NCBI RefSeq assembly: GCF_028882255.1
Contig: NZ_JARBUY010000001.1
Span: 247,975 to 311,974 of the forward strand
Direction of reading: 5' to 3'
Origin: Maribacter polysaccharolyticus
GTDB taxonomy: Bacteria; Bacteroidota; Bacteroidia; Flavobacteriales; Flavobacteriaceae
Length of the DNA stretch: 64,000 nucleotides
Within the stretch, counting starts at the first letter, position 1. The number at the start of each line of letters is the position of its first letter. Positions 1-64,000 of this stretch are shown in pieces. The notes under the pieces are model-generated. The model was not told the DNA's origin and made no database searches. It worked only from the letters and a program-made list of their open reading frames with translations. The position numbers were made by a program, and so were the translations under genes.

Positions 1-437
1 GCTCTGTCATTCCCTTTTTCTCCAAATTGACGGAACAACTTTCCATTTATATAAATGTCTTCTGCTGCATGGTCTTCTTTATCCAAGTAGAGTGGAAGCT
101 TTGCAAAAGCACTATCAATGGTAAATTGCAACCTAAACCAACCTTCAAATTTGCCAGAACTATCTGCCATATCATTGGTTATCTGAGAGGGGTTTAATCG
201 TTCCCAACCAGCTAAATCAATGTCTATAGGAGACGCATCTTGCTTATTTCCTGATTTAAAAATCCAACCTGCTTTCCTTGTTAACCTTAAACCAAAAATT
301 GAATCTAAATCTGCTTTCGTAAAATGCACGATTGTATCAAGGGCCAATCCATTTTTATCTACAGGGTTTTCTTGTCCTCTTACTGTAAATAGTATACAGA
401 AAAATAGCGTGATGAATAGTAGGGATTGTTTAATCAT
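1..437 (-). CDS. Secreted sensor protein, N-terminal part (cut by window edge)
   Basis: Partial gene: 145 codons are visible and the rest lies beyond base 1. It starts with ATG at 437 and overlaps the end of the upstream kinase gene (stop 430-432) by 8 bp, so it is translated from the same operon. Residues 1-21 form a signal peptide ending near VRGQ. The rest looks like a beta-sandwich carbohydrate-binding-like fold (FEGWFRLQF, then IYINGKLFRQFG). In Bacteroidetes this head usually sits in front of a membrane-bound kinase or cyclase, but that part is outside the window. Family assignment is by eye. Confidence 0.6.
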   Translation of the reverse strand, partial: MIKQSLLFITLFFCILFTVRGQENPVDKNGLALDTIVHFTKADLDSIFGLRLTRKAGWIFKSGNKQDASPIDIDLAGWERLNPSQITNDMADSSGKFEGWFRLQFTIDSAFAKLPLYLDKEDHAAEDIYINGKLFRQFGEKGNDR

Positions 438-1470
438 TGATTCTTAGGTTAATTATGAAAGTTGTGCCTTCACCTTCTTTTGTTGTCACTTGTAATTCTC
501 CTCCATGCCCCTTGGTTACAATGTCATAGCTCATACTTAAACCCAAGCCCGTACCTTGACCTGTTGGTTTGGTGGTAAAAAAGGGTTGAAATATTTTATC
601 TTTTACCTTTTCGGGAATGCCATCACCATTATCAGAAACACTAATGCTAATATGGTTACCTAGGCTTTTAGTACTTACAGAAACTATAGGTTTAAAATTA
701 ATATCCCTTTGTTTTTTCTCGTTCACGGCATAAAAGGCATTCGTAATTAAATTGAGAATAACCCGCCCCATGTCTTGAGGTATCATGTTTACTTTGCCTA
801 TGCTCTTGTCAAAATCGGTAATGAGTTCGGCATTAAATGATTTATCCTTGGCCCGCAGACCATGATAGGCCAAGCGCAAATATTCATCGGCAAGGGCATT
901 GATATCCGTAGGTTCTTTGGTACCACTGCTACTACGACTGTGCTGTAGCATCCCCTTTACAATATTGTCGGCCCGTTTACCGTGGTGGTTTATTTTTTCA
1001 AGGTTTTGTTTGATGTCCGACGCAATGAATTTTGCCTCCTCAAAATCCCCTTTATCCAGTTCCTCGTTCATTTCGTCAATGAGCTCGTTACTCACCTCAC
1101 TGAAGTTGTTGACGAAGTTTAACGGATTTTGGATTTCATGGGCGATACCGGCGGTTAGTTCTCCCAAACTTGCCATTTTTTCGGATTGGATAAGCTGGGA
1201 CTGCGTTGCCTTTAAATTTTCCAAGGATTGTTGTAAGGCTGCGTTGGTTTCCTCTATAGCTTTTCGTTTTTGTTCGAGCTCCTCAATGGTCTCTTCCAAT
1301 AAAATAGCGGTAGTGCGCTTTACTTTTTCCGTTCTTTCCAGTTTGAATGCTGTTATGGTCAATTCATAATCCGCTTTCTTGACCGCATTTATGAGCACCT
1401 CCTTTTCTTCGATGGAAATATTTTCATTTCCTTCAATGGTTTTGAGTATCGTTTGAAGTTGTTGGTTCAT
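430..1470 (-). CDS. Soluble histidine kinase, 346 aa
   Basis: Sensor histidine kinase without membrane segment or recognisable input domain. Residues 40-98 look like a helical coiled coil. The H-box is AGIAHEIQNPLNF with phospho-acceptor H111. The HATPase domain has its N-box at NLITNAFYAV (N244), G1 DNGDGIPE (280-287) and G2 GTGLGL (306-311), so all catalytic boxes are intact. The catalytic core is nearly identical to the C-terminus of the giant kinase at 2621. The ATG directly abuts the stop of the upstream FIST gene, implying translational coupling. With no sensor of its own, it probably takes input from a FIST partner. No response regulator lies in the window. Confidence 0.93.
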   Translation of the reverse strand: MNQQLQTILKTIEGNENISIEEKEVLINAVKKADYELTITAFKLERTEKVKRTTAILLEETIEELEQKRKAIEETNAALQQSLENLKATQSQLIQSEKMASLGELTAGIAHEIQNPLNFVNNFSEVSNELIDEMNEELDKGDFEEAKFIASDIKQNLEKINHHGKRADNIVKGMLQHSRSSSGTKEPTDINALADEYLRLAYHGLRAKDKSFNAELITDFDKSIGKVNMIPQDMGRVILNLITNAFYAVNEKKQRDINFKPIVSVSTKSLGNHISISVSDNGDGIPEKVKDKIFQPFFTTKPTGQGTGLGLSMSYDIVTKGHGGELQVTTKEGEGTTFIINLRIND

Positions 1471-3400
1471 TTATTTTTCTTTTAAAGCAATGGTACATGT
1501 CGTAAGGTTATGCATTTCCAAGTTGCCTCCCGTGGCCCTTCCCAATTCTGCATTGCTGAACATACCGACCATTGGCACCTTCCATACGTTTTTTATCCCT
1601 TCGATTTCCTGGTTCATCAATGGTCCTAGCGACAAAATCCTACCGGCACAACTGAATACGACCACAGCATCCGCAACCGGCATTTTCGTGGCCTTTAAAT
1701 CCGCAACACCTTTAACCACTTTTTCCATCACATCAAAATCGGGGGGTAGTGAAAAACGGACTTTTGAACCTTGGGGTACCGCGCCGCTTGTATAATAAGA
1801 ACGGTCGTTCCAGTCAACCACCAGTCCCGGTCGCATCACCGGATCTCCTTTTTCCCGCTGTAATTGCAACGGAAAATTGGCCGCTATTTCTATGAGTAAA
1901 CCATTGTTTTCAGGTGTCACGTTTTGAATACCGCCATATTTGGCCGTAAGATCCAGTACTGGGAGATCATCTACGGTGTACACATGGTTTCCTTCGCTTT
2001 TGGTCACGGTCTTTTCGGTACCCACTGGTTTCCAGCCACAAGTTGCAATTCCATTTATTTCGACTTTTGATTCATCGATTGCAATACATAGTAGGGCATT
2101 GCAACTCTCTTTTGCATTTGTAAAGACAAAGGTTTCCGAAAATGAATAATCATCACCGGCACTGCCTCCAAAGGCGTTTACGGCTGCACCGGCTACTTCT
2201 TCGATTCCACGAAGTATTTCTTCCCCATCGGTCGAAGCATCACTTATCCCGATTAAGAAGGCAGGTTCAGCAAATTTTGATTTAGCTTTTTGTGCCATGT
2301 TTTTTGCTACATCACGGTAATTTTTTTCAGGATATTCTTCAAAATAGATATGAAAATAATCCTTGTTCATATCCATTAATAGAATGGCTGCAGAACCTTT
2401 TTCCGGATCTTCATCAATGAACTCCCCATTGGTCGTACAACCAAAAATACCGATGTCCGCTGCCCCCAATAAGTCACTGATCGCCTTCCTATCCATAATT
2501 TTTGAAATAAAACAAATCGCCAGGGTAGGGGTAAAACCGTCCGCCGCACTTTCTGCGAGGGCTGCCCTAATTTCCTCGGTGGACTTTCCTTTTATTGATT
2601 TCGCTTTCATACGTATCCTATTAATGGTTAATGGGTAAATGAATACTGAACCCGGTTCCTTCGTTTTCTTTTGACACTACTTCCAGTTTTCCGCCGTGTG
2701 CCTTAACAATGTCATAGCTCATGCTCAATCCCAAGCCCGTACCTTTGCCCGTGGGTTTGGTGGTGAAAAAGGGCTGGAATATCTTATCCACGATACCTTT
2801 GGGGATTCCGTTTCCATTATCGATGACTTTTATTTCCATGGTATCACCCTTTTTTTTGGTGTGAACAGAAACGGTTGGTCTATAGCCCTTCGGGTTTTGC
2901 AGTTTCTTTTCATTCACGGCATAAAAAGCATTGGTAATCAGGTTTAAAATTACCCGGCCCATATCCTGTGGAATAACATTGATGGGCCCAATGTTATCGT
3001 CAAATTCGGTTTTTAGTTCCGCATTGAAGCTTTTGTCCTTGGCGCGTAATCCATGATAGGCCAATCGCAGGTATTCGTCTGCAAGGGCATTTACGTCTGT
3101 CGGTTCCCTTCGGCCACTGTTATTACGGCTATGTTGTAGCATTCCCTTAACAATGGCATCGGCGCGTTTGCCATGGTGGTTTATTTTTTCAAGGTTTTGT
3201 TTGATGTCCGTAGCAATGAACCTTGCCTCCTCCAAATCGCCTTTATCCAGTTCCTCGTTCATTTCATCGATAAGTTCGTTACTGACTTCCGAGAAATTGT
3301 TGACGAAGTTGAGTGGATTCTGTATTTCATGGGCAATACCGGCTGTCAATTCTCCCAAGCTTGCCATCTTTTCAGCTTGGATGAGTTGCGTTTGGGTTTG
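460..3400 (-). repeat. Duplicated kinase-core DNA (about 460-1210 and 2640-3400)
   Basis: The two kinase cores are very similar at protein level and nearly identical over stretches of DNA; the block around 1000 repeats around 3160, including the bases encoding the helix after the H-box. The two copies are in the same orientation about 2.2 kb apart with a FIST gene between them. This is either a recent duplication or copies kept alike by gene conversion. Recombination between them would delete the FIST gene. Confidence 0.75.
1471..2610 (-). CDS. FIST-domain sensory protein, 379 aa
   Basis: Cytoplasmic protein with FIST_N (about residues 20-215; GCTTNGEFI motif) followed by FIST_C (about 215-375; VFSCAGR and later PMVGMFSNAELGR). 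FIST proteins are signal-input modules. One subgroup, NosP, binds haem and nitric oxide and controls a co-transcribed histidine kinase. That this copy binds haem is not shown by the sequence. It lies between the giant kinase (10 bp upstream) and the small kinase (0 bp downstream), matching the FIST-kinase pairing. It is one of three FIST copies in this operon. Confidence 0.9.
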   Translation of the reverse strand: MKAKSIKGKSTEEIRAALAESAADGFTPTLAICFISKIMDRKAISDLLGAADIGIFGCTTNGEFIDEDPEKGSAAILLMDMNKDYFHIYFEEYPEKNYRDVAKNMAQKAKSKFAEPAFLIGISDASTDGEEILRGIEEVAGAAVNAFGGSAGDDYSFSETFVFTNAKESCNALLCIAIDESKVEINGIATCGWKPVGTEKTVTKSEGNHVYTVDDLPVLDLTAKYGGIQNVTPENNGLLIEIAANFPLQLQREKGDPVMRPGLVVDWNDRSYYTSGAVPQGSKVRFSLPPDFDVMEKVVKGVADLKATKMPVADAVVVFSCAGRILSLGPLMNQEIEGIKNVWKVPMVGMFSNAELGRATGGNLEMHNLTTCTIALKEK

Positions 3401-6400
3401 CTGTAATTCGGATAAGGCATTCTCGGCACTTTTTTTCGCCAATTGCAGGTTTATTAAATCTTCCTCGGCTTTTTTGGCTTGCGCTTCAGCAACTTTTAAA
3501 TCCTTAAACCGGGTGTAGGTCAAATTGAAAACGGAAGCAAAACGCTCTAACAAATCGATGGTTTCTTTTGGTTGTTCTTCTGGCGCAGCCATTCCAATTA
3601 TACCTCCCGAAAAATAGGCTAGGGTCTGAACTCTTCGTTTTTGTTTCAAACCATCGGTAAAAGGAATCTTTAAATCATTGTTCAAGTAGTGGAAATAGGC
3701 TTCCAGTTCCTTTCCTTTCATATCAATGACAAGAGATTTTTTTTGCTGTTTCCAGCCATCCAACATTTTTTTTATGGTTTTGTTTTTTGATGCTTGTAGC
3801 GTGAATTGGCTGGCAATTTCACTGCCGTCTTCATTGGTAGCCCATGCTTCTATAGATGCTCCTTTTTCTTTGATAATCCCAATAAATAATCGGTTGGGTG
3901 CAATCCCCAATGCAACGAGTTGTTGAAAAACAACCATAGAGGTTTCTGCTAATTCTTCAGAGGATTGCATGGCAAGTGTTCTGCTTCGTACACGTTCCAA
4001 TGCCATATCAATTTGAGTCTCTCGTGCCCTTTCTTCCGCTTTTTGTAAATCCATGAAACGGATATAAGCTTGTTCAAAAACCTTGGCAAAGCGTTTAATG
4101 ATTTCGGCATCATTTTCCGAAGGGACGGCTTCTGTTAAGGAAGGGATGATAATTGCCGAATTTTTTGACCAAGCGGCCGAGAGATAGTGTTTGTCAGCTT
4201 TGAGTACAAACTGTTTATAATCTTCTGGCATGTGCTTATAATCACTATTTTCAAAGGCTTGTTTAAAAAAATCATTTTTAGCTGCTACAGGAAATTCCTT
4301 CGAGAAATAGGCATCGCCTCTCATTTTGGAATCCCAAGCATCATTAAAAATAGGATTATCGAAATAGGGTACTAAATATCTTCCCGAAGTTGAAAAATCA
4401 TCAACCGTAATCCAGTGCACAACATCTTTGTTGTCTGGGAAGTAGGTGCAAAGAATTACACCTCCTGCATCGTATATAACGCCTAGTTCCTTTAGTTTTT
4501 CGGCAACTACAGCAACTACTTCCTGGAGTTCCTTTGGTTTGTGCATGGCGAGCGAACGTGAACGTACTCTTTCCAATGCTGCCTCAATCCGCGATTCCCG
4601 CGCTTGTGCTTCTGCTTTCTGTAAATCGAGAAAACGAGTGTAGGATTGTTCGAATACTTGTCCAAAACGTGCAATGATTTTGTTTTCAGCTTCTGTATAT
4701 GGAATTGAGGCATAGTTTGCAAGAATCAACATAATATTAGGATTGATGGCTATGGAACGTGCCATTCCTTTACTTTGCATATACTCATTGTCTTCTTTCG
4801 AAAAAACATTGGCGCGTTTATCATTTTTAAGCAAATGTCCGTGCCATTGGTTATTCTCTTTTTGTGTTAGGATATCCGTAAAAAATGAAGAAGATCTTTT
4901 TTGAGCTGCTATTATATTGTTGAACATTGGTATGTCTTTATAAGGCACAACAAACCGCATAGGTTTTGCCATACCTTTTGCAGCGGTCCAAAATCTATAC
5001 GTCTCATCAATATTGTTATGGGCAAAACTTACATGATGAAATCTAAAACCCAATGCAAGTAATTGTTCTGAAACCACGGTAATAACCTCCAGGAGTTCCT
5101 CGCTTTTATGCATGGCCATACTTTTGGCACGAACTCTTTCCAATGCTGCCTCAATCTGTGCTTCCCGCGCTTGTGCCTCTGCTTTTTGCAAATCCTCAAA
5201 GCGTTTGTAAGCCAAATCGAATGCCGCTCCCATTTTGGTGAGAATGGTTTCCATTTCCTCTGAAGGTGCATTTAAAGTATCAATGACCAGTTTGCCATTA
5301 TTCAGTGTTTTTACGGCATGATGCAAATGTTCCAATTTTGTGGACCCAATAAATTCTTCAACTTCATCTGCAAATTTGTTTTCCTCATGTTCCCTAAGCC
5401 AAGCAATGATTCTTTTAAAGTCCTTGGTATTTTGTTTTTCCAAAAAGTAATCCTCCGGATTTTCCCAAATCCGTTTTATATAGAGATTTGGATCTCTTTT
5501 TTTAAGTTTGAACGTAATGTCGAAGGGGATTTGAAATCCATTATTATTTTCTTCAAGCGAGGAGAGGTCCCACATTCTTACGTTGTCTTCACCTTCATTT
5601 AAGAAAATACTGGCTGCAATCACATCCGGAATTTCCAATGACAAGACTTCTTCTTTCAGTTTAGCGACCACGGATAAGATGTCTTCTGACTTGTGCATGG
5701 CCAACGCTTTGGCCCTAACACGCTCCACGGCTAAATTTATTTGTGCAGTCCTGGTTTGTGCTTCAGCTTTTTGAAGATCTAAGAAACGTGTGTATGCCTG
5801 ATTGAATGCTGAAGCTATTTTAGTTACGATCTTTTTTGTGTCTTCATTTGGTGGTGCTATAAGATCAATAGAAAAAAGGCCATTATTGTGTCGAGCAAAA
5901 GGATTCCATTGCTGTGAAAGTCTACCTGTTGTTATGGCATCTTTAATATCATTGCCAACAGCCTTATCTGCCAAAGACCATTCTTTAACTGCTTTATGTA
6001 ATTTTTCCAAAGGATAATCCAATACAAAATAATCCTCCTTTAAATTTTTTAGAATTCGTACCGGTTCGCCGAGTATATCATATTTTGAAGCATCGTAAGC
6101 AACACTGTAGCTATTTGGATTACTTATGTTTCCTGGACTAGAGAGATCCCAGATTTTTACGTAATTATTTTTATCGACTAACCAAATACTCACTCCAGTT
6201 AAGCCGTTAATATCTAAAAGTTGTAACTGCTTATAAATTTCAGAATTTACATTTTTAAGATCATCTGGATGATGCATGGCCATAGATTGCGCCCTAATAC
6301 GCTCAACCGCAACTTCAATTTGCGATTCTCTCGCTTGTGCTTCTGCTTTTTCAAGATCGAGGAAACGTGTATAGGTTTGCTGAAACACTTTGGTGAAACG

Positions 6401-9073
6401 CAACATCACTTCAATTTGTGTATTGGCGAGCTTTTCGCCACCAATAATCAATAAATAACCTTGCTTAAAGTTGAACGCATGAATGACAATTTCTTTTGGT
6501 GAAATTTCAACAAGTTCTTTTGCGGAAAAAGGGAAATTAATACCTTTTTCTGCCACAAAAGTTTGATGTGCAATGGTTTGTTTTTTCGTCAATTCGATAA
6601 CGGATAACGGTTCTTCTTTTTTCCATCCAGCAAGAATTTTTCGCATCGGAGGAGTTTGTTGGTGTGGAATACCAATGGCTTGATCTAGAATTTTACCGGT
6701 TGAAGGATTAGGTGTGTAATTCCAGCCAATATCTTCATTCTCATCCATTAAAACATAACCACTTGTAAAGCATTCGATGCCTAATTTTGTAATTTCATTC
6801 CAAAGCAATTCTCCTGCTTCTAAAAGCTCACTACTTTTTTGCATGGCCATAGTACGCGAACGTACTTTTTCCAGAGACATTTCTATTTGTGCTTCCCTTG
6901 CTTGTGCTTCTGCTTTTTGAAGGTCTAAAAATCGCGTATAGGTTTGCTCGAAAACCTTGGCGAAACGCTTGAATATATCATAGGCATCGGGTACCGGTTC
7001 CCGGGTGATGAATAACAAATACCCATATTTGAAATACACGACATGGTCTATTTGATAGGTCGGGAAACCGTTATTGGTTTTCTTTAATTGTTTTAAAACA
7101 TCGCCAATAACAGGGAGGGAGCTCATATATTCATAATGGGCCACACATTCATCACCTGAAAATTCTTGAATACATAGTGTTTCCCCATTTTGACCTCTGT
7201 CGTAATACTTTTTAAATATGCCGGCCCTTGGAACCGTGTAGGTGTGTAAAACCCCTGCTTCATTCCCGAACCATTCGGTAGATTCGTTTTCCCCATAAAT
7301 ATTAAAAGCACAACCCCAGGTTTTAATGCCAAGTCCTCTTACTTGTTCATCTAACAAGTAAGAAGCTTCTTGTAATTCATCGCTATGTTGCATGGCCATG
7401 GTTCTTGCCCGAACACGTTCTAAGGCGAGTTCAATCTCTGATTCTCTGGCTTGTGCTTCTGCTTTTTGTAAATCTAAAAATCTGGTATACGTTTGTTCAA
7501 AAACTTTAGCGAAACGTATAAAAATATCGTGTGCATCTGGTACAGGTTCATGTGTAATAAACATGAGATACCCTTTTTTAAAATAGGCACAATGAATAAT
7601 TTGAAAAGTTGGAAACGAAAGTCCAGCTTTAGCTAATGCTTTCACCTCAGGTATAGATACCAAGTACTTGTAATGTTCTTCTAGTTCTTTTCCTTCCTGC
7701 TCTAAAACAAATAAAGCGTCTCCTCTTTTTTCTGCTTCGCGAAAAAGTAGATATACGTCTTCACTAGAATTTGTTCTAAATGGTGGTTGAAGTCTATCTT
7801 TACCTGCCATCCAAGCCGTAGCAAATTTCTTGTCTTTATCCCAAATGTTAAAACCACAAGCAAAGGAATTTATGCCTAGTTCCTCAACTTGTTGAAATAG
7901 AAGCAAAGCGGTATCTCTTAATTCATCACTTCGTTGCATACCCATAGTTCGGCTTCTCACTTTTTCAAGGGCGAGTTCAATTTGAACTTCCCTAGACTGC
8001 TTTTCAGCTTTTTGAAGGTCGAGGAAACGTTGATGGGCCAAATCGAATGCACTTGCGAATTTTACTAATATATCAACATCTTCTTTTGGCGGATTTTTAA
8101 CGCTTCCGGGCAAGCTATACCCGATTTCCCCATGGCTGGTACGTGCCATGATAAATGTGAGTCCCCCAATATGCCGAATATCATCATGGGTAGGCGCTTG
8201 GGGATCGATATTTTTGAAATCACCCAAATTGACCATTTTATCTACATAGTCTATGGCCTCCCGTGCATCCATAGCATACACAACGGTTGGTTCTTTACTT
8301 TTTTCCCACTTAGCCAACAGTGGAATATCACCATGGATGTGCCTTGGCAATTCCATTACGAAACCAATGCGGGTCCCATCACCGGAAGTCATGGCTTTTT
8401 CATATTTATCGGGCAACCACATCATATGCCAGAAGTAGTGTGCCTCATGCCCCAATTTTGTGAATTCATTGCGCATGGCCACTACAATATCAAGCAAATC
8501 CATTGATTCTTTCATGGCAACGGCTTGTGCCCGAATGCGCTCTAAAGCTGTTTCAACTTCTAGTTCGCGATTTTTTTGTTCGAGTTCAAAGGTTCTTCGC
8601 TTTATGGCTTCCCGAAGCTCTTGGTTTTCCTCATTGATTTTTTCAAACCCTATGGTTTCCCCCTCATCCGTTTTGCCATCGGGGGTAGAGAAATGTTGGT
8701 AAATAAAGCGCCAACCGTTCTTGGTTTCTTTTAAGGTATTGGCAAACCGGAAACGGCCGTAATATGTATAATCATCCCCATTTTTAAACCACGCATCGAA
8801 CAAGTGTGTTATGAAGACCAATTCACCAAATTTTTCTATGATTCTGTTCTCATTTCTTAAGGCGCATTTTCCTGCCAATTGGTCTGCTGTTTCCCTAAAG
8901 AAATTGGTCGTGTCTTTTTTACTTAGGAATTCTTCATTATTGGTAGAACCTATAAAATGATAGTCTTTTTCCAAATAGTTGTCATAGGTTTGAACATCGC
9001 CGTTAAGGTAAGCGTCTAACCAGGTATTATAGACTTGCCAAATTTCATTTTCTTGTTTTTTGGTCAGTTTCAT
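2621..9073 (-). CDS. Giant multi-module histidine kinase, 2150 aa
   Basis: Residues 1-130 form an NTF2/SnoaL-like domain (WRFIYQHFSTPDG). A helical linker follows, then nine modules of about 180-195 residues, each opening with a variant of LERVRARTMAM (near residues 184, 381, 561, 744, 933, 1126, 1321, 1509 and 1702). Each ends in RFLDLQKAEAQARE. The cores look GAF-like but are strongly diverged from one another. A coiled coil then leads to the kinase: H-box AGIAHEIQNPLNF near residue 1910, N-box NLITNAFYAV, DNGNGIP and GTGLGL. No membrane segment is seen, so it is probably cytoplasmic. It is far longer than ordinary kinases of this class. It lies between FIST genes in one operon. Ligands are unknown. 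Confidence 0.93.
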   Translation of the reverse strand: MKLTKKQENEIWQVYNTWLDAYLNGDVQTYDNYLEKDYHFIGSTNNEEFLSKKDTTNFFRETADQLAGKCALRNENRIIEKFGELVFITHLFDAWFKNGDDYTYYGRFRFANTLKETKNGWRFIYQHFSTPDGKTDEGETIGFEKINEENQELREAIKRRTFELEQKNRELEVETALERIRAQAVAMKESMDLLDIVVAMRNEFTKLGHEAHYFWHMMWLPDKYEKAMTSGDGTRIGFVMELPRHIHGDIPLLAKWEKSKEPTVVYAMDAREAIDYVDKMVNLGDFKNIDPQAPTHDDIRHIGGLTFIMARTSHGEIGYSLPGSVKNPPKEDVDILVKFASAFDLAHQRFLDLQKAEKQSREVQIELALEKVRSRTMGMQRSDELRDTALLLFQQVEELGINSFACGFNIWDKDKKFATAWMAGKDRLQPPFRTNSSEDVYLLFREAEKRGDALFVLEQEGKELEEHYKYLVSIPEVKALAKAGLSFPTFQIIHCAYFKKGYLMFITHEPVPDAHDIFIRFAKVFEQTYTRFLDLQKAEAQARESEIELALERVRARTMAMQHSDELQEASYLLDEQVRGLGIKTWGCAFNIYGENESTEWFGNEAGVLHTYTVPRAGIFKKYYDRGQNGETLCIQEFSGDECVAHYEYMSSLPVIGDVLKQLKKTNNGFPTYQIDHVVYFKYGYLLFITREPVPDAYDIFKRFAKVFEQTYTRFLDLQKAEAQAREAQIEMSLEKVRSRTMAMQKSSELLEAGELLWNEITKLGIECFTSGYVLMDENEDIGWNYTPNPSTGKILDQAIGIPHQQTPPMRKILAGWKKEEPLSVIELTKKQTIAHQTFVAEKGINFPFSAKELVEISPKEIVIHAFNFKQGYLLIIGGEKLANTQIEVMLRFTKVFQQTYTRFLDLEKAEAQARESQIEVAVERIRAQSMAMHHPDDLKNVNSEIYKQLQLLDINGLTGVSIWLVDKNNYVKIWDLSSPGNISNPNSYSVAYDASKYDILGEPVRILKNLKEDYFVLDYPLEKLHKAVKEWSLADKAVGNDIKDAITTGRLSQQWNPFARHNNGLFSIDLIAPPNEDTKKIVTKIASAFNQAYTRFLDLQKAEAQTRTAQINLAVERVRAKALAMHKSEDILSVVAKLKEEVLSLEIPDVIAASIFLNEGEDNVRMWDLSSLEENNNGFQIPFDITFKLKKRDPNLYIKRIWENPEDYFLEKQNTKDFKRIIAWLREHEENKFADEVEEFIGSTKLEHLHHAVKTLNNGKLVIDTLNAPSEEMETILTKMGAAFDLAYKRFEDLQKAEAQAREAQIEAALERVRAKSMAMHKSEELLEVITVVSEQLLALGFRFHHVSFAHNNIDETYRFWTAAKGMAKPMRFVVPYKDIPMFNNIIAAQKRSSSFFTDILTQKENNQWHGHLLKNDKRANVFSKEDNEYMQSKGMARSIAINPNIMLILANYASIPYTEAENKIIARFGQVFEQSYTRFLDLQKAEAQARESRIEAALERVRSRSLAMHKPKELQEVVAVVAEKLKELGVIYDAGGVILCTYFPDNKDVVHWITVDDFSTSGRYLVPYFDNPIFNDAWDSKMRGDAYFSKEFPVAAKNDFFKQAFENSDYKHMPEDYKQFVLKADKHYLSAAWSKNSAIIIPSLTEAVPSENDAEIIKRFAKVFEQAYIRFMDLQKAEERARETQIDMALERVRSRTLAMQSSEELAETSMVVFQQLVALGIAPNRLFIGIIKEKGASIEAWATNEDGSEIASQFTLQASKNKTIKKMLDGWKQQKKSLVIDMKGKELEAYFHYLNNDLKIPFTDGLKQKRRVQTLAYFSGGIIGMAAPEEQPKETIDLLERFASVFNLTYTRFKDLKVAEAQAKKAEEDLINLQLAKKSAENALSELQQTQTQLIQAEKMASLGELTAGIAHEIQNPLNFVNNFSEVSNELIDEMNEELDKGDLEEARFIATDIKQNLEKINHHGKRADAIVKGMLQHSRNNSGRREPTDVNALADEYLRLAYHGLRAKDKSFNAELKTEFDDNIGPINVIPQDMGRVILNLITNAFYAVNEKKLQNPKGYRPTVSVHTKKKGDTMEIKVIDNGNGIPKGIVDKIFQPFFTTKPTGKGTGLGLSMSYDIVKAHGGKLEVVSKENEGTGFSIHLPINH
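3490..8560 (-). repeat. Nine tandem sensor modules inside the giant kinase gene
   Basis: Period is about 540-590 bp. The joint between modules is the best conserved part (LDLQKAEAQARE then LERVRxRxMAM), while the module centres differ widely in sequence. This points to old internal duplication with the signalling helix under constraint and the pockets free to diverge. The conserved joints also generate repeated spurious ORFs on the opposite strand. Confidence 0.85.
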
Positions 9074-9216
9074 GCCTTAGGATATTGGTAATGTTATCAT
9101 GAATGTTAAGCTTTCATTTCATCAAGGGAAAAGTGATTTGGGCTTTCGATAAAACCGAAACTATGGTTGAGGGGTTGATTCATATTTATTTCTCGAAAAA
9201 GCGAGCATCTTATTTG

Positions 9217-10386
9217 TTAGTTATTCGTTTCTTTTTCTTTTAATGTGACCCAACAACAGGCTCCTGAATGAAAATTTTGTTTGCCGTTGAGTACACGGCC
9301 AAATTCTCCATACGTAAAAAAACCAGCCATAGGTGAATTCCAAACCCTCGCAAGACCTTCGTTTTCTTCAGTTGCCAATGGTCCAAGAATGGGTTGTCGG
9401 CCTGCACAGGAAAAGACCAATAAGGCATCTGCTTGTTCTCCTGTGTCTTGTTTTAACTGGTTCGCTTTGTCTATGACTTCTTCAACAATATCGAATTCCG
9501 GAGGGTTGGTAAACCAAAAATTCAAACCTTCAGACATTGGTATGTCCATCACTAAAGCTTTCTCCTTAACGTCAATCCTCATAGGTGTTTTTAGCACTGT
9601 TTCGTTCGCGTCCCTTTCAACAATAAATGGATACTCCATTGATACTTCTTCAAAAATGTTATAATTGTTTTCGGTCATTTTATCTTCCTTGCCCAAATAT
9701 TTCAAATAAAGTTCCAAGGCTGGTTTTCCATCAATTTCATACAATAAATTGCCTTTACTTTTGGTAACCGTTCTTTTAATTCCCAACGGTTTCCAACCGG
9801 TGACCGCCATTCCTTTTAAATTGATTTTATCCCCGTCAAGAACTAAAGCGACCAGGCCATCGTCTGTTTCTTTCGAATTGGTAAATACAAAACTTCCTTT
9901 AAGCGTCCAATCATCCCCAGCCATACCCCCAAAGAATAATTTATCAGGTCCAAGCTGTTCTTTTAAATAGTTCACCATTTCTTCACCTTTAAAGAATTCT
10001 TGTTTTTGGTTGATCCCTGTACTACAAACAATAAGTGAAGGATTGGTAAATTGCTTTAATGCAGTATGGGCAAGTGTAGCAGTTGCGGTTTCTAAAGTTC
10101 TCTCTCCAATAGCTTCAAAAAGAATGGTGTAATGCGTTTTTGGCAATTCTAAAAGCAGTATGGCGATTTCACCTGTGGTTTGGATACCATTAATGAATTC
10201 GCCTGAGGATGTTGCGCCAAAAACATCTATATCTTTAGCGGCTAACCATTGACAGATTGCTTTTCTATCTTGTTTTATCGAGATGAATATTATGGCCAAG
10301 GTTGGTTTGAACCCATCACTGATGGTGCGATCCAAAGTTTTTTGAATGTCATTGACAGATGTACCATGAATTGATTTAGCTTTCAT
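9217..10386 (-). CDS. FIST-domain sensory protein, 389 aa
   Basis: Second FIST protein, cytoplasmic. FIST_N carries GATSSGEFINGIQ; FIST_C carries LVFSCAGRQPILGP and PMAGFFTYGEFGR. It is full length and intact, unlike its upstream neighbour. ATG at 10386 lies 2 bp after the restored stop of the previous FIST gene (10389). The 143 bp after its stop contain no gene before the giant kinase start at 9073. By position it is the most likely direct input partner of that kinase. The ligand is unknown, with NO or haem as in NosP only a possibility. Confidence 0.9.
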   Translation of the reverse strand: MKAKSIHGTSVNDIQKTLDRTISDGFKPTLAIIFISIKQDRKAICQWLAAKDIDVFGATSSGEFINGIQTTGEIAILLLELPKTHYTILFEAIGERTLETATATLAHTALKQFTNPSLIVCSTGINQKQEFFKGEEMVNYLKEQLGPDKLFFGGMAGDDWTLKGSFVFTNSKETDDGLVALVLDGDKINLKGMAVTGWKPLGIKRTVTKSKGNLLYEIDGKPALELYLKYLGKEDKMTENNYNIFEEVSMEYPFIVERDANETVLKTPMRIDVKEKALVMDIPMSEGLNFWFTNPPEFDIVEEVIDKANQLKQDTGEQADALLVFSCAGRQPILGPLATEENEGLARVWNSPMAGFFTYGEFGRVLNGKQNFHSGACCWVTLKEKETNN

Positions 10387-10388
10387 TT

Positions 10389-11506
10389 CTATTTTTCTTT
10401 AATTGCCACCCAACTTATGGTAGTACCATGAAATTGGGTAGTACCCGCTTTTGTCTTTCCAAATTCTCCCATGCTGAAAAATCCTGCCATGGGCTTATTC
10501 CAAATTTTCTGTATGCCCAATACTTCTTCGAAAGCCATGGGGCCCAATGAAACTTTTCTGCCTATACATGAAAAACAAGTACAGCATCGGCATCCGACAA
10601 TTCATTTTGTTTTATTTCCTGTGCACTTTCCACAACCGCATCAACGACTTCGAAGTCGGGTGGGAGTGAAAACCTGAAACGTGATCCTTTTATTAAATTA
10701 CCGCCACATAAAACCGCATCAGTTTTTGGGTCATACTTTAAGAATGGACGCATAACCGGAGCCCCTTTTTCCTGTTGGATCTGTATGGGGAACGTAGTGC
10801 CTAAATTAGAGTAACCATCATCCAATACATGTTCATCGATTTCCAATCCGGTGAATTTTTTAACGACTTCCATAGCCGGTTTATCGTCGATGGTTTGAAT
10901 CCATGGACCCTCACATTGCGTTATTATTTTTTCAGTACCAACTGCTTTCCAGCCCGACACGGCCTCTCCTGCCAGCGTGACTTTTGTTTCATCGATAATC
11001 AGTGCCAAAACAGCCTGTTTACTTTCTTTGGCATTGGTAAAAACAGCATCACCGGCCATTCCGCCTATGACTGTTGTTTTTTCATCCAATTCATTGCGTA
11101 TGCCCTGCATTATAAGTTCCCCTGGCCCTTCCATATTGGAACCGGAAATAATAAAGGCAGGTTGTTTGAAGGTGGATTTTCCGAAATTTCCGATATAGCG
11201 ACCAGAGTTAAGTGCTTCCCCATACGGATAATCCTTAATAACTATTTTGAAGTACTCCGGATTCATGTCAAGTAGCATGATTACAATATGCTTGGAAGTA
11301 ACTCCCTCTTCAGTAAATTCACCAATGGTTGTAGCACCAAAAACGGCTATTCCATTCTTATCCAAAAAGGAGGATATGGTGTGTTTGTCAAGTTCTGCCG
11401 ATATAAAAACAAAAGCCAAGGTCGGTTTAAAACCATCGGATGTTGCCTTATCCATTTCTTTGATGATGGCTTCGGTGGAACTGGCTTTTATTGTTTTTGA
11501 AATCAT
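10389..11506 (-). pseudogene. FIST-domain gene with a one-base frameshift
   Basis: The open frame runs from ATG 11506 to a stop at 10562 (314 aa) and breaks inside the hallmark FIST_C motif, reading VLVFHV instead of VFSCxGR. Shifting by one base after the T-run restores CIGRKVSLGPMAFEE and continues to PMAGFFSMGEFGK, ending at 10389 just 2 bp before the next gene. The lesion fits loss of one base in the homopolymer at 10571-10575 (aaaaa on the plus strand). It could be a sequencing error, a real pseudogene or slippage. The restored product would be about 372 aa, the normal family length. Confidence 0.8.
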
Positions 11507-11519
11507 TTATGTCAATTGA

Positions 11520-11987
11520 TTATATATCATTGGATGTTGCTTCTGCTTCTGGTGAGCACATGGTTTGTTTCAAACCCAAGGGTTTCCCCTTCTTCAGTTT
11601 TGGTATCGGGCGTAGCGAAATATCGGTAAATGAAGTACCAGCCTTTCTTTTTACTTCCAAGGCACTTATCAACCTGAACCTGGTGTCGAAATTCCTATCC
11701 CTGTACAGGTTGAACCTTGGATCGAACAAAGGGGTGATGAAAATAGAATTCCCTAACTGTTCCATGGTCAAGGTTTTATTTCTTAATTCACATTTTACGG
11801 CAAATTGGTCAGCCGTATCGGCCAAAAATTGGGTGGTAGCCGCTCTATCTAGAAAATCTGCATTTTGGGTAGTACCTATAGAATGACAGGCATCATCAAA
11901 ATAGGAGTCATAGGTTTCAACATCCCCAATTAAATAACGGTATAACCATTTATCATAAACTTGTATTACCTGTTTGGTTGGTTTCAT
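11520..11987 (-). pseudogene. SnoaL/NTF2-like protein, apparently frameshifted
   Basis: Residues 1-105 match the head domain of the giant kinase (VYDKWLYRYLIGDVETYDSY against VYNTWLDAYLNGDVQTYDNY). The match then fails in the given frame. One base further it resumes as WYFIYRYFATPDTKTEEGE, the counterpart of WRFIYQHFSTPDGKTDEGE, and ends at a stop near 11538. The break falls at the short T-run 11644-11646, again as if one base were missing. Without correction the 155-aa product has a nonsense tail. It could be a stand-alone small sensor or the leftover head of a second large kinase. First gene of the operon. Confidence 0.7.
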
Positions 11988-12273
11988 AGGATGTTTTCTA
12001 TAGTACTACAATGATGAACGTAGATCCTCGGTTATCTTTAGCGTTTAGAAGACCGTACCATTGGTTGGCATCGGGTCAAGATCCATAAGGCCTACCATAG
12101 TTTCTTCTTAACGGGAAAACAATGGTACTACCTGTACAAACCCAAAAATCCCAATACTCCTAAAATTGGTTTACAATCTTTTATTTAGTGCTAAGGCTTC
12201 CACGAATAACAGGCACGGCTTTTATTCGCTCGGATACTTCTTTAACAAAGGATTTTAAAATGGGGGAGGTACT

Positions 12274-12281
12274 CAAATATA
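12274..12281 (-). promoter_or_regulatory. Candidate promoter of the FIST/kinase operon
   Basis: The minus strand reads TATATTTG, an exact fit to the Bacteroidetes -7 element TAnnTTTG. A clear TTTG at -33 is missing and a T-run occupies that place. It implies a leader of about 280 nt before 11987. Confidence 0.35.
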
Positions 12282-12569
12282 AAAAAAATTGGCACACATA
12301 GCACGATCATCCATTGATTCCTGATTTTTAATGTGCTGAACCGGAAATACATAAAGAAACCCATACGCTGGGGACTATCGAAAACAGCCATGGTTGACAA
12401 GCCTTTTGGGTGCTGGCGACCTTCAACCGATTACCTACACTTTCCCAATATGGAAAATTAGAGCGGTTCTAGGGATTACGATAGCTAGCCATGGTTATCA
12501 CCCAGTGGGCATAAAGCCGATTTCCCGTATAAGGAAGCTCTCGGGTAGTCCATATTTTTCCAAATTGTG

Positions 12570-12577
12570 TTACTTTG
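12570..12577 (+). promoter_or_regulatory. Weak candidate promoter for menB
   Basis: TTACTTTG is one mismatch from TAnnTTTG and lies 37 bp before the menB start. No good -33 TTTG is seen, only a T-rich stretch at 12555-12559. Confidence 0.3.
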
Positions 12578-12614
12578 CAGTCGTTAATCATGATGCAAAT
12601 CAAAAATCGGAAAA

Positions 12615-13457
12615 ATGTCAAAAGCCAATTGGGAAACCGCTATAGAATTTGAGGATATCACCTATAAAAAATGTAACGGGGTAGCCCGTATCGCCTTTAA
12701 CAGGCCCAATGTACGCAATGCTTTTCGGCCCAAGACCACCAGTGAGCTGTACAAGGCTTTTTATGATGCCCAAGAGGATACCTCGATAGGGGTGGTCCTG
12801 CTTTCAGCGGAAGGCCCCTCAACCAAAGACGGGGTGTATTCTTTTTGTAGTGGAGGCGACCAAAAGGCACGCGGACATAAAGGTTATGTAGGGGAAGACG
12901 GTATGCACCGCCTCAATATCCTTGAAGTGCAACGTTTGATCCGTTTTATGCCCAAAGTGGTCATCGCGGTTGTTCCCGGTTGGGCCGTAGGGGGCGGACA
13001 TAGTCTGCACGTAGTGTGTGATTTGACCTTGGCCAGTAAGGAACATGCCCTTTTTAAACAAACCGATGCCGATGTCACGAGTTTTGATGGGGGATATGGC
13101 TCTGCCTACTTGGCCAAAATGGTTGGACAGAAGAAAGCTCGGGAAATCTTCTTCTTAGGACGTAATTATACGGCCCAGGATGCTTATGAAATGGGCATGG
13201 TAAACGCTGTGATCCCCCATGATGAACTGGAGGATACCGCTTACGAATGGGCCCAGGAAATCTTGGAAAAATCACCCACCTCGATAAAAATGCTGAAGTT
13301 TGCCATGAACCTTACCGATGACGGCATGGTCGGACAGCAGGTTTTTGCCGGGGAAGCCACCCGTTTGGCCTATATGACCGAAGAGGCCAAAGAAGGTCGC
13401 AATGCTTTCTTGGAAAAACGCAAACCCAATTTTGACAAGAATAGTTGGATCCCTTGA
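12615..13457 (+). CDS. menB: 1,4-dihydroxy-2-naphthoyl-CoA synthase
   Basis: Crotonase-family enzyme that closes the naphthoate ring from o-succinylbenzoyl-CoA in menaquinone synthesis. MenB hallmarks are present: YSFCSGGDQKARG (oxyanion-hole region), the GWAVGGGHSLHVVCDLTLAS loop, TSFDGGYGSAYLA with the family Asp, then GQKKAREIFFLGR and the C-terminal KRKPNFDKNSWIP tail. The 280-aa length is normal. ATG at 12615 follows a short AT-rich leader. It stands alone here, without other men genes. Menaquinone is the expected quinone partner for the oxidoreductase at 34-38 kb. Confidence 0.96.
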   Translation: MSKANWETAIEFEDITYKKCNGVARIAFNRPNVRNAFRPKTTSELYKAFYDAQEDTSIGVVLLSAEGPSTKDGVYSFCSGGDQKARGHKGYVGEDGMHRLNILEVQRLIRFMPKVVIAVVPGWAVGGGHSLHVVCDLTLASKEHALFKQTDADVTSFDGGYGSAYLAKMVGQKKAREIFFLGRNYTAQDAYEMGMVNAVIPHDELEDTAYEWAQEILEKSPTSIKMLKFAMNLTDDGMVGQQVFAGEATRLAYMTEEAKEGRNAFLEKRKPNFDKNSWIP

Positions 13458-13810
13458 TGGAAACGGACCAAGGTAGGAGAGAACGCATCCTGATCGGTTT
13501 AACGAACCCATGGGCGATATAATGGCCTATCGCCATTACCCACGGTTTCTCTTATTTGAAATAGCGATATTTCAAACAATAAACCCTTAAACTAAAAAGA
13601 GCCCTATCGAAGACCGACAAGACTCTTTTACGAGAACACTATATGAAAATGAAAAAAATTATTTACTTGATTATTACGATGTAAATGTAAAACGTTCTTG
13701 CAGTACTTGCCAATTATTGTTGTGTACCAAGGCAGAAATGTGGTAAACTCCCCATAATAGGTTTTTTGACATAAAACCAATCCTTTAAAAAGGTCAAAAA
13801 GGTCCGATAG
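13458..13810. other. Intergenic region after menB
   Basis: It holds an imperfect hairpin near 13594-13632 (AAAAAGAG with CTCTTTTA, loop of about 20) that may end transcription from menB, and a short minus-strand ORF at 13674-13772 listed separately. Nothing else is recognisable. Confidence 0.4.
13674..13772 (-). CDS. Possible 32-aa microprotein
   Basis: ATG-initiated ORF starting MSKNLLWGVYHISAL, then VHNNNWQVLQERFTFTS. It lies 38 bp beyond the stop of the serine hydrolase on the same strand, so it could share that transcript. The two Trp residues and mixed composition look less like random AT-rich translation than most small ORFs here. No family is recognised. A chance ORF remains quite possible. 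Confidence 0.3.
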   Translation of the reverse strand: MSKNLLWGVYHISALVHNNNWQVLQERFTFTS

Positions 13811-15139
13811 CTACTTGATCGCTGCTACGATTCCGCTTAAGAAGGTATTTACATCAAATTCCGGAGACTCTGCCAGGCCGGTACGTACGACTACCAAATC
13901 CTTGCTAGGTATGACAAACACATATTGCCCTTGATAGCCATTGGCGGAATATAGGTCTTTGGGTACATCAGGGTAGTTGCCTTCGGCATTTAACCAAAAA
14001 TGGGGCCCATAGGTGCCATCGGACAATTTGGTCGGAGTGGTGATATAATCGACCCATGAAGCATCAAAAAGCTGCTCCCCGTTCCAGTGCCCCTTATTAA
14101 GATACAACAGCCCGAATTTCGCCCAATCCCTCGTGGTAGCCCAACCATAGGACGAACCTACGTAATTTCCCTTCATATCGGTTTCGATAAGCATGGAGTG
14201 CATGCCGATCCTATCGATTAAGGCCTTGTAAGGAAAATCGAGGTATTCCTGATGGGTTTTGAAACGATCCCTTAAAATGCCCGAGAGAAGGTTGGTCGTA
14301 CCTGAAGAATAGTTCCATACCTCCGTAGGTTCGGCAATGGCTTTTTTAGTGACTTGGGTCAACGTCATATCCTCTTCCAAAAACAACATACGGGTAACAT
14401 CCGAAATTTTCCCATAATCCTCTTCCCAGGCCAATCCGCTCTGCATTCTCAGTAAATGGTTCAACGTAATGTTTTTACGTTCATCATTTTGCCATGGTTT
14501 TATAGGGGCCGGGTCGTTCAAATCGATTTTTCCTTCATGTTCAAGGATCCCAAACAGGGTAGCCAAAACACTTTTGGTCATCGACCAACCTAAAATGGGG
14601 GTTTCCGCACTAAATCCGTCGACATATTTTTCCCCTATTATATGGTTTTTATAGGCTATTAGGACGGTCCTTGTTTTTTGTACCTCGGCATTCGCAAAAG
14701 CACCTTCAATGGCCCCTTCCAATCGATCGTAATCAACATCTTCAAAAATAGTATCCTTGGGTTCCAAATTCCCAAAGGGAAAAGGCAAAGCTATTTCCTC
14801 CTTATCGCGTCGAGGTAAAAAACCAAATGATCCCGTATCGTAATCGTCATTTACCAGTACGCAACCAACTCCTTCATTGCAAATGGCCTTTCGTTCCATA
14901 AAACCATAAACGGTGGCTGTTGCTCCATCGTTGTATGCCTCGGCCTCGGCCAATTCGATCATCGGGACCTTATGGTCGTTCGCTGCAATCGATTCCGGAC
15001 TGCGATGGGCAACAAAATGGTTCGAGGCCATGCTTTTTGCGGTAAAGCCGGAAATAATGTTCAATTTAGGGTAGTTGATATACACTACAACGCTCAGGAT
15101 GACCAACGCTGCAATTGAAAGGCGCTTTACTATTTTCAT
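13811..15139 (-). CDS. Membrane-anchored serine hydrolase, beta-lactamase fold
   Basis: Class C beta-lactamase-like hydrolase (442 aa). An N-terminal hydrophobic segment (residues 6-24) is a signal anchor. The nucleophile motif SxxK is GWSMTKSV with S186 and K189; YSSGTTNLLSG supplies the Tyr motif, and a later HFWLNAEG segment lies where the third motif is expected. It is closest in layout to the NylB-type esterase/amidase group rather than true beta-lactamases. The substrate is unknown. ATG 15139 is preferred over an upstream TTG at 15157 because the basic-hydrophobic anchor then begins directly. It is divergent from the oxidoreductase at 15264. Confidence 0.85.
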   Translation of the reverse strand: MKIVKRLSIAALVILSVVVYINYPKLNIISGFTAKSMASNHFVAHRSPESIAANDHKVPMIELAEAEAYNDGATATVYGFMERKAICNEGVGCVLVNDDYDTGSFGFLPRRDKEEIALPFPFGNLEPKDTIFEDVDYDRLEGAIEGAFANAEVQKTRTVLIAYKNHIIGEKYVDGFSAETPILGWSMTKSVLATLFGILEHEGKIDLNDPAPIKPWQNDERKNITLNHLLRMQSGLAWEEDYGKISDVTRMLFLEEDMTLTQVTKKAIAEPTEVWNYSSGTTNLLSGILRDRFKTHQEYLDFPYKALIDRIGMHSMLIETDMKGNYVGSSYGWATTRDWAKFGLLYLNKGHWNGEQLFDASWVDYITTPTKLSDGTYGPHFWLNAEGNYPDVPKDLYSANGYQGQYVFVIPSKDLVVVRTGLAESPEFDVNTFLSGIVAAIK

Positions 15140-15263
15140 GGGGTTAAATAACTTCAAATATATAAATTGAAATGGATTCCGTTATGGATTTCCGAGAACA
15201 ATTACTTAGGACTCATGAAAATTCTTTAAATTACGTAAAGTAAGTCGCTTAAAATTCACTGCC

Positions 15264-16355
15264 ATGGAAAATAGACGGTCATTTTTAAAGAAATCGGGAA
15301 TGCTGCTTGCCGCCAGCACATTGCCGACCCCCATATTTTCGACACCATCGACAAAAGATAAACTTGGCGTTGCCCTAGTGGGATTGGGGTATTACAGCAG
15401 GGATTTGTTGGCACCGGCACTTCAATTGACCAAACATTGCGAATTAAAGGGAATCGTAACCGGTAGCCCCGAAAAAATACCTATTTGGAAACGAAAGTAT
15501 GGTCTAAAGGACCGCAATATCTACAATTACGGGAACATGCACGCCTTGGCCAACAATGATGAAATAGATGTGGTATACATCGTAACGCCCAATACCCTCC
15601 ATAAACCTTATGCGGTAATCGCGGCAGCGGCAGGAAAGCATGTTTGGTGTGAGAAACCCATGGCAACTACCGTTGCCGATTGTCAGGAAATGATCAACGT
15701 ATGTGCAAAAAACAAAGTGCAATTGACGATAGGGTATAGGATGCAGCACGAACCGGTCACCCAAAAAATAATCCGATGGGCAAAAGAAAAACCCTACGGT
15801 ACGATTACCGATTTGTATGCCGAAGCCGGATTTAGACATGGGGGTCATGATCGTAGTCATTGGAAATTATATAAGGAACTGGGTGGGGGCGCCATGTTCG
15901 ATATGGGGGTTTATCCCCTAAACGCCGTAAGGTATGCCACTGGCATGGAACCTTTGGCGGTAAGCGCAACCCAGCCCAATTCCAGGCCCCATATTTTCAA
16001 AGCTGATGAAACCACTCTTTTCGATCTAGAATTTCCGGAAGGAATCACAGCACAGTGTAAAACGACCTTTGCGGAAAGTATCAACACCCTTAAAGTAAAT
16101 TGTGGGGAAGGCTGGTACCAATTGCGCCCTTTCCAATCCTATGGCGGGGTTCAAGGCATCACCAGTGATGGTCAACGGTTACAGCCATTTCAAGGAAACC
16201 AGCAGTCGAAACAAATGGATGATGATGCCCTTGCGATCAAAAACAAAAGACCATTTGACGTATTGGTGCCCGGAACCGAAGGAATGAAGGATATTAAGGT
16301 CGTGGAGGCCATATTTGAGTCGGCAGCACAAAACGGAAAACGGATGATCCTATAA
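15264..16355 (+). CDS. Gfo/Idh/MocA-family oxidoreductase with Tat signal
   Basis: NAD(P)-dependent sugar-type oxidoreductase of 363 aa. The N-terminus MENRRSFLKKSGMLLAAST is a twin-arginine signal, so it is probably exported folded with its cofactor, as in glucose-fructose oxidoreductase. The Rossmann motif is VALVGLGYYS (about residues 35-44), with the family motif CEKPMATT near residue 130 and a GGGAMFDMGVYPLNAVRY segment in the C-terminal half. Its stop overlaps the next start by one base (TAATG), which links it with the 3D lipoprotein, amidase and peptidase. The substrate is unknown, perhaps a cell-wall or polysaccharide sugar. Confidence 0.88.
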   Translation: MENRRSFLKKSGMLLAASTLPTPIFSTPSTKDKLGVALVGLGYYSRDLLAPALQLTKHCELKGIVTGSPEKIPIWKRKYGLKDRNIYNYGNMHALANNDEIDVVYIVTPNTLHKPYAVIAAAAGKHVWCEKPMATTVADCQEMINVCAKNKVQLTIGYRMQHEPVTQKIIRWAKEKPYGTITDLYAEAGFRHGGHDRSHWKLYKELGGGAMFDMGVYPLNAVRYATGMEPLAVSATQPNSRPHIFKADETTLFDLEFPEGITAQCKTTFAESINTLKVNCGEGWYQLRPFQSYGGVQGITSDGQRLQPFQGNQQSKQMDDDALAIKNKRPFDVLVPGTEGMKDIKVVEAIFESAAQNGKRMIL

Positions 16356-16798
16356 TGAAGTTCCGCTTTATTTCAATGGTTTTTATAACCTTCCTTTCGA
16401 TGGCTTGCAAGGAAACTACCACCGAGAAAATCGATCCTTATATATGGGTGCCTTTAGAAGTTACGGCAACGGCCTACAATTCAATCCATGATCAAACTAC
16501 GGATAATCCCCATATCACGGCTTGGGGCGATACCTTGGTCCCCGGAATGAAATCCATTGCGGTTTCCAGGGATTTGATAGCAAAAGGATTGTCCTATGGC
16601 ACATTGGTGCGGATAGCCACTTTTCCCGACACCTTCCATATTAATGATAAAATGCATCGAAGATGGACCAATAGGATCGACATTTATATGGGGGAAAATA
16701 CCAAGAAGGCAAAAGAATGGGGAAGAAAAAAGATATTAATTGAATATGCCGTTAAAAAGAAAGAATTCGATTCTTTAACTTTATCCCTACAAAACTGA
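16355..16798 (+). CDS. 3D-domain lipoprotein
   Basis: Small lipoprotein of 147 aa. Residues 1-18 form a signal with lipobox FLSMAC. Residues 35-130 form a double-psi beta-barrel 3D domain: VTATAYN at its start, DTLVPGMKSIAV in the middle, and DKMHRRWTNRIDIYMG with the conserved Asp residues at the end. Such domains occur in lytic transglycosylases of the MltA type and related wall proteins. On its own here it probably binds or cuts peptidoglycan in the periplasm. It lies between an oxidoreductase (1-bp overlap) and an amidase (4 bp), in one operon. Confidence 0.8.
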   Translation: MKFRFISMVFITFLSMACKETTTEKIDPYIWVPLEVTATAYNSIHDQTTDNPHITAWGDTLVPGMKSIAVSRDLIAKGLSYGTLVRIATFPDTFHINDKMHRRWTNRIDIYMGENTKKAKEWGRKKILIEYAVKKKEFDSLTLSLQN

Positions 16799-16802
16799 AA
16801 AA

Positions 16803-17465
16803 ATGAAAAAATCCTTACCACTGCTTTTGGTGGTGCTCTTTACTGCTTGTTCTACCTCAAAAAACATTGTGGACAAACCGATTATTTTCAATGATGAACG
16901 CAATGAACTGACTTTGGAATATTTAAAAGACCGGTACGGCCTGGACCGGGAAATGACTACCATTGTACCCAGGATGATTGTCTTGCACTGGACGGCCATT
17001 CCAACATTCAAAGGGTCTTTCGATGCCTTTTACAATGCCAAATTACCAAATTGGCGACCTGATATTGAAAATGTCAGTGGTTTGAATGTTTCCACCCATT
17101 TCTTGGTAGACCGGGATGGTACCATCTATCGGTTAATGCCGGAAACAACCATGGGAAGGCATGTGATAGGGCTCAACCATTGTGCCATAGGCGTTGAGAA
17201 TGTAGGTGGTACGAAAGAAACCCCTTTGACCAATGCACAACTGAAATCGAATATTTGGTTGGTAAAGTATTTAGCCGAAAAATATGATATCGAATATGTC
17301 ATAGGACATCATGAATACACCCTGTTCGAAGGTCATGACCTTTGGTTGGAGCAGGACGAAGGATACCGGACAACAAAGACCGACCCTGGGGAAGAATTTA
17401 TGTCCAAAGTCCGTAAAGCCACAACACAATTTGAATTTAAACCCCTACCCAAAACCAGCAAATAA
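16803..17465 (+). CDS. N-acetylmuramoyl-L-alanine amidase (Amidase_2), lipoprotein
   Basis: Zinc amidase that cleaves the bond between muramic acid and the stem peptide. Residues 1-16 are a lipoprotein signal (VLFTACS). The zinc ligands appear intact: H62 in VLHWTA, H169/H170 in GHHEY and D194 in KTDPG. STHFLVDRDGTIYRLMPE and AIGVENVG are typical of the family. The 220-aa length is a bare catalytic domain without binding repeats. Gene order with a 3D-domain lipoprotein and an M14 peptidase suggests peptidoglycan turnover or recycling of released peptides. Confidence 0.93.
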   Translation: MKKSLPLLLVVLFTACSTSKNIVDKPIIFNDERNELTLEYLKDRYGLDREMTTIVPRMIVLHWTAIPTFKGSFDAFYNAKLPNWRPDIENVSGLNVSTHFLVDRDGTIYRLMPETTMGRHVIGLNHCAIGVENVGGTKETPLTNAQLKSNIWLVKYLAEKYDIEYVIGHHEYTLFEGHDLWLEQDEGYRTTKTDPGEEFMSKVRKATTQFEFKPLPKTSK

Positions 17466-17466
17466 C

Positions 17467-18936
17467 ATGAACATAAAGTTGACCTCCCTTTTTCTTTTGC
17501 TATCGATAGCCCATTTTGGATTTTCCCAAGATTCGGAACTTACCTCAGAACTCTATGAGACCTATGAAAAATATAAGGAAGAAAAACTAGATCATCGCCG
17601 TATAAAGCATCATGAACTGCAGCCTTTGATAAAAAAACATGCCGTAAATCCCCTTTTTACGGTTAAAAAGGTAGGGGAATCCATAGAAGGGCGCGATTTG
17701 AATTTGATCAGTATGGGTACGGGAAAGACCAATGTGTTCCTTTGGTCACAGATGCACGGCGATGAACCCACGGCCACCCAGGCTATTTTCGACATCCTTA
17801 ATTTTTTCGAAAGTGATGATTTTAAGGACGAAAAAATCGAGATCCTGAATAACCTTACGCTTCATTTTTTACCCATGCTGAATCCCGATGGGGCCGAGCG
17901 CTATCAACGAAGGAATGTATTGGGGGTCGATATAAATCGGGATGCCCTTCGGCTACAATCCCCGGAAAGCAAAACCTTAAAACGGGTAAGGGACAGTCTG
18001 AATGCCGATTTTGGCTTTAACCTACATGACCAAAGTACGTATTACAATGCGGAACGCACCGATAAACCCGCCACTATTTCCTATTTGGCCCCTGCCTATA
18101 ATTATGAAAAGGAAATCAATGAAACCCGGGGAGATGCGATGAAAATCATCGTCTATATGAACAATATCATTCAAAAATACGCTCCGGGACAGGTAGGGCG
18201 TTACAATGACGATTTTGAACCCAGGGCTTTTGGGGACAATATACAAAAGTGGGGTACAAGTACTATTCTAATTGAATCCGGAGGATATGCCAATGATGTG
18301 GAAAAACAGGAAATCAGGAAATTGAATTATGTATCCATACTTTCCGCCATTTATACCATAGCGGAACAAAATTACAAAGGGATCCCCCTAGCCGAATATG
18401 AGAAAATTCCTGAAAACGACCGGAAATTGTTCGACTTGAAAATAAAGAATGCCACTTATGGAATTTTAGGCACCGATTACATTATCGACCTGGGCATCAA
18501 CAGGTTGGAAGTCAATAAGGAAGATAATAATGATTTTTGGTACAGCAGCCGTATATTGGACCAAGGTGACCTATCGACCTATTACGGATACAAAACCTTC
18601 GATGCCGAAGGCTACACCATAAAGCAAGGCAAAATCTATCCAAAGGGGTTTTCAACCCTAGAAGACCTAAAAAACATCGATCCCTTGGAATTGTTAAAGC
18701 AAGGATATACGTATATACGTATGGCCAAGATACCGATGGAGATGTTGGAATCGCCGATTCCCATGAATATCTTGGGCAGTACGTATGAATTGCCCGAGTT
18801 TCAGCTGCAAGTCGGTATCAACCCTACATTTCTCTTGGAAAAAAATGGGAAACCGGAATTTGCCGTAATCAATGGGTTTTTATTGGATTTGACATCAGGT
18901 AAAGGGCAATTTAAGAACGCGATGATCTACCGATGA
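17467..18936 (+). CDS. Secreted zinc carboxypeptidase, M14 family
   Basis: Metallopeptidase of 489 aa starting at ATG 17467, 1 bp after the amidase stop. Starting there gives a clean signal peptide (residues 1-20, ending GFSQ), whereas the frame is open further upstream only by chance. M14 residues are present: H97 and E100 in MHGDEPT, H187 in NLHDQ, and catalytic E270 in LIESGG. The C-terminal 180 residues are an extra domain without recognised motifs. Together with the amidase it could trim stem peptides released from peptidoglycan, although general protein digestion is possible. Confidence 0.88.
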   Translation: MNIKLTSLFLLLSIAHFGFSQDSELTSELYETYEKYKEEKLDHRRIKHHELQPLIKKHAVNPLFTVKKVGESIEGRDLNLISMGTGKTNVFLWSQMHGDEPTATQAIFDILNFFESDDFKDEKIEILNNLTLHFLPMLNPDGAERYQRRNVLGVDINRDALRLQSPESKTLKRVRDSLNADFGFNLHDQSTYYNAERTDKPATISYLAPAYNYEKEINETRGDAMKIIVYMNNIIQKYAPGQVGRYNDDFEPRAFGDNIQKWGTSTILIESGGYANDVEKQEIRKLNYVSILSAIYTIAEQNYKGIPLAEYEKIPENDRKLFDLKIKNATYGILGTDYIIDLGINRLEVNKEDNNDFWYSSRILDQGDLSTYYGYKTFDAEGYTIKQGKIYPKGFSTLEDLKNIDPLELLKQGYTYIRMAKIPMEMLESPIPMNILGSTYELPEFQLQVGINPTFLLEKNGKPEFAVINGFLLDLTSGKGQFKNAMIYR

Positions 18937-19028
18937 TTTCAGGGGTAGTCGTTACGACGGTGCATTGGGGGGAAGAACCGCATCCCGATCGAAATAAACA
19001 ACGGTCATTTCGTTTCCGTTTTTTATGT

Positions 19029-19196
19029 TCAATACCCAAACTGTATCCTCATATACGGACTATAGGTGAATAGCATCACAAGCATGACCAACAATACCGA
19101 TACAATAGTGGAAAACAATAGTAAAACAAGGTTTTTATACACTTTGGATAATTGACCGGCCGCACTGTTCTGGATAATTTCGTTGATTACATCCAT
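19029..19196 (-). CDS. Possible 55-aa single-span membrane protein
   Basis: ATG-initiated ORF too short for routine calling. Residues 1-22 are polar (MDVINEIIQNSAAGQLSK), residues 23-44 form one strongly hydrophobic helix (NLVLLLFSTIVSVLLVMLVM) and a short tail follows. It sits downstream of the vWA lipoprotein gene on the same strand but beyond that gene's terminator, so it would need its own promoter. No homologue is recognised. The layout of a helix with flanking polar ends supports a real protein moderately. Confidence 0.4.
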   Translation of the reverse strand: MDVINEIIQNSAAGQLSKVYKNLVLLLFSTIVSVLLVMLVMLFTYSPYMRIQFGY

Positions 19197-19310
19197 AATT
19201 CTACATCTTTAAAAAATTCGTTTCCATGGTTTGGGATGTGGGGCATTCCTTCATTGGGTGTTCCTTGATAATAAAACAACTTGAAAAACAATAACCCTAC
19301 TTGTAAAGGC

Positions 19311-19337
19311 AAAAAAAAGCACCCTTCGAAGGGTGCT
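19311..19337 (-). terminator. Rho-independent terminator after the vWA gene
   Basis: Perfect palindrome AGCACCCTTCGAAGGGTGCT at 19318-19337, followed on the minus strand by eight T. It lies 28 bp beyond the vWA stop codon. Confidence 0.9.
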
Positions 19338-19364
19338 CTTAAAAACGATATATGGTTTTGCCTT

Positions 19365-20456
19365 TTATTCGCAACCACCTGTGAATCCATCGGCACTGAA
19401 TTTGGTTTGTACCGCACCCTGTAGGTTGCCATCAACCACTTGGATCACTAAATTGTTATCCCCGCTACCATCGCGTTTTGGACTGCAATATTCAAAGAGG
19501 TAAAAGCTATTTGCCCTTTCGGATATCTTTAAGGAGATATCGTTAAAGGTATTTTCCAATTCCTCGGCATTCCCGGCGAAAACACTATAGGTCTTCCCGA
19601 TTTCGGATAATACCTCCGTGTCGATTTCAGTTCCCAAACCAATCGTAAAAAACGATATATTGGCACTGGCATCATCGACCTTATCCAAGGCTGCATCCTT
19701 GGTATACCGGGAAGCTTGATCCGTACCATCGGTGAAAATGACCACGGAAGCGGCCCCGATGATATCTTCCTTTATACTTTCCTCCAAAAGGTCCTCCGCA
19801 ATATCCGTAGATTTTATCACCGCCCCATAAAGGTCTGTTGATGGATCATCGCTAATATCGTCAGAAATGGAATTGATGGCATCGATCAAATCCTGTTTAA
19901 CACTTGTCAGGTCGTTCAACAGATGTAATTCATCTTCCCCATCGAACCAATAAATCGCCATTTTATATGACTCATCGGTGGTCGTTGGCATCACATTGTT
20001 CACAAAACTCACCGATGCCGTTTTCAATTCGTCAAGGCTACTGCTCAATACACTATTACTCAAATCCAAGACCAAAAGGGTATTTGCATTGAAAATCTGT
20101 GAATTCGGGGAAATCCGTGCATAAGATTCCGATGCGGAAATGGTATTAAAGCATTCATCATTCCGGCCTTGTTCATAAATCGTAAATTGATCTGCCGTCA
20201 GTCCGGATACAGGGTTTCCATCGGTATCGGAGACCTTGAAAAAAATGGATACTTTTCCGGGAAGGGTAGTGTATTGCTCCTGAATGGAAAGTACTAAATC
20301 GCTCTCGGGAAAATCGAGGCAATCGTCAACCGTTTCCCCTAATCCAAGTCCGTCCCCGAAATCCAAATCGAGTTCAACATCATCATCGGCATTACCGCAT
20401 GAAAAGGACAATAAAAGAAAACTAAAAATACCAAAATAAGTAGCTAATGATTTCAT
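19365..20456 (-). CDS. vWA-domain lipoprotein
   Basis: Surface or periplasmic lipoprotein of 363 aa, with signal and lipobox SFSCGN (Cys at about residue 20) followed by an acidic stretch (DDDVELDLDFGDG). Residues 120-320 form a von Willebrand A domain with an intact metal-ion site: DLSNS (DxSxS), a central T, and FTDGTDQ. An immunoglobulin-like segment (SIFFKVSDTDGNPVSGL) precedes it. The C-terminus has two Cys (EYCSPKR and GGCE) that may pair. A likely role is adhesion or metal-dependent protein binding; the partner is unknown. It is monocistronic with a strong terminator. Confidence 0.85.
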   Translation of the reverse strand: MKSLATYFGIFSFLLLSFSCGNADDDVELDLDFGDGLGLGETVDDCLDFPESDLVLSIQEQYTTLPGKVSIFFKVSDTDGNPVSGLTADQFTIYEQGRNDECFNTISASESYARISPNSQIFNANTLLVLDLSNSVLSSSLDELKTASVSFVNNVMPTTTDESYKMAIYWFDGEDELHLLNDLTSVKQDLIDAINSISDDISDDPSTDLYGAVIKSTDIAEDLLEESIKEDIIGAASVVIFTDGTDQASRYTKDAALDKVDDASANISFFTIGLGTEIDTEVLSEIGKTYSVFAGNAEELENTFNDISLKISERANSFYLFEYCSPKRDGSGDNNLVIQVVDGNLQGAVQTKFSADGFTGGCE

Positions 20457-20513
20457 TTTCGTTGTTTAGAGGTTCAACTCACAGAACGTACTTTTTGCTC
20501 ATAAATTATGCCA

Positions 20514-20521
20514 CAAAAATA
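20514..20521 (-). promoter_or_regulatory. Candidate promoter of the vWA gene
   Basis: The minus strand reads TATTTTTG, matching TAnnTTTG, 58 bp before the start codon. The direct repeat TTGTTAAA occurs twice close upstream (20527-20543). The -33 element is unclear. Confidence 0.35.
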
Positions 20522-20681
20522 AAAGTTTGTTAAATCTTGTTAAAGTAAAAATCAATATATTAATATCCTTTAAATTAGAAGGAATTAAAGCTTGGATACC
20601 AACATATGGAACTTGACCTTAAGTCCTTATAATTCCCGATCTTGGAACAGCGATGAATTGCTTTAATGAAAAACACACCGA

Positions 20682-21692
20682 ATGACCCATGAGTTCAAGC
20701 ACATTGTAAAGGCCTATATCCAGGCCAGGAAAGCACATCATAAAACCGTTTTGGCAACCGTAGTGGCCCTAGACGGTTCTTCTTACAGAAGGCCCGGGGT
20801 TCGTATGCTGATTTTTGAAGATGGCAGGGCGATCGGTGCCGTAAGTGGCGGTTGTGTGGAAAAGGAGGTAATCCGACAAGCGCAAAGTGTTTTTAAGGAA
20901 GATACGCCTAAAATGATGACCTATGACGGTAGGTATCGCTTGGGTTGCGAAGGGTTGCTTTATCTATTGATCGAACCTTTTCGACCTACCGATATGTTTT
21001 TAACGGCTTTTGAAAAGCAATTGAAAACCAGGCAGCGATTCGCCATACATTCGTATTATACAAAAACCCAAGGCTCCAATAAGGACTTTGGATCCATCAT
21101 ACGTATCGGGAATACTGATTTTTCCTTTGGTCCGGGATTTCCTTCCAAGGCGGGTACGCTGGTCTTTACCCAAGAACTGGAACCTTGTTTTAAACTACTG
21201 ATCATCGGTGCAGAACATGATGCGGTGCAATTGTGCAAATTTGCGTCATTGACCGGATGGGAAGTCACTATAGTGGCACCCCCTTCGGCACATAAGGTAG
21301 TGACCGATTTTCCTGGGGCCCAAGAAATGCTTTATGTTGATGCAGGGAATTTGAAGGTCAACCAAATCGACAATCAAACCGCAGTTCTTATAATGACCCA
21401 TAATTATGTAAAAGATCTAAAATTCCTATTGAGGATCAAGGAGGCCCAACCGGCATATCTAGGTGTTTTGGGTCCTATGAACCGCCGAGAAAAATTGTTG
21501 GGAGATCTGATCGAACATCATCCCGAAATCGATGATTCCTTTTTCGATTCCATAAATGGTCCGGCAGGCTTGAATATAGGCGCAGAAACCCCACAGGAAA
21601 TCAGTATTGCCATTTTAGCGGAAATCCTAACCGTGGTGCGCCGTAAAAAGCCGATCATGTTGAAACATAAATCGAACCCCATACACTTCTAA
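20682..21692 (+). CDS. XdhC/CoxI-family molybdenum-enzyme maturation factor
   Basis: Maturation factor of 336 aa for xanthine-dehydrogenase-type molybdoenzymes; family members carry the sulfurated molybdenum cofactor to the apoenzyme. Residues 1-90 hold the XdhC_CoxI domain (VALDGSSYRRPGVRM, AVSGGCVEKEV). Residues 170-310 are a Rossmann-like domain (LLIIGAEHDAVQLCK, YLGVLGPMNRREK). The last A of its stop codon is the first A of the next gene's ATG. No matching xanthine oxidase-family enzyme is in the window, so the client lies elsewhere. The polysulfide-type enzyme at 35-38 kb uses a different cofactor form. Confidence 0.92.
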   Translation: MTHEFKHIVKAYIQARKAHHKTVLATVVALDGSSYRRPGVRMLIFEDGRAIGAVSGGCVEKEVIRQAQSVFKEDTPKMMTYDGRYRLGCEGLLYLLIEPFRPTDMFLTAFEKQLKTRQRFAIHSYYTKTQGSNKDFGSIIRIGNTDFSFGPGFPSKAGTLVFTQELEPCFKLLIIGAEHDAVQLCKFASLTGWEVTIVAPPSAHKVVTDFPGAQEMLYVDAGNLKVNQIDNQTAVLIMTHNYVKDLKFLLRIKEAQPAYLGVLGPMNRREKLLGDLIEHHPEIDDSFFDSINGPAGLNIGAETPQEISIAILAEILTVVRRKKPIMLKHKSNPIHF

Positions 21693-22300
21693 TGGGTAGC
21701 TATTCGCACATTGCCATAATCATTTTGGCTGCCGGGGGATCCTCCCGTATGAAACAGCCAAAACAACTGCTGTCATGGGGCGAAAATACCCTTTTGGGCC
21801 ATACAATGAATGTTGCCCTAGAAAGTGAAGCTGGCCAGGTTTATGTGGTCTTAGGGGCCCATATGGAACAAATCAAACCAAAAATCGACAATCCAAAAAC
21901 CATTTTTATATCCCATAACGGTTGGAAGCAGGGGATAGGATCATCAATTTCCTGTGCGGCCCATTACATTTTAAATGCCCAAAAAGGGTACAAGGCCCTC
22001 CTTTTCATGCTTTGTGACCAACCCTTGATCGATGCTGAATACCTTAACGATATGTTGTGTGCATTTGATACGGGAAATAAAAAAATCATTGCCACGGCCT
22101 ATAAACAGGGAAATGGGGTACCCGTCCTGTTCCATAAGAAGTACATCCCTGAATTAGCCGCCTTAGGGGGTGATTCCGGTGCCAAGGAAGTCATTGTGAA
22201 CAACATTGAAGAAGTTTTGTCCCTTAAACCGAACGGAAAACAGATCGATCTTGATACTTTTGAAGAATACCAACACTTAAAAAACCAAACCAACCTATGA
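21692..22300 (+). CDS. MobA-like nucleotidyltransferase (molybdenum cofactor cytidylyltransferase type)
   Basis: 202-aa NTP transferase with the nucleotide-binding start ILAAGGSSRMKQPKQLL, a central MLCDQPLID metal motif and the GNGVPVLFHKKY segment. In the MocA group this fold adds CMP to molybdopterin; in MobA it adds GMP. The pairing with XdhC favours the cytidylyl (MocA) reaction for a xanthine dehydrogenase-type enzyme. It overlaps XdhC by 1 bp and the amidohydrolase by 4 bp (ATGA), so the three form one translationally coupled operon. Confidence 0.88.
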   Translation: MGSYSHIAIIILAAGGSSRMKQPKQLLSWGENTLLGHTMNVALESEAGQVYVVLGAHMEQIKPKIDNPKTIFISHNGWKQGIGSSISCAAHYILNAQKGYKALLFMLCDQPLIDAEYLNDMLCAFDTGNKKIIATAYKQGNGVPVLFHKKYIPELAALGGDSGAKEVIVNNIEEVLSLKPNGKQIDLDTFEEYQHLKNQTNL

Positions 22301-23388
22301 AAGTCAAAAACCTGACCCTCTGTATCACCCTATTATTCATGGCATTTTATGATATAACGGCCCAAAATATGGATTTTGAGGCCTATAATCCCCAATCGAC
22401 CTTGGTAGTCCCCACCAATGAGATCAAAAAAGCCAAATTCCCCTTTATCGATGTGCACAGCCATCAAAGGGATATGTCTCCGGAAGCCCTAACGGCATTG
22501 ATCAAGGATATGGATGCCCTCAACGAGGGTATCATGGTGAACTTAAGTGGAGGTTCGGGAGAACGCTTAAACGCCATGCTAAAAAGTATAGCGGAAAACC
22601 ATCCTGACCGCTTCGCTGTTTTTGCAAACGTCGATTTTGAAGGGGTAGGTACCGAGGACTGGTCCGAAAAGGCGGTCGCACAATTGGAAACCGATATAAA
22701 AAATGGGGCCAAAGGACTTAAAATATTCAAGAGTCTCGGTTTGCGTTATACCGATATCCAAGGAAACCGATTAGCGATCGATGACCCCCGATTAGATGCC
22801 ATTTGGCAAAAATGTGGAGAAATGGGGGTACCCGTATTGATCCATGCTGCAGACCCCAAATCGTTTTGGGCACCTATGGATTCTGGAAATGAACGCTGGC
22901 TTGAACTAAAGACCCATCCCCGAAGACAAAGGTCGGATACCGATCCCGCACCTTGGGAACAGATCATTAAGGAGCAGCATACTGTATTCAAAAAACATCC
23001 GAACACGAAATTCATTAATGCCCATATGGGCTGGTATGCCAATGATCTGAATAAATTGTCCGGGCTATTGGACGCCATGCCGAATATGTACGTGGGCATA
23101 GGTGCGGTTATTGCCGAATTGGGAAGGCAACCCCAAAATGCACGTGCCTTCTTTATAAAATACCAAGACCGAATCCTTTTTGGCAAGGACAGTTGGAAGC
23201 CTGAAGAGTTTCCTACGTATTTCAGGGTATTGGAAACCAATGATGAATATTTTCCCTATTACAAGAAATACCATGCATTTTGGGCCATGTATGGCCTTAA
23301 CCTACCTGATGAAGTATTACGGAAAGTATACTACAAGAATGCGTTGAAACTCATTCCCGGACTGGACAAAGGACTTTTCAAGGAGTAA
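22297..23388 (+). CDS. Secreted amidohydrolase (Amidohydrolase_2 family)
   Basis: 363-aa metal-dependent hydrolase or decarboxylase-like protein. Residues 1-22 are a signal peptide (MAFYDITAQ end). Metal-site motifs are visible: DVHSHQRD (HxH), VLIHAADP (His), INAHMGW (His) and FGKDSW (Asp), all in TIM-barrel order. It is coupled to the molybdenum-cofactor genes by a 4-bp overlap, which is unexpected for an exported enzyme and suggests a purine or aromatic catabolic context. The substrate is not predictable from sequence alone. Confidence 0.85.
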   Translation: MKVKNLTLCITLLFMAFYDITAQNMDFEAYNPQSTLVVPTNEIKKAKFPFIDVHSHQRDMSPEALTALIKDMDALNEGIMVNLSGGSGERLNAMLKSIAENHPDRFAVFANVDFEGVGTEDWSEKAVAQLETDIKNGAKGLKIFKSLGLRYTDIQGNRLAIDDPRLDAIWQKCGEMGVPVLIHAADPKSFWAPMDSGNERWLELKTHPRRQRSDTDPAPWEQIIKEQHTVFKKHPNTKFINAHMGWYANDLNKLSGLLDAMPNMYVGIGAVIAELGRQPQNARAFFIKYQDRILFGKDSWKPEEFPTYFRVLETNDEYFPYYKKYHAFWAMYGLNLPDEVLRKVYYKNALKLIPGLDKGLFKE

Positions 23389-23401
23389 GTCCATTAAACC
23401 C

Positions 23402-23548
23402 CTAAGGTCTTTTATCCGGGTTTTCATCTGTATTATCATGGTCATATTCCTGAAAAATGCCACAAGAATATACTTTTTTCACCAAAGGTGCTTTTTTCTT
23501 GATTTTCCGTTTCGACAAGGCTTCAATTTGTGGAGACAAATAGTTCAT
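23402..23548 (-). CDS. Possible 48-aa basic protein
   Basis: Short ORF with ATG at 23548: MNYLSPQIEALSKRKIKKK at the start and a tail rich in Asp and Asn (YDHDNTDENPDKRP). The frame is open upstream to 23764 but that part is AT-rich and overlaps the sigma-factor start, so the inner ATG is preferred. The charge pattern (basic middle, acidic end) is not typical of chance. It is divergent from the ECF sigma gene and convergent with the amidohydrolase. No family is recognised. Confidence 0.35.
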   Translation of the reverse strand: MNYLSPQIEALSKRKIKKKAPLVKKVYSCGIFQEYDHDNTDENPDKRP

Positions 23549-23696
23549 GGTATAATGCTTAGTGTTTAATACTATAACAAATAACGTATAAAAAGTGAAA
23601 TTAATATAAGTTTTCACGCTATCATAATATTTTTTTAACAAATGGTGTGATTTTTTCGATAAATGGACCACTAATAAATCAAACCAAAACCAGTAC

Positions 23697-24185
23697 ATGG
23701 ATCGAGAAGGTGAATTTATACAGGTCATCAAGGAAAACGAAGGGGTTATTTTTAAGATAACCACGATTTATACCGATAACAGGGAGGATCAGCAGGATCT
23801 ATACCAAGATATCGTCTATCAACTTTGGAAGTCTTTCGAGTCTTTCCGTGGAGAGGCAAAATTCAGTACTTGGATGTACCGTATTGCCTTGAACACCGCA
23901 CTTACACATATAAAACGGAATAAACGCAAAGGACATTCCGTTGCTATTGAAGAGGTGGTATTGCAACAAACCGAACTCTACGATACGGCATTCGAACAGC
24001 GTATTAAAATACTCTATAAGCACATCCATCAATTGAATGTTCTCGAAAAAGGACTGATGTTATTACTGCTGGAAGGAAAAAGCTATTCGGAAATTTCGGA
24101 AATAACGGGGTTGACCCCATCCAATGTTGGCACACGTCTATCCCGTATCAAATTAAAATTAAGGTCAAAAATCGAAAAAAAATAA
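23697..24185 (+). CDS. ECF RNA polymerase sigma factor
   Basis: 162-aa sigma-70 family protein with only regions 2 and 4. Region 2 spans about residues 10-78 (NREDQQDLYQDIVYQLWKS, FSTWMYRIALNTAL). Region 4 spans about 108-158 (LEKGLMLLLLEGKSYSEIS, then GLTPSNVGTRLSRIKLKL as helix-turn-helix). It lies 3 bp before a membrane protein gene that is the likely anti-sigma partner. Its promoter specificity and signal are unknown. Confidence 0.93.
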   Translation: MDREGEFIQVIKENEGVIFKITTIYTDNREDQQDLYQDIVYQLWKSFESFRGEAKFSTWMYRIALNTALTHIKRNKRKGHSVAIEEVVLQQTELYDTAFEQRIKILYKHIHQLNVLEKGLMLLLLEGKSYSEISEITGLTPSNVGTRLSRIKLKLRSKIEKK

Positions 24186-24188
24186 GTC

Positions 24189-24788
24189 ATGGAAATAGAA
24201 GAACTACAAGCCACATGGACAGCAATGAGCCAAGAACTTGATAAACAAAAGCGATTAACCGATAAAATCATTTTGGAAATGACACAACAGAAATATAAAA
24301 GTAAATTTCACGGGATAACCCTTTATGAAACGATGGGCTCGGTCATATGTTTTGCGACCGCCCTATTCTTGGTCTTCAATTTTTATAAATTGGACACTTG
24401 GTATCTAATGCTTTGCGGGATTATCACCTTGGCATTTCTAGTGATGCTTCCTATTCTTACGTTAAGCACGCTTGGGAAGTTAAAAAACCTGGAGATTTCC
24501 GAATACAATTATAAAGAAACCCTCCAAAAATATACCAAGGTAAAGAACAGGCTATTGTTGGTCCAACAATTTGGGGTCTATGCCAGTTTTCTTTTGTTGT
24601 TCACTACCTTACCGGTGGCTTCCAAGGTATTATCGGATAAAGACTTTTTTCTTATGGAAAAAGATGTTTGGCTATATGTTTTTATCGGGGTGGTAGTCGT
24701 ATTCCTGGTTTTCTTCGCAAGATGGGGGTATGGCTGTTATAAAAATATCACCGATTCTGCAGAGGATATTCTCAAGGAAATGGAGTAG
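24189..24788 (+). CDS. Four-helix membrane protein, likely partner of the ECF sigma factor
   Basis: 199 aa. The N-terminal 45 residues are soluble and helical (MEIEELQATWTAMSQEL). Four membrane helices follow, near residues 50-66, 71-90, 123-143 and 157-178, with a charged loop between pairs and a soluble C-terminal helix. No zinc-type anti-sigma motif is visible. It follows the sigma gene by 3 bp, a place usually taken by an anti-sigma factor in Bacteroidetes; that role is inferred from position. Family-level annotation would be hypothetical membrane protein. Confidence 0.8.
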   Translation: MEIEELQATWTAMSQELDKQKRLTDKIILEMTQQKYKSKFHGITLYETMGSVICFATALFLVFNFYKLDTWYLMLCGIITLAFLVMLPILTLSTLGKLKNLEISEYNYKETLQKYTKVKNRLLLVQQFGVYASFLLLFTTLPVASKVLSDKDFFLMEKDVWLYVFIGVVVVFLVFFARWGYGCYKNITDSAEDILKEME

Positions 24789-24814
24789 GGGTGAATTAAA
24801 AACCACCGCTGTAC

Positions 24815-25447
24815 TTAAATAAAACGAAGTTGTTTTTGAATATAATCCAAGATCAACATCCAATTCATCTTTAAGATAAGGGCGGCCGTTGGTACGTTAT
24901 CATCCTCAATGGCAGAAATAATCCCATCGTGCTGGTTGTCGGATTTCGCATAGATGGAATCGTCTGACATAAAAGCCCTTTCGTAAAAAATGATCCTTGT
25001 TTTTAAATCGATCAATATTTGCTGTGCAAGTGCATTTTTATAATGCTGGGTAAGTATTTTATGAAATTCGAGTTTATGGTGAATGCGGGACAAAGTGTCC
25101 GTTGCATTCTTGAATTTGATCTGGGTCTGTTTCAAACCTACGATGGATGCCTCGTCGAAAACGGAATTTTCCAAAGCCAAAACTTCAAGATCAGCCACCA
25201 ATTCATAAAGATCCTTAGCCTCGGAATAATTCAATTCCGAAATAATGAACCCCCTATTAGGAATGGCTTTGATCAACTTGGATTGCTGCAATTGGGTCAA
25301 AGCCTCCCGAATTGGGGTAACACTGACGCCCAGTTTACGGGCCAAGGCAGCCAAGTTGATCGTCTTACCAGGCTCCAATTTCCCATGGGTCATTTCATTC
25401 AATAAATGTTCCCGTACCTGATCGCGTAATATAATTTTTGAAATCAT
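24815..25447 (-). CDS. GntR-family regulator with FCD domain
   Basis: 210-aa transcription factor. Residues 1-68 are the winged helix (LEPGKTINLAALARKLGVSV then TPIREALTQLQ). Residues 80-200 form a helical FCD ligand domain (LYELVADLEVLALENS; histidines in HHKLEFH and NQHDGII may bind a metal, as in many FCD proteins). The ligand is unknown, typically a small organic acid. A perfect 12-bp palindrome lies 17 bp before its start and a near-identical one lies at the promoter of the EF-G-like gene, so it probably controls both itself and that gene. Confidence 0.92.
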   Translation of the reverse strand: MISKIILRDQVREHLLNEMTHGKLEPGKTINLAALARKLGVSVTPIREALTQLQQSKLIKAIPNRGFIISELNYSEAKDLYELVADLEVLALENSVFDEASIVGLKQTQIKFKNATDTLSRIHHKLEFHKILTQHYKNALAQQILIDLKTRIIFYERAFMSDDSIYAKSDNQHDGIISAIEDDNVPTAALILKMNWMLILDYIQKQLRFI

Positions 25448-25463
25448 CCCACTAATATACTAT

Positions 25464-25475
25464 ATCGTATACGAT
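25464..25475. promoter_or_regulatory. GntR operator at its own promoter
   Basis: ATCGTATACGAT, a perfect palindrome of the GTATAC type used by FCD-GntR proteins. A partial second copy (CGTATA) follows at about 25480. It matches the site at 25750 in 11 of 12 positions. Confidence 0.7.
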
Positions 25476-25749
25476 TTAACGTATAATAACGCGGCTTCGT
25501 ATCCCAACCCCCTTAAAAACAAACAGGAATAGGCGTGAGACCCTATCCCATTAGGCCGATCCATTACCCAATAACCCCATCACGAAAGATCATTTCGCAA
25601 GGCCACGAAAATGGGCCTTGGAACTTCGTGGAAAACTTTAGGAACAAAGAAGGTATACTGCTATGAATCAAGGGGTCTTAAGACAAAACCAACTGTTATA
25701 ATACGACAATTTTCACATATAAAAGCTAACAAAAATCATGTTATTGAAG

Positions 25750-25761
25750 ATCGTGTACGAT
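25750..25761. promoter_or_regulatory. GntR operator at the EF-G-like promoter
   Basis: ATCGTGTACGAT, one base from the palindrome at 25464. It touches the -7 element that starts at 25762, so bound regulator would block polymerase. Confidence 0.65.
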
Positions 25762-25769
25762 TAGCTTTG
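25762..25769 (+). promoter_or_regulatory. Promoter -7 element of the EF-G-like gene
   Basis: TAGCTTTG fits TAnnTTTG exactly, 24 bp before the ATG, giving a leader of roughly 18 nt. The -33 region (TTATTG at 25741) is a weaker match. Confidence 0.6.
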
Positions 25770-25793
25770 TAATACATCCAAAACCAAAACTCC

Positions 25794-27899
25794 ATGAAGA
25801 TTTACGACGACAAACATATAAAGAATGTTGTTCTTGTAGGGGCTCACAACTCCGGTAAAACAACACTGGCAGAGACCATGCTCTTCGAGGCGGGATTGAT
25901 CAATAGAAGAGGTACCATTGAAGGTTTGAATACGGTATCGGATTATCATGAGATAGAACATGAAAGGGGCAATTCGGTTTTTGCGACCCCGATGCATACC
26001 GAATGGCGGCAGTACAAGATCAACATCATGGATACGCCTGGTTTGGACGATTTTATAGGGGAGATCATCTCCTCCATTCGTGTGGCCGATACCATTGTTA
26101 CGGTCATAAACGGACAGTATGGTGCTGAAGTAGGCACAGAGATCATTTGGAATTATATTGATAAATACCAAAAACCGACCTTGTTTGTCATCAACCAAAT
26201 AGACCATCTGGGCCTTAAATATGATGAAAGTTATAACAGCCTAAAGAATTTGGTGGGCAATAACTTGGTCAAGGTACAATATCCCCTAAGGCTCGATGGC
26301 GCCCAATGCATTATCGACGTGCTAAAGATGAAGATGTACAAATTCGGTCCTGAAGGAGGAAAACCGGAAAAACTCCCAATCCCTGAGGATCAAAAGGAAA
26401 TTGCGGCCCAATTGCACAATGAATTGGTCGAGAAAGCCGCGGAAAATGATGAGGAATTAATGGAGTTGTTCTTTGAAAAAGGAACCTTGAACGAAGATGA
26501 GATGCGGCAGGGAATCAAGGCCGGAATGCTTAACCAGGAAGTATTCCCCGTATTCTGCACATCGGGCATCAACGATATGGGCAGTGGTCGCTTAATGGGC
26601 TTTATAGACAATGTTGCCCCTTCTGCCATTGATGTAAAACCGGAACAAAGTGTTGAGGGCCAAACCATAACCCCCACGAAAGATGCCCCGACCTCACTTT
26701 TCGTATTCAAGACCATACACCAACCCAATCTGGGCCAGATTACGTTTTTCAAAGTGATGTCCGGTGAAATCAACCAAAATGATAAATTGGTGAATTCGAG
26801 CAATGGGGAAACCGAGATATTGAATCAATTATTCATCATGGACGGTAAAAAAAGGGAACCGGTTCCAAAACTTACCGTTGGGGATATCGGTGCCACCTTA
26901 AAATTAAAATATACCGAGACCAATGACACCCTGTACGAAGCGGGTCACCCCATCACGATTCGACCCATTCAATTTCCCGAACCAAGAACAAGAAAATCCA
27001 TTTCGGCCGTAAATAAGAAAGAAGAGGAAAAATTAAGTGAGGCGTTGAAGAAAATCCATAGCCAAGACCCTACGGTCGTGGTATCGTACTCCAAAGAACT
27101 AAAACAATTGATCCTAGGCTGCCAGGGAGAACTCCACCTGGCTACGATCGATTGGACCCTAAAGAACGTTTATGGTATAGAAGCCAAATTTGAACGACCT
27201 AAAATTGCCTATCGGGAAACCATACAGCGGTCTGCCAATGCCAATTATAGACATAAAAAACAATCGGGTGGGGCAGGACAGTTTGCCCAGGTACATTTAA
27301 AAATAGAACCTTGGTACGAGGGCATGGCCGAGCCTGAAGGTTTCAATATCCGGGGAAAAGAAGAGGTGGATCTGCCCTGGGGCGGCAAACTGGTATTTTA
27401 TAATTGTATTGTAGGAGGTGTCATCGATTTACGATACTTACCTTCCATCATGAAAGGAATCCTGGAAGTTATGGAGTCGGGACCACTGACAAAATCCTAC
27501 ATCCGTGACGTTAGGGTAATGGTGTACGACGGTAAAATGCATTCCGTTGACTCCAATGACATTTCCTTTAAAATTGCTGGTGCCCATGCGTTTAAAGAGG
27601 CCTTCTTAAATGCCGATCCCAATCTATTGGAGCCGGTGCAGGAAGTTACGGTCAGGGTTCCCGAAGAAATGGTGGGCAATGTCATGACCGACCTGCAATC
27701 AAGACGTGCGATCATCCAAGGAATCGAACCCAAAGATCAGTTTCAGGTTTTAAAATGTATGGTGCCCGCTGCGGAATTGTATGGGTATTCAACCAATCTA
27801 AGATCAATGACCCAAGGTAGGGCAACTTTCAATGCCGTATTCTCTTCCTTTCAGCCCGTACCAAAGAACGTTCAAAAAGAATTGGTTCAACAGCCTTAA
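25794..27899 (+). CDS. EF-G-like translation factor lacking the catalytic histidine
   Basis: 701-aa full-length EF-G paralogue. The GTPase domain has P-loop GAHNSGKT (16-23). Switch I reads RGNSV where EF-G has RGITI. G3 is DTPGLDDF (80-87), so the catalytic His after DTPG is Leu84. G4 is NQID (134-137). Domain IV carries HKKQSGGAGQFAQV. It therefore probably binds GTP but hydrolyses it poorly. In Bacteroides a second EF-G (EF-G2) without GTPase activity supports growth when carbon is scarce, and this gene may be the flavobacterial counterpart. The neighbouring GntR operator suggests metabolic control. Ribosome-protection proteins of the TetM type are a less likely alternative. Confidence 0.88.
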   Translation: MKIYDDKHIKNVVLVGAHNSGKTTLAETMLFEAGLINRRGTIEGLNTVSDYHEIEHERGNSVFATPMHTEWRQYKINIMDTPGLDDFIGEIISSIRVADTIVTVINGQYGAEVGTEIIWNYIDKYQKPTLFVINQIDHLGLKYDESYNSLKNLVGNNLVKVQYPLRLDGAQCIIDVLKMKMYKFGPEGGKPEKLPIPEDQKEIAAQLHNELVEKAAENDEELMELFFEKGTLNEDEMRQGIKAGMLNQEVFPVFCTSGINDMGSGRLMGFIDNVAPSAIDVKPEQSVEGQTITPTKDAPTSLFVFKTIHQPNLGQITFFKVMSGEINQNDKLVNSSNGETEILNQLFIMDGKKREPVPKLTVGDIGATLKLKYTETNDTLYEAGHPITIRPIQFPEPRTRKSISAVNKKEEEKLSEALKKIHSQDPTVVVSYSKELKQLILGCQGELHLATIDWTLKNVYGIEAKFERPKIAYRETIQRSANANYRHKKQSGGAGQFAQVHLKIEPWYEGMAEPEGFNIRGKEEVDLPWGGKLVFYNCIVGGVIDLRYLPSIMKGILEVMESGPLTKSYIRDVRVMVYDGKMHSVDSNDISFKIAGAHAFKEAFLNADPNLLEPVQEVTVRVPEEMVGNVMTDLQSRRAIIQGIEPKDQFQVLKCMVPAAELYGYSTNLRSMTQGRATFNAVFSSFQPVPKNVQKELVQQP

Positions 27900-27919
27900 C
27901 GTTAAATCACTAACCATCC

Positions 27920-27956
27920 AAAAAGAGGACGCACTTTTGACAAGTACGTCCTCTTT
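27920..27956. terminator. Bidirectional terminator between the EF-G-like gene and the microprotein operon
   Basis: AAAGAGGACG pairs with CGTCCTCTTT (extended by ACTT/AAGT). The minus strand then has five T and the plus strand has TTTGATT. It sits between convergent units. Confidence 0.8.
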
Positions 27957-27980
27957 GATTATTTAGATACGGGATCAAAA

Positions 27981-28094
27981 TTATTTGAAGTGTCTAAATG
28001 TCGCCCATTGCACCCTTTTACTATTTTTAAAATTGGAAAAATAAGTATGTGTACGGGCTTCTGTTGGTGTTTCTAAGTGAATTGTTGTTCTCAT
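27981..28094 (-). CDS. 37-aa microprotein C of the trio
   Basis: ATG at 28094. It starts MRTTIHLETPTEARTHTYFS and ends KRVQWATFRHFK. It aligns along its length with the 37-aa product at 28161: both have PTEARxHTxFS, then KNxKRVxWAxxRxF. The changes are mostly conservative, as expected for selected coding sequence rather than chance. It is basic, with no membrane segment and no Cys. It is the last gene before the shared terminator at 27920. No known family is recognised and the function is unknown; the basic aromatic tail could bind nucleic acid or a protein. Confidence 0.6.
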   Translation of the reverse strand: MRTTIHLETPTEARTHTYFSNFKNSKRVQWATFRHFK

Positions 28095-28111
28095 GATGTT
28101 TTGTTTTTGAG

Positions 28112-28130
28112 TCCTGAAATGAATTCAGGA
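28112..28130. other. Hairpin between two microprotein genes
   Basis: TCCTGAA and TTCAGGA form a 7-bp stem with a 5-base loop in the 66-bp gap between the two paralogues. There is no T-tract, so it may be an mRNA processing or stability element. Confidence 0.45.
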
Positions 28131-28160
28131 AATGATTGATGATGATTTTATCCTTATCGC

Positions 28161-28274
28161 TTATCTGTTGAAGCTTCTGTATTCGGCCCAACGGACGCGC
28201 TTAGTGTTCTTTAAACTAGAAAAAAATGTATGTTTTCTTGCTTCTGTCGGTGATTTACTTAATGTTGCTTTCAT
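28161..28274 (-). CDS. 37-aa microprotein B of the trio
   Basis: ATG at 28274. It starts MKATLSKSPTEARKHTFFSS and ends KRVRWAEYRSFNR. It is a paralogue of the product at 27981 with the same length and the shared pattern PTEARxHTxFS...KNxKRVxWA. It is strongly basic and soluble. It starts 11 bp after the stop of microprotein A, so the two are co-transcribed. It is too short for standard gene calling. No family is recognised. Confidence 0.6.
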   Translation of the reverse strand: MKATLSKSPTEARKHTFFSSLKNTKRVRWAEYRSFNR

Positions 28275-28285
28275 GTTGTTCGTTT

Positions 28286-28399
28286 TTAGTTATTGTTGTT
28301 GTTTTCAATGTTAATGTGATAAAGTCTATCCGTTTGCCAACCGCTACCCATCTCATAATATATTTTAGGCCTTAATTGATGTGGATGTAATGTTTCCAT
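28286..28399 (-). CDS. 37-aa microprotein A of the trio
   Basis: ATG at 28399. It starts METLHPHQLRPKIYYEMGSG and continues WQTDRLYHINIE with a run of five Asn at the end. It has exactly the same length as the two downstream paralogues but no clear sequence similarity to them. It lies first in the minus-strand unit, 11 bp before microprotein B. Coding potential is inferred from position, length and composition. No promoter of the TAnnTTTG type is obvious upstream (28400-28500). Confidence 0.45.
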   Translation of the reverse strand: METLHPHQLRPKIYYEMGSGWQTDRLYHINIENNNNN

Positions 28400-28661
28400 T
28401 TTTTGGTTCTTTTTAATTGACTTACACAGAATAGACGAGGAGGGTATTATTTTGTTACAGTACTATGTATAAAAAGGTACTATTTTATATAATATTTAAC
28501 AGAATCCATTGCCCAGAATTGGGACATATACCACGTAACTAATTGATTTTAATATATTTACATAATTTATATTGAAAATATTAGAAAAGTGTTAAAATAT
28601 GTATCGGTGATCCAAATCATTGTAAAAAGATATTCTGATAGCTTCTTTTGCACTAAAACAA
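28400..28661. other. AT-rich control region upstream of the microproteins and the YtfI-like gene
   Basis: Divergent spacer, strongly AT-rich, with a small dyad CCCAGAATTGGG near 28510. It presumably carries promoters for both directions, but no exact consensus match is seen. Confidence 0.4.
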
Positions 28662-29165
28662 ATGATGTGGTTCTTCATTGGCTCCTTACTTATCGCTGTG
28701 ATCATCGTATACCTGTTGTTCCTAAAAATGAAGCTATATATCAATACGGATACGCGGCAGTATTATCTCCAGGTCGTAGGCATTGTAAAAGCCAGTGTTG
28801 AAGCCGACAAAGAGCGATTGGTTCGTATACATATCAGAACCTTTTTCATGAACTTCTATGTTTATCCGTTAGAAGCCGGAAGAAGACCTAAAAAGAAAAA
28901 GAAAATTTCAAAACCAAAAGTAAGCAAGGGCAAATCTTTCAATTACAACAGGATTTTGCGAATCATCCGCACCTTTAAGGTCAACCGATTGGTTCTTGAC
29001 ATAGATACCGGTAATTGTATTACCAATGCCAAACTATATCCTCTTTGCGGCTTATCCCATCTGACCAATGGGCAGTTCAATATTAATTTTCAAGGAAGGA
29101 ACCAACTGATACTTCAATTGGATAATAGACCCATACGGATCATAAAAGCATTTATTAACAATTAA
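28662..29165 (+). CDS. YtfI-like (DUF2953-type) membrane-anchored protein
   Basis: 167 aa. One N-terminal membrane helix (residues 3-21, FFIGSLLIAVIIVYLLFL) is followed by a soluble domain with a highly basic stretch (RRPKKKKKISKPK, about 75-88). The position just before a GerW/YtfJ-like gene (11 bp) mirrors the ytfI-ytfJ pair of Bacillus, which supports the family call more than the sequence alone. Function is unknown; in spore formers the pair is linked to germination, which cannot apply here. Confidence 0.65.
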   Translation: MMWFFIGSLLIAVIIVYLLFLKMKLYINTDTRQYYLQVVGIVKASVEADKERLVRIHIRTFFMNFYVYPLEAGRRPKKKKKISKPKVSKGKSFNYNRILRIIRTFKVNRLVLDIDTGNCITNAKLYPLCGLSHLTNGQFNINFQGRNQLILQLDNRPIRIIKAFINN

Positions 29166-29176
29166 ATAAATTTACC

Positions 29177-29545
29177 ATGGAACTACATTTGGAAGAATTA
29201 TTGGGAAAGATCACAGACTTTATGAAGTCCGAAGCCAATACGGAAACGGTTGTTGGCAAACAATTTGACCTTGGGGAGTTTAAATGTGTACCGGTTATCA
29301 AGGTAGGTATGGGATTTGGTTCCGGAGGTGGCGAAGGTACCGATTCAAAAATCAAAAAAGGTCAAGGTATGGGGGCCGGAGCTGGAGTGGGCATTGAACC
29401 CATAGGTTTCTTGGTTACAAAAGGTGATCGAATTTCTTTTTTGGAAGCCGGAAAATCCCACGGATTGGCCGCAGTTTTTGAAAAAATACCGGAGTTGATT
29501 GAAAAAATCTCCGTTAACAAGAAAAAAGAAGAGGCAAGTGTTTAA
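29177..29545 (+). CDS. GerW/YtfJ-family protein
   Basis: 122 aa with the family layout: an N-terminal helix (LEELLGKITDFMKSEANTET), then VVGKQFDLGEFKCVPVIKV, a Gly-rich core (GMGFGSGGGEGTDSK) and GVGIEPIGFLVTKGDRISFL. In Bacillus this family is needed for a spore lytic enzyme, but members occur widely in non-sporulating bacteria with unknown roles. Cytoplasmic, with no signal. Paired with the membrane-anchored YtfI-like protein upstream. Confidence 0.85.
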   Translation: MELHLEELLGKITDFMKSEANTETVVGKQFDLGEFKCVPVIKVGMGFGSGGGEGTDSKIKKGQGMGAGAGVGIEPIGFLVTKGDRISFLEAGKSHGLAAVFEKIPELIEKISVNKKKEEASV

Positions 29546-29772
29546 ACCATCAAAGTGGGAAAGCCCCCAAGAAGCATCCCCACCTTGTTGTGAAAATCAC
29601 ATCGATGGCTTATCCCATTTAAAAGCAATATCTTATATTTGCTAAAATTTTGGAATTAGGGATTACTTCTCAAAGATGTAATAACAGGTTTTCTTCTAGA
29701 TTGTTTTCTTATAGCACGATTTATTTAACCCCTTTTTCTTAAATTAGCAACAATAATATACGGTAATAAAAT

Positions 29773-30228
29773 ATGGCGAAGTCGCAACAGACATTTAACA
29801 AAAGTGAAAAAGAAAAAAAGCGTTTAAAAAAGCGTGAAGAAAAGCAAAAGAAAAAATTAGCCCGAAAAGCTGCTTCAAAAGAGAGTGGTGGAGGTATCCA
29901 GTTTGCGTATGTCGATTATAATGGTAATTTGACAGACACACCACCGGATCCATCGCAAAAGATTGAAATAGACGCTGAGGATATTGTTTTGGGAATACCG
30001 AAAAAAGAAGAGGGTGATGAAGAAAAATTCGATCCGGTAAGAAACGGTAAGGTTTCTTTCTATGACTCATCCAAAGGGTTCGGTTTTATCATCGATAGCG
30101 TTGATCAAGAAAAGTACTTCACCCATGTAAGTGGTTTGATCGATGAAATCGCCGAAAACGATAAGGTATCCTTTGAGTTGGAAAAAGGACAACGGGGAAT
30201 GAATGCCGTAAGGGTAAAGAAGATCTAG
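29773..30228 (+). CDS. Cold-shock-domain protein with basic N-terminal extension
   Basis: 151 aa. The C-terminal 65 residues are a cold-shock domain: GKVSFYDSSKGFGFI holds RNP1-like KGFGFI, and KYFTHVSGL is in the RNP2 place, where many CspA proteins have VFVHxS. Residues 1-40 are very rich in Lys and Glu (EKEKKRLKKREEKQKKK), probably a nucleic-acid-binding tail. It likely acts as an RNA chaperone. It is monocistronic with a strong terminator 30 bp after the stop. Bacteroidetes commonly carry this extended form. Confidence 0.88.
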   Translation: MAKSQQTFNKSEKEKKRLKKREEKQKKKLARKAASKESGGGIQFAYVDYNGNLTDTPPDPSQKIEIDAEDIVLGIPKKEEGDEEKFDPVRNGKVSFYDSSKGFGFIIDSVDQEKYFTHVSGLIDEIAENDKVSFELEKGQRGMNAVRVKKI

Positions 30229-30257
30229 GATTTTAATTCCCGTAAATTTGATAGTGA

Positions 30258-30288
30258 AGACCGCAATGTTATTGCGGTCTTTTTTTTT
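30258..30288 (+). terminator. Rho-independent terminator after the cold-shock gene
   Basis: AGACCGCAAT pairs with ATTGCGGTCT around a 3-base loop, followed by eight T. Confidence 0.92.
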
Positions 30289-30730
30289 ACTTTTTTTTTG
30301 GCACCATTTACTTGGATAAATAAATACATGGTTTGGGATGTAAAAAATGCCCACTCGTCCTTTTTTATCCCACACAATACCGATAAATCACTTAATTACC
30401 TGAAATTGGTGATTCTACCCCCTTTTTCCAATAGGTAGATTCATGATTTAAGCGAAATAGACGATTTAAATTTCCTGTAGTACCTGAAGAAATAAAAAGA
30501 ATTTAGACTCAAGTTAAAAGAGTTTGAATTAGTAGAAGGAAGAGGGCCCATGGCCCTCTTCTTTATTGGTATAGTGGCAGTTAGTCGTAACCCCATCCTA
30601 AAAATCGAATTCAAAAAACATGTACAATACGATTTTAGTTGCAAAAAAATCATCAATATTGATTATTCCTTATAGATAATTCAAGGCATATGATTAATAT
30701 TGACACTTAATTGATTTTTTTTGAATATCC
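30289..30730. other. Intergenic region before the EamA gene
   Basis: No convincing gene. A strong hairpin at 30538-30560 (GAAGAGGGCC with GGCCCTCTTC, then CTTTATT) has the form of a weak terminator but follows no recognisable ORF, so a small RNA or a gene remnant upstream of it is possible. Several in-frame stops interrupt every frame across 30430-30530. Confidence 0.4.
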
Positions 30731-31651
30731 ATGACAAAAGACCAAAATCCATTATTGATCATCCTGGCTTTTTTCGCTATCTATGTGATTTGGGGATCTA
30801 CCTATTTGCTGAATAAGATTGCCGTAACGGACCTACCACCTTTTATGTTGGCTGGCATACGTTTTATCATAGCAGGTGTTCTTATTTTCATTATTGCCAA
30901 AATAATGGGAAAGAACATAAAAATAAGCTGGCGCCAAATCAAAAACACCACCATTGCGGGTTTCTTGTTTTTAACGATCGGGAATGGGGTAGTGGTTTGG
31001 GCACTGAAATTCGTGGATAGTGGGTTCGCTGCTTTGGAAATATCGGCCCAGCCTTTGATCGTGCTACTCCTTATGCGGATTATCCAAGGGAAGAAAATAC
31101 AAATGATGTCCGTTGTGGGGGTCATCTTAGGTTTGATCGGTATTTACTTGTTGGTGAGCCAAGAGCAAGTCCTTGACCAAGAAAATTCCATAGTGGGTAT
31201 GGTAATGATTTTTGCTTGTATGTTAAGTTGGGGATATGGCAGCCTTTTTGTCGGCAAAGCCGAATTGCCCAGAAATTATTTTGTGAATACCGGGTATCAA
31301 ATGCTTTTCGGGGGTATCATGTTGATGGTCATGAGTCTGCTCTTTGGGGAAACATGGAGTTCCCCTTTGACTTGGACCCGCCCTGTCCAATATGCCGTGA
31401 TTTTACTAATTGTATTCGGGAGTATCGTTGCTTTTACGGCATTCAATTATTTGTTACAGGTCGTTTCTCCTGAAAAAGTGGCTACCTCAACCTATGTAAA
31501 CCCGATTATAGCGATCCTTTTGGGGTGGCAATTCTTAGACGAAAAAGTAACGGTTCAATCCATCATTGCTGCCGTAATATTGCTTACCGGAGTATATTTT
31601 ATCAATACCAAGCGAAAATTCACGGTCATACCCCGTTTTTTTAAATCTTGA
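30731..31651 (+). CDS. EamA-family (DMT) transporter
   Basis: 306-aa inner-membrane protein with two EamA repeats and about ten helices. The first repeat begins LAFFAIYVIWGSTYLLNKIA; the second (about 155-290) contains SWGYGSLFVGKAELP and SPEKVATSTYVNPIIA, both typical of the family. It probably exports a metabolite such as an amino acid. Monocistronic, convergent with the rhodanese end of the sulfur operon. Confidence 0.9.
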   Translation: MTKDQNPLLIILAFFAIYVIWGSTYLLNKIAVTDLPPFMLAGIRFIIAGVLIFIIAKIMGKNIKISWRQIKNTTIAGFLFLTIGNGVVVWALKFVDSGFAALEISAQPLIVLLLMRIIQGKKIQMMSVVGVILGLIGIYLLVSQEQVLDQENSIVGMVMIFACMLSWGYGSLFVGKAELPRNYFVNTGYQMLFGGIMLMVMSLLFGETWSSPLTWTRPVQYAVILLIVFGSIVAFTAFNYLLQVVSPEKVATSTYVNPIIAILLGWQFLDEKVTVQSIIAAVILLTGVYFINTKRKFTVIPRFFKS

Positions 31652-31682
31652 GCCGATTTTACCAGTTTACAAAGGCTACTTA

Positions 31683-32294
31683 CTAACAGCCCCCTTCTGG
31701 TTTTCGTTTTTTCTTTTTCTGGATGACCATTACCTTTTTAGGTGTTTCGGGTACCGTACTTTGAACGGAATTGGAATCTCCCGTCTTTCCTTTTTGGAAA
31801 ATATCGAGATAATCGGGAATCGGTTTTTCAACCTCATAACCGGTGATTTGAAAGTCATTGTCGACCAACCGTGTTTCGTTTTCAAGGATTTTTATGTTCC
31901 CATATCCCAATTGATATAAGATCATCCAGGCCCTGTTCGCCTCATGTGGATTTTTTCCGTACAAAACAATGGTCTTCCCACTGTCCCTTAATTCATTGAA
32001 TATGGATATACCCGTATCCTTTAGAATCTCCACTGTGGGAATATTAAGGGCATTATCCAGATGGCCTTGGGAATAATCGAATTTATCCCGAATATCGATC
32101 ATAACCGATTGGGAACGGTCAATTTCGGACAAAGGAACCAGATAATCCCGGGTTGTTAGGGCCTTCAAGGTCTCCGCAGTGGTTTTTTCATATACATTGG
32201 AGGGTTTTTTGAATGTCAATATGCCAATGACCAAGACCAATATAAATACGACCGTGGATATTGAGATGCGTTTTGTTCTTTCCAATTCTTTCAT
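31683..32294 (-). CDS. Membrane-anchored rhodanese-fold protein without catalytic Cys (2)
   Basis: 203 aa. A membrane helix at about 9-28 places the domain probably in the periplasm. The rhodanese fold is recognisable from VMIDIRDKFDYSQGHLDNALNIP. At the active-site loop TIVLYGKNPHEANRAW the usual Cys is Gly, so classical sulfur transfer is impossible. The C-terminus is KKKKRKPEGGC, the same as in the next gene upstream. The final Cys may carry sulfur or anchor the protein. Last gene of the operon that begins at 37860, after a gap of 13 bp. Confidence 0.8.
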   Translation of the reverse strand: MKELERTKRISISTVVFILVLVIGILTFKKPSNVYEKTTAETLKALTTRDYLVPLSEIDRSQSVMIDIRDKFDYSQGHLDNALNIPTVEILKDTGISIFNELRDSGKTIVLYGKNPHEANRAWMILYQLGYGNIKILENETRLVDNDFQITGYEVEKPIPDYLDIFQKGKTGDSNSVQSTVPETPKKVMVIQKKKKRKPEGGC

Positions 32295-32307
32295 ATCAAA
32301 CAGATTT

Positions 32308-32964
32308 TTAGCATCCCCCTTCGGGTTTACGTTTTTTCTTTTTCATAACAGGAACCACTAACTTTCTCGATCCTTCTTCCTCTGCGTCCTTATCTTGCAA
32401 GGTTTCACCCCCAACACCGAAATACATTGCAGCGGCCAGCCTGAAATCATAGCGATCAAAGGCTTCTTTAGGCATGTTTTCCGTGGGTTTCAAAGGATTA
32501 AGGATCGTGTTGTACCATCCATTGATCCCCCCATCCAGAACGTGTAAATTTTTATAGCCCTTTCTCGTAAGTAAAATCCATGCCTGATCGGCGGTAAGGT
32601 TTTGGTTGGAAAACAATACGATATCGTATTGATCCTGATTTAAATAGCCTTCACTTTCCGGATCTAAAATTTGGTCTAAAGGAATATTGAACGCCCCAGG
32701 CATGGTATATTCGTTATATTCATTTTCAGACCGTAGATCGATCAAAAGGATCGATGGATCCTTGGCTATTATTTTTTCCGCGAGTTCATCGGAAGTCATA
32801 TACCGTTCCGGATTCACCACTTGGGCCAAAAGGTCCTCTGCAGTTACCCGTTCATTTTTTTTATAGCCCGGCAAAACCAACAACCCCAAAGCCGCAATGA
32901 AAAGCAATGAAGCTAATATGACATACCTATTTGCAAGGATTTTCGCAAGTTTCCTATTGATCAT
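32308..32964 (-). CDS. Membrane-anchored rhodanese-fold protein without catalytic Cys (1)
   Basis: 218 aa. A membrane helix lies at about 12-31 (VILASLLFIAALGLLVL). The rhodanese core shows ILLIDLRSENEYNEYTMPGA and the loop DIVLFSNQNLTADQAW, where Ser replaces the catalytic Cys. The end is KKKKRKPEGGC, identical over 11 residues to the downstream paralogue. The pair probably arose by duplication, with strong constraint on the tail. Its place after the YedE-type transporters and the oxidoreductase suggests it handles or senses imported sulfur. Confidence 0.82.
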   Translation of the reverse strand: MINRKLAKILANRYVILASLLFIAALGLLVLPGYKKNERVTAEDLLAQVVNPERYMTSDELAEKIIAKDPSILLIDLRSENEYNEYTMPGAFNIPLDQILDPESEGYLNQDQYDIVLFSNQNLTADQAWILLTRKGYKNLHVLDGGINGWYNTILNPLKPTENMPKEAFDRYDFRLAAAMYFGVGGETLQDKDAEEEGSRKLVVPVMKKKKRKPEGGC

Positions 32965-32976
32965 ATCGGTATTTAT

Positions 32977-33567
32977 TTAATAAAATACTTTTTTAATACG
33001 TTTTCGTACGATGTCGGAGACAAAGAAAGCAGCAAGGGCAATTACGGTGACACCGAAAATAATCCAACTGGCGGGTATATCAAAACTATCCACCAAGGTA
33101 ATGTTGCCTAAAAAAGAACCGTTATAGAGTCCTTCGAACACATTATATGCCTCGGAAAAAACAAAAACCCCGATCATAATACCGAAGACATAGATCCAGG
33201 CATCCAATTTACCGATGGCAACGGCACATAGACTGGTTCCCGGACAAAATCCGCCGGCGACAAAACCGACCCCCATAATGGCCCCTCCGATAATCGCCGC
33301 CCAAACATAAGTCGGGTGCACATAGAGCATGCCCATTTCTATCCAGCCCAAATAATCCATATAATACAGGCCAATTACCGAAACTACCGCAGCGGTAAAA
33401 AACACTTTCAAAACCGCGAAGTCGTACCCATAAAAAACGCCTGCCAACTTACGGGAAGAAGAAAATCCCGAAGCTTCCAGAATAAAACCGAAAGCCAACC
33501 CGATCAGCACCGCAATGATGATGTTCCATTCATCTGTCAATATCCCATTTGGAATCAAAGGTCCCAT
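32977..33567 (-). CDS. YeeE/YedE-type sulfur transporter, half 2
   Basis: 196-aa membrane protein with about five helices. The conserved Cys segment is GVGFVAGGFCPGTSLCAVAIGK, and an earlier FGFILEASGFSSSRKLAGVF belongs to the first family repeat. YeeE/YedE proteins move thiosulfate or similar sulfur species across the inner membrane. Two half-size genes here (this and the next upstream) resemble the PmpA/PmpB arrangement. It sits between its partner and the rhodanese pair. Confidence 0.85.
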   Translation of the reverse strand: MGPLIPNGILTDEWNIIIAVLIGLAFGFILEASGFSSSRKLAGVFYGYDFAVLKVFFTAAVVSVIGLYYMDYLGWIEMGMLYVHPTYVWAAIIGGAIMGVGFVAGGFCPGTSLCAVAIGKLDAWIYVFGIMIGVFVFSEAYNVFEGLYNGSFLGNITLVDSFDIPASWIIFGVTVIALAAFFVSDIVRKRIKKVFY

Positions 33568-33588
33568 ACACTTATTTTTTTTAATTCG

Positions 33589-34119
33589 TTATATCCAGTT
33601 TTTTCTAAAGAAATACGCAAAGAGGTAGGCCGTACCGAAGATGGCCAACATGGTAATAAATCCACCCGTCGATAACACTGCCATTCCGCTCAAGGCCGCC
33701 CCACTGGTACAGCCCCTTGCAATCTGTGCCCCGAGTCCGAAAAGGACACCTCCCGTCAACGCAAATACCAAACGTCTGCGTGAAGTGATCTTAGGGGAAT
33801 GTTGCACCCTAAATCCTATGCGGCCCGATAATGACCCCGAAATAAAGGCCCCTGCAAGTACACCAAGGCTTTCAAAAACCAACCAAGTATTCATGGGCGA
33901 TTCATCACCTTGAACGAACTTACTGTAATAGCCGTTATTGACCGTATGTTCATGGGATACCTTGTCTACCAAGGTAACCACACTACTTTTCATGGCACCA
34001 CTGGCCCCAAGGCCACGCCCGGTCATATAAAAGGTAAAAATGATCAATAGCCCTAAAAGGAAACCGCCGAAATAGGGGTTCCAATAAACATGTTTATTAT
34101 TTTCACTTGCTTTATCCAT
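33589..34119 (-). CDS. YeeE/YedE-type sulfur transporter, half 1
   Basis: 176 aa from ATG 34119; a TTG at 34128 is in frame but the ATG gives the usual start. About four helices. The signature is GAQIARGCTSGAALSGMAVL with the conserved Cys, preceded by GGVLFGLG. A first-repeat-like segment FGGFLLGLLIIFTFYMTGRG is near the N-terminus. It lies 16 bp after the NrfD-type gene stop (34136) and 21 bp before its partner half. Confidence 0.85.
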   Translation of the reverse strand: MDKASENNKHVYWNPYFGGFLLGLLIIFTFYMTGRGLGASGAMKSSVVTLVDKVSHEHTVNNGYYSKFVQGDESPMNTWLVFESLGVLAGAFISGSLSGRIGFRVQHSPKITSRRRLVFALTGGVLFGLGAQIARGCTSGAALSGMAVLSTGGFITMLAIFGTAYLFAYFFRKNWI

Positions 34120-34135
34120 TCGATTCAATTTTAAT

Positions 34136-35077
34136 TTAATATAGATATCGGGTTAATTGTCCTGCCTCGACCATGACAAATCGGAATACCAGACCGCCTA
34201 TCAAAATAAGGATGGCAGGGACGACGACCGGAACTTTATACCCCCTTAATTCCATGATTTCCAAAAGTCCGGGAAGGAGTAATCCCAGTATTACCACAAA
34301 TACAAAGAACATTACCGTAAACTCTCCGTTTACCAATAGTTGCATGGCCTCCAATTGCACTTCAGAACCAGCCCAATAACCCATGATCATATGCACGATA
34401 AGGGCCAATTCTATAATGATGAGACCGATATCGATTTTACTGAAAAGACTTCGTTCGCTATGCGATTTTGAAAAAAGAATAATGGTCGCCGCTGCGGTGG
34501 ACAACCCTGACACCAAGAACAATGGGCCTAAGATCGCGTTGTTCCATAAGGGACGTGCATTAAAGGCAGAAAGCAGAATACCCGTATAGATACCTAGGAC
34601 CACGGAAAGGGGAATGAGGGCATACGCCATATTCATTCGATTCTTGACCAAAAAAGCTTGGAATTTATCCAAAAAGCCGAATTTCAATCCCATATTCGGG
34701 AACAATTCCTTCCAATAACTAAAAACCCATAGCATGGACAGGGGAGTGGTCAGGAGCAATACCCAAGCCCCCCAAGACATGGGTGACTCTATTCTGATCG
34801 TCGTGTATAATCGCCAAAAATAGATCTTATGGTTAAGGTCATAAAACAAGGCCATTAAACCGACAACCAGGGCCATAGGCGCTATCATTACCGCATACTT
34901 AACCGCTGCCGGGGTTTCCCCGTCTTTTTTAAGTACGGTAGAAACTGCGGCAAAGAACAAAAGGCCGGCTGCCAGTCCACCCAAAAAAAGATACAACGAA
35001 ATTGGCCAATGCCAAATTTGCAAAGATGGGTCGATATTCGGTATGTTTCTACCACTCGTGAACAGTTCTTCTTCCAT
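34136..35077 (-). CDS. NrfD/PsrC-type quinone-reactive membrane subunit
   Basis: 313 aa, about eight or nine helices, family NrfD/PsrC. It anchors the molybdopterin complex in the membrane and exchanges electrons with menaquinone. Recognisable parts are ISLYLFLGGLAAGLLFFAAV near the N-terminus, MSWGAWVLLLTTPLS and a C-terminal LILIGGLVFRFVMVEAGQ. Third gene of the operon, 9 bp after the iron-sulfur subunit. The role in direction (reduction or oxidation) is not decided by this subunit. Confidence 0.9.
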   Translation of the reverse strand: MEEELFTSGRNIPNIDPSLQIWHWPISLYLFLGGLAAGLLFFAAVSTVLKKDGETPAAVKYAVMIAPMALVVGLMALFYDLNHKIYFWRLYTTIRIESPMSWGAWVLLLTTPLSMLWVFSYWKELFPNMGLKFGFLDKFQAFLVKNRMNMAYALIPLSVVLGIYTGILLSAFNARPLWNNAILGPLFLVSGLSTAAATIILFSKSHSERSLFSKIDIGLIIIELALIVHMIMGYWAGSEVQLEAMQLLVNGEFTVMFFVFVVILGLLLPGLLEIMELRGYKVPVVVPAILILIGGLVFRFVMVEAGQLTRYLY

Positions 35078-35086
35078 GTTAAAGGC

Positions 35087-35620
35087 TTATATTAAATAAT
35101 AAACTTGGGGTTTGGTTCCGGCTTCTGGAGCCAAGGTTTTATGTTTTCTTTCTTTAAGCAATTGTGACACTTCGCTGTTGGGGTTATCCAAATCCCCGAA
35201 ATACATGCACTTGGTAGGACAAACCGAAACGCAGGCAGGAAGTTGGCCTTTTTCGAGCCTATGGTGACAAAATGTACACTTATCCACATACCCTTCAGGA
35301 TGTTGGTATCTGGCATCATAAGGACATGATTCGATACAGGCCCCACAACCGATACATTCATCAGGGGTCACCAATACGATGCCACCATCGATGATATGAC
35401 TTGCCCCAGTAGGACAACAGCGTACACAGGGTGCATTTTCGCAATGATTGCAACGTTCGGATCGTAATTCCAATTCAAGATTGGGGTAGGCCCCTTCAAC
35501 CCGTTCGGTAATCCAATCCCTGCAATAGCCGATAGGAACATTGTTCTCTGTTTGGCAGGCAACAACGCAGTCACTACAACCTACACACTTTTTGGTGTCT
35601 ATGACCATGGCATATCTCAT
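35087..35620 (-). CDS. Four-cluster ferredoxin subunit (PsrB/PhsB type)
   Basis: 177 aa with four Cys groups: CVGCSDCVVACQ, CNHCENAPCVRCCPTG, CIGCGACIESCPYDARY and CTFCHHRLEKGQLPACVSVCPT. These hold four [4Fe-4S] clusters that pass electrons between the catalytic and membrane subunits. There is no signal peptide, as expected for a subunit carried out with the Tat-bearing partner. Its start overlaps the catalytic gene's stop by 4 bp (ATGA), so subunits are made together. Confidence 0.94.
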   Translation of the reverse strand: MRYAMVIDTKKCVGCSDCVVACQTENNVPIGYCRDWITERVEGAYPNLELELRSERCNHCENAPCVRCCPTGASHIIDGGIVLVTPDECIGCGACIESCPYDARYQHPEGYVDKCTFCHHRLEKGQLPACVSVCPTKCMYFGDLDNPNSEVSQLLKERKHKTLAPEAGTKPQVYYLI

Positions 35621-37860
35621 ACTTCAACGGTTTTAAATGGATTTTCTTTAAGAATCTTGACAAAGTTCCCACGCATGCCCGTACCTCCCATTATGGGATC
35701 TATGGCCACTTGGCTGATCAACTGGGTATCACTGGCCCCTTTACCATGTGCACGTCCCAATTTTTTGTTGTTATGGCCAAAACCATGGACCATATAAACG
35801 GAATCCCATCGGATCCTTTCCGTAACACGTACCCGAATGGGGAATGAGGATTGCACCCCGTCCTGATTCTCCAACCAAACATATTGTCCCTTTTTCAGAT
35901 CTAAAATCCGGGCGACCCTGGGGTTTACCCAAAGATCGTTCTCACTCTTTAGATCGTTTAGATTGGGATTGTTCACGGTTCTACTAAAAGTATGCATGGG
36001 CGAACGACCATAATTCAATCGATAATATCCGGGAGCGGGTTCCGGATGTTTCGTATACTTTGGCATGGGGTCGAAACCTTGACTTTCCAAATCCTCCGAG
36101 TAAAACTCGATTTTACCACTACTGGTATAGAATTCATAATCCTGACCCTCCTGCAAATACATGGGTCCGGACGTTCTCGGGAATTTTTTCACCCCTATTT
36201 TTTCCATTTCCTCCAAGGAAGTCCCCATTTGTTCCAATTGCCAAGCTATGACCTCTTTATAATCCTCATATTTAAAATAGTCGTGCAAGCCCAATTTTTC
36301 ACCCAATTGTTTTGCAATCCACCAAGCGGGTTTCGAATTGAATCTTGGCTCCACGGCGGGCATGCGCAATGCAATTGAAGGCTCACGGTTCGTGGCCGAA
36401 CGAATTCCGTCATAACGTTCCAGATAGGTACATTCGGGCAGGACAACATCGGCGTAACCGGTAATTTCCATCGGCATGGTATCTACGACCACCATAAATT
36501 CAAGGGCATCGATGGCTTCTTCCAATAATTTCTTGTTCGGAATGGAATTGTTCAAATTGGTTCCGGCCACCAACCAAGCTTTTATAGGATGCACATTATC
36601 CGCTGAAGGTAGCGAGGCCTTTATCAATTCATTGGTAATTCCCATTTCGGCAAATGGGTATTTTTCACCGATTTCTTTCCAGCCCCATTTCGGGGTAGGA
36701 TAGGGAGGATGTGGAAACTTGGGGATACTTATTTTTTCTTTAAAATAGAATCCTCCCCTACGGCCCCATGACCCCAAGAGACCATTCAATATGGCCATGG
36801 CCCTTGCCCTTTGGGTGTCATCGCCATACCAGGTAACATGCCGTCCCGGATGGATTATGGTCGAAGGGGCAGCTGCCGCCATGATTCGTGCCGTTTTCCT
36901 GATTTCCTCAGGTTTTATGGTAGTGACCCCATAGGCCCATTCCGGGGTATATTGTTGTACATGATCTTTTAACTCCTCAAATCCCAGCGTATACTTTTCC
37001 ACATAGTCCTTATCATATAAACCCTCATTGATGATCACATTCATCCATGCCAGTAAAAGGGCAATATCGGTCGAAGGCTTAATGGCCAACCAGTGTTGTG
37101 ATTTGCTTGCTGCCGTTGAAAGGCGGGGATCCACGGCAATGATCGTGGCCCCATTATCAATGGCATCGGACATCTCCTGCACTTGGGTGTTATGCATATT
37201 CTCACCAATATGCGATCCTATCAGAACCAAACATTTGGTATCCCTAATGTCGGTAGGTTCGGGGGAACCCACCCAGGAGCCAAAGGTCAAGGCAAATCCT
37301 GCTTCCCTTGGTCCACGACATTGGGCGTATGCCGGCTCCGCTATACTATCAGAACCATAGGCCTTGAACAAATGTTCAAAATGCGAACCTGGGGAACCGT
37401 GTTTCAATAAACCCATGCTCTCTGCACCGTATTTTTCCTTTATTCCTTTCATTTTTGTGGCAATCAAGGTCAATGCCTCGTCCCAACTGGTTTCCACAAA
37501 GGTTTCTTCCCCATTTACAACCTTCCGTACCAAGGGTTTTTTTAATCGATCATTGTCCGAATACATACCAACCCCACCTGTTCCTCGAGGACATAACCTA
37601 CCATTGCAATGGGGATCGATATCGTTACCGATTATCTTATGAATGGTGCCTTTACTATCGGAATGCACCCATCCGGCACATTTCCAGAAACAAACTTCAC
37701 AATATGTTGCTGTCTGTCTTAATTTTTCAAGGGAATTTTCCAAGGCCAATCCCTCTAAATAGGAGTTTATCCCTAAGGATTCCATCGAGGAAGCCGCCAC
37801 TGCAACCCCTCCAAAGCCCAATGCCGAAATCTTAATAAATTTTCTTCTTGACGTACCCAT
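35617..37860 (-). CDS. Molybdopterin oxidoreductase catalytic subunit (PsrA/PhsA type)
   Basis: 747 aa from ATG 37860; the frame is open upstream to 37977 but only the inner start gives the Tat signal MGTSRRKFIKIS. The [4Fe-4S] motif uses C54, C57, C61 and C90 (YCEVCFWKC, GRLCPRG). C181 in AYAQCRGPREAGF is the likely Mo ligand, as in polysulfide and thiosulfate reductases. It is periplasmic. Substrates could be polysulfide, thiosulfate, sulfite or another sulfur compound; transporters and rhodaneses downstream support sulfur chemistry. First gene of a seven-gene operon. Confidence 0.9.
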   Translation of the reverse strand: MGTSRRKFIKISALGFGGVAVAASSMESLGINSYLEGLALENSLEKLRQTATYCEVCFWKCAGWVHSDSKGTIHKIIGNDIDPHCNGRLCPRGTGGVGMYSDNDRLKKPLVRKVVNGEETFVETSWDEALTLIATKMKGIKEKYGAESMGLLKHGSPGSHFEHLFKAYGSDSIAEPAYAQCRGPREAGFALTFGSWVGSPEPTDIRDTKCLVLIGSHIGENMHNTQVQEMSDAIDNGATIIAVDPRLSTAASKSQHWLAIKPSTDIALLLAWMNVIINEGLYDKDYVEKYTLGFEELKDHVQQYTPEWAYGVTTIKPEEIRKTARIMAAAAPSTIIHPGRHVTWYGDDTQRARAMAILNGLLGSWGRRGGFYFKEKISIPKFPHPPYPTPKWGWKEIGEKYPFAEMGITNELIKASLPSADNVHPIKAWLVAGTNLNNSIPNKKLLEEAIDALEFMVVVDTMPMEITGYADVVLPECTYLERYDGIRSATNREPSIALRMPAVEPRFNSKPAWWIAKQLGEKLGLHDYFKYEDYKEVIAWQLEQMGTSLEEMEKIGVKKFPRTSGPMYLQEGQDYEFYTSSGKIEFYSEDLESQGFDPMPKYTKHPEPAPGYYRLNYGRSPMHTFSRTVNNPNLNDLKSENDLWVNPRVARILDLKKGQYVWLENQDGVQSSFPIRVRVTERIRWDSVYMVHGFGHNNKKLGRAHGKGASDTQLISQVAIDPIMGGTGMRGNFVKILKENPFKTVEV

Positions 37861-37969
37861 AAAATCTTCTATCAAATTCCAAAGTGCATTATTGCATGCG
37901 AAACGATGTAAATTTACATGTCGCCCCCCTATGAAATAATGATAATTATCATATTTACAACAAGTTAAG

Positions 37970-37985
37970 TGTAACAAATGTTACA
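37970..37985. promoter_or_regulatory. CRP/FNR-type operator
   Basis: TGTAACAAATGTTACA: 7-bp half-sites TGTAACA/TGTTACA around AA, the shape of sites for CRP/FNR-family regulators such as oxygen or NO sensors. It is centred about 53 bp before the likely start of cytochrome transcription. Confidence 0.55.
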
Positions 37986-37994
37986 TAAGAACCA

Positions 37995-38024
37995 TTTGTC
38001 ATCCTGATTTATATTGTAATTTTG
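37995..38024 (+). promoter_or_regulatory. Promoter of the 12-haem cytochrome gene
   Basis: TTTG at 37995-37998 and TAATTTTG at 38017-38024 are spaced by 18 bp, a complete match to the Bacteroidetes promoter pattern. Confidence 0.75.
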
Positions 38025-38044
38025 AGGAGGGAAATCGGTATTCC

Positions 38045-39946
38045 ATGAGAAATAAAAAGGCACTTACGAACCTAAAAAGAATTGGCATTGTATTGGCCAT
38101 CACGGTTTTACTAGGCGCCGTTATCACGATCAAGTACTTTGGCTTTGGTAAAATGGGAAGCACGGCAACCCCGGAATATGTCCAGATTTCCCCTTCATCT
38201 GAAACTTGTATACAATGTCATTCGATTCCCAGTGGATTTTCGGAGTACCATAATCCGGAAGCCATAGGTTGTATAAGTTGCCATTTGGGTAACGGGCAAG
38301 TCTTGGAAAAGGAAAAATCCCATGAGGGTATGGTTTTGATTCCCGGAAATCTCAGTAACGCAACGGAAACCTGTGGGAAATGCCACCCTAACGAACTTTC
38401 AAAAATCGAAGCCTCCCTGATGACCACGAACAGTGGTATCGTGGCCGTGGATAAATTTATTTTCGGGGAAGCCGAAACACCGAATGATCACTATCATATT
38501 CAAGAAATAAAGCATTCGGCCTCTGAAAAACATCTACGGGACCTCTGTGCCAATTGCCATTTAGGAGCCGAAAAGACCACGTTGGGCGAAATAACCCCAT
38601 TGAGTCGGGGCGGAGGGTGCATTGCCTGTCATTTAAACTATGGGGAGGAGGCCCATACCGATCTGAAAAATTATATGCAAACCAATAAGGAATCGCTGCC
38701 AAAGGTCCACCCCTCAACCGATATTTTCATGAATGACCAACATTGTTTCGGATGCCATAGTCGATCTAGCCGCATATCCACGAATTATGAGGGATGGCAA
38801 GAAACGTTATTGGAAGGGGAGGAGGTTAAAGACAACCCTGATTACCGTATCTTGGAAGACTTAAGGGTCTACACCAAAAAAGAGGCCGATGTACACCATG
38901 CCAATTCGATGTTGTGTATAGACTGCCATTCGAGCCATGAGGTTATGGGCAATGGTAAATCCTATACCCATGAAGAACAAGCGGTAACCCTGCAATGTTC
39001 CGATTGTCATTATAAGGAAAATCCAAAGACCATCCCTTACGATTCGTTGGACCAAGAGTCCCTGCTCGTTTTCATGCATCGAAAATATACCCATAACGAC
39101 AAACCGATACTGATAGCCCAAGAAGATGGGCACCCTTTGGTGAATACCTTCTTAGAAGGGGACCAAGCGTACTTGATAGGAAAAAAGGATGGTCGGCTCC
39201 ATACGATAAATCCGCAGTCCAAAAGCTGTTCAAGGGACAATGCCCATAAGAATGTCAGTTGTGCCACCTGCCATTCTTCCTGGACCAATAAATGTATCGG
39301 TTGCCATAATGTATATGACAAAGATGACCCCAACGGATATGACCTATTGGACAAAAAGGATGTTACGGGCCAATGGGTTGAGCATGTTGCCGAATTCTTG
39401 ACCGCTTATCCATCACTGGGCGTACGGGAGACATCCCATGGTAAAATCTATGAGCCTGCCATCCCCGGGATGATCATGACCATTGATAAGGGCAGTTTTG
39501 AAAAGGGTCGAAAAGGAGAGGATATCTCCTTTCATCGACTATATGCCCCCAATGCACCACATACCACGACCAAAGCCGTTAGGGACTGCAAATCATGCCA
39601 TTCAAGTCCGGAAGCCTTGGGTTACGGCAATGGAAAATTAACCTATGAAACAAGAACGGGTTCGGGAGTTTGGCAATTTGACCCCGAATATGCCAAGAAT
39701 CCCAATGACGGCTTACCGGAAGATGCTTGGGTAGGCTTCATGAATGAAGGAAACCAAAATAAAATCAATACCACCCGCACCGATTTTAGGCCTTTAAGCA
39801 TAAAGGAACAGCAGCGAGTGTTATTGGTCGGGGCCTGTCTGCAGTGCCATTCGGGTACTTCCGAAGTCATGCAACGGAGTTTGGATAATTTTCAATCATT
39901 ACTCCAAAACCTAGATCCACAATGCATATTGCCAAACAATCCATAA
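38045..39946 (+). CDS. Dodecahaem c-type cytochrome
   Basis: 633 aa. One N-terminal membrane anchor (residues 13-34) holds a periplasmic domain. I count twelve CXXCH haem motifs: CIQCH, CISCH, CGKCH, CANCH, CIACH, CFGCH, CIDCH, CSDCH, CATCH, CIGCH, CKSCH and CLQCH. Extra His residues between them probably give bis-His ligation. It shows no clear match to NrfA, OTR, MccA or HAO by eye. Divergent from the Mo-oxidoreductase operon with shared palindromes, so it likely exchanges electrons with that complex or acts as its own sulfur- or nitrogen-compound reductase. Confidence 0.9.
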   Translation: MRNKKALTNLKRIGIVLAITVLLGAVITIKYFGFGKMGSTATPEYVQISPSSETCIQCHSIPSGFSEYHNPEAIGCISCHLGNGQVLEKEKSHEGMVLIPGNLSNATETCGKCHPNELSKIEASLMTTNSGIVAVDKFIFGEAETPNDHYHIQEIKHSASEKHLRDLCANCHLGAEKTTLGEITPLSRGGGCIACHLNYGEEAHTDLKNYMQTNKESLPKVHPSTDIFMNDQHCFGCHSRSSRISTNYEGWQETLLEGEEVKDNPDYRILEDLRVYTKKEADVHHANSMLCIDCHSSHEVMGNGKSYTHEEQAVTLQCSDCHYKENPKTIPYDSLDQESLLVFMHRKYTHNDKPILIAQEDGHPLVNTFLEGDQAYLIGKKDGRLHTINPQSKSCSRDNAHKNVSCATCHSSWTNKCIGCHNVYDKDDPNGYDLLDKKDVTGQWVEHVAEFLTAYPSLGVRETSHGKIYEPAIPGMIMTIDKGSFEKGRKGEDISFHRLYAPNAPHTTTKAVRDCKSCHSSPEALGYGNGKLTYETRTGSGVWQFDPEYAKNPNDGLPEDAWVGFMNEGNQNKINTTRTDFRPLSIKEQQRVLLVGACLQCHSGTSEVMQRSLDNFQSLLQNLDPQCILPNNP

Positions 39947-40088
39947 ACGATAGGGTTATTGGATCATTGATTAATTACCCTCCAATACCCATAACCTTAG
40001 GGATCATTCTGTAAAGAGCTTCCCAAAACCATTGAATCCATCCCTTTTTTGAACCTATTATAGGAGACATCCGATTCTTTTAATCTTT

Positions 40089-40108
40089 TTTTTAGATAAG
40101 CCTAAAAA
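40089..40108. promoter_or_regulatory. DtxR-type operator
   Basis: TTTTTAGATAAGCCTAAAAA: inverted repeat TTTTTAG/CTAAAAA resembling IdeR/DtxR boxes. It covers the -33 region of the promoter at 40116, so metal-loaded repressor would shut the operon. Confidence 0.6.
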
Positions 40109-40115
40109 TATTTTA

Positions 40116-40123
40116 TAATTTTG
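40116..40123 (+). promoter_or_regulatory. Promoter -7 element of the iron cluster
   Basis: TAATTTTG fits TAnnTTTG. The first start codon is only 9 to 16 bp on, so the mRNA leader is nearly absent. Confidence 0.6.
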
Positions 40124-40138
40124 TAAAAAATTGTGGCC

Positions 40139-40795
40139 ATGTTATCACAAGCTGAAGAAAATTATTTGAAGGAAATCTATGCCCTAGGGGAAGAAACCGA
40201 AGAATTGCTGAGTACCAATTCCATTGCAAAGAAAATGAGGACCAAGGCCTCTTCGGCCACAGACATGCTTCAAAAACTTGCCGGTAAGGGCTTGGTGGAT
40301 TACACCAAATACAAAGGCACCAGACTTTCTAAAGAAGGGGAAGCAAAGGCCATGGCCATTGTAAGGAAACATCGTTTATGGGAAACTTTTTTGGTAGCCA
40401 AACTGGGGTTTAGTTGGGATGAGGTACATGATATTGCGGAACAATTGGAGCATATTCAATCAAAGACCCTGACCAATAGATTGGATGCTTTCCTTGAATA
40501 CCCTTCCCATGATCCACATGGGCACCCCATTCCCAACACGAATGGAAAAATCGTGGCCTCGGAGGGTATCATCCTTGCCGATTTAAAGATCAACGAAAAA
40601 GGGGTCTTGGTAGGGGTAAAGAATGCCACCGATAGTTTGTTGAAATATTTAAACAAGATAAACATCACCATCGGGGATACCATCAAGGTACTCGACATTG
40701 AGCCTTTTGACGATTCGGTGACCATCGATAACAATGCGCAACAGATCACCATCTCAGGAAATGTGGCCAAAAACCTTTATATAAAATACAGATGA
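40139..40795 (+). CDS. DtxR/MntR-family metal-dependent repressor
   Basis: 218 aa from ATG 40139; an in-frame GTG lies at 40133. Winged-helix domain at 1-62 (AEENYLKEIYALGEE, then SSATDMLQKLAGKGLV). The dimer and metal domain spans 63-140, with likely ligands in RKHRLWETFL and AEQLEHIQ. An SH3-like end follows. It represses metal uptake when Fe or Mn is plentiful. It begins a four-gene operon with iron transport genes, favouring Fe2+ as ligand, though Mn2+ cannot be excluded. The operator is upstream at 40089. Confidence 0.92.
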   Translation: MLSQAEENYLKEIYALGEETEELLSTNSIAKKMRTKASSATDMLQKLAGKGLVDYTKYKGTRLSKEGEAKAMAIVRKHRLWETFLVAKLGFSWDEVHDIAEQLEHIQSKTLTNRLDAFLEYPSHDPHGHPIPNTNGKIVASEGIILADLKINEKGVLVGVKNATDSLLKYLNKINITIGDTIKVLDIEPFDDSVTIDNNAQQITISGNVAKNLYIKYR

Positions 40796-41811
40796 ACACC
40801 TATAATCCGTTTAACGCCCTATTGATATTCCTTGGTATTTGCCTTTTGGGATATCTGTTTTTTAGACCCAAACACGGTTGGTTTTGGCTTATAAAAAACA
40901 ATTCCACAACGACCCAAAAAGTTGTGGCCGAAGATATTCTGAAACGTTTGTACCATAATGAAAATGCAAGCAATTACCTGAATATCAACGATGTTGTGCG
41001 TATATTGAAACAAGACGAAAAAATGGTCGTTGAAAGCATCGACAAGATGGTAACCCTGGGCTGGGTTAAAATGGAAGGCGATATCGTACGATTGACCAAA
41101 TCGGGAAGTGATTATGCCTTACGGATTATCAGGGCCCATAGATTATGGGAACGGTACCTTGCCGATAAAACGGGATTCAACAAATCGGAATGGCATCAAC
41201 GTGCGGAAAGAAAAGAACATGAACTGACTATAGATGACACCGATTTACTGGCCAAAACCCTGGGAAACCCCCAATTCGACCCCCATGGTGACCCAATACC
41301 TACCATTTCGGGAAAAATGGCAAAACTTAAAGGGGTACCGGTATCGGAGTTAAACACCCGTACGATCGGAAGGATAATACACATCAAGGATAAACCCGAT
41401 ATCATTTACAAACAAATAATGGCGGAAAACATCCATATAGGGTCAATTATCCGAATAGTGGAAAAATCCCCCGAACGCATCGTATTCCATTCAGAAGGGG
41501 AGGCATTTAAATTAGCCCCGATAGTGGCAGGGAATATAACCGTTTCCGTTTTGGAAAAAGATGTCTCGTATGAAGAGGACATCCTTCGCCTAAATAGCCT
41601 TAAAAAAGACGAAATCGGGAAAATCATAGGTATTTCCAAGGAAATAAGAGGCGAAAGCAGAAGACGGTTATTGGATCTCGGATTTGTAAAAGGTGCCGAT
41701 GTCAGCATCGATTTACTGAACCCCTTGGGCGAACCCAAAGCCTATTTAATAAAAGGTACGAGTATCGCCTTACGAAACAATCAGGCATCAAAAATTTTAA
41801 TCAAAAAATAG
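40792..41811 (+). CDS. Membrane-tethered DtxR-FeoA fusion
   Basis: 339 aa, starting inside the stop of the previous gene (4-bp ATGA overlap). Residues 8-25 form a membrane helix (ALLIFLGICLLGYLFF), then a winged-helix and dimer part resembles DtxR (ALRIIRAHRLWERYL with the DtxR-like RAHRLWE; FDPHGDPIPT also as in the neighbour). The last 75 residues are a FeoA domain (SLKKDEIGKIIGISKEIRGE, RLLDLGFVKGADVSI). It is probably a regulator of FeoB activity at the membrane rather than, or as well as, a DNA-binding repressor. Confidence 0.88.
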   Translation: MNTYNPFNALLIFLGICLLGYLFFRPKHGWFWLIKNNSTTTQKVVAEDILKRLYHNENASNYLNINDVVRILKQDEKMVVESIDKMVTLGWVKMEGDIVRLTKSGSDYALRIIRAHRLWERYLADKTGFNKSEWHQRAERKEHELTIDDTDLLAKTLGNPQFDPHGDPIPTISGKMAKLKGVPVSELNTRTIGRIIHIKDKPDIIYKQIMAENIHIGSIIRIVEKSPERIVFHSEGEAFKLAPIVAGNITVSVLEKDVSYEEDILRLNSLKKDEIGKIIGISKEIRGESRRRLLDLGFVKGADVSIDLLNPLGEPKAYLIKGTSIALRNNQASKILIKK

Positions 41812-41814
41812 GCC

Positions 41815-42591
41815 ATGGAAGTAAAACCTAAAAGTGGATGTGAAACCTGTGCCCATTTTAATGCGGCAGGTTTAAAAAAACTGGGGGTGAACACCACCTC
41901 CTTTGATCATATCATCGCCTTGGCGGGCAACCCGAACACCGGCAAGAGTACGGTATTCAATGCCCTTACCGGTCTACGCCAACATACGGGCAATTGGCCA
42001 GGAAAGACCGTGACCCGGGCAGAAGGTGCATTTGAATACAATAACGAAAAATACAAATTGGTCGATTTACCCGGCACGTATTCCTTGTTGTCCACCTCGG
42101 AAGATGAAGAAGTGGCGAGGAATTTCATACTCTTTGGCAAGCCCACGGTAACCGTAATCGTGGTAGATGCCAGTAGGTTGGAACGCAACCTGAATTTGGT
42201 ATTGCAAATATTGGAGATCACCGATCGTGCGGTCCTGTGCCTTAACCTTATGGATGAGGCCAAACGTAATAAAATAGAGATCGACAGCCGATCTTTGGCG
42301 CGGGATTTGGGAATTCCCGTAGTACCCACCAGCGCAAGGTTCAATCAAGGGATTCCCGAATTGATACAGACCATTAGTGAAGTTGCAAGTGGTGCTATCG
42401 TCTGCAAACCCCATCGGATCAAGAACATCCCCAAGAACATTGAAAAGGCCGTTGAGCAATTAAGTGAAGAAATAAGAAAGGAATACCCCGACATTCCCAA
42501 TAGCAGATGGATCGCATTCCGCCTTTTGGAAGGGGATCAACATATTATCGAATTACTGAAATCCGGTGAATTTGAAGAATTTATGGCATGA
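41815..42591 (+). CDS. FeoB G-domain protein (split FeoB, part 1)
   Basis: 258-aa soluble part of the ferrous iron transporter: G1 GNPNTGKS (38-45), G2 region [10 protein letters not shown]3 DLPGTYSL, G4 NLMD and G5 TSAR, then the helical GDI domain to residue 255. In most bacteria this is fused to the membrane channel; here the channel is a separate gene overlapping by 4 bp. The N-terminus has an extra Cys-rich motif GCETCAHF that may bind metal or a cluster. It starts 3 bp after the DtxR-FeoA gene. Confidence 0.93.
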
Positions 42592-44003
42592 AGCAAAAAA
42601 ATATAGATAATATCATTGCATTATCCAATGATCTCAGATGGCAGATCGGGGATGAATTCCACGACAATCTGGCGGAAGGGATTTATGCCGATGCCGCAGA
42701 AATCGTAAAAGGTTCCGTTCATAAACCAAACGGAAACAAAAGACTGCGATTGGATGCGAAGATCGACAAGGTCCTCACAAGTAAAACCTGGGGGTTTCCC
42801 CTCATGTTCCTAATTCTTGCGGTGGTACTTTGGCTGACCATAGTCGGTGCCAACTACCCGTCTTCCATGTTGGGAAACTTGCTACTCGATACCATTCACC
42901 CTGCCTTGAAGGGCTTTGCTTCGGGGATCGGGCTTCCTTGGTGGTTAGACGGCTTCCTGATCGATGGGGTTTATTTGGCGGTAGCGTGGGTCATTGCCGT
43001 GATGTTGCCCCCTATGGCCATATTTTTTCCTTTATTCACCCTCTTGGAAGATTTTGGATATTTACCCCGTGTAGCTTTCAATTTGGACCATTTGTTCAAA
43101 TTATCGGGAGCCCATGGCAAGCAGGCCCTAACCATGAGTATGGGATTCGGATGTAATGCCGCCGGAGTTGTCGCCACACGTATTATCGACAGCCCAAGGG
43201 AACGGTTGATCGCGATTATCACGAATAATTTTTCACTCTGCAATGGCCGTTGGCCTACGCAAATTTTGATTGCGACTATATTCATCGGGGCCGTAGCACC
43301 CGCCTCCATGGCCGGAATCGCCTCTTTGGGTGCGGTCATCGGTATTGCGGTACTGGGTATCTGTTTTATGTTCTTGGTCTCTTGGGCCCTATCAAAAACC
43401 GTCTTAAAGGGAGAGGTTTCTACCTTTAATCTTGAATTACCACCTTATAGGCCGCCAAGGTTTTGGAAAACCATCTATACATCGATCATCGATAGAACGC
43501 TGATCGTTCTTTGGAGGGCGATTGTCTTTGCTGCCCCCGCGGGTGCATTGATATGGCTGATTTCAAACATATATGTAGGGGATTTGAGTCTTGCCGCATG
43601 GCTGATCCAATCCTTGGACGGATTCGGATTCCTTTTAGGGTTGAATGGGGTGATTTTGGTCGCCTATATCGTCGCTATCCCTGCCAATGAAATCGTAATT
43701 CCTACCATATTGATGTTAACCGTGTTGGTTACGGGCATTTCAGGAGGAGAAGGGGCCGGCGTAATGTTCGAATTGGAGTCGGCTAGCGCTACCGGGGACA
43801 TCCTAAGAGCTGGCGGATGGACGCTATTGACGGCGGTTAACCTAATGCTGTTCAGCTTACTGCACAACCCCTGTAGTACCACCATATATACGATTTATAA
43901 GGAAACGAAAAGTACGAAATGGACCGTTATCGCATCCATCTTACCGGTCATTCTAGGGTTCATAGTCACTTTTTTGGTCGCTCAAATATGGCGCTTGTTT
44001 TAG
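42588..44003 (+). CDS. FeoB membrane channel protein (split FeoB, part 2)
   Basis: 471 aa. A soluble helical segment (1-60) continues the GDI part; then eight or so membrane helices carry two Gate domains. The channel Cys motif is [16 protein letters not shown], and a second Gate region contains [15 protein letters not shown]. It transports Fe2+ with the G protein upstream. ATG overlaps the previous stop (ATGA), so both halves are made in a fixed ratio. The convergent permease stops 20 bp beyond at 44024. Confidence 0.92.
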
Positions 44004-44023
44004 GCCTTGGGTAAACATCGAAT

Positions 44024-46216
44024 CTAGGCTAAAATGCTCTCATGGCCCGAATCTTTTACGAATAGACAGGAGCTTCCGGTTTTTTCATTTAATTCTTGGA
44101 CAAATTCGAACCGTAGATTGCCTTCCATTCCAAAAATATTCAGATCGGCGGGAGGGGCCGTTTTTACAATTTCCTTGAAATCACCGATAAATACCTGGGT
44201 CAAGGTTTGGGGTAAACGGGCAAGGTTGATCAAGTTCATCAGAAATTGCCGGGCATTTTCCTTTTCATTTTCATCATCTATAACGATTATCAATCTAATC
44301 TTGGCATCCCAATTCTTTTTTAGTTTATAAGCCACTAGGATCGAGAGGTCCAGATTTCCGATGTTCCAACCCAAATCCCAATTATCTTTTCGGTCCCTTA
44401 CCCATACATTGATCATGTCCCGTTCTCCCAATTGGGCTTTGGGATGTCTTAAATATAGAAGCACCCCGATTTCCAATCGAATGCATTCCTTGATCACGGG
44501 ACGCAACTCCGTTTCATAATCATCATGCTGTTGAAGATTAAGAAAAACGATATTGGGTTTAAAGAAGGCTCCTTGAAGGGCCTGATTCCCGTAATTCACC
44601 CCTTGTGTGAAATTATCGCTATGGATGACCGTCCATGACGAAAAAACCCCTTTTTTACGAAACGATTCCGAAAGATCGGCCAATTTATCCCGAAAGATAT
44701 TGTTTTCGGTAAAAGGTTCTATGCCAAGGAGTTTTATAGAGCCTTTAGGACTGGCAATATCCCGCAGGAATTGGAAATTACCTTTAGCCCCATGAATGTC
44801 CCTGATCGGCACCATCAGATTCGGCTTCCATGCCCTTTGCTGCATCCGTTTCATGCCCCAAGTATGCTTTGCCGCCCATTCAGCAAAAGAAACGAACAAT
44901 CCCGACCGAACATCCTCAAATGGGGTTTCCAGATTTTGTCTTGACAAGAACCAATACACCACGAAAACGATACTTATCGAAAAAAGGCTTATGGTAGGAT
45001 TGATGATGAACATGGCCAAAACCGAGGATGATAAGCCCACCCAAGGCACCCATTTATACACCTTGAAAACAGGTCTATAACTTATCAGCCCCAAGCGTTG
45101 CTCAATGATCACCACCACATTGATCATCGCATAGGTTATAAGAAAGAACAAAGTAACCAAAGGCGCAATGGCATTAAGGTCTCTCAAAAGCATTGTGCCG
45201 AATATGACTATCCCCGTTACGATCATGGCATTTCTCGGTTGGCCGTTTGCACTTTTGCCCGAAAGAAAACCACCATAAGGCAAAACCCGGTGTTCCCCCA
45301 TGGCGAACAAAATCCGTGAAGACCCGACCAAAGAAGCCAAGGCCGATGAAAAAGTAGCCCCGAGGATGCCTGCCAAGACCAAAGGACCCACATAGGACTT
45401 TTCCACAATAATGTAATAATTGGTGATCAATTCTTGTTCAGAAGCCGTTCGTGCCAGCCAATAAGCCAATAAGATATATATGACAAAACTCACCCCTATG
45501 GCCCAAAGGGTACCTTGCGGAATACTTTTTTTGGGATCCTTAAGCTCTCCCGACATATTTGCCCCTGCCATAATACCCGTGGCCGCAGGGAAAAATACGG
45601 CAAAAACCAGCCAAAAACTACTTCCTTGAAAGCCATTCTCCATAGAGCCTTTAAAAGTTCCCCAACGGATCGCATCCTCGGTAGGGATGTACATCGATCC
45701 ATTATAAGCTGCCAAGACAATGGATAACAAGGAGAGAAAAATAATGACAATTATGAAAAACTGTGTCTTTATGGCCAGATCGGCACTGATATAGGCTATG
45801 GTCAACAATACCGCAAAAACAATGATATCTACCAGAAAGGGGTCATGTGTCGGGAAGATACTCAACCACCCCTCCCTAAAACCGAAAATATACATGGTAA
45901 CCGCTAAACCTTGGGAAACGTATCTCGGGATGCCAAGACTACCGCCTACTTCCAGACCAAGGGCCTGTGAAATTATCGCATAGGCCCCTCCGGCACCGAT
46001 TCGGATATTGGTGGTTATCGCCGACATGGACAAGGCCGTGGTAAGGGTAATAAGAAAAGAAACGATAATGATGAGCCAAGCCCCCAAAAGTCCGGCGTTA
46101 CCCACAACCCAACCCAAACGAAGGTACATAATGACCCCGAGAATCGTCAGTAGGGTCGGAGTAAAGACACCCCCGAACGTTCCAAACTTTTTAATATTTT
46201 TTTCTTGATGATCCAA
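44024..46216 (-). CDS. Cation-chloride-cotransporter-like permease (APC superfamily)
   Basis: 730 aa. Twelve helices fill about residues 14-440, beginning FGGVFTPTLLTILGVIMYLR and including MAGANMSGELKDPKKSIPQG, both typical of SLC12-type proteins. A soluble C-terminal domain of about 250 residues (LKLLGIEPFTENN..., IRLIIVIDDEN) resembles the cytosolic domain of that family. It probably moves chloride or amino acids with cations and may help in salt balance. The start is TTG at 46216, since a stop codon lies directly upstream and the next Met is deep in helix 1. It converges with feoB. Confidence 0.85.
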   Translation of the reverse strand: MDHQEKNIKKFGTFGGVFTPTLLTILGVIMYLRLGWVVGNAGLLGAWLIIIVSFLITLTTALSMSAITTNIRIGAGGAYAIISQALGLEVGGSLGIPRYVSQGLAVTMYIFGFREGWLSIFPTHDPFLVDIIVFAVLLTIAYISADLAIKTQFFIIVIIFLSLLSIVLAAYNGSMYIPTEDAIRWGTFKGSMENGFQGSSFWLVFAVFFPAATGIMAGANMSGELKDPKKSIPQGTLWAIGVSFVIYILLAYWLARTASEQELITNYYIIVEKSYVGPLVLAGILGATFSSALASLVGSSRILFAMGEHRVLPYGGFLSGKSANGQPRNAMIVTGIVIFGTMLLRDLNAIAPLVTLFFLITYAMINVVVIIEQRLGLISYRPVFKVYKWVPWVGLSSSVLAMFIINPTISLFSISIVFVVYWFLSRQNLETPFEDVRSGLFVSFAEWAAKHTWGMKRMQQRAWKPNLMVPIRDIHGAKGNFQFLRDIASPKGSIKLLGIEPFTENNIFRDKLADLSESFRKKGVFSSWTVIHSDNFTQGVNYGNQALQGAFFKPNIVFLNLQQHDDYETELRPVIKECIRLEIGVLLYLRHPKAQLGERDMINVWVRDRKDNWDLGWNIGNLDLSILVAYKLKKNWDAKIRLIIVIDDENEKENARQFLMNLINLARLPQTLTQVFIGDFKEIVKTAPPADLNIFGMEGNLRFEFVQELNEKTGSSCLFVKDSGHESILA

Positions 46217-46633
46217 TTATGACCCCTATATTGTTTTTTGAAACGGATTTCCTGTACTAAAAATTCGTTGATTTAATAAATATAGAATAAAAATCCCTAC
46301 TTCGAAGAAATATTCACACCTCGCCCTAGTGGCGTTGATCATTGCTTCATGTGCTTCTCCCAAACAATACAAAACACTGAGGCTTCACACCTATGCCAAT
46401 CCGTATGACACCAAAACAAAGCCCATCGAGTACCAAGAAAAAGGCTTATTTACAACTAGGGAGTATGACCTACATATTAACAGCAACCAAATAAGCCCTG
46501 ATAAATAATTAAGACCTTTCGGATATCAATACTGCATCTTCGTCCTTAAACCCCATGGGATATGGATAAACCAAGTTATTTTAATCATCCTAAAAAGGGA
46601 TGATAGATCCATAAAACAACTAAAACCCATACT
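46217..46633. other. Intergenic region with a lipoprotein-like fragment
   Basis: It contains the start-less lipoprotein frame at 46287-46508, listed separately. The remaining 125 bp before the ricin-like gene show no clear promoter consensus. Confidence 0.4.
46287..46508 (+). pseudogene. Lipoprotein-like frame lacking a usual start codon
   Basis: From 46287 the frame reads (I)KIPTSKKYSHLALVALIIASCASPKQ: a basic start, a hydrophobic core and lipobox IASC, a textbook lipoprotein signal. Then come about 50 residues (LRLHTYANPYDTKTKPIEYQ) and a stop at 46508. No ATG, GTG or TTG precedes it in frame; the first codon that would fit is ATA at 46287, as if ATG had mutated. So it is a dead gene, a rare ATA start, or a sequencing error. 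The mature part matches nothing I know. Confidence 0.4.
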
Positions 46634-47446
46634 ATGTCGAATACAACCGATTTAAAATTTCAAGTGAAAAGTAGTGGACAATATCTGAATATATTATATG
46701 GAGGAAATGCCAACGGAACCAGTGCCTGTCAAGGCAACACACCTACTACCGATAATTTTGTATGGCAAATACTCGAAGCCCCTAACAATCCAGGATGGCA
46801 CTTGATCAAGGTTAAAAGCAGCGGACAATATTTGAATATTTTTAATGGAGGAAACGTAAATGGTACAAGGGCCTGTCAGGGCAATATACCAACAACGGAT
46901 AATTTCCTATGGAAGTTGATAAATGCACCCAATAATCCCGGATGGTGTCTATTACAGGTAAAAAGCAGTGGACAGTATTTGAATATTTTGAATGGCGGCA
47001 ACGTTAATGGTACACTGGCCTGCCAAGGCAATACGCCAACCACCGATAATTTTCTATGGAAATTGGATTTTATAGGGGCCTCGCCAAACCTACACACGAT
47101 TACCGTAAGTGCAACAATACAGGAGCCATTTCCTCCAAGTTTATCCGATGATGAAGGGCATCAAGCCAATACGGGACCGGGTGATACAGCCATGACCACG
47201 GAAGTAGGTGCCGGGGATACCGTAAAATGGGTAAAAGGTGGGAATATCTCAAGTTTGGATAATGTTTTTGAGACCGCTGGAACTGATTTATTCATTGTTG
47301 ACCCTTCACAGGAAAACAATGGGACCTGGGTAGGAATCGTGGGAACAATGCCTCCAGGTTCTGAAGAAGAATACAGTATAACCTATAAGGTAGGAAGAAA
47401 TACGTATACTCAGGATCCTAAAATTAGGGTTAAAGCAACACAATAA
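46634..47446 (+). CDS. Three-repeat ricin-like (beta-trefoil) protein
   Basis: 270 aa, no signal peptide. Residues 11-150 are three nearly identical 49-residue repeats, each starting VKSSGQYLNI and containing GNxNGTxACQGNTPTTDNF then W, the QxW-like trefoil mark. Three such units make one beta-trefoil lectin-type domain. Residues 155-270 form a second beta-rich domain (GAGDTVKWVKGGN, GTMPPGSEEEYSITYKVG) not recognised. It ends 2 bp before the TPR cyclase gene, so the two are co-transcribed. It may bind sugars; cytoplasmic or non-classically secreted. Confidence 0.8.
   Translation: MSNTTDLKFQVKSSGQYLNILYGGNANGTSACQGNTPTTDNFVWQILEAPNNPGWHLIKVKSSGQYLNIFNGGNVNGTRACQGNIPTTDNFLWKLINAPNNPGWCLLQVKSSGQYLNILNGGNVNGTLACQGNTPTTDNFLWKLDFIGASPNLHTITVSATIQEPFPPSLSDDEGHQANTGPGDTAMTTEVGAGDTVKWVKGGNISSLDNVFETAGTDLFIVDPSQENNGTWVGIVGTMPPGSEEEYSITYKVGRNTYTQDPKIRVKATQ
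46664..47090 (+). repeat. 147-bp tandem repeats in the ricin-like gene
   Basis: Three copies start at 46664, 46811 and 46958, with few differences between the second and third. Such high identity suggests recent expansion or ongoing conversion. Copy-number change would alter the trefoil, so only three may be tolerated. Confidence 0.8.
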
Positions 47447-47448
47447 CT

Positions 47449-49284
47449 ATGCTGTTTAAAACAAAGGCCTATTTTTTAATAGGCTTTTTTCACTTAATAA
47501 TCTGCGTTGTATCAAGCCAGGACCAAAGGATCGCGGACAGCCTGAAAAATATTTATGATGCAGATACTATCAAAGGTGTGGAGAAATTGGAACTTCTCAC
47601 AAACCTTTCTTTCAATGAAATAAATGACCTCAATCTTGGTTTACAATTTGCTGAGGAATTAATCAACCTTTCAAATCAGAAAGGCAATTACCCCTATCTA
47701 TCCCAGGGTTATTTGCAAAAAGGAAATGCAAAACAATTAATGGGTGATTTGGACGAAGCTATGATAGCTTATTTCAAAAGTGCAGAAATAGCGCTTAAGG
47801 AAAACAATATTACACTTGAAGGGGCAGCATACGGAGCGATTGCCGATATTTATTCTATTTCCAATAATCATAAAAATGCGATGCTTTATTACAATAAAGC
47901 TATTTCTTCCTTACGAAAGGCAAGAGATACTATTCCATTAGCTTCTTTTATTTTAAATGCCGGAGATGACCTACTTAACAACCAAAAATACGATTCGGCC
48001 TTAGTGTACTTCAATGAATCCGGGGCACTTTATGAAAAAGCCAATTATGATATTGGCAAGGCCTATAATCTAGGCAACATTGGTATGGTATACGCCCATA
48101 CCGGAAAAAACGAACTTGCTGAAAAGAACATCAATGAAGCCATTCAAATCTTACAAGAATCTGGCGATTATCATCCCATCTGTGTGTATCTTATTTATAT
48201 GGCCGATATCTATTTGGACAAAAAGGAGCACCAAACCGCAATAGATTATGCCGAGAGAAGTCTTATGCTTGCAGAACAATATGGTCTAAAAGAACAGATT
48301 GGTGAAGCCAACCTAAACCTATCCGAATTGTATGAAATAATGGGTGACCTAGAGACATCCTATAAACATTATAAAGATCATATCGCATACAGGGATAGTG
48401 TAAATAATATCGCAACGGTACAGCAATTGGCCAATCAGCGTACCAACTTTGAGGTTTCCCAAAAACAAATTGAGGTAGATCTGGCCGAACAACGTGAAAA
48501 AAACCAGCGGAACATTGCCATTGGTACCGGTGTCGCCCTATTCTTAATCGGGCTCTTGGCCATAGGTCTGTTCCGGCGCAATGCGTTTATTCGAAAAACA
48601 AAACAGATCATCGAAGAGGAGCGGGATCGCTCGGATAATTTGTTGCTCAATATTCTACCGGAGGAAACCGCAGCAGAATTAAAGGCCAATGGCACCGTGA
48701 AAGCTAAAAAATATGAAGCTGTCACCGTATTATTTACCGATTTTAAGGGTTTTACCAGTTATTCGGAAAAATTATCCCCAGAGGCCTTGGTAGAAACCGT
48801 TAGCTTTTACTTTTCAAAGTTCGATGCGATCATGGATAAATATGGCCTGGAAAAAATCAAGACCATTGGCGATGCCTATATGTGTGCCGGGGGCTTGCAT
48901 GACAATACCATTGACCACGCCCATAGAATGGTTTCGGCAGCCTTTGAAATCATTGAATTTGTCGAAGCGACAAAAAAGGATGATGCATCCAGTGAATTGA
49001 CTTTTGACATACGCATCGGTATCAATACGGGGCCCGTTGTGGCCGGGGTAGTGGGGACCAAGAAATTCGCCTATGACATTTGGGGCGACGCCGTTAATGT
49101 GGCCTCTCGAATGGAATCGATGTCAGAACCTGGCCGGATCAATATATCGGAAAACACCTATGCCTTGATTAAAGAAGATGCCGAATGCGAGTACCGTGGT
49201 AAAATTCAGGTTAAAAATAGGGGGATGATGAAGATGTTCTTCGTGAATCGTATAAAAGAAAATATACCGGTCCCGGCCATGTAG
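47449..49284 (+). CDS. TPR-domain class III adenylate cyclase
   Basis: 611 aa. Signal peptide 1-23 (ending VSSQDQ), then TPR repeats to about residue 330 in the periplasm, a membrane helix near 355-373 (GTGVALFLIGLLAIGLF), a linker and a cyclase domain. The cyclase has metal-binding Asp in LFTDFKGFT and in TIGDAYM, the adenine-selecting Lys and Asp in KTIGDAYM and IWGDAVNVASRM, and the transition-state Asn/Arg in the latter. It probably makes cAMP in response to a periplasmic signal. It is linked to the ricin-like gene (2 bp). Confidence 0.92.
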   Translation: MLFKTKAYFLIGFFHLIICVVSSQDQRIADSLKNIYDADTIKGVEKLELLTNLSFNEINDLNLGLQFAEELINLSNQKGNYPYLSQGYLQKGNAKQLMGDLDEAMIAYFKSAEIALKENNITLEGAAYGAIADIYSISNNHKNAMLYYNKAISSLRKARDTIPLASFILNAGDDLLNNQKYDSALVYFNESGALYEKANYDIGKAYNLGNIGMVYAHTGKNELAEKNINEAIQILQESGDYHPICVYLIYMADIYLDKKEHQTAIDYAERSLMLAEQYGLKEQIGEANLNLSELYEIMGDLETSYKHYKDHIAYRDSVNNIATVQQLANQRTNFEVSQKQIEVDLAEQREKNQRNIAIGTGVALFLIGLLAIGLFRRNAFIRKTKQIIEEERDRSDNLLLNILPEETAAELKANGTVKAKKYEAVTVLFTDFKGFTSYSEKLSPEALVETVSFYFSKFDAIMDKYGLEKIKTIGDAYMCAGGLHDNTIDHAHRMVSAAFEIIEFVEATKKDDASSELTFDIRIGINTGPVVAGVVGTKKFAYDIWGDAVNVASRMESMSEPGRINISENTYALIKEDAECEYRGKIQVKNRGMMKMFFVNRIKENIPVPAM

Positions 49285-49288
49285 GAAT

Positions 49289-49876
49289 TTAAAGATCAAA
49301 ATGGGGCACCGGGACAACCCGTCCTACATGGGTATCATCCAATAGCATATTCCCAATGCGTACCCGTACCAATCTTAAAGTTGGGAAACCCACGGCCGCC
49401 GTCATCTTGCGTACTTGACGAAACTTCCCTTCGGTCAAGGTGATACTGATCCATGTATTGGGACGATGGGTACCAATTCGGATTTTTTTATCCGGATCGG
49501 GCAGCGTAGGGGCCTCAAGCAATTTTGTGACCTTACAGGGTTTTGTGGTGTATCGTTTGCCCCATAGGCCAATCTCGACGCCTTTACCCAGTGCTTTTAG
49601 GGCTTCTAGGGTGATAACCCCATCCAACTGGGCATAATATTCCTTTTCGATTCCGGAACGGTTTATCGCATCACTTAATTTTCCGTCCGTGGTCATCAAC
49701 AACAATCCCTCAGATTTCTCATCAAGCCTACCAACCGGCATTGTTCCCTCGGGAAAATCATACAGTTCACTCAAAAATCGCTTCTTCCTATTCTGACGCT
49801 CCTCATTGGAAGATAATTGACTGAGCATCCCAAAAGGTTTATAAAGCTTAAAATGATAGTGATGGTTACCTTCCAT
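49289..49876 (-). CDS. rluE: 23S rRNA pseudouridine synthase, RluE type
   Basis: 195 aa, RsuA/RluE family without the S4 domain that RluB and RsuA have, which suits RluE (U2457 in E. coli numbering). Catalytic Asp is in VGRLDEKSEGLLLMTTDG. Further motifs: KEYYAQLDG and LTEGKFRQVRKMTAAVG. It converts one uridine of 23S rRNA in the peptidyl transferase region. Convergent with the cyclase gene, 4 bp between stops; the N-terminus (HYHFKLYKPFGMLSQ) is usual. Confidence 0.92.
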   Translation of the reverse strand: MEGNHHYHFKLYKPFGMLSQLSSNEERQNRKKRFLSELYDFPEGTMPVGRLDEKSEGLLLMTTDGKLSDAINRSGIEKEYYAQLDGVITLEALKALGKGVEIGLWGKRYTTKPCKVTKLLEAPTLPDPDKKIRIGTHRPNTWISITLTEGKFRQVRKMTAAVGFPTLRLVRVRIGNMLLDDTHVGRVVPVPHFDL

Positions 49877-50210
49877 GAACTTTACGATCTATGTGCGTTA
49901 TAAAGGACCTACCCATAAGAAACCCCAACCTACCTAGGGGGATTTCAGATGGGACAATGTGTCTGCCAATAATTCCTCTCGTGGCCAATACGCTTATGTG
50001 AAAATTTAGATTTATGGGACCAAAGATTGAGCTTTTTTCGAAATAAAACGGGAATATAGGCGAAAACGGATAAAATGCGGTAATCAAGGATATTTTTTCA
50101 ACCATTTGAAAAACTTTAAACAAGTTCATTGTAAATTCGTTTTTTTTAGATAAGGTCCCCAATTAGGGCAGGATCAATCCGGAAATGGACAGCAAAATAG
50201 AATAGACCAA
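49877..50210. other. Intergenic region between rluE and the epimerase gene
   Basis: It carries the divergent promoters of both flanking genes, but no TAnnTTTG match is clear. The minus-strand ORF across it overlaps the rluE start and has no coding character. Confidence 0.45.
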
Positions 50211-51254
50211 ATGGAACTTACATTCAAAATAATTCATTTAAAAAAAAGATTTCCTTTGCAGATCAGCCGTGGGGTCATTACCGGGACCAACAATCTTTTT
50301 GTCGGGGTGACTAAAAACGGGATTACCGGTTGGGGGGAAATGGCACCTTCCGCTACTTTAGGAAATGAGTCCGCGGAGGAAAGCCAAAAAGTATTGGAAC
50401 AATTTTATAATACGGGAATAGCCGATCTTTCCATTACCGAAATTTATAAAAAGGGAAGGGAATTCGGATTGCCGCTTTGTGTTTTAGCCGCCTTGGATAT
50501 CGCTTTATGGGATCAACTGGCCAAAGCGGCCCAGCTCCCATTGTACAAACTATTCGGCATTCCCTTGCCCAAAGTCGCCACTTCGGTGACCATAGGAATA
50601 AATCCGCCGGAAGTCGTAAAAGAACGAATGCCATTGCTCTTGGAAGGTACCGGGGTTAAATTCCTAAAAGTAAAACTGGGATCCAAGGAAGGTATCGAAG
50701 CCGATAAGGCCATGTTTGCCCAGGTAATCGAAAGCACCAAAAAATATAACGTTGGCCTTCGGGTCGACGCCAATGGGGGGTGGGATGTAGACCAGGCCAT
50801 CCATATGATGAAATGGTTGGCAGACCTAGGAACGGATTATGTAGAGCAGCCATTGGTACATGGCCAGGAAGAAGACCTTCCTTTTATTTTCAAGAATAGG
50901 CCACTTCCCATTTTTGTGGATGAATCCTGTAATTTTTCGACCGATATTCCCCAATGGGCACATTCGGTGGATGGGGTGAATTTAAAGTTGATGAAATGTG
51001 GCGGATTAACGGAAGGCCTAAGGATCATTGCAACCGCCAAGGCCTTTAACCTAAAAACCATGATCGGTTGCATGGGGGAATCTTCCCTATCCATATCGGC
51101 AGGGGCCGCAATAACCGGACTTTTAGACCATGTGGATTTGGATTCCCATCTCAATTTAAATCCCGATCCCTTTTCAGGCGCCCAACTTATCGATGGAGTG
51201 GTCATGCCCACGGAACGCTTTGGACACGGAGCAATTTTAAAAGATAAACTATAA
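50211..51254 (+). CDS. Enolase-superfamily dipeptide epimerase / N-acyl amino-acid racemase type
   Basis: 347 aa, muconate-cycloisomerase subgroup. Catalytic set visible: FLKVKLG (Lys pair, about residue 155), metal ligands in RVDANGGW (about 186), YVEQP (211) and FVDESC (237), and the opposite Lys in LKLMKCGG (262). Family members epimerise L-Ala-D/L-Glu from peptidoglycan. In marine bacteria a similar racemase (DgcA) acts on N-acetyl-glutamate next to a DUF1611 protein (DgcN), which is exactly the next gene here, 3 bp away. Both readings fit D-glutamate reuse. Confidence 0.85.
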   Translation: MELTFKIIHLKKRFPLQISRGVITGTNNLFVGVTKNGITGWGEMAPSATLGNESAEESQKVLEQFYNTGIADLSITEIYKKGREFGLPLCVLAALDIALWDQLAKAAQLPLYKLFGIPLPKVATSVTIGINPPEVVKERMPLLLEGTGVKFLKVKLGSKEGIEADKAMFAQVIESTKKYNVGLRVDANGGWDVDQAIHMMKWLADLGTDYVEQPLVHGQEEDLPFIFKNRPLPIFVDESCNFSTDIPQWAHSVDGVNLKLMKCGGLTEGLRIIATAKAFNLKTMIGCMGESSLSISAGAAITGLLDHVDLDSHLNLNPDPFSGAQLIDGVVMPTERFGHGAILKDKL

Positions 51255-51257
51255 ATC

Positions 51258-52295
51258 ATGATAGGAAAAGAAAAGAAATTGGCCATTTATATGGAAGGTA
51301 ATCTGGATTCCATTTATGCCAAGATGGGGTATGGGGTCATGCGTTATTCCGAAAACCCCATAGTCTGCGTGATCGATTCCGATTATGCCGGTAAAAATGT
51401 GAACGAGGTCATCGATCAACCCTTTGAAATACCCATCGTTTCCTCCGTTGAAAAAGCTATTGAAATGGGGGCAGAGGTCATGGTTTTGGGATTGGCCCCG
51501 ACTGGGGGCAAGCTTCCCGATACTTGGGTGCCTGAAGTGGAAAAAGCCTTGATATTGGGAATGTCTTTGATCAATGGGTTGCATGACCACCTTGCTGACC
51601 GATTTGCCGGACTTTTAAAGGCCGATAGGCCCGAACAGGTGATTTGGGATGTTCGTAAACCAGTGACCGACTATGCGATCGCCAGGGCCAGGGCTTGTGC
51701 CCTTCCCAACAAAAGGGTGCTAATGATAGGTACCGATATGGCCGTTGGAAAAATGACCTCCGGATTGGAGATTTATAAATGGATAAAAGAGCAGGGGATT
51801 CCTACCGATTTTCTGGCTACGGGCCAGATCGGCATAACCGTTACCGGAAAAGGAATTCCGTTGGATGCGATAAAAGTGGATCAAGCCAGCGGTGCGGTCG
51901 AACATATGGTCCTTGGGACTGCGGACAAGGATATTGTTTTTATAGAAGGTCAAGGTTCCCTACTACACCCAGGAAGTACGGCAACCTTACCCTTATTGCG
52001 CGGTAGTTGCCCAACACACCTTATTTTATGCCATAGAGGGGAAATGACAACGCTTCGGGACGTTCCCGACATAAAGATCCCACCTTTTAACGAGGTCATT
52101 GAATTGTATGAGGCCCTTGCCCATGCCTGTGGTTCGTTCCCGAAAGCCAAAACGGTGGGTATTGCCTTGAATACAAGTAAACTCAGTGAAGATGAAGCAT
52201 TGAAGGTCATTGAAAAAATCGAGAACGAAACCGGTCTACCCGTTACCGATGTAGTGCGTTTCGGGGCAGAAAAATTGGGCAGGACCTTACTTTAA
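51258..52295 (+). CDS. DUF1611-family protein, DgcN-like (D-glutamate N-acetyltransferase type)
   Basis: 345 aa. An N-terminal Rossmann-like domain (AIYMEGNLDSIYAKMGYGVM) is followed by a P-loop-like domain with MIGTDMAVGKMTSGLEIYK (about 156-174) and EGQGSLLHPGSTATL. DUF1611 includes DgcN, reported to acetylate D-glutamate with a racemase partner. Coupling to the epimerase gene supports that role by context. Other family members are only annotated as NAD-dependent epimerase-like, so the reaction should be treated as inferred. Confidence 0.78.
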   Translation: MIGKEKKLAIYMEGNLDSIYAKMGYGVMRYSENPIVCVIDSDYAGKNVNEVIDQPFEIPIVSSVEKAIEMGAEVMVLGLAPTGGKLPDTWVPEVEKALILGMSLINGLHDHLADRFAGLLKADRPEQVIWDVRKPVTDYAIARARACALPNKRVLMIGTDMAVGKMTSGLEIYKWIKEQGIPTDFLATGQIGITVTGKGIPLDAIKVDQASGAVEHMVLGTADKDIVFIEGQGSLLHPGSTATLPLLRGSCPTHLILCHRGEMTTLRDVPDIKIPPFNEVIELYEALAHACGSFPKAKTVGIALNTSKLSEDEALKVIEKIENETGLPVTDVVRFGAEKLGRTLL

Positions 52296-52307
52296 ATCAA
52301 AATCCCA

Positions 52308-53432
52308 ATGGTGAAATTCAAGTTTATAAGCATCCTTACACTTAGCCTTACCCTATGCAATGCGTATGCCCAAGATAAAAGGCCACGTGAACTTGGTATC
52401 GAGATCGGGGTACTTAAAACCGGCCCACTCAATGCCATAACCGATGTTTCCGGGGTACGGGTAGGTCAGGTAACCCTTCAGCTAGGGGATAGCATTCGCA
52501 CTGGGGTTACAGCCATTTTACCGCATTCCGGGAATATTTTCCAATCAAAAGTGCCAGCGGCCATATACATCGGAAACGGATTTGGAAAACTAACAGGTTA
52601 TAGCCAAGTGGAAGAGTTGGGCAATATCGAAACCCCGATCGTCCTGACCAATACGTTAAGTGTTCCTACGGCTTCGGATGCGGTGATTTCATATACTTTG
52701 GGATTAAAGAACAATGAAAATATACGTTCGGTCAACCCCATCGTCGGGGAAACCAATGACGGTTATCTAAACGACATACGAGGAAGGCACGTCAAACAAC
52801 ATCATGTGATGGAGGCCATTCAAAAAGCGACATCGGGACCTGTTGAAGAGGGGAACGTCGGGGCCGGAACCGGCACGGTATGTTTTGGGTACAAAGGAGG
52901 TATCGGCACCTCTTCCCGGGTAATCCCGGAAAACTTCGGTGGCTATACCGTCGGTGTGCTCGTACAGACCAATTTTGGAGGGGTTTTGGAAATCAATGGG
53001 GTTCCTATCGCCAAAGAATTGAAAAACTATCCAAAATCATTTACCTATGATGTTGACGGTTCCTGTATGATAGTCGTTATGACCAACGCCCCTTTGGATG
53101 CCAGAAACTTGAAGCGGTTGGCCAAAAGGGCGATGTTGGGCTTGGCCAAAACAGGAGGAATCGCCTCCAACGGTAGTGGGGACTATGTCATTGCGGTATC
53201 CACGGCCGAAACGAACAGGATTCCCTACAACTCCCCGAATTTATACCTTAAAACCGAAACGCTTCGCAATGATGTTGTTTCCCCCTTGTTCCTGGCCACG
53301 ATAGAAGCTACGGAAGAAGCGATCATAAATTCCTTATTTGCGGCGGAAACGACTACCGGTGTAGGGGGAAAGCAGATAGAAAGCCTGCCTGTAGATCAAA
53401 TTCTCGATCTTATATCAACCTATAAAAAATGA
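52308..53432 (+). CDS. Secreted P1-family aminopeptidase (DmpA-like)
   Basis: 374 aa with a signal peptide (residues 1-21, ending NAYAQ). DmpA-type enzymes are self-cleaving Ntn hydrolases active on D- or beta-amino peptides. The self-cleavage site fits VDGSCMIVVMT, with Ser252 after Gly as nucleophile, matching the position in DmpA (Ser250). LNAITDVSGVRVGQVTL and GAGTGTVCFGYKGGIG are family marks. It follows the DUF1611 gene by 12 bp, so the operon would release D-amino acids outside and process D-glutamate inside. Confidence 0.9.
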   Translation: MVKFKFISILTLSLTLCNAYAQDKRPRELGIEIGVLKTGPLNAITDVSGVRVGQVTLQLGDSIRTGVTAILPHSGNIFQSKVPAAIYIGNGFGKLTGYSQVEELGNIETPIVLTNTLSVPTASDAVISYTLGLKNNENIRSVNPIVGETNDGYLNDIRGRHVKQHHVMEAIQKATSGPVEEGNVGAGTGTVCFGYKGGIGTSSRVIPENFGGYTVGVLVQTNFGGVLEINGVPIAKELKNYPKSFTYDVDGSCMIVVMTNAPLDARNLKRLAKRAMLGLAKTGGIASNGSGDYVIAVSTAETNRIPYNSPNLYLKTETLRNDVVSPLFLATIEATEEAIINSLFAAETTTGVGGKQIESLPVDQILDLISTYKK

Positions 53433-53465
53433 CACTGTTTTTGAATTGAATTCAATGATGGGATT

Positions 53466-54521
53466 ATGGACATAAGAACAAAAAGGCAATGGATCGTCAT
53501 TAGGGATTATATGATCGGTTGGACGATTGCTTTTCTCTTTCTTGCCATAATACGGGGTATCGGAACCATTGAGAAAAGTTCCTTGTATTTTGAATTCGAG
53601 GAAGCCTTGATCTTTTCCTTTATTTTCGGTCCTTTTTTTGGGGGTATTTCCGGTCTGGCACAGAACCTCTTGGAAAAGCGATACAACCAAAGGGTTTCCA
53701 TATACCGATTGATAGGCCTGAGACTTTTATATGCATTACTGTTCTTATTTTTCCTCATTTTCATGGCTTATCTCATGGTTGGCCATTTTTATGGGAAAAC
53801 CGAAGATTTTTTAGCCTTTGCCTTTGGGCCGGGTAGTATACCCATATATCTCTATATCCTAACCGTAGATACCTTAATGCTCCTTACCAGACAGGTAAAC
53901 CTGATGTTGGGCGACAATAATCTAAAGAAATTGTTGATGGGGAAATTTTATAATCCAAGGGAAGAGGAACGTATTTTCATGTTTCTGGACCTTCAATCTT
54001 CGACCACCCATGCCGAGCATCTAGGCCATTTAACGTACAGCCGTATGATCCAGGACTGTTTCAACGATTTAGGGATGGTTATTGAAAATGAGGCGGAAAT
54101 TTATCAATATGTTGGGGATGAAGTCATCCTCACTTGGGAATTGAAAAAAGGCTTACGGAATCAAAATTGCCTTAAAGCTTTCTACACCTTCCAACAAAGA
54201 CTCCATAAAAAGAAGGGGCATTATCTCGCCAAGTATAATTGTTTGCCCTTCTTTAAAGCCGGACTGCATTCCGGTAAGATTACAGTAACCGAGGTCGGTA
54301 AATACAAAAAAGAGATTGCCTATCACGGGGACACCATCAACACTACGGCACGTATCCAAGGGCAATGCAATACCTTGAACCAGGAATTGTTGATCTCCCA
54401 ACAATTGAAAGAGCAGTTGATGACGAACGGATATGACTTCAAGAATATGGGAAGTATCCCGTTAAGGGGAAAGGAAAAAGAAGTAATTGTTTTTGGGGTA
54501 ACCCCAACGATCCCAAAATAA
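53466..54521 (+). CDS. Membrane class III nucleotide cyclase
   Basis: 351 aa. Four membrane segments at about 17-36, 45-65, 79-104 and 115-139, then a cyclase domain (about 165-345) with IFMFLDLQSSTTHAE (metal Asp), YQYVGDEVILTW (second Asp) and IAYHGDTINTTARIQ (purine Asp and transition-state Asn/Arg). The linker EERIFMFLDLQSST and the degenerate first box are common in Bacteroidetes cyclases. cAMP is the likely product. It follows the DmpA gene by 33 bp and ends in a strong terminator. Confidence 0.88.
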   Translation: MDIRTKRQWIVIRDYMIGWTIAFLFLAIIRGIGTIEKSSLYFEFEEALIFSFIFGPFFGGISGLAQNLLEKRYNQRVSIYRLIGLRLLYALLFLFFLIFMAYLMVGHFYGKTEDFLAFAFGPGSIPIYLYILTVDTLMLLTRQVNLMLGDNNLKKLLMGKFYNPREEERIFMFLDLQSSTTHAEHLGHLTYSRMIQDCFNDLGMVIENEAEIYQYVGDEVILTWELKKGLRNQNCLKAFYTFQQRLHKKKGHYLAKYNCLPFFKAGLHSGKITVTEVGKYKKEIAYHGDTINTTARIQGQCNTLNQELLISQQLKEQLMTNGYDFKNMGSIPLRGKEKEVIVFGVTPTIPK

Positions 54522-54548
54522 AAAAGTCCCGAAAGAATCGGGACTTTT
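54522..54548 (+). terminator. Rho-independent terminator after the membrane cyclase
   Basis: AAAAGTCCCGA pairs with TCGGGACTTTT around a 5-base loop, directly after the stop codon. It closes the epimerase-to-cyclase operon. Confidence 0.88.
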
Positions 54549-54888
54549 ACCTAATAACCACTAAACTAAATACAATTTGTAGAATATAAAATTCTCTTTC
54601 ATAGCAAATTGTTCAATGACTAAGTCGTTCTTTTCTTCAAACCTTACATTGTAAACCGTGATAAAATAGAGTAGGGGGAGAATTCCATAATTTTTGGACC
54701 ACTACCCACCATCACCCCCCTTAAAACCTTAGTATTAAAAGAATTAACATAGTATTCAGAATCGCTATATTGAATTTTAAGTAACTTAATGGTATAAAAA
54801 AGTTCACTGGGTTTCCCGAAAGAATCCCTATCCATGATGCTTTGCCATTACAAGAAGTTGCCGTCATGGACGATATCGAAAAAACCGA
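54549..54888. other. Intergenic region before the DUF4251 gene
   Basis: AT-rich. A minus-strand ORF of 63 codons (54644-54835, MDRDSFGKPSELFYTIKLL) could be a small protein but lacks support. No other structure is seen. Confidence 0.35.
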
Positions 54889-55476
54889 ATGAAAAAGAAT
54901 AAACACTATAAGTTTTTAGCGATAATAGGATTGACCATGGGCGTATTGTCGGGGTGTGGTGGTACCAAAAGCGCAGCCGAAATCGCTATAAATACCAAAA
55001 AACTGGAAGCCATAAAAAACGACGTGGCCTCCAAATCCTACAGTATAGAAGTGCACACCGCCTATCCCACGCAAACCTATGCCGTTACCCAAATAACGAA
55101 TGCTTTAATGCGTAATACCGGGAATTCCGCTTCGCGCATAGACGTTACCGGAAATTCCATTAAGGTAAAGGGCGACACCATTCAAGGGATATTACCTTAT
55201 ATCGGTGAAGTACGGGCCGGAAGCCCCATGAGCTCAAGGGATGTGGGAATAGAATTCAAAGGCCAACCTATTTCATATAAAGTGATCGACAATAATAAAA
55301 GGCAAACCTTGGATATCGAATTTCAAATCAAGGATAAAATAGAACGTTATGATATCATCATTCAAATCTATCCCGATAAAAGCACTACTATTTTAGTGAA
55401 CTGTCGATATCGCACATCTATACGCTATGATGGCACTTTCAAGGTGTTGCCCCCCGAAAACCATCCAAGTGACTGA
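54889..55476 (+). CDS. DUF4251-family lipoprotein
   Basis: 195 aa. The signal ends in lipobox VLSGCGG (Cys near residue 23). Residues 45-185 form the DUF4251 domain (SYSIEVHTAYPTQT, GDTIQGILPYIGEVRAG). The family is almost confined to Bacteroidetes, has no known role and is probably a periplasmic beta-rich protein. It stands alone, followed by the TetR operon with its own control. Confidence 0.85.
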   Translation: MKKNKHYKFLAIIGLTMGVLSGCGGTKSAAEIAINTKKLEAIKNDVASKSYSIEVHTAYPTQTYAVTQITNALMRNTGNSASRIDVTGNSIKVKGDTIQGILPYIGEVRAGSPMSSRDVGIEFKGQPISYKVIDNNKRQTLDIEFQIKDKIERYDIIIQIYPDKSTTILVNCRYRTSIRYDGTFKVLPPENHPSD

Positions 55477-55581
55477 TGATAAGCAACCTGAACTTTCTAA
55501 AGGGTTACTTACATTACCTCCAATCCCATTATTTTTCCCTTACTTTTTGTGTTAAAAAAAGATAAATTATTTTTTATTTCA

Positions 55582-55600
55582 AAGCATGTGCTTAGTTTTG
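55582..55600 (+). promoter_or_regulatory. TetR operator and promoter before the regulator gene
   Basis: Operator core AAGCATGTGCTT (55582-55593) overlaps the -7 element TAGTTTTG (55593-55600), 18 bp before the ATG. It shares AAGC-N4-GCTT with the site at 56200, so the protein would block its own transcription. Confidence 0.6.
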
Positions 55601-55617
55601 TACCACAGTTACGAACA

Positions 55618-56181
55618 ATGGCCCGAAAAAAACAATATAACGAAGAAGAAGTAATAGAAAAAGCGACGGACTTGTTCTGGCGCAATGGGTATGAGGCCAC
55701 CACGGTTCGTATGTTGGAGAAAGAAATGGGTATCAACCAATTCTCCATCTATTCGAGTTTCGGCAATAAACAGGGCGTATTTTTACAGTGCTTAGACACC
55801 TATAAAAGGCGAATTCGTTCCATAACCCATAAGTTGGAAAATTCCAAAAACAGTTTAAAAGGAATAGAACGATTTTTTTACGACTTTCTAGAGTTTGTGC
55901 GTGAGGACAAAAGTTTTAAAGGCTGTTTGGTGACCAATACCGTAAACGAATTGAAAGAGGATACAGACCCCTTGTTACGGGACGAATTGGGACAATTTGT
56001 AATTCACATGAAACGATTGTTCGTAAATAATCTTAGTCAGGATCCGGATAAAACCCCCGAGCTTATTGATAAACAAGGGGATTATTTATTGAATTGTCTA
56101 TTAGGCCTGTCAGTTTCTTCAAAACTTTACGACCAACAGAAACTCAAAGGCATTATTGAAATAACTTTTATGAATTTATAG
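55618..56181 (+). CDS. TetR-family repressor (1)
   Basis: 187 aa from ATG 55618; an in-frame GTG at 55549 would add 23 odd residues and cover the operator. The N-terminal helix-turn-helix (about 8-54) shows EEVIEKATDLFWRNGYEATT and FSIYSSFGNKQGVF. The C-terminal ligand domain has one Cys (KGCLVTNTV). Such TetR proteins typically sense small reactive compounds. Operators with AAGC-N4-GCTT lie before it and before the next gene, so it controls both. Confidence 0.9.
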   Translation: MARKKQYNEEEVIEKATDLFWRNGYEATTVRMLEKEMGINQFSIYSSFGNKQGVFLQCLDTYKRRIRSITHKLENSKNSLKGIERFFYDFLEFVREDKSFKGCLVTNTVNELKEDTDPLLRDELGQFVIHMKRLFVNNLSQDPDKTPELIDKQGDYLLNCLLGLSVSSKLYDQQKLKGIIEITFMNL

Positions 56182-56199
56182 CTTTTTTTTAATCAAAAA

Positions 56200-56215
56200 C
56201 TAAGCGTTTGCTTAG
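56200..56215. promoter_or_regulatory. TetR operator before the AhpD-like gene
   Basis: CTAAGCGTTTGCTTAG, a perfect 6-bp dyad with a 4-base spacer, lies 28 bp before the ATG. Confidence 0.65.
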
Positions 56216-56243
56216 TTACATTAACAACAAATCAATTGAAATT

Positions 56244-56807
56244 ATGAGCACTTTAAAATTGCACACCTTGGAGACGGCTCCGGAAGAAGGAAAGGACCTT
56301 TTACAAAAATCACAAAATGCCTATGGCTATATCCCTAACTTGCATGCCGTATTGGCCGGCGCTCCAGGGTTATTGAACGCCTATCAAAACCTTCATGAAC
56401 TTTTTGTGAATTCTTCATTCAACAATGACGAACTGACCGTTGTATGGCAGACCATAAATGTTGCACACGAATGCCATTATTGTGTACCTGCACACACCGC
56501 CATTGCCCATAGCATGAAGGTCGACAATGAAATTATAGAGGCTTTAAGGAACAGCACCAAATTGCCTAGCGAAAAGTTACAGGTACTTCATGAAACCACC
56601 TTATCCGTAGTACGTAATAGGGGATATATCAGCAAAGAAGAGGTTGAGGTGTTTTACGCCGCCGGTTATGAAGAAAGACAATTATTGGAAATCATCCTAG
56701 GGCTTTCACAAAAAGTGATCAGTAATTACGTAAACCACATTGCTGCAACACCGATCGATCCAAGTTTTCAGAAATTTGCTTGGAAGAAGGAAAATGAAAT
56801 TGCCTAG
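56244..56807 (+). CDS. AhpD-like carboxymuconolactone decarboxylase-family protein
   Basis: 187 aa from ATG 56244. The catalytic motif is ECHYCVPAH: C77 and C80 form the redox pair, with H84 as partner, as in AhpD alkylhydroperoxidases. FVNSSFNNDELTVVWQTINVA is the helix before it. It likely reduces peroxides or related electrophiles. Control by the TetR site directly upstream and a DsbA-like gene 140 bp downstream suggest a thiol-redox unit. Confidence 0.88.
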   Translation: MSTLKLHTLETAPEEGKDLLQKSQNAYGYIPNLHAVLAGAPGLLNAYQNLHELFVNSSFNNDELTVVWQTINVAHECHYCVPAHTAIAHSMKVDNEIIEALRNSTKLPSEKLQVLHETTLSVVRNRGYISKEEVEVFYAAGYEERQLLEIILGLSQKVISNYVNHIAATPIDPSFQKFAWKKENEIA

Positions 56808-56947
56808 TGGTGGTAGACCATAAGGCTTGCAGAAATGAACCTTCTACCTTGTTGTAGGAGGTTCATTTTCCCAATAGTAAGTCCCTATAACCCTCTTCCG
56901 CCATTGGGCCATCTAAATTCTTATTAACCAACGTCTACAATTTGAAT

Positions 56948-57592
56948 ATGACAGAAAGTATAAAGCTCGATATCGTTTCCGATGTGGTTTGCCCTTGGTG
57001 CATCATTGGTTACAAACGATTGATGCAGGCCATCTCGGAATTGGGTGTCGCCGACAAAGTGGATATCGAATGGCAACCGTTTGAATTAAATCCACATATG
57101 CCGATAGAAGGTGAGGATTTAAAAGCGCATATCGCCCATAAATACGGTTCATCCCTTGAAGACCAAAAACGATCCCAAGAACGTATGATCGAAATGGGAG
57201 AGGAAGTAGGTTTTAAGTTCGATTATTTTGATGGAATGAGGATGCTGAACACACGAAAGGCACATGTTTTACTTGAGTATGCCAAAGGAAAAGGGAAACA
57301 GACCGAACTCAATATGCGATTGGTCACGGCATTTTTCAGTGACCGTAGCGATATTTCCAATACCGATGTATTGCTACAAGAGTTGCAAGCCATTGGCCTT
57401 GACCCCACCGAAGCCAAAAAATACCTGGAAAACGATCAAGCACATCATGCGGTAATCGCGAAAGAACGTTATTGGCAAGATCTTGGCGTATCTTCGGTAC
57501 CGACTTTCGTTTTCAATAAAAAAAGTGGTTTGTCGGGGGCCCAACCTGTGGCCGTTTTCAAGGAAATTTTAACCGAATTGTTGAATCGGTAA
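56948..57592 (+). CDS. DsbA-family (FrnE-type) oxidoreductase
   Basis: 214 aa from ATG 56948; the upstream TTG at 56942 is less likely. The thioredoxin fold starts with DIVSDVVCPWCIIGYKRL, with active-site C15 and C18 (CPWC). The helical insert holds FDGMRMLNTRKAHVLLEYAK and the cis-Pro loop is VSSVPTFVFNKK. It has no signal peptide, so it acts in the cytoplasm on disulfides or as a glutathione-dependent isomerase. Family FrnE members respond to oxidative stress in several bacteria. Confidence 0.9.
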   Translation: MTESIKLDIVSDVVCPWCIIGYKRLMQAISELGVADKVDIEWQPFELNPHMPIEGEDLKAHIAHKYGSSLEDQKRSQERMIEMGEEVGFKFDYFDGMRMLNTRKAHVLLEYAKGKGKQTELNMRLVTAFFSDRSDISNTDVLLQELQAIGLDPTEAKKYLENDQAHHAVIAKERYWQDLGVSSVPTFVFNKKSGLSGAQPVAVFKEILTELLNR

Positions 57593-57654
57593 CCCTGTGA
57601 TTTTTTATATTCGTTCTTGCTATTGGCAACATCCAATATAAACGATCTATTGGG

Positions 57655-57978
57655 TTATGATCCATGGATGGCAATTGTGGCACGACCTACGCAATACACG
57701 AATTTCGCCTTACCCACATATACACCCCATTGTTCTTGGATTCCTGGATCACGGTAAAAAGTATTAGGACCCGTAAAAGCGGCGTTATGGTCAACCGACT
57801 GTAACCAGGGCCGAAGAAGGTGATATCGGTTATGCTCCATACCATGACCATCAAAAGTCGGATTTCTTTTATTCCAATAAATATGGGGATTCAAGGGATA
57901 TGCCCGGTCCCATGAAGAACGTACCCTGGGAGCCATACTAAAAAAGCCATCGTAGGCAAGACAAAAAATTCGTGCCAT
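57655..57978 (-). CDS. Uncharacterised 107-aa protein
   Basis: ATG at 57978. The sequence is rich in aromatic residues and His (NPHIYWNKRNPTFDG, HGMEHNRYHLLRPWLQ), with three Cys-containing stretches (FCLAYDG, VYCVGRAT). No family is recognised, and it shows no signal or membrane helix. The frame has no competing ORF on the other strand and codon choice resembles the neighbours, so it may be real. It converges with the DsbA-like gene. Confidence 0.45.
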   Translation of the reverse strand: MARIFCLAYDGFFSMAPRVRSSWDRAYPLNPHIYWNKRNPTFDGHGMEHNRYHLLRPWLQSVDHNAAFTGPNTFYRDPGIQEQWGVYVGKAKFVYCVGRATIAIHGS

Positions 57979-58103
57979 AAGAAATGATGGAAATTGGAAA
58001 ATAATTGACGAAATTGCATATATCGATAGCGAATGGAGTTCCTATGATAGGAAAAGGAATATTCGGAATTTTTGGAAATAACACTACCTAAAATATCATT
58101 ATT

Positions 58104-58658
58104 ATGTCATTGACCCTGTCAAGTATGATGGATTTAGGTGCAAAAGCACCTGACTTCACCTTATTGAATACCATAACGGGAAAACAAGTCTCCCTTTCAG
58201 AATTAAAATCGGACATTGCCACCGTTGTTGTATTCATTTGCAACCACTGTCCGTATGTACATCACGTAAATCCAAAATTGGTGGAGGTGGCCAAAACCTA
58301 TCAAGCGAAAGGAATCCGATTCATTGCTATAAGCAGTAATGATATCGAAAACTACCCCCAAGATTCCCCGGAAAATATGACCAAGGTGGCCGCAAAAGAA
58401 GGCTATCCCTTTCCCTATCTGTACGATGCTACGCAGGAAGTCGCAAAAGCCTATAAAGCGGAATGTACCCCCGATTTCTATGTTTTTGACGAAAATATGG
58501 AATGCGCCTATAGGGGGCGTTTTGATGAATCCAGGCCGGGAATGGGGCAACCGACCGGAAAAGACCTATGCGAGGCCCTGGATGCTTTGTTGGCCGGCAA
58601 AACGGTTTCTTCCGATCAAAAACCGAGCATGGGGTGCAATATAAAATGGAAACAATAG
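58104..58658 (+). CDS. Thioredoxin-fold peroxiredoxin-like protein
   Basis: 184 aa, AhpC/TSA-like fold: PDFTLLNTITGKQVSLSEL, active site FICNHCPYVHH with C46 and C49 (CNHC), and the loop ECTPDFYVFD with cis-Pro. No signal peptide. It is related to the TlpA/PRX-like proteins seen in many Bacteroidetes; whether it reduces peroxides or disulfides is unclear. A short Cys-containing tail ends SMGCNIKWKQ. Monocistronic. Confidence 0.9.
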   Translation: MSLTLSSMMDLGAKAPDFTLLNTITGKQVSLSELKSDIATVVVFICNHCPYVHHVNPKLVEVAKTYQAKGIRFIAISSNDIENYPQDSPENMTKVAAKEGYPFPYLYDATQEVAKAYKAECTPDFYVFDENMECAYRGRFDESRPGMGQPTGKDLCEALDALLAGKTVSSDQKPSMGCNIKWKQ

Positions 58659-58995
58659 TTTATTAGGGCCCAAAACACGAATACGGACCATACCTTCGAA
58701 ATCCATTTAACAACCTTCCCCAAAATGGCAGGGCATAGCCTTTTCTGGGTGGTATGAATAAAGGGGTTCTGCTTTCGTCTTGTTGGCATATGTATTCAAT
58801 TCACATACTTTTTCCGCGTTTTAGCACTATGGATCGATAGGCTATATGAAGAAAATCCCAAGAACAAAAAAAGGGCTCGCATACCAAAATAGGTAAGCAA
58901 GCCCCTTTTCAAATCAACAACTAAACCTCCTAATTCAAGGAAACCAATAATTTATTTGCCACCAATTCGGATGAGGTCGGATTTTGACCCGTGTG
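58659..58995. other. Intergenic region, convergent
   Basis: It contains the terminator of the YqhD-type operon (58866-58909). The rest (58660-58860) shows no gene. Confidence 0.5.
58866..58909 (-). terminator. Terminator after the alcohol dehydrogenase gene
   Basis: The minus strand reads GGGCTTGCTTACC, loop TATTTT, GGTATGCGAGCCC, then seven T: a stem of 13 bp with two or three mismatches. It closes the four-gene TetR operon. Confidence 0.8.
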
Positions 58996-60159
58996 CTATG
59001 AATACGCCATTTTGACGATTTTCTCCACTTTATCAGGGGAAAGGTCTTGATGTTCCCCTAAGCCCAACCAACCTCGATCGGTAAATCGTTTCGCGATTTT
59101 TTCCGCAGTACCTTCATAATCCTCAGTATAATCGGAAAGCTTGGTCCCTATACCCAATTCCTTGAAAAAGGCTTCGGTTTTTTCTATGGCCGCATACGCC
59201 TTGTCTTCCAAACCTCCCTCGGTAATATCCCATACACGCTCTGCATATTGGGCCAACTTTTCTTTTTTGGCCTCAAAATTGAACTTATAGTGACTAGGTG
59301 CAATAACCGCCAAGGTACGTGCATGATCAATACCATATAATGCGGTCAATTCGTGTCCCATGGCATGTACGGCCCAATCTGTAGGCACCCCTTTTTGGAT
59401 CAACCCGTTTAAAGCCATGGTACAGCTCCACATAAAATTGGCAGTAGCTTTATAATCCGTAGGATCCTTTAAGACCTTAGGCGCCACTTCTATCAAGGTC
59501 TGTAAAATACTTTCGGCGAAACGATCTTGCAACAAAGCACCAACAGGATAAGTCATATATTGCTCCAAAACATGGGTAAACGCATCGGTGATACCATTTA
59601 CCAATTGCCTTTCCGGAATTGATGCAATGACCTGTGGGTCCAAGATGGAGAATCGGGGAAATAACCCCGGTCCGCCCATGGCCAATTTCTCCTTCGTTTC
59701 AGCCCGGGTGATCACGGCTCCGGAATTCATTTCAGAACCTGTTGCCGGCAAGGTCAATACCGTACCGAAAGGCATTCCTTTTTCCGTTCTGATATTCTTG
59801 GTCAATATGTCCCAAGGGGTATCGCCATCGTAGCAGGCGGCCGCAGAAAGAAATTTGGTGCCATCGATTACAGAACCACCCCCAACAGCCAATAAAAAGG
59901 TGATGTTTTCATCTTTTATCACTTTTAGGGCGTTCATTAAAACGGCGTATTCAGGATTTGCGGGTATCCCTCCGAACTCGATGGTATCGATGTTGGCCAA
60001 AGCGGTCTTTACTTGGTCATAAATTCCGTTTTTCTTTATGCTTCCCCCTCCATAAAGTAATAATACTTTAGCATCGGCAGGAATTTCTACTGAAAGTTTT
60101 TCCATCGTATCCTTACCAAAAATTATTTTGGTCGGATTTTTAAATTCAAAATCATTCAT
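58996..60159 (-). CDS. Iron-containing alcohol dehydrogenase, YqhD type
   Basis: 387 aa, NADPH-dependent aldehyde reductase. Marks: NADP-binding LAVGGGSVIDGTKFL, TLPATGSEMNSGAVI, and metal ligands in ITDAFTHVLEQ and HAMGHELTALYGIDH. YqhD clears reactive aldehydes such as methylglyoxal or lipid peroxide products. It is the last gene of an operon starting with a TetR repressor (62432), an MDR reductase and a nitroreductase, a set for reactive electrophiles. Confidence 0.94.
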   Translation of the reverse strand: MNDFEFKNPTKIIFGKDTMEKLSVEIPADAKVLLLYGGGSIKKNGIYDQVKTALANIDTIEFGGIPANPEYAVLMNALKVIKDENITFLLAVGGGSVIDGTKFLSAAACYDGDTPWDILTKNIRTEKGMPFGTVLTLPATGSEMNSGAVITRAETKEKLAMGGPGLFPRFSILDPQVIASIPERQLVNGITDAFTHVLEQYMTYPVGALLQDRFAESILQTLIEVAPKVLKDPTDYKATANFMWSCTMALNGLIQKGVPTDWAVHAMGHELTALYGIDHARTLAVIAPSHYKFNFEAKKEKLAQYAERVWDITEGGLEDKAYAAIEKTEAFFKELGIGTKLSDYTEDYEGTAEKIAKRFTDRGWLGLGEHQDLSPDKVEKIVKMAYS

Positions 60160-60170
60160 TTTCTTTTAAT

Positions 60171-61169
60171 TTAAACCCTAACAATCATTTTTCCCTTATT
60201 TTTCCCTTCGAACAAATCGATGAACGCATTCGGTATATTATCGAATCCATCGACAATGGTTTCCGTATAGGTTAGTTTTTTCTCTGCCAACCATTCCGAC
60301 AATTGCTTCATGGCCTCGGGAAACTTTTCGCCATAATTCGAAACTATGAATCCTTGCATTAGGGCACTGTTTTTCACGAGGAAGGGCTGTACACTAATGC
60401 TTTTCGGTAATTCCGTTTCATTGTAGACCGAGATGGCCCCACATATGATGATTCGTGCAAATCGGTTGATGTTGAACAATACGGCATCCGATATCGGTCC
60501 ACCAACGTTGTCGAAATAAATATCCACCCCGTTTGGTGCCTCCTTGGCGAGGTCGGCTTTGATATCCGTGCTCGTATTGTAATTAATACCGGCATCAAAA
60601 CCGAATTTGCCTTTTAGCATATCGATTTTTTCATCGGTACCTGCAATACCGATAACCCGAAGACCTAGGATTTTACCTATTTGCCCTACAACGCTACCTA
60701 CCGCCCCGGCCGCTCCGGAAACCACCAATGTTTCCCCCGCTTTAGGTTTCCCTATTTGTGTCAACCCCAAATAGGCCGTCAATCCCGTCATACCCAGGAT
60801 TCCCAAATATGCGCTAAGAGGGGCTTTATCGGCATCCACTTTTACAAGGCCTTCCCCTGTGACTACTTGTTTGGTTTTCCAACTGAGCAAACCTGAGACG
60901 AAATCCCCTGCTTCAAAGTTCCTGTTTTTAGTTTCGATGACCTTGGCCACAATCCCCGATTGTATGGGTTTATTCAATTCAAATGGGGGAACGTATGATT
61001 TGGCATCGCTCATTCGGCCCCTCAGATAAGGATCGACTGAAACGTACACGGTTTCCAAAAGGACCTCACCTTCACTGAGTTTGAAATCGGAATCCTCGGT
61101 TACAAATTCAAAATCCGACATCGAAGGCTTACCTTCAGGTCTTTGCTTTAATAAAATTGTCTTTTCCAT
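60171..61169 (-). CDS. MDR-family NADP-dependent alkenal/quinone reductase (CurA/YncB-like)
   Basis: 332 aa, medium-chain reductase without the zinc ligands. Rossmann part: ETLVVSGAAGAVGSVVGQIGK (with AAGAVG). Also typical of the group are SVDPYLRGRMSDA and VDIYFDNVGG. It reduces alpha,beta-unsaturated carbonyls with NADPH. It lies 7 bp after the nitroreductase and 11 bp before the YqhD-type gene. Confidence 0.93.
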   Translation of the reverse strand: MEKTILLKQRPEGKPSMSDFEFVTEDSDFKLSEGEVLLETVYVSVDPYLRGRMSDAKSYVPPFELNKPIQSGIVAKVIETKNRNFEAGDFVSGLLSWKTKQVVTGEGLVKVDADKAPLSAYLGILGMTGLTAYLGLTQIGKPKAGETLVVSGAAGAVGSVVGQIGKILGLRVIGIAGTDEKIDMLKGKFGFDAGINYNTSTDIKADLAKEAPNGVDIYFDNVGGPISDAVLFNINRFARIIICGAISVYNETELPKSISVQPFLVKNSALMQGFIVSNYGEKFPEAMKQLSEWLAEKKLTYTETIVDGFDNIPNAFIDLFEGKNKGKMIVRV

Positions 61170-61176
61170 ATTATTT

Positions 61177-61809
61177 TTAATCTATAACCGTTACCAGATC
61201 CTCTGTAGGTTTTCTGACCTTGACAAGGTTTACCAACCAATCTTGATCCTCTTGTCGGTATCCCAAGGGCAGAAGTACGGCACTACGAAGCCCTTTCTCC
61301 CTTAAACCGAGGATCTCATCTACTTTTTCAGGTTCGAACCCCTCTATCGGAGTTGCGTCAACGCCTTCAAAAGCAGCAGCTGCAATAGCCTGTGAAAAGG
61401 CGATATAGGCCTGTTTTGCGGCATGGTTGAAGTTTTCCTCTGCATCTTTTTGAGGATAGGAGCTCAATAGCATTTGACGGTAGTTCTCCCATCCTTCATT
61501 TTTGAATCCGCGCAGCTCATTGGTCAAATCGAACATGTAATTGATTCGTTCTTCGGTATAGGTATCCCAAGCCGCGAATACCAAAAGGTGTGAACAGTCC
61601 GTGATTACGGATTGGTTCCAGGCTACCGATTTTATTTTTTCCTTGATTTCCTGATTGGTGACTACGAAAATCTCAAAAGGTTGCAATCCACTGGAAGTCG
61701 GTGCCAAACGTGCTGCTTCCAATATCCGATCCACTTTTTCCTGTGGCACTTTTTTTCCGTTCATTGCCTTAGCGGCATATCTCCATTTCAGTTTATCCAA
61801 TAATTCCAT
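61177..61809 (-). CDS. Nitroreductase-family NAD(P)H oxidoreductase
   Basis: 210 aa FMN enzyme of the NfsB group. The start WRYAAKAMNGKKVPQEKVDR and LEAARLAPTSSGLQPFEIFVV (FMN phosphate contact) are clear; the end is GLREKGLRSAVLLPLGYRQE. It reduces nitro compounds and quinones by two electrons. First structural gene after the repressor, 44 bp downstream of its stop. Confidence 0.92.
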   Translation of the reverse strand: MELLDKLKWRYAAKAMNGKKVPQEKVDRILEAARLAPTSSGLQPFEIFVVTNQEIKEKIKSVAWNQSVITDCSHLLVFAAWDTYTEERINYMFDLTNELRGFKNEGWENYRQMLLSSYPQKDAEENFNHAAKQAYIAFSQAIAAAAFEGVDATPIEGFEPEKVDEILGLREKGLRSAVLLPLGYRQEDQDWLVNLVKVRKPTEDLVTVID

Positions 61810-61853
61810 TTTTTATTTGTATTTGTTAATTGTTATATATGAGGTATTCAATC

Positions 61854-62432
61854 TTACATTTTTATACTGTCCCAAGCCGCTTTATAAGCTTCATCGAGAT
61901 GTGATCTGTTTATGGCACAAGCTCCCCGCTGTTGCATGATCATCAAAAACGACAACGGATTTATGGCGTAGGCATACAGTAGATAATCGGAAATCGGTTT
62001 GATTACCCCTTCCTTTTTCCCCCGCTCCCATAAGGCCAGCAAGGGTTGTAGGTGCTTAATCCCTTCCTTGCGACTGGGTTCATCGACCATGGGCGTATTA
62101 TCACATTGGGCCAGAAAAAGGGCCTCTTCACATTGATTCAATTTAAAATCGGCAATGCGTCTCCAGATTACTTCAAACCCTTCATTAACCGACATTTCAT
62201 CTGAATACGTGGCAAAGGCATAATCGGTAAAAGCACTTTTTACCTCCAAATAGGCCTTATTCACCAAATCTTGCTTGTTTTCAAAATACAAATAGATCGT
62301 AGCTGGGGAGACCCCGGCCATTTTGGCGATTTTGCTCATGGGGGCCGCATGGAAACCATCGTTGTTCACAAGGTTGATGGTCGCCTTTAATAGGGCATTG
62401 CGCTTATCTATACTTTTTTGAAGTTTTGCCAT
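61854..62432 (-). CDS. TetR-family repressor (2)
   Basis: 192 aa from ATG 62432; the frame is open to 62516 but that would cover the promoter and operator. Helix-turn-helix (about 8-54): NLVNNDGFHAAPMSKIAKM then SPATIYLYFENKQDLV, the AcrR-like pattern. One Cys in AQCDNTP and one in RGACAINR could sense electrophiles. A perfect palindrome lies just upstream. It is first gene of its own operon, so the circuit is self-repressed and opened by reactive compounds. Confidence 0.92.
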   Translation of the reverse strand: MAKLQKSIDKRNALLKATINLVNNDGFHAAPMSKIAKMAGVSPATIYLYFENKQDLVNKAYLEVKSAFTDYAFATYSDEMSVNEGFEVIWRRIADFKLNQCEEALFLAQCDNTPMVDEPSRKEGIKHLQPLLALWERGKKEGVIKPISDYLLYAYAINPLSFLMIMQQRGACAINRSHLDEAYKAAWDSIKM

Positions 62433-62450
62433 CGTTATTGAATTTCCCCA

Positions 62451-62458
62451 CAAAGATA
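62451..62458 (-). promoter_or_regulatory. Promoter -7 element of the TetR operon
   Basis: The minus strand reads TATCTTTG, matching TAnnTTTG, 18 bp before the ATG of the repressor. Confidence 0.65.
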
Positions 62459-62464
62459 TACATA

Positions 62465-62478
62465 AATGAACGTTCATT
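62465..62478. promoter_or_regulatory. TetR operator, perfect palindrome
   Basis: AATGAACGTTCATT lies between the -33 and -7 regions of the minus-strand promoter at 62451. TGAACGTTCA cores are classic for AcrR-like TetR proteins. Confidence 0.75.
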
Positions 62479-62674
62479 CTTTTTTTTAACAAAGAATTAC
62501 AAATCATCGTTTTCAATCCATTTAAAGGGGGTGACGCATCCCTACTGTATTCCGCTGACCCTTATTCCATTAAAACAAAAACCTGCAAACCTGAATACCG
62601 ATTGTTGATAAATCGACCATTCGGAATTTGTTTCCCTTTGGATAAACCTATTACTTTTATCCGCTTTTTAAGAC

Positions 62675-63025
62675 ATGGAAAAACTCAAAATAGGCGATAA
62701 ATTATACAATACCAAGCAGGACGGGTTCACCGATTTTGTACGCTATTCTTTCTCTGAAGTGGTCGCACTCACCAAAACGTTGGCCGTATTGAAAAATGGG
62801 GTAAAACTTATCAACCAACCCAAGGAATCGTACATCACCGAGGATATTGGCTATTCCGTTAACCGTAAAAAGGGGGTACACTGGCATTTGGTATCCCTAG
62901 AGGCCATTCGCAAAGCACAGATCGAAAACGAAAAGATCGAAGCCCAAAACTGGTTTCAAAACAAGGAATTCTCCTTAAAAGAGAAGGTATGGATCTACAA
63001 GCAATTCAAGGAATCGGAGCGATAG
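62675..63025 (+). CDS. Conserved-looking 116-aa protein, function unknown
   Basis: It starts MEKLKIGDKLYNTKQDGFTD. The N-terminal half looks like a small beta-barrel (KIGDKLY, VVALTKTLAVLKNGVKL), the C-terminal half is helical and charged (AIRKAQIENEKIEAQNWFQN, VWIYKQFKESER). No family is recognised, and it has no signal or Cys. Codon use and composition look genuine. It stands alone between the TetR operon and the KefF-like gene. Confidence 0.7.
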   Translation: MEKLKIGDKLYNTKQDGFTDFVRYSFSEVVALTKTLAVLKNGVKLINQPKESYITEDIGYSVNRKKGVHWHLVSLEAIRKAQIENEKIEAQNWFQNKEFSLKEKVWIYKQFKESER

Positions 63026-63360
63026 GATTTTCCATTATGGCTGACATCAGGCCGTATTAAAGAAATTTTTCATACTTTCATCGGGTTGTCCTTAAATACA
63101 TCTATCAGAAGGGCTTTCCAAGTAGTATCCATATGTCAAGGTCTCAGGTAACCGTATCCCTTTTTACGCCCAGAAAAAGTAGGGGAGGAAGTACCCTAAG
63201 CATATTCATGGCAATTCCGGATAGGTTCAACCCAAAAAACAAAAATGATTAGATGTGGATGGTATTTGGTAAGGGCTAATATCCATACTTTCTTTTATAT
63301 TTTGTATACTTCATACCATGAGTGGGTTTATCCTAAACGATTTTCAATTAAGTTCGTAAA
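63026..63360. other. Intergenic region before the KefF-like gene
   Basis: 335 bp without a gene, operator palindrome or strong hairpin that I can see. It must hold the promoter of the KefF-like gene, but no exact TAnnTTTG copy stands out. Confidence 0.4.
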
Positions 63361-63957
63361 ATGAAAAAAATATTGATTCTGTTTTCACATCCAAAATTCG
63401 AAAGCTCTAGGGCCAATACGGCTTTGGTCTACCCTATAAAGGACAAAGCAGGGGTAACCTTCCACGACCTATACGAACACTACCCTGATTTTCATATAGA
63501 CGTACCCGCGGAAAAAGAATTATTAAAGCAACACGATGTCATCATCTGGCATCATCCTTTATATTGGTTCAGCTGTCCGCCTTTAATGAAACAATGGATG
63601 GATATGGTGTTGGAATATAATTGGGCCTATGGTCCCAAAGGCAATGCCTTGGAGTCTAAAATATGCTTGAATGTGATTACGGCGGGAGGGTCACGTGATC
63701 TTTACTGTTCGGCTGGCACCAATACCTATTCCGTGAATGAATTTTTAAGACCCTTTGAACAAACCGTTAAATTATGTCGAATGGCATTTTTACCCCCCTA
63801 TGCCGTCATGGGAACCTACCGATTGAAAAATGAAGAATTACTGCAACATGGCCGTCAATATATGGCCTTGATCGATTTGTTGCAAGGGAACGTCGCTATT
63901 GACGATTTAAAAGGTTATGCATTCCTCAATGATATTCCCCAACTTAAAATGGACTAA
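63361..63957 (+). CDS. KefF-like flavoprotein NAD(P)H oxidoreductase
   Basis: 198 aa, flavodoxin-like quinone reductase family. FMN site: ILILFSHPKFESSRANTALV. The catalytic region is IIWHHPLYWFSCPPLMKQWMD and the GGSRDLYCSAG loop follows. KefF is the ancillary subunit that activates the glutathione-gated potassium efflux system KefC. The next gene begins 3 bp later and its first residues fit a Kef antiporter, supporting that role. Confidence 0.9.
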   Translation: MKKILILFSHPKFESSRANTALVYPIKDKAGVTFHDLYEHYPDFHIDVPAEKELLKQHDVIIWHHPLYWFSCPPLMKQWMDMVLEYNWAYGPKGNALESKICLNVITAGGSRDLYCSAGTNTYSVNEFLRPFEQTVKLCRMAFLPPYAVMGTYRLKNEELLQHGRQYMALIDLLQGNVAIDDLKGYAFLNDIPQLKMD

Positions 63958-63960
63958 TTT

Positions 63961-64000
63961 ATGACCGGAAGTATTCTTTTTCAAGCCATTGTTTTTTTAG
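63961..64000 (+). CDS. Start of a probable Kef-type cation/proton antiporter (cut by window edge)
   Basis: Only 13 codons are visible, starting MTGSILFQAIVFL, the beginning of a hydrophobic helix as in KefB/KefC (CPA2 family). The assignment rests mainly on its position 3 bp after the KefF-like gene. The remaining several hundred residues lie outside the window. Confidence 0.5.
   Translation, partial: MTGSILFQAIVFL

What the first reader, a model, noticed from the sequence alone, without database searches (positions are those of the whole stretch)
27981..28399. Operon of three 37-residue microproteins, two of them clear paralogues
Three consecutive minus-strand ORFs, each exactly 37 codons plus stop, lie between a terminator and an AT-rich control region. 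Two share PTEARxHTxFS and KNxKRVxWAxxRxF over their whole length, with conservative changes, which chance ORFs do not do. They are too short for gene callers and match no family I know. They neighbour a starvation-type EF-G paralogue, so a link to translation or stress is imaginable but unproven.
Basis: partly seen in the sequence, partly recalled or inferred. Interest (0 to 1): 0.78.

Follow-up and report, generated by a model that had tools for sequence, protein, structure and literature searches.

The report
Stress-promoter arrays of basic microproteins
The three tiny genes are real: they form one operon of strongly basic proteins of about 37 residues, and operons of the same layout behind the same almost invariant promoter recur in many related marine bacteria while matching no known protein family that was searched.

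Summary
The window (Maribacter-like) carries a minus-strand operon A-B-B of three 37-codon ORFs. All three are conserved coding genes, including the odd third one: pooled dN/dS is 0.06-0.15 for B groups and 0.19 for A. B-type ORFs occur in 43 of 299 family genomes (36 clearly), mostly in tandem.

The operon starts 34 nt after an ECF-sigma-like promoter, TAGTACTGTAACA-N15-CGTC. Of 251 micro-ORFs picked only by promoter and start context, 208 contain W-x3-[RK]-x-[YFH], against 2.2% of shuffled sequences. A, B and C have no relative in Pfam, NCBIfam, PHROGs, PADLOC or PDB sequences.

Best explanation: an ECF-sigma-controlled response whose output is a high dose of hydrophilic, very basic microproteins (median pI 11.6), probably acting on ribosomes or RNA; that target is untested. 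The EF-G2 neighbour is lineage synteny (7 of 117 promoter loci).

The parts
28491..28500 (-). Upstream GTTAAA element of the promoter region
   Evidence: coordinates; conserved in the alignment of 18 promoters and the 116-row consensus
28476..28484 (-). First GTAC repeat (AATAGTACC), a possible activator site
   Evidence: coordinates; missing in 6 of 12 printed microprotein-only loci that lack the full element
28453..28465 (-). TAGTACTGTAACA: second GTAC repeat and -35-like box (GTAAC) of an ECF-sigma-type promoter
   Evidence: coordinates; unique exact site in the genome
28434..28437 (-). CGTC, -10-like box of the ECF-sigma-type promoter
   Evidence: 15 nt below TGTAACA as in the other promoters
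28286..28399 (-). Microprotein A, 37 aa, first gene of the operon
   Evidence: 21 distinct homologues, dN/dS 0.194; starts 34 nt after CGTC
28161..28274 (-). Microprotein B (first copy), 37 aa
   Evidence: dN/dS 0.123 for its group
27981..28094 (-). Microprotein B (second copy), 37 aa
   Evidence: dN/dS 0.063 for its group
27920..27956 (-). Hairpin followed by T: terminator of the operon
   Evidence: fold of the 81-nt stretch, -27.4 kcal/mol

Best explanation
The locus is a self-contained stress operon. Shown from sequence: it encodes three conserved microproteins (A, B, B), starts just after an almost invariant promoter with ECF-sigma-like boxes and spacing (GTAAC, then CGTC), and ends in its own terminator; its start contexts are those of highly translated genes of this family; the same layout recurs in many Flavobacteriaceae genomes with A, B, C or D-type microproteins, mostly in tandem. 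Inferred: an ECF sigma factor, perhaps helped by a regulator that binds the GTAC repeat, switches the operon on, and tandem copies give a high dose of tiny proteins. Inferred more weakly: the hydrophilic, very basic products (a flexible N-terminal part and a short C-terminal helix with K-x3-W-x3-R-x-[YF]) stay in the cytosol and bind the ribosome or RNA, working like small basic stationary-phase ribosome-associated proteins, and so damp or protect translation under stress.
For: Coding: dN/dS 0.06-0.26 in six groups. Operon and terminator. Promoter: 100 of 107 copies precede typed micro-ORFs, control 0 of 1563; conversely 27 of 41 B arrays found by protein have the GTAAC-CGTC core upstream. Promoter and microproteins co-occur in 112 of 299 genomes, with 7 promoter only, 28 microprotein only, 152 neither. 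ECF type: same core before an ECF sigma gene, a Pmp3-family gene and a DUF4870 gene in the own genome. High translation: A at -3 in 93%, -12 in 96%, -13 in 90% of 290 ORFs, positions found to raise translation in F. johnsoniae (PMC6847099, passages). RNA or ribosome target: median pI 11.6, net charge +6, GRAVY -1.3; weak model with helix 25-35.
Against: No expression, binding or phenotype data. The sigma factor is not identified: the linked ECF gene's membrane partner is in only 42 of 299 genomes and absent from G002, which has the operon. 11 of 41 B loci lack the core or a near variant upstream, so some copies use other promoters. B and C profiles are not significantly similar (probability 2.2%). 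The structure model is of low confidence (pLDDT 66, pTM 0.32). Basic charge alone does not show RNA binding.
Confidence: 0.5

Rival explanations
1. The microproteins act on the cell envelope, or as self-directed growth-arrest peptides (a toxin-like module), amplified in tandem and silent until the sigma factor fires.
For: Tandem short ORFs behind an inducible promoter; an ECF-type promoter suggests envelope stress; very basic peptides with aromatic residues can bind membranes.
Against: Median GRAVY -1.3, so they are not hydrophobic like known type I toxins (recalled). No PADLOC match. No antitoxin candidate was recognised, although antisense RNAs were not searched for.
Confidence: 0.17
2. They bind one protein partner, such as RNA polymerase, a sigma or anti-sigma factor, or a protease, and serve as feedback or adaptor peptides of the stress response.
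For: A conserved short helix with a fixed K-x3-W-x3-R-x-[YF] pattern suits docking to a protein; a dedicated promoter would suit feedback.
Against: Several tandem copies and high-translation start contexts suggest a more abundant target. No universal neighbour gene.
Confidence: 0.2
3. The transcript matters more than the peptides: the array is a regulatory RNA, or a dual-function RNA, expressed by the stress sigma factor.
For: Small RNAs are a usual arm of ECF regulons elsewhere (established knowledge); tandem repeats in one transcript.
Against: Low dN/dS and freest third codon positions; fixed lengths; near-ideal start contexts at each ORF; no Rfam family beyond a chance hit. Covariation of RNA structure was not tested.
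Confidence: 0.08
4. Precursor peptides of a modified, exported natural product (RiPP-like).
For: Tandem short precursors are common in such clusters (recalled).
Against: No signal peptide is apparent to me (no predictor was run), and no modification enzyme or exporter was noticed among the 28 most frequent neighbour clusters of 117 loci, judged by eye.
Confidence: 0.05

Closest known systems
ECF-sigma promoters, motif SM6 of Flavobacterium psychrophilum (PMC9723704; outline and passages seen)
   Same: CGT box in the -10 region, the basis on which the authors assign SM6 to ECF sigma factors; same bacterial family.
   Different: SM6 genes named in the passages are mainly T9SS, band-7 and other full-size proteins; the passages mention no tandem microproteins and no GTAC repeat.
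Small basic stationary-phase ribosome proteins of E. coli, RMF and Sra (recalled, not compared here)
   Same: Small, very basic, thought to be made under stress or slow growth.
   Different: Single genes, longer, from another phylum; no sequence similarity found in the family libraries; ribosome binding of the present proteins is untested.
Tandem type I toxin arrays such as ldr, ibs and hok (recalled)
   Same: Tandem short ORFs in intergenic regions.
   Different: Those are hydrophobic and paired with antisense RNA; these are hydrophilic and basic and follow an ECF-type promoter.
Small-RNA arm of envelope-stress sigma regulons (recalled)
   Same: A dedicated stress promoter that drives a very short transcription unit.
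   Different: Here the product is coding by dN/dS and start context.

Membership tests
ECF-sigma-dependent operon | GTAAC-like -35 box and CGTC-like -10 box at 15-18 nt spacing, above the first gene | tested here: met
   Window 28434-28465; 100 of 107 promoters precede micro-ORFs; 27 of 41 B arrays found by protein
ECF-sigma-dependent operon | Transcription depends on an identified ECF sigma factor | not testable with these tools
   The one candidate examined, the pair at 23697-24788, is not universal: its membrane partner is in 42 of 299 genomes and absent from G002
Known protein family (Pfam, NCBIfam, PHROGs, PADLOC, PDB sequences) | Significant profile match | tested here: not met
   Window A, B, B: none in Pfam, NCBIfam, PHROGs, PADLOC. 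39 C members: none in Pfam or NCBIfam, one PHROG at E 0.084. One D: Pfam PSME4_C at E 0.042, below its cutoff, no NCBIfam or PHROG. PDB: B profile best E 0.23, C and A none
Type I toxin | Hydrophobic, membrane-spanning short peptide | tested here: not met
   Median GRAVY -1.3, net charge +6
Type I toxin | Antisense RNA antitoxin | not tested
   No search for antisense promoters was made
Small basic ribosome-associated stress protein (works like RMF or Sra) | Small and very basic | tested here: met
   Median pI 11.6 in 290 B and C ORFs
Small basic ribosome-associated stress protein (works like RMF or Sra) | Binds the ribosome | not testable with these tools
   Needs co-sedimentation or pull-down
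One superfamily of types B and C | Significant profile-profile similarity | tested here: inconclusive
   hhalign probability 2.2%, E 0.022, aligned in the register K-x3-W-x3-R-x-[YF]; same promoter

The most novel reading that the evidence does not exclude
Flavobacteriaceae have a dedicated stress pathway: one or two copies per genome of an almost invariant ECF-type promoter whose only output is a tandem battery of interchangeable basic microproteins, defined by a C-terminal W-x3-[RK]-x-[YF] helix, that bind the ribosome or its RNA and adjust translation under stress. It would be a peptide-dose counterpart of the small-RNA arm of envelope-stress regulons elsewhere.
Probability: 0.3. Interest if true: 0.9.

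Novelty: categorically new. Interest (0 to 1): 0.8.

Why it matters
A promoter this invariant, used once or twice per genome and placed before tiny tandem genes across many genera, points to an overlooked stress response in a major marine bacterial family. The genes are short enough to be missed by ordinary annotation and proteomics, and they match no family in the libraries searched. The promoter gives a simple handle: a reporter, a deletion and a tagged copy in one laboratory strain would reveal the signal, the sigma factor and the target.

Tried and rejected
EF-G2 as functional partner: present at 7 of 117 and 5 of 41 loci only. The ECF sigma and membrane-protein pair at 23697-24788 as universal regulator: rejected. 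A wider regulon by mismatch search: sites with up to 3 mismatches are not more frequent than the reversed control (G000 6 against 9, G005 4 against 12, G002 10 against 9, G003 9 against 13, G001 7 against 9); two one-mismatch sites (L260, L262) have no W-type micro-ORF in the 1200 nt shown. Phage or plasmid origin: no DNA match in the phage or plasmid collections, no PHROG for the window proteins; two viral-contig pattern hits, neither with a W-type micro-ORF in the 1200 nt shown. Rfam: one hit of E 0.05, far below gathering score. B in the phylum sample: 7 of 296 genomes, 4 in the same family (one of them weak), 3 outside it weak (E 8e-4 to 8e-3) and taken as chance. C in the phylum sample: 3 of 296, all in the same family. 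dN/dS for D: my pattern returned no sequence, so none is given. AlphaFold on B is too weak for a fold search and none was run. Rows dropped: 7 weak B genomes before the count; 10 of 117 promoters with under 300 nt downstream. The type patterns were written after seeing examples; one search is the test that does not use them. Literature: seven searches (two of them aimed at particular papers) listed no paper that by its title or abstract start describes such arrays; the library is open access only.

Full report
Observation. The three minus-strand ORFs at 27981-28094, 28161-28274 and 28286-28399 each have 37 codons plus a stop. The two lower ones are paralogues, 56% identical. A hairpin terminator sits at 27920-27956 and the control region at 28430-28500. 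Among the loci of the named-contig scan, window 20001-36000 matches Maribacter best (L190 M. luteus 78% over 4.8 kb, L182 M. polysiphoniae 79% over 2.6 kb).

They are real genes. B-type ORFs (the two paralogues) were found in 10 of 12 genus genomes, own genome included, 3 to 10 matches per positive genome, mostly in tandem with a period near 150-180 bp. In a sample of 299 same-family genomes 43 matched at E<=0.01; I count 36 as clear. The length is mostly 36-38 residues, commonest 37; two genomes also carry tandem 24-residue forms (L111, L112). Pooled pairwise dN/dS is 0.109, 0.123, 0.063 and 0.146 in four B groups of 9, 9, 5 and 22 distinct sequences, with third codon positions changing most.

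The third ORF is the first gene. Upstream regions of orthologous arrays show a homologue of 28286-28399 just below the promoter. Twenty-one distinct homologues (type A) give dN/dS 0.194. So the operon is A-B-B. Type A also heads operons with a different second family (L148, L153, L178); in the 9 loci where my pattern typed it, it comes first, but in L216 it is second.

Promoter. An element of the form GTTAAA...AATAGTACC-N9-ATAGTACTGTAACAAAA-N11-CGTCT lies above many arrays. GTAAC and CGTC at this spacing are what ECF-sigma promoters look like (established knowledge); PMC9723704 assigns its motif SM6 to ECF sigma factors by a CGT box (passages). In the own genome the shorter core TGTAACA-N14..16-CGTC has 8 sites, reversed control 1. 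Besides this operon they include sites before an ECF sigma gene, a Pmp3-family gene, a DUF4870 gene and two secreted-looking proteins, and two sites with no obvious gene start. The full element is exact once in G000, G001, G002 and G003 and twice in G005; sites with up to 3 mismatches are not more frequent than the reversed control. Over 299 family genomes AGTACTGTAACA-N14..16-CGTC is in 119, one or two copies each, and the reversed control in none.

Independent search by promoter. Of the 117 promoters 10 have under 300 nt downstream. Of the other 107, 100 are followed within 800 nt by a micro-ORF typed A, B, C or D, and 78 by two or more, against 0 of 1563 control windows. The patterns were written after seeing examples. 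Of the seven without, L212, L249 and L252 have related-looking micro-ORFs; L167, L170, L210 and L248 do not. In the reverse test, 27 of 41 B-array loci found by protein have the core within 420 nt upstream, 30 with near variants; random windows of the same loci, not purged of true promoters, gave 35 and 59 of 2050. Nine of ten C loci found by protein carry the full element somewhere in their roughly 3 kb.

Other types. C is 28 residues (MRTLNNNQ...W-N-x2-KRRYR) and is in 107 of 299 family genomes at E<=0.001; 83 distinct C sequences give dN/dS 0.263. D is about 44 residues and often follows C. B and C almost exclude each other: 3 of 140 genomes with either have both, as if one replaces the other behind the same promoter. 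Promoter and microproteins co-occur: 112 both, 7 promoter only, 28 microprotein only, 152 neither, of 299, uncorrected for ancestry and after dropping 7 weak B genomes. I fetched all 7 promoter-only places: five (L296, L297, L298, L299, L301) have a 41-47-residue ORF with W-x3-R-x-[YF], L302 has four copies of a 29-residue ORF ending FKRRIA, L300 shows none. Of the 28 microprotein-only genomes I fetched 13 in that step, and 12 gave a readout: 10 keep GTAAC with [CA]GTC, six of them without the GTAC repeat, and two (L311, L312) have another promoter.

Shared signature. Among micro-ORFs chosen only by promoter and start context, 208 of 251 contain W-x3-[RK]-x-[YFH], against 2.2% of shuffled sequences; 162 contain K-x3-W-x3-[RK]-x-[YFHN]. 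Profile comparison of B and C aligns in that register but is not significant (probability 2.2%), so common descent of B and C is not shown. A and C share their N-terminus in one operon (L148: MEKLHKHQLR and METLNKHQVR), which suggests a link.

Translation. In 290 B and C ORFs, chosen partly by motif, A stands at -3 in 93%, -11 in 95%, -12 in 96%, -13 in 90% and -6 in 68%. Ribosome profiling of F. johnsoniae named A at -3, -6, -12 and -13 as positive determinants (PMC6847099, passages). The products have median pI 11.6, net charge +6 and GRAVY -1.3. AlphaFold gives a weak model with helices 11-17 and 25-35 (pLDDT 66, pTM 0.32). K25, W29 and R33, conserved in the alignment, would fall on one side of the second helix (inference).

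Function. Shown: coding, operon, promoter type, translation signals, distribution. Inferred: ECF control and high dose. Guessed with moderate support: cytosolic, ribosome- or RNA-directed. Neighbours do not help: the commonest family near the 117 loci, a divergent secreted-looking protein, is at 35, EF-G2 at 7 and an ECF sigma family at 7. The ECF sigma gene at 23697-24185 and its membrane partner looked like candidate regulators because L101 has the pair beside its array, but the partner is in only 42 of 299 genomes and absent from G002, which has the operon. Some B copies sit under other promoters or inside other operons (11 of 41 loci; for example L073 and L107).

Known kinds. The window proteins have no match in Pfam, NCBIfam, PHROGs or PADLOC. 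The 39 C sequences have none in Pfam or NCBIfam and one PHROG at E 0.084. One D sequence has a sub-threshold Pfam match. In PDB sequences the B profile's best E is 0.23, and C and A have none. Seven paper searches listed no description of such arrays. I therefore rate the system categorically new in anatomy, with its function open.

Noticed in passing
L076, L088 (upstream of single-locus B arrays): B copies not behind the ECF-type promoter; the upstream region of L076 has ACAGTTGGT-N12-ACAATTGGG, which resembles direct repeats bound by LytTR regulators (recalled), and L088 has one such half.
   Followed up: no
L073, L107: A single B ORF lies on the same strand between the same neighbour families (a membrane protein and a serine-hydrolase-like protein) in two genera, so here it may belong to a larger operon.
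   Followed up: no
L157, L233, L212, L302: Some genomes (L157 is titled Gramella) have another family of about 29-36 residues below the same promoter, without the tryptophan (NTK.R..FM.TEA.S...[KR]RR).
   Followed up: no
L284, viral contig: A viral-collection contig carries a promoter with GTTAA, both GTAC repeats, GTAAC and CGTC, but no W-type micro-ORF in the 1200 nt shown.
   Followed up: partly
L111, L112: Tandem 24-residue ORFs (MRTT[IV]F.NSKR[IV]RWS.HRNYA-like) keep only the C-terminal core of B.
   Followed up: no
window 28662-29165 and 29177-29545: Divergent pair above the operon: a 167-aa protein with no Pfam match and a YtfJ-family protein in a non-sporulating bacterium.
   Followed up: no
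window 23697-24788: ECF sigma gene followed by a 199-aa membrane-protein-like ORF without Pfam match; the latter is in 42 of 299 family genomes.
   Followed up: yes
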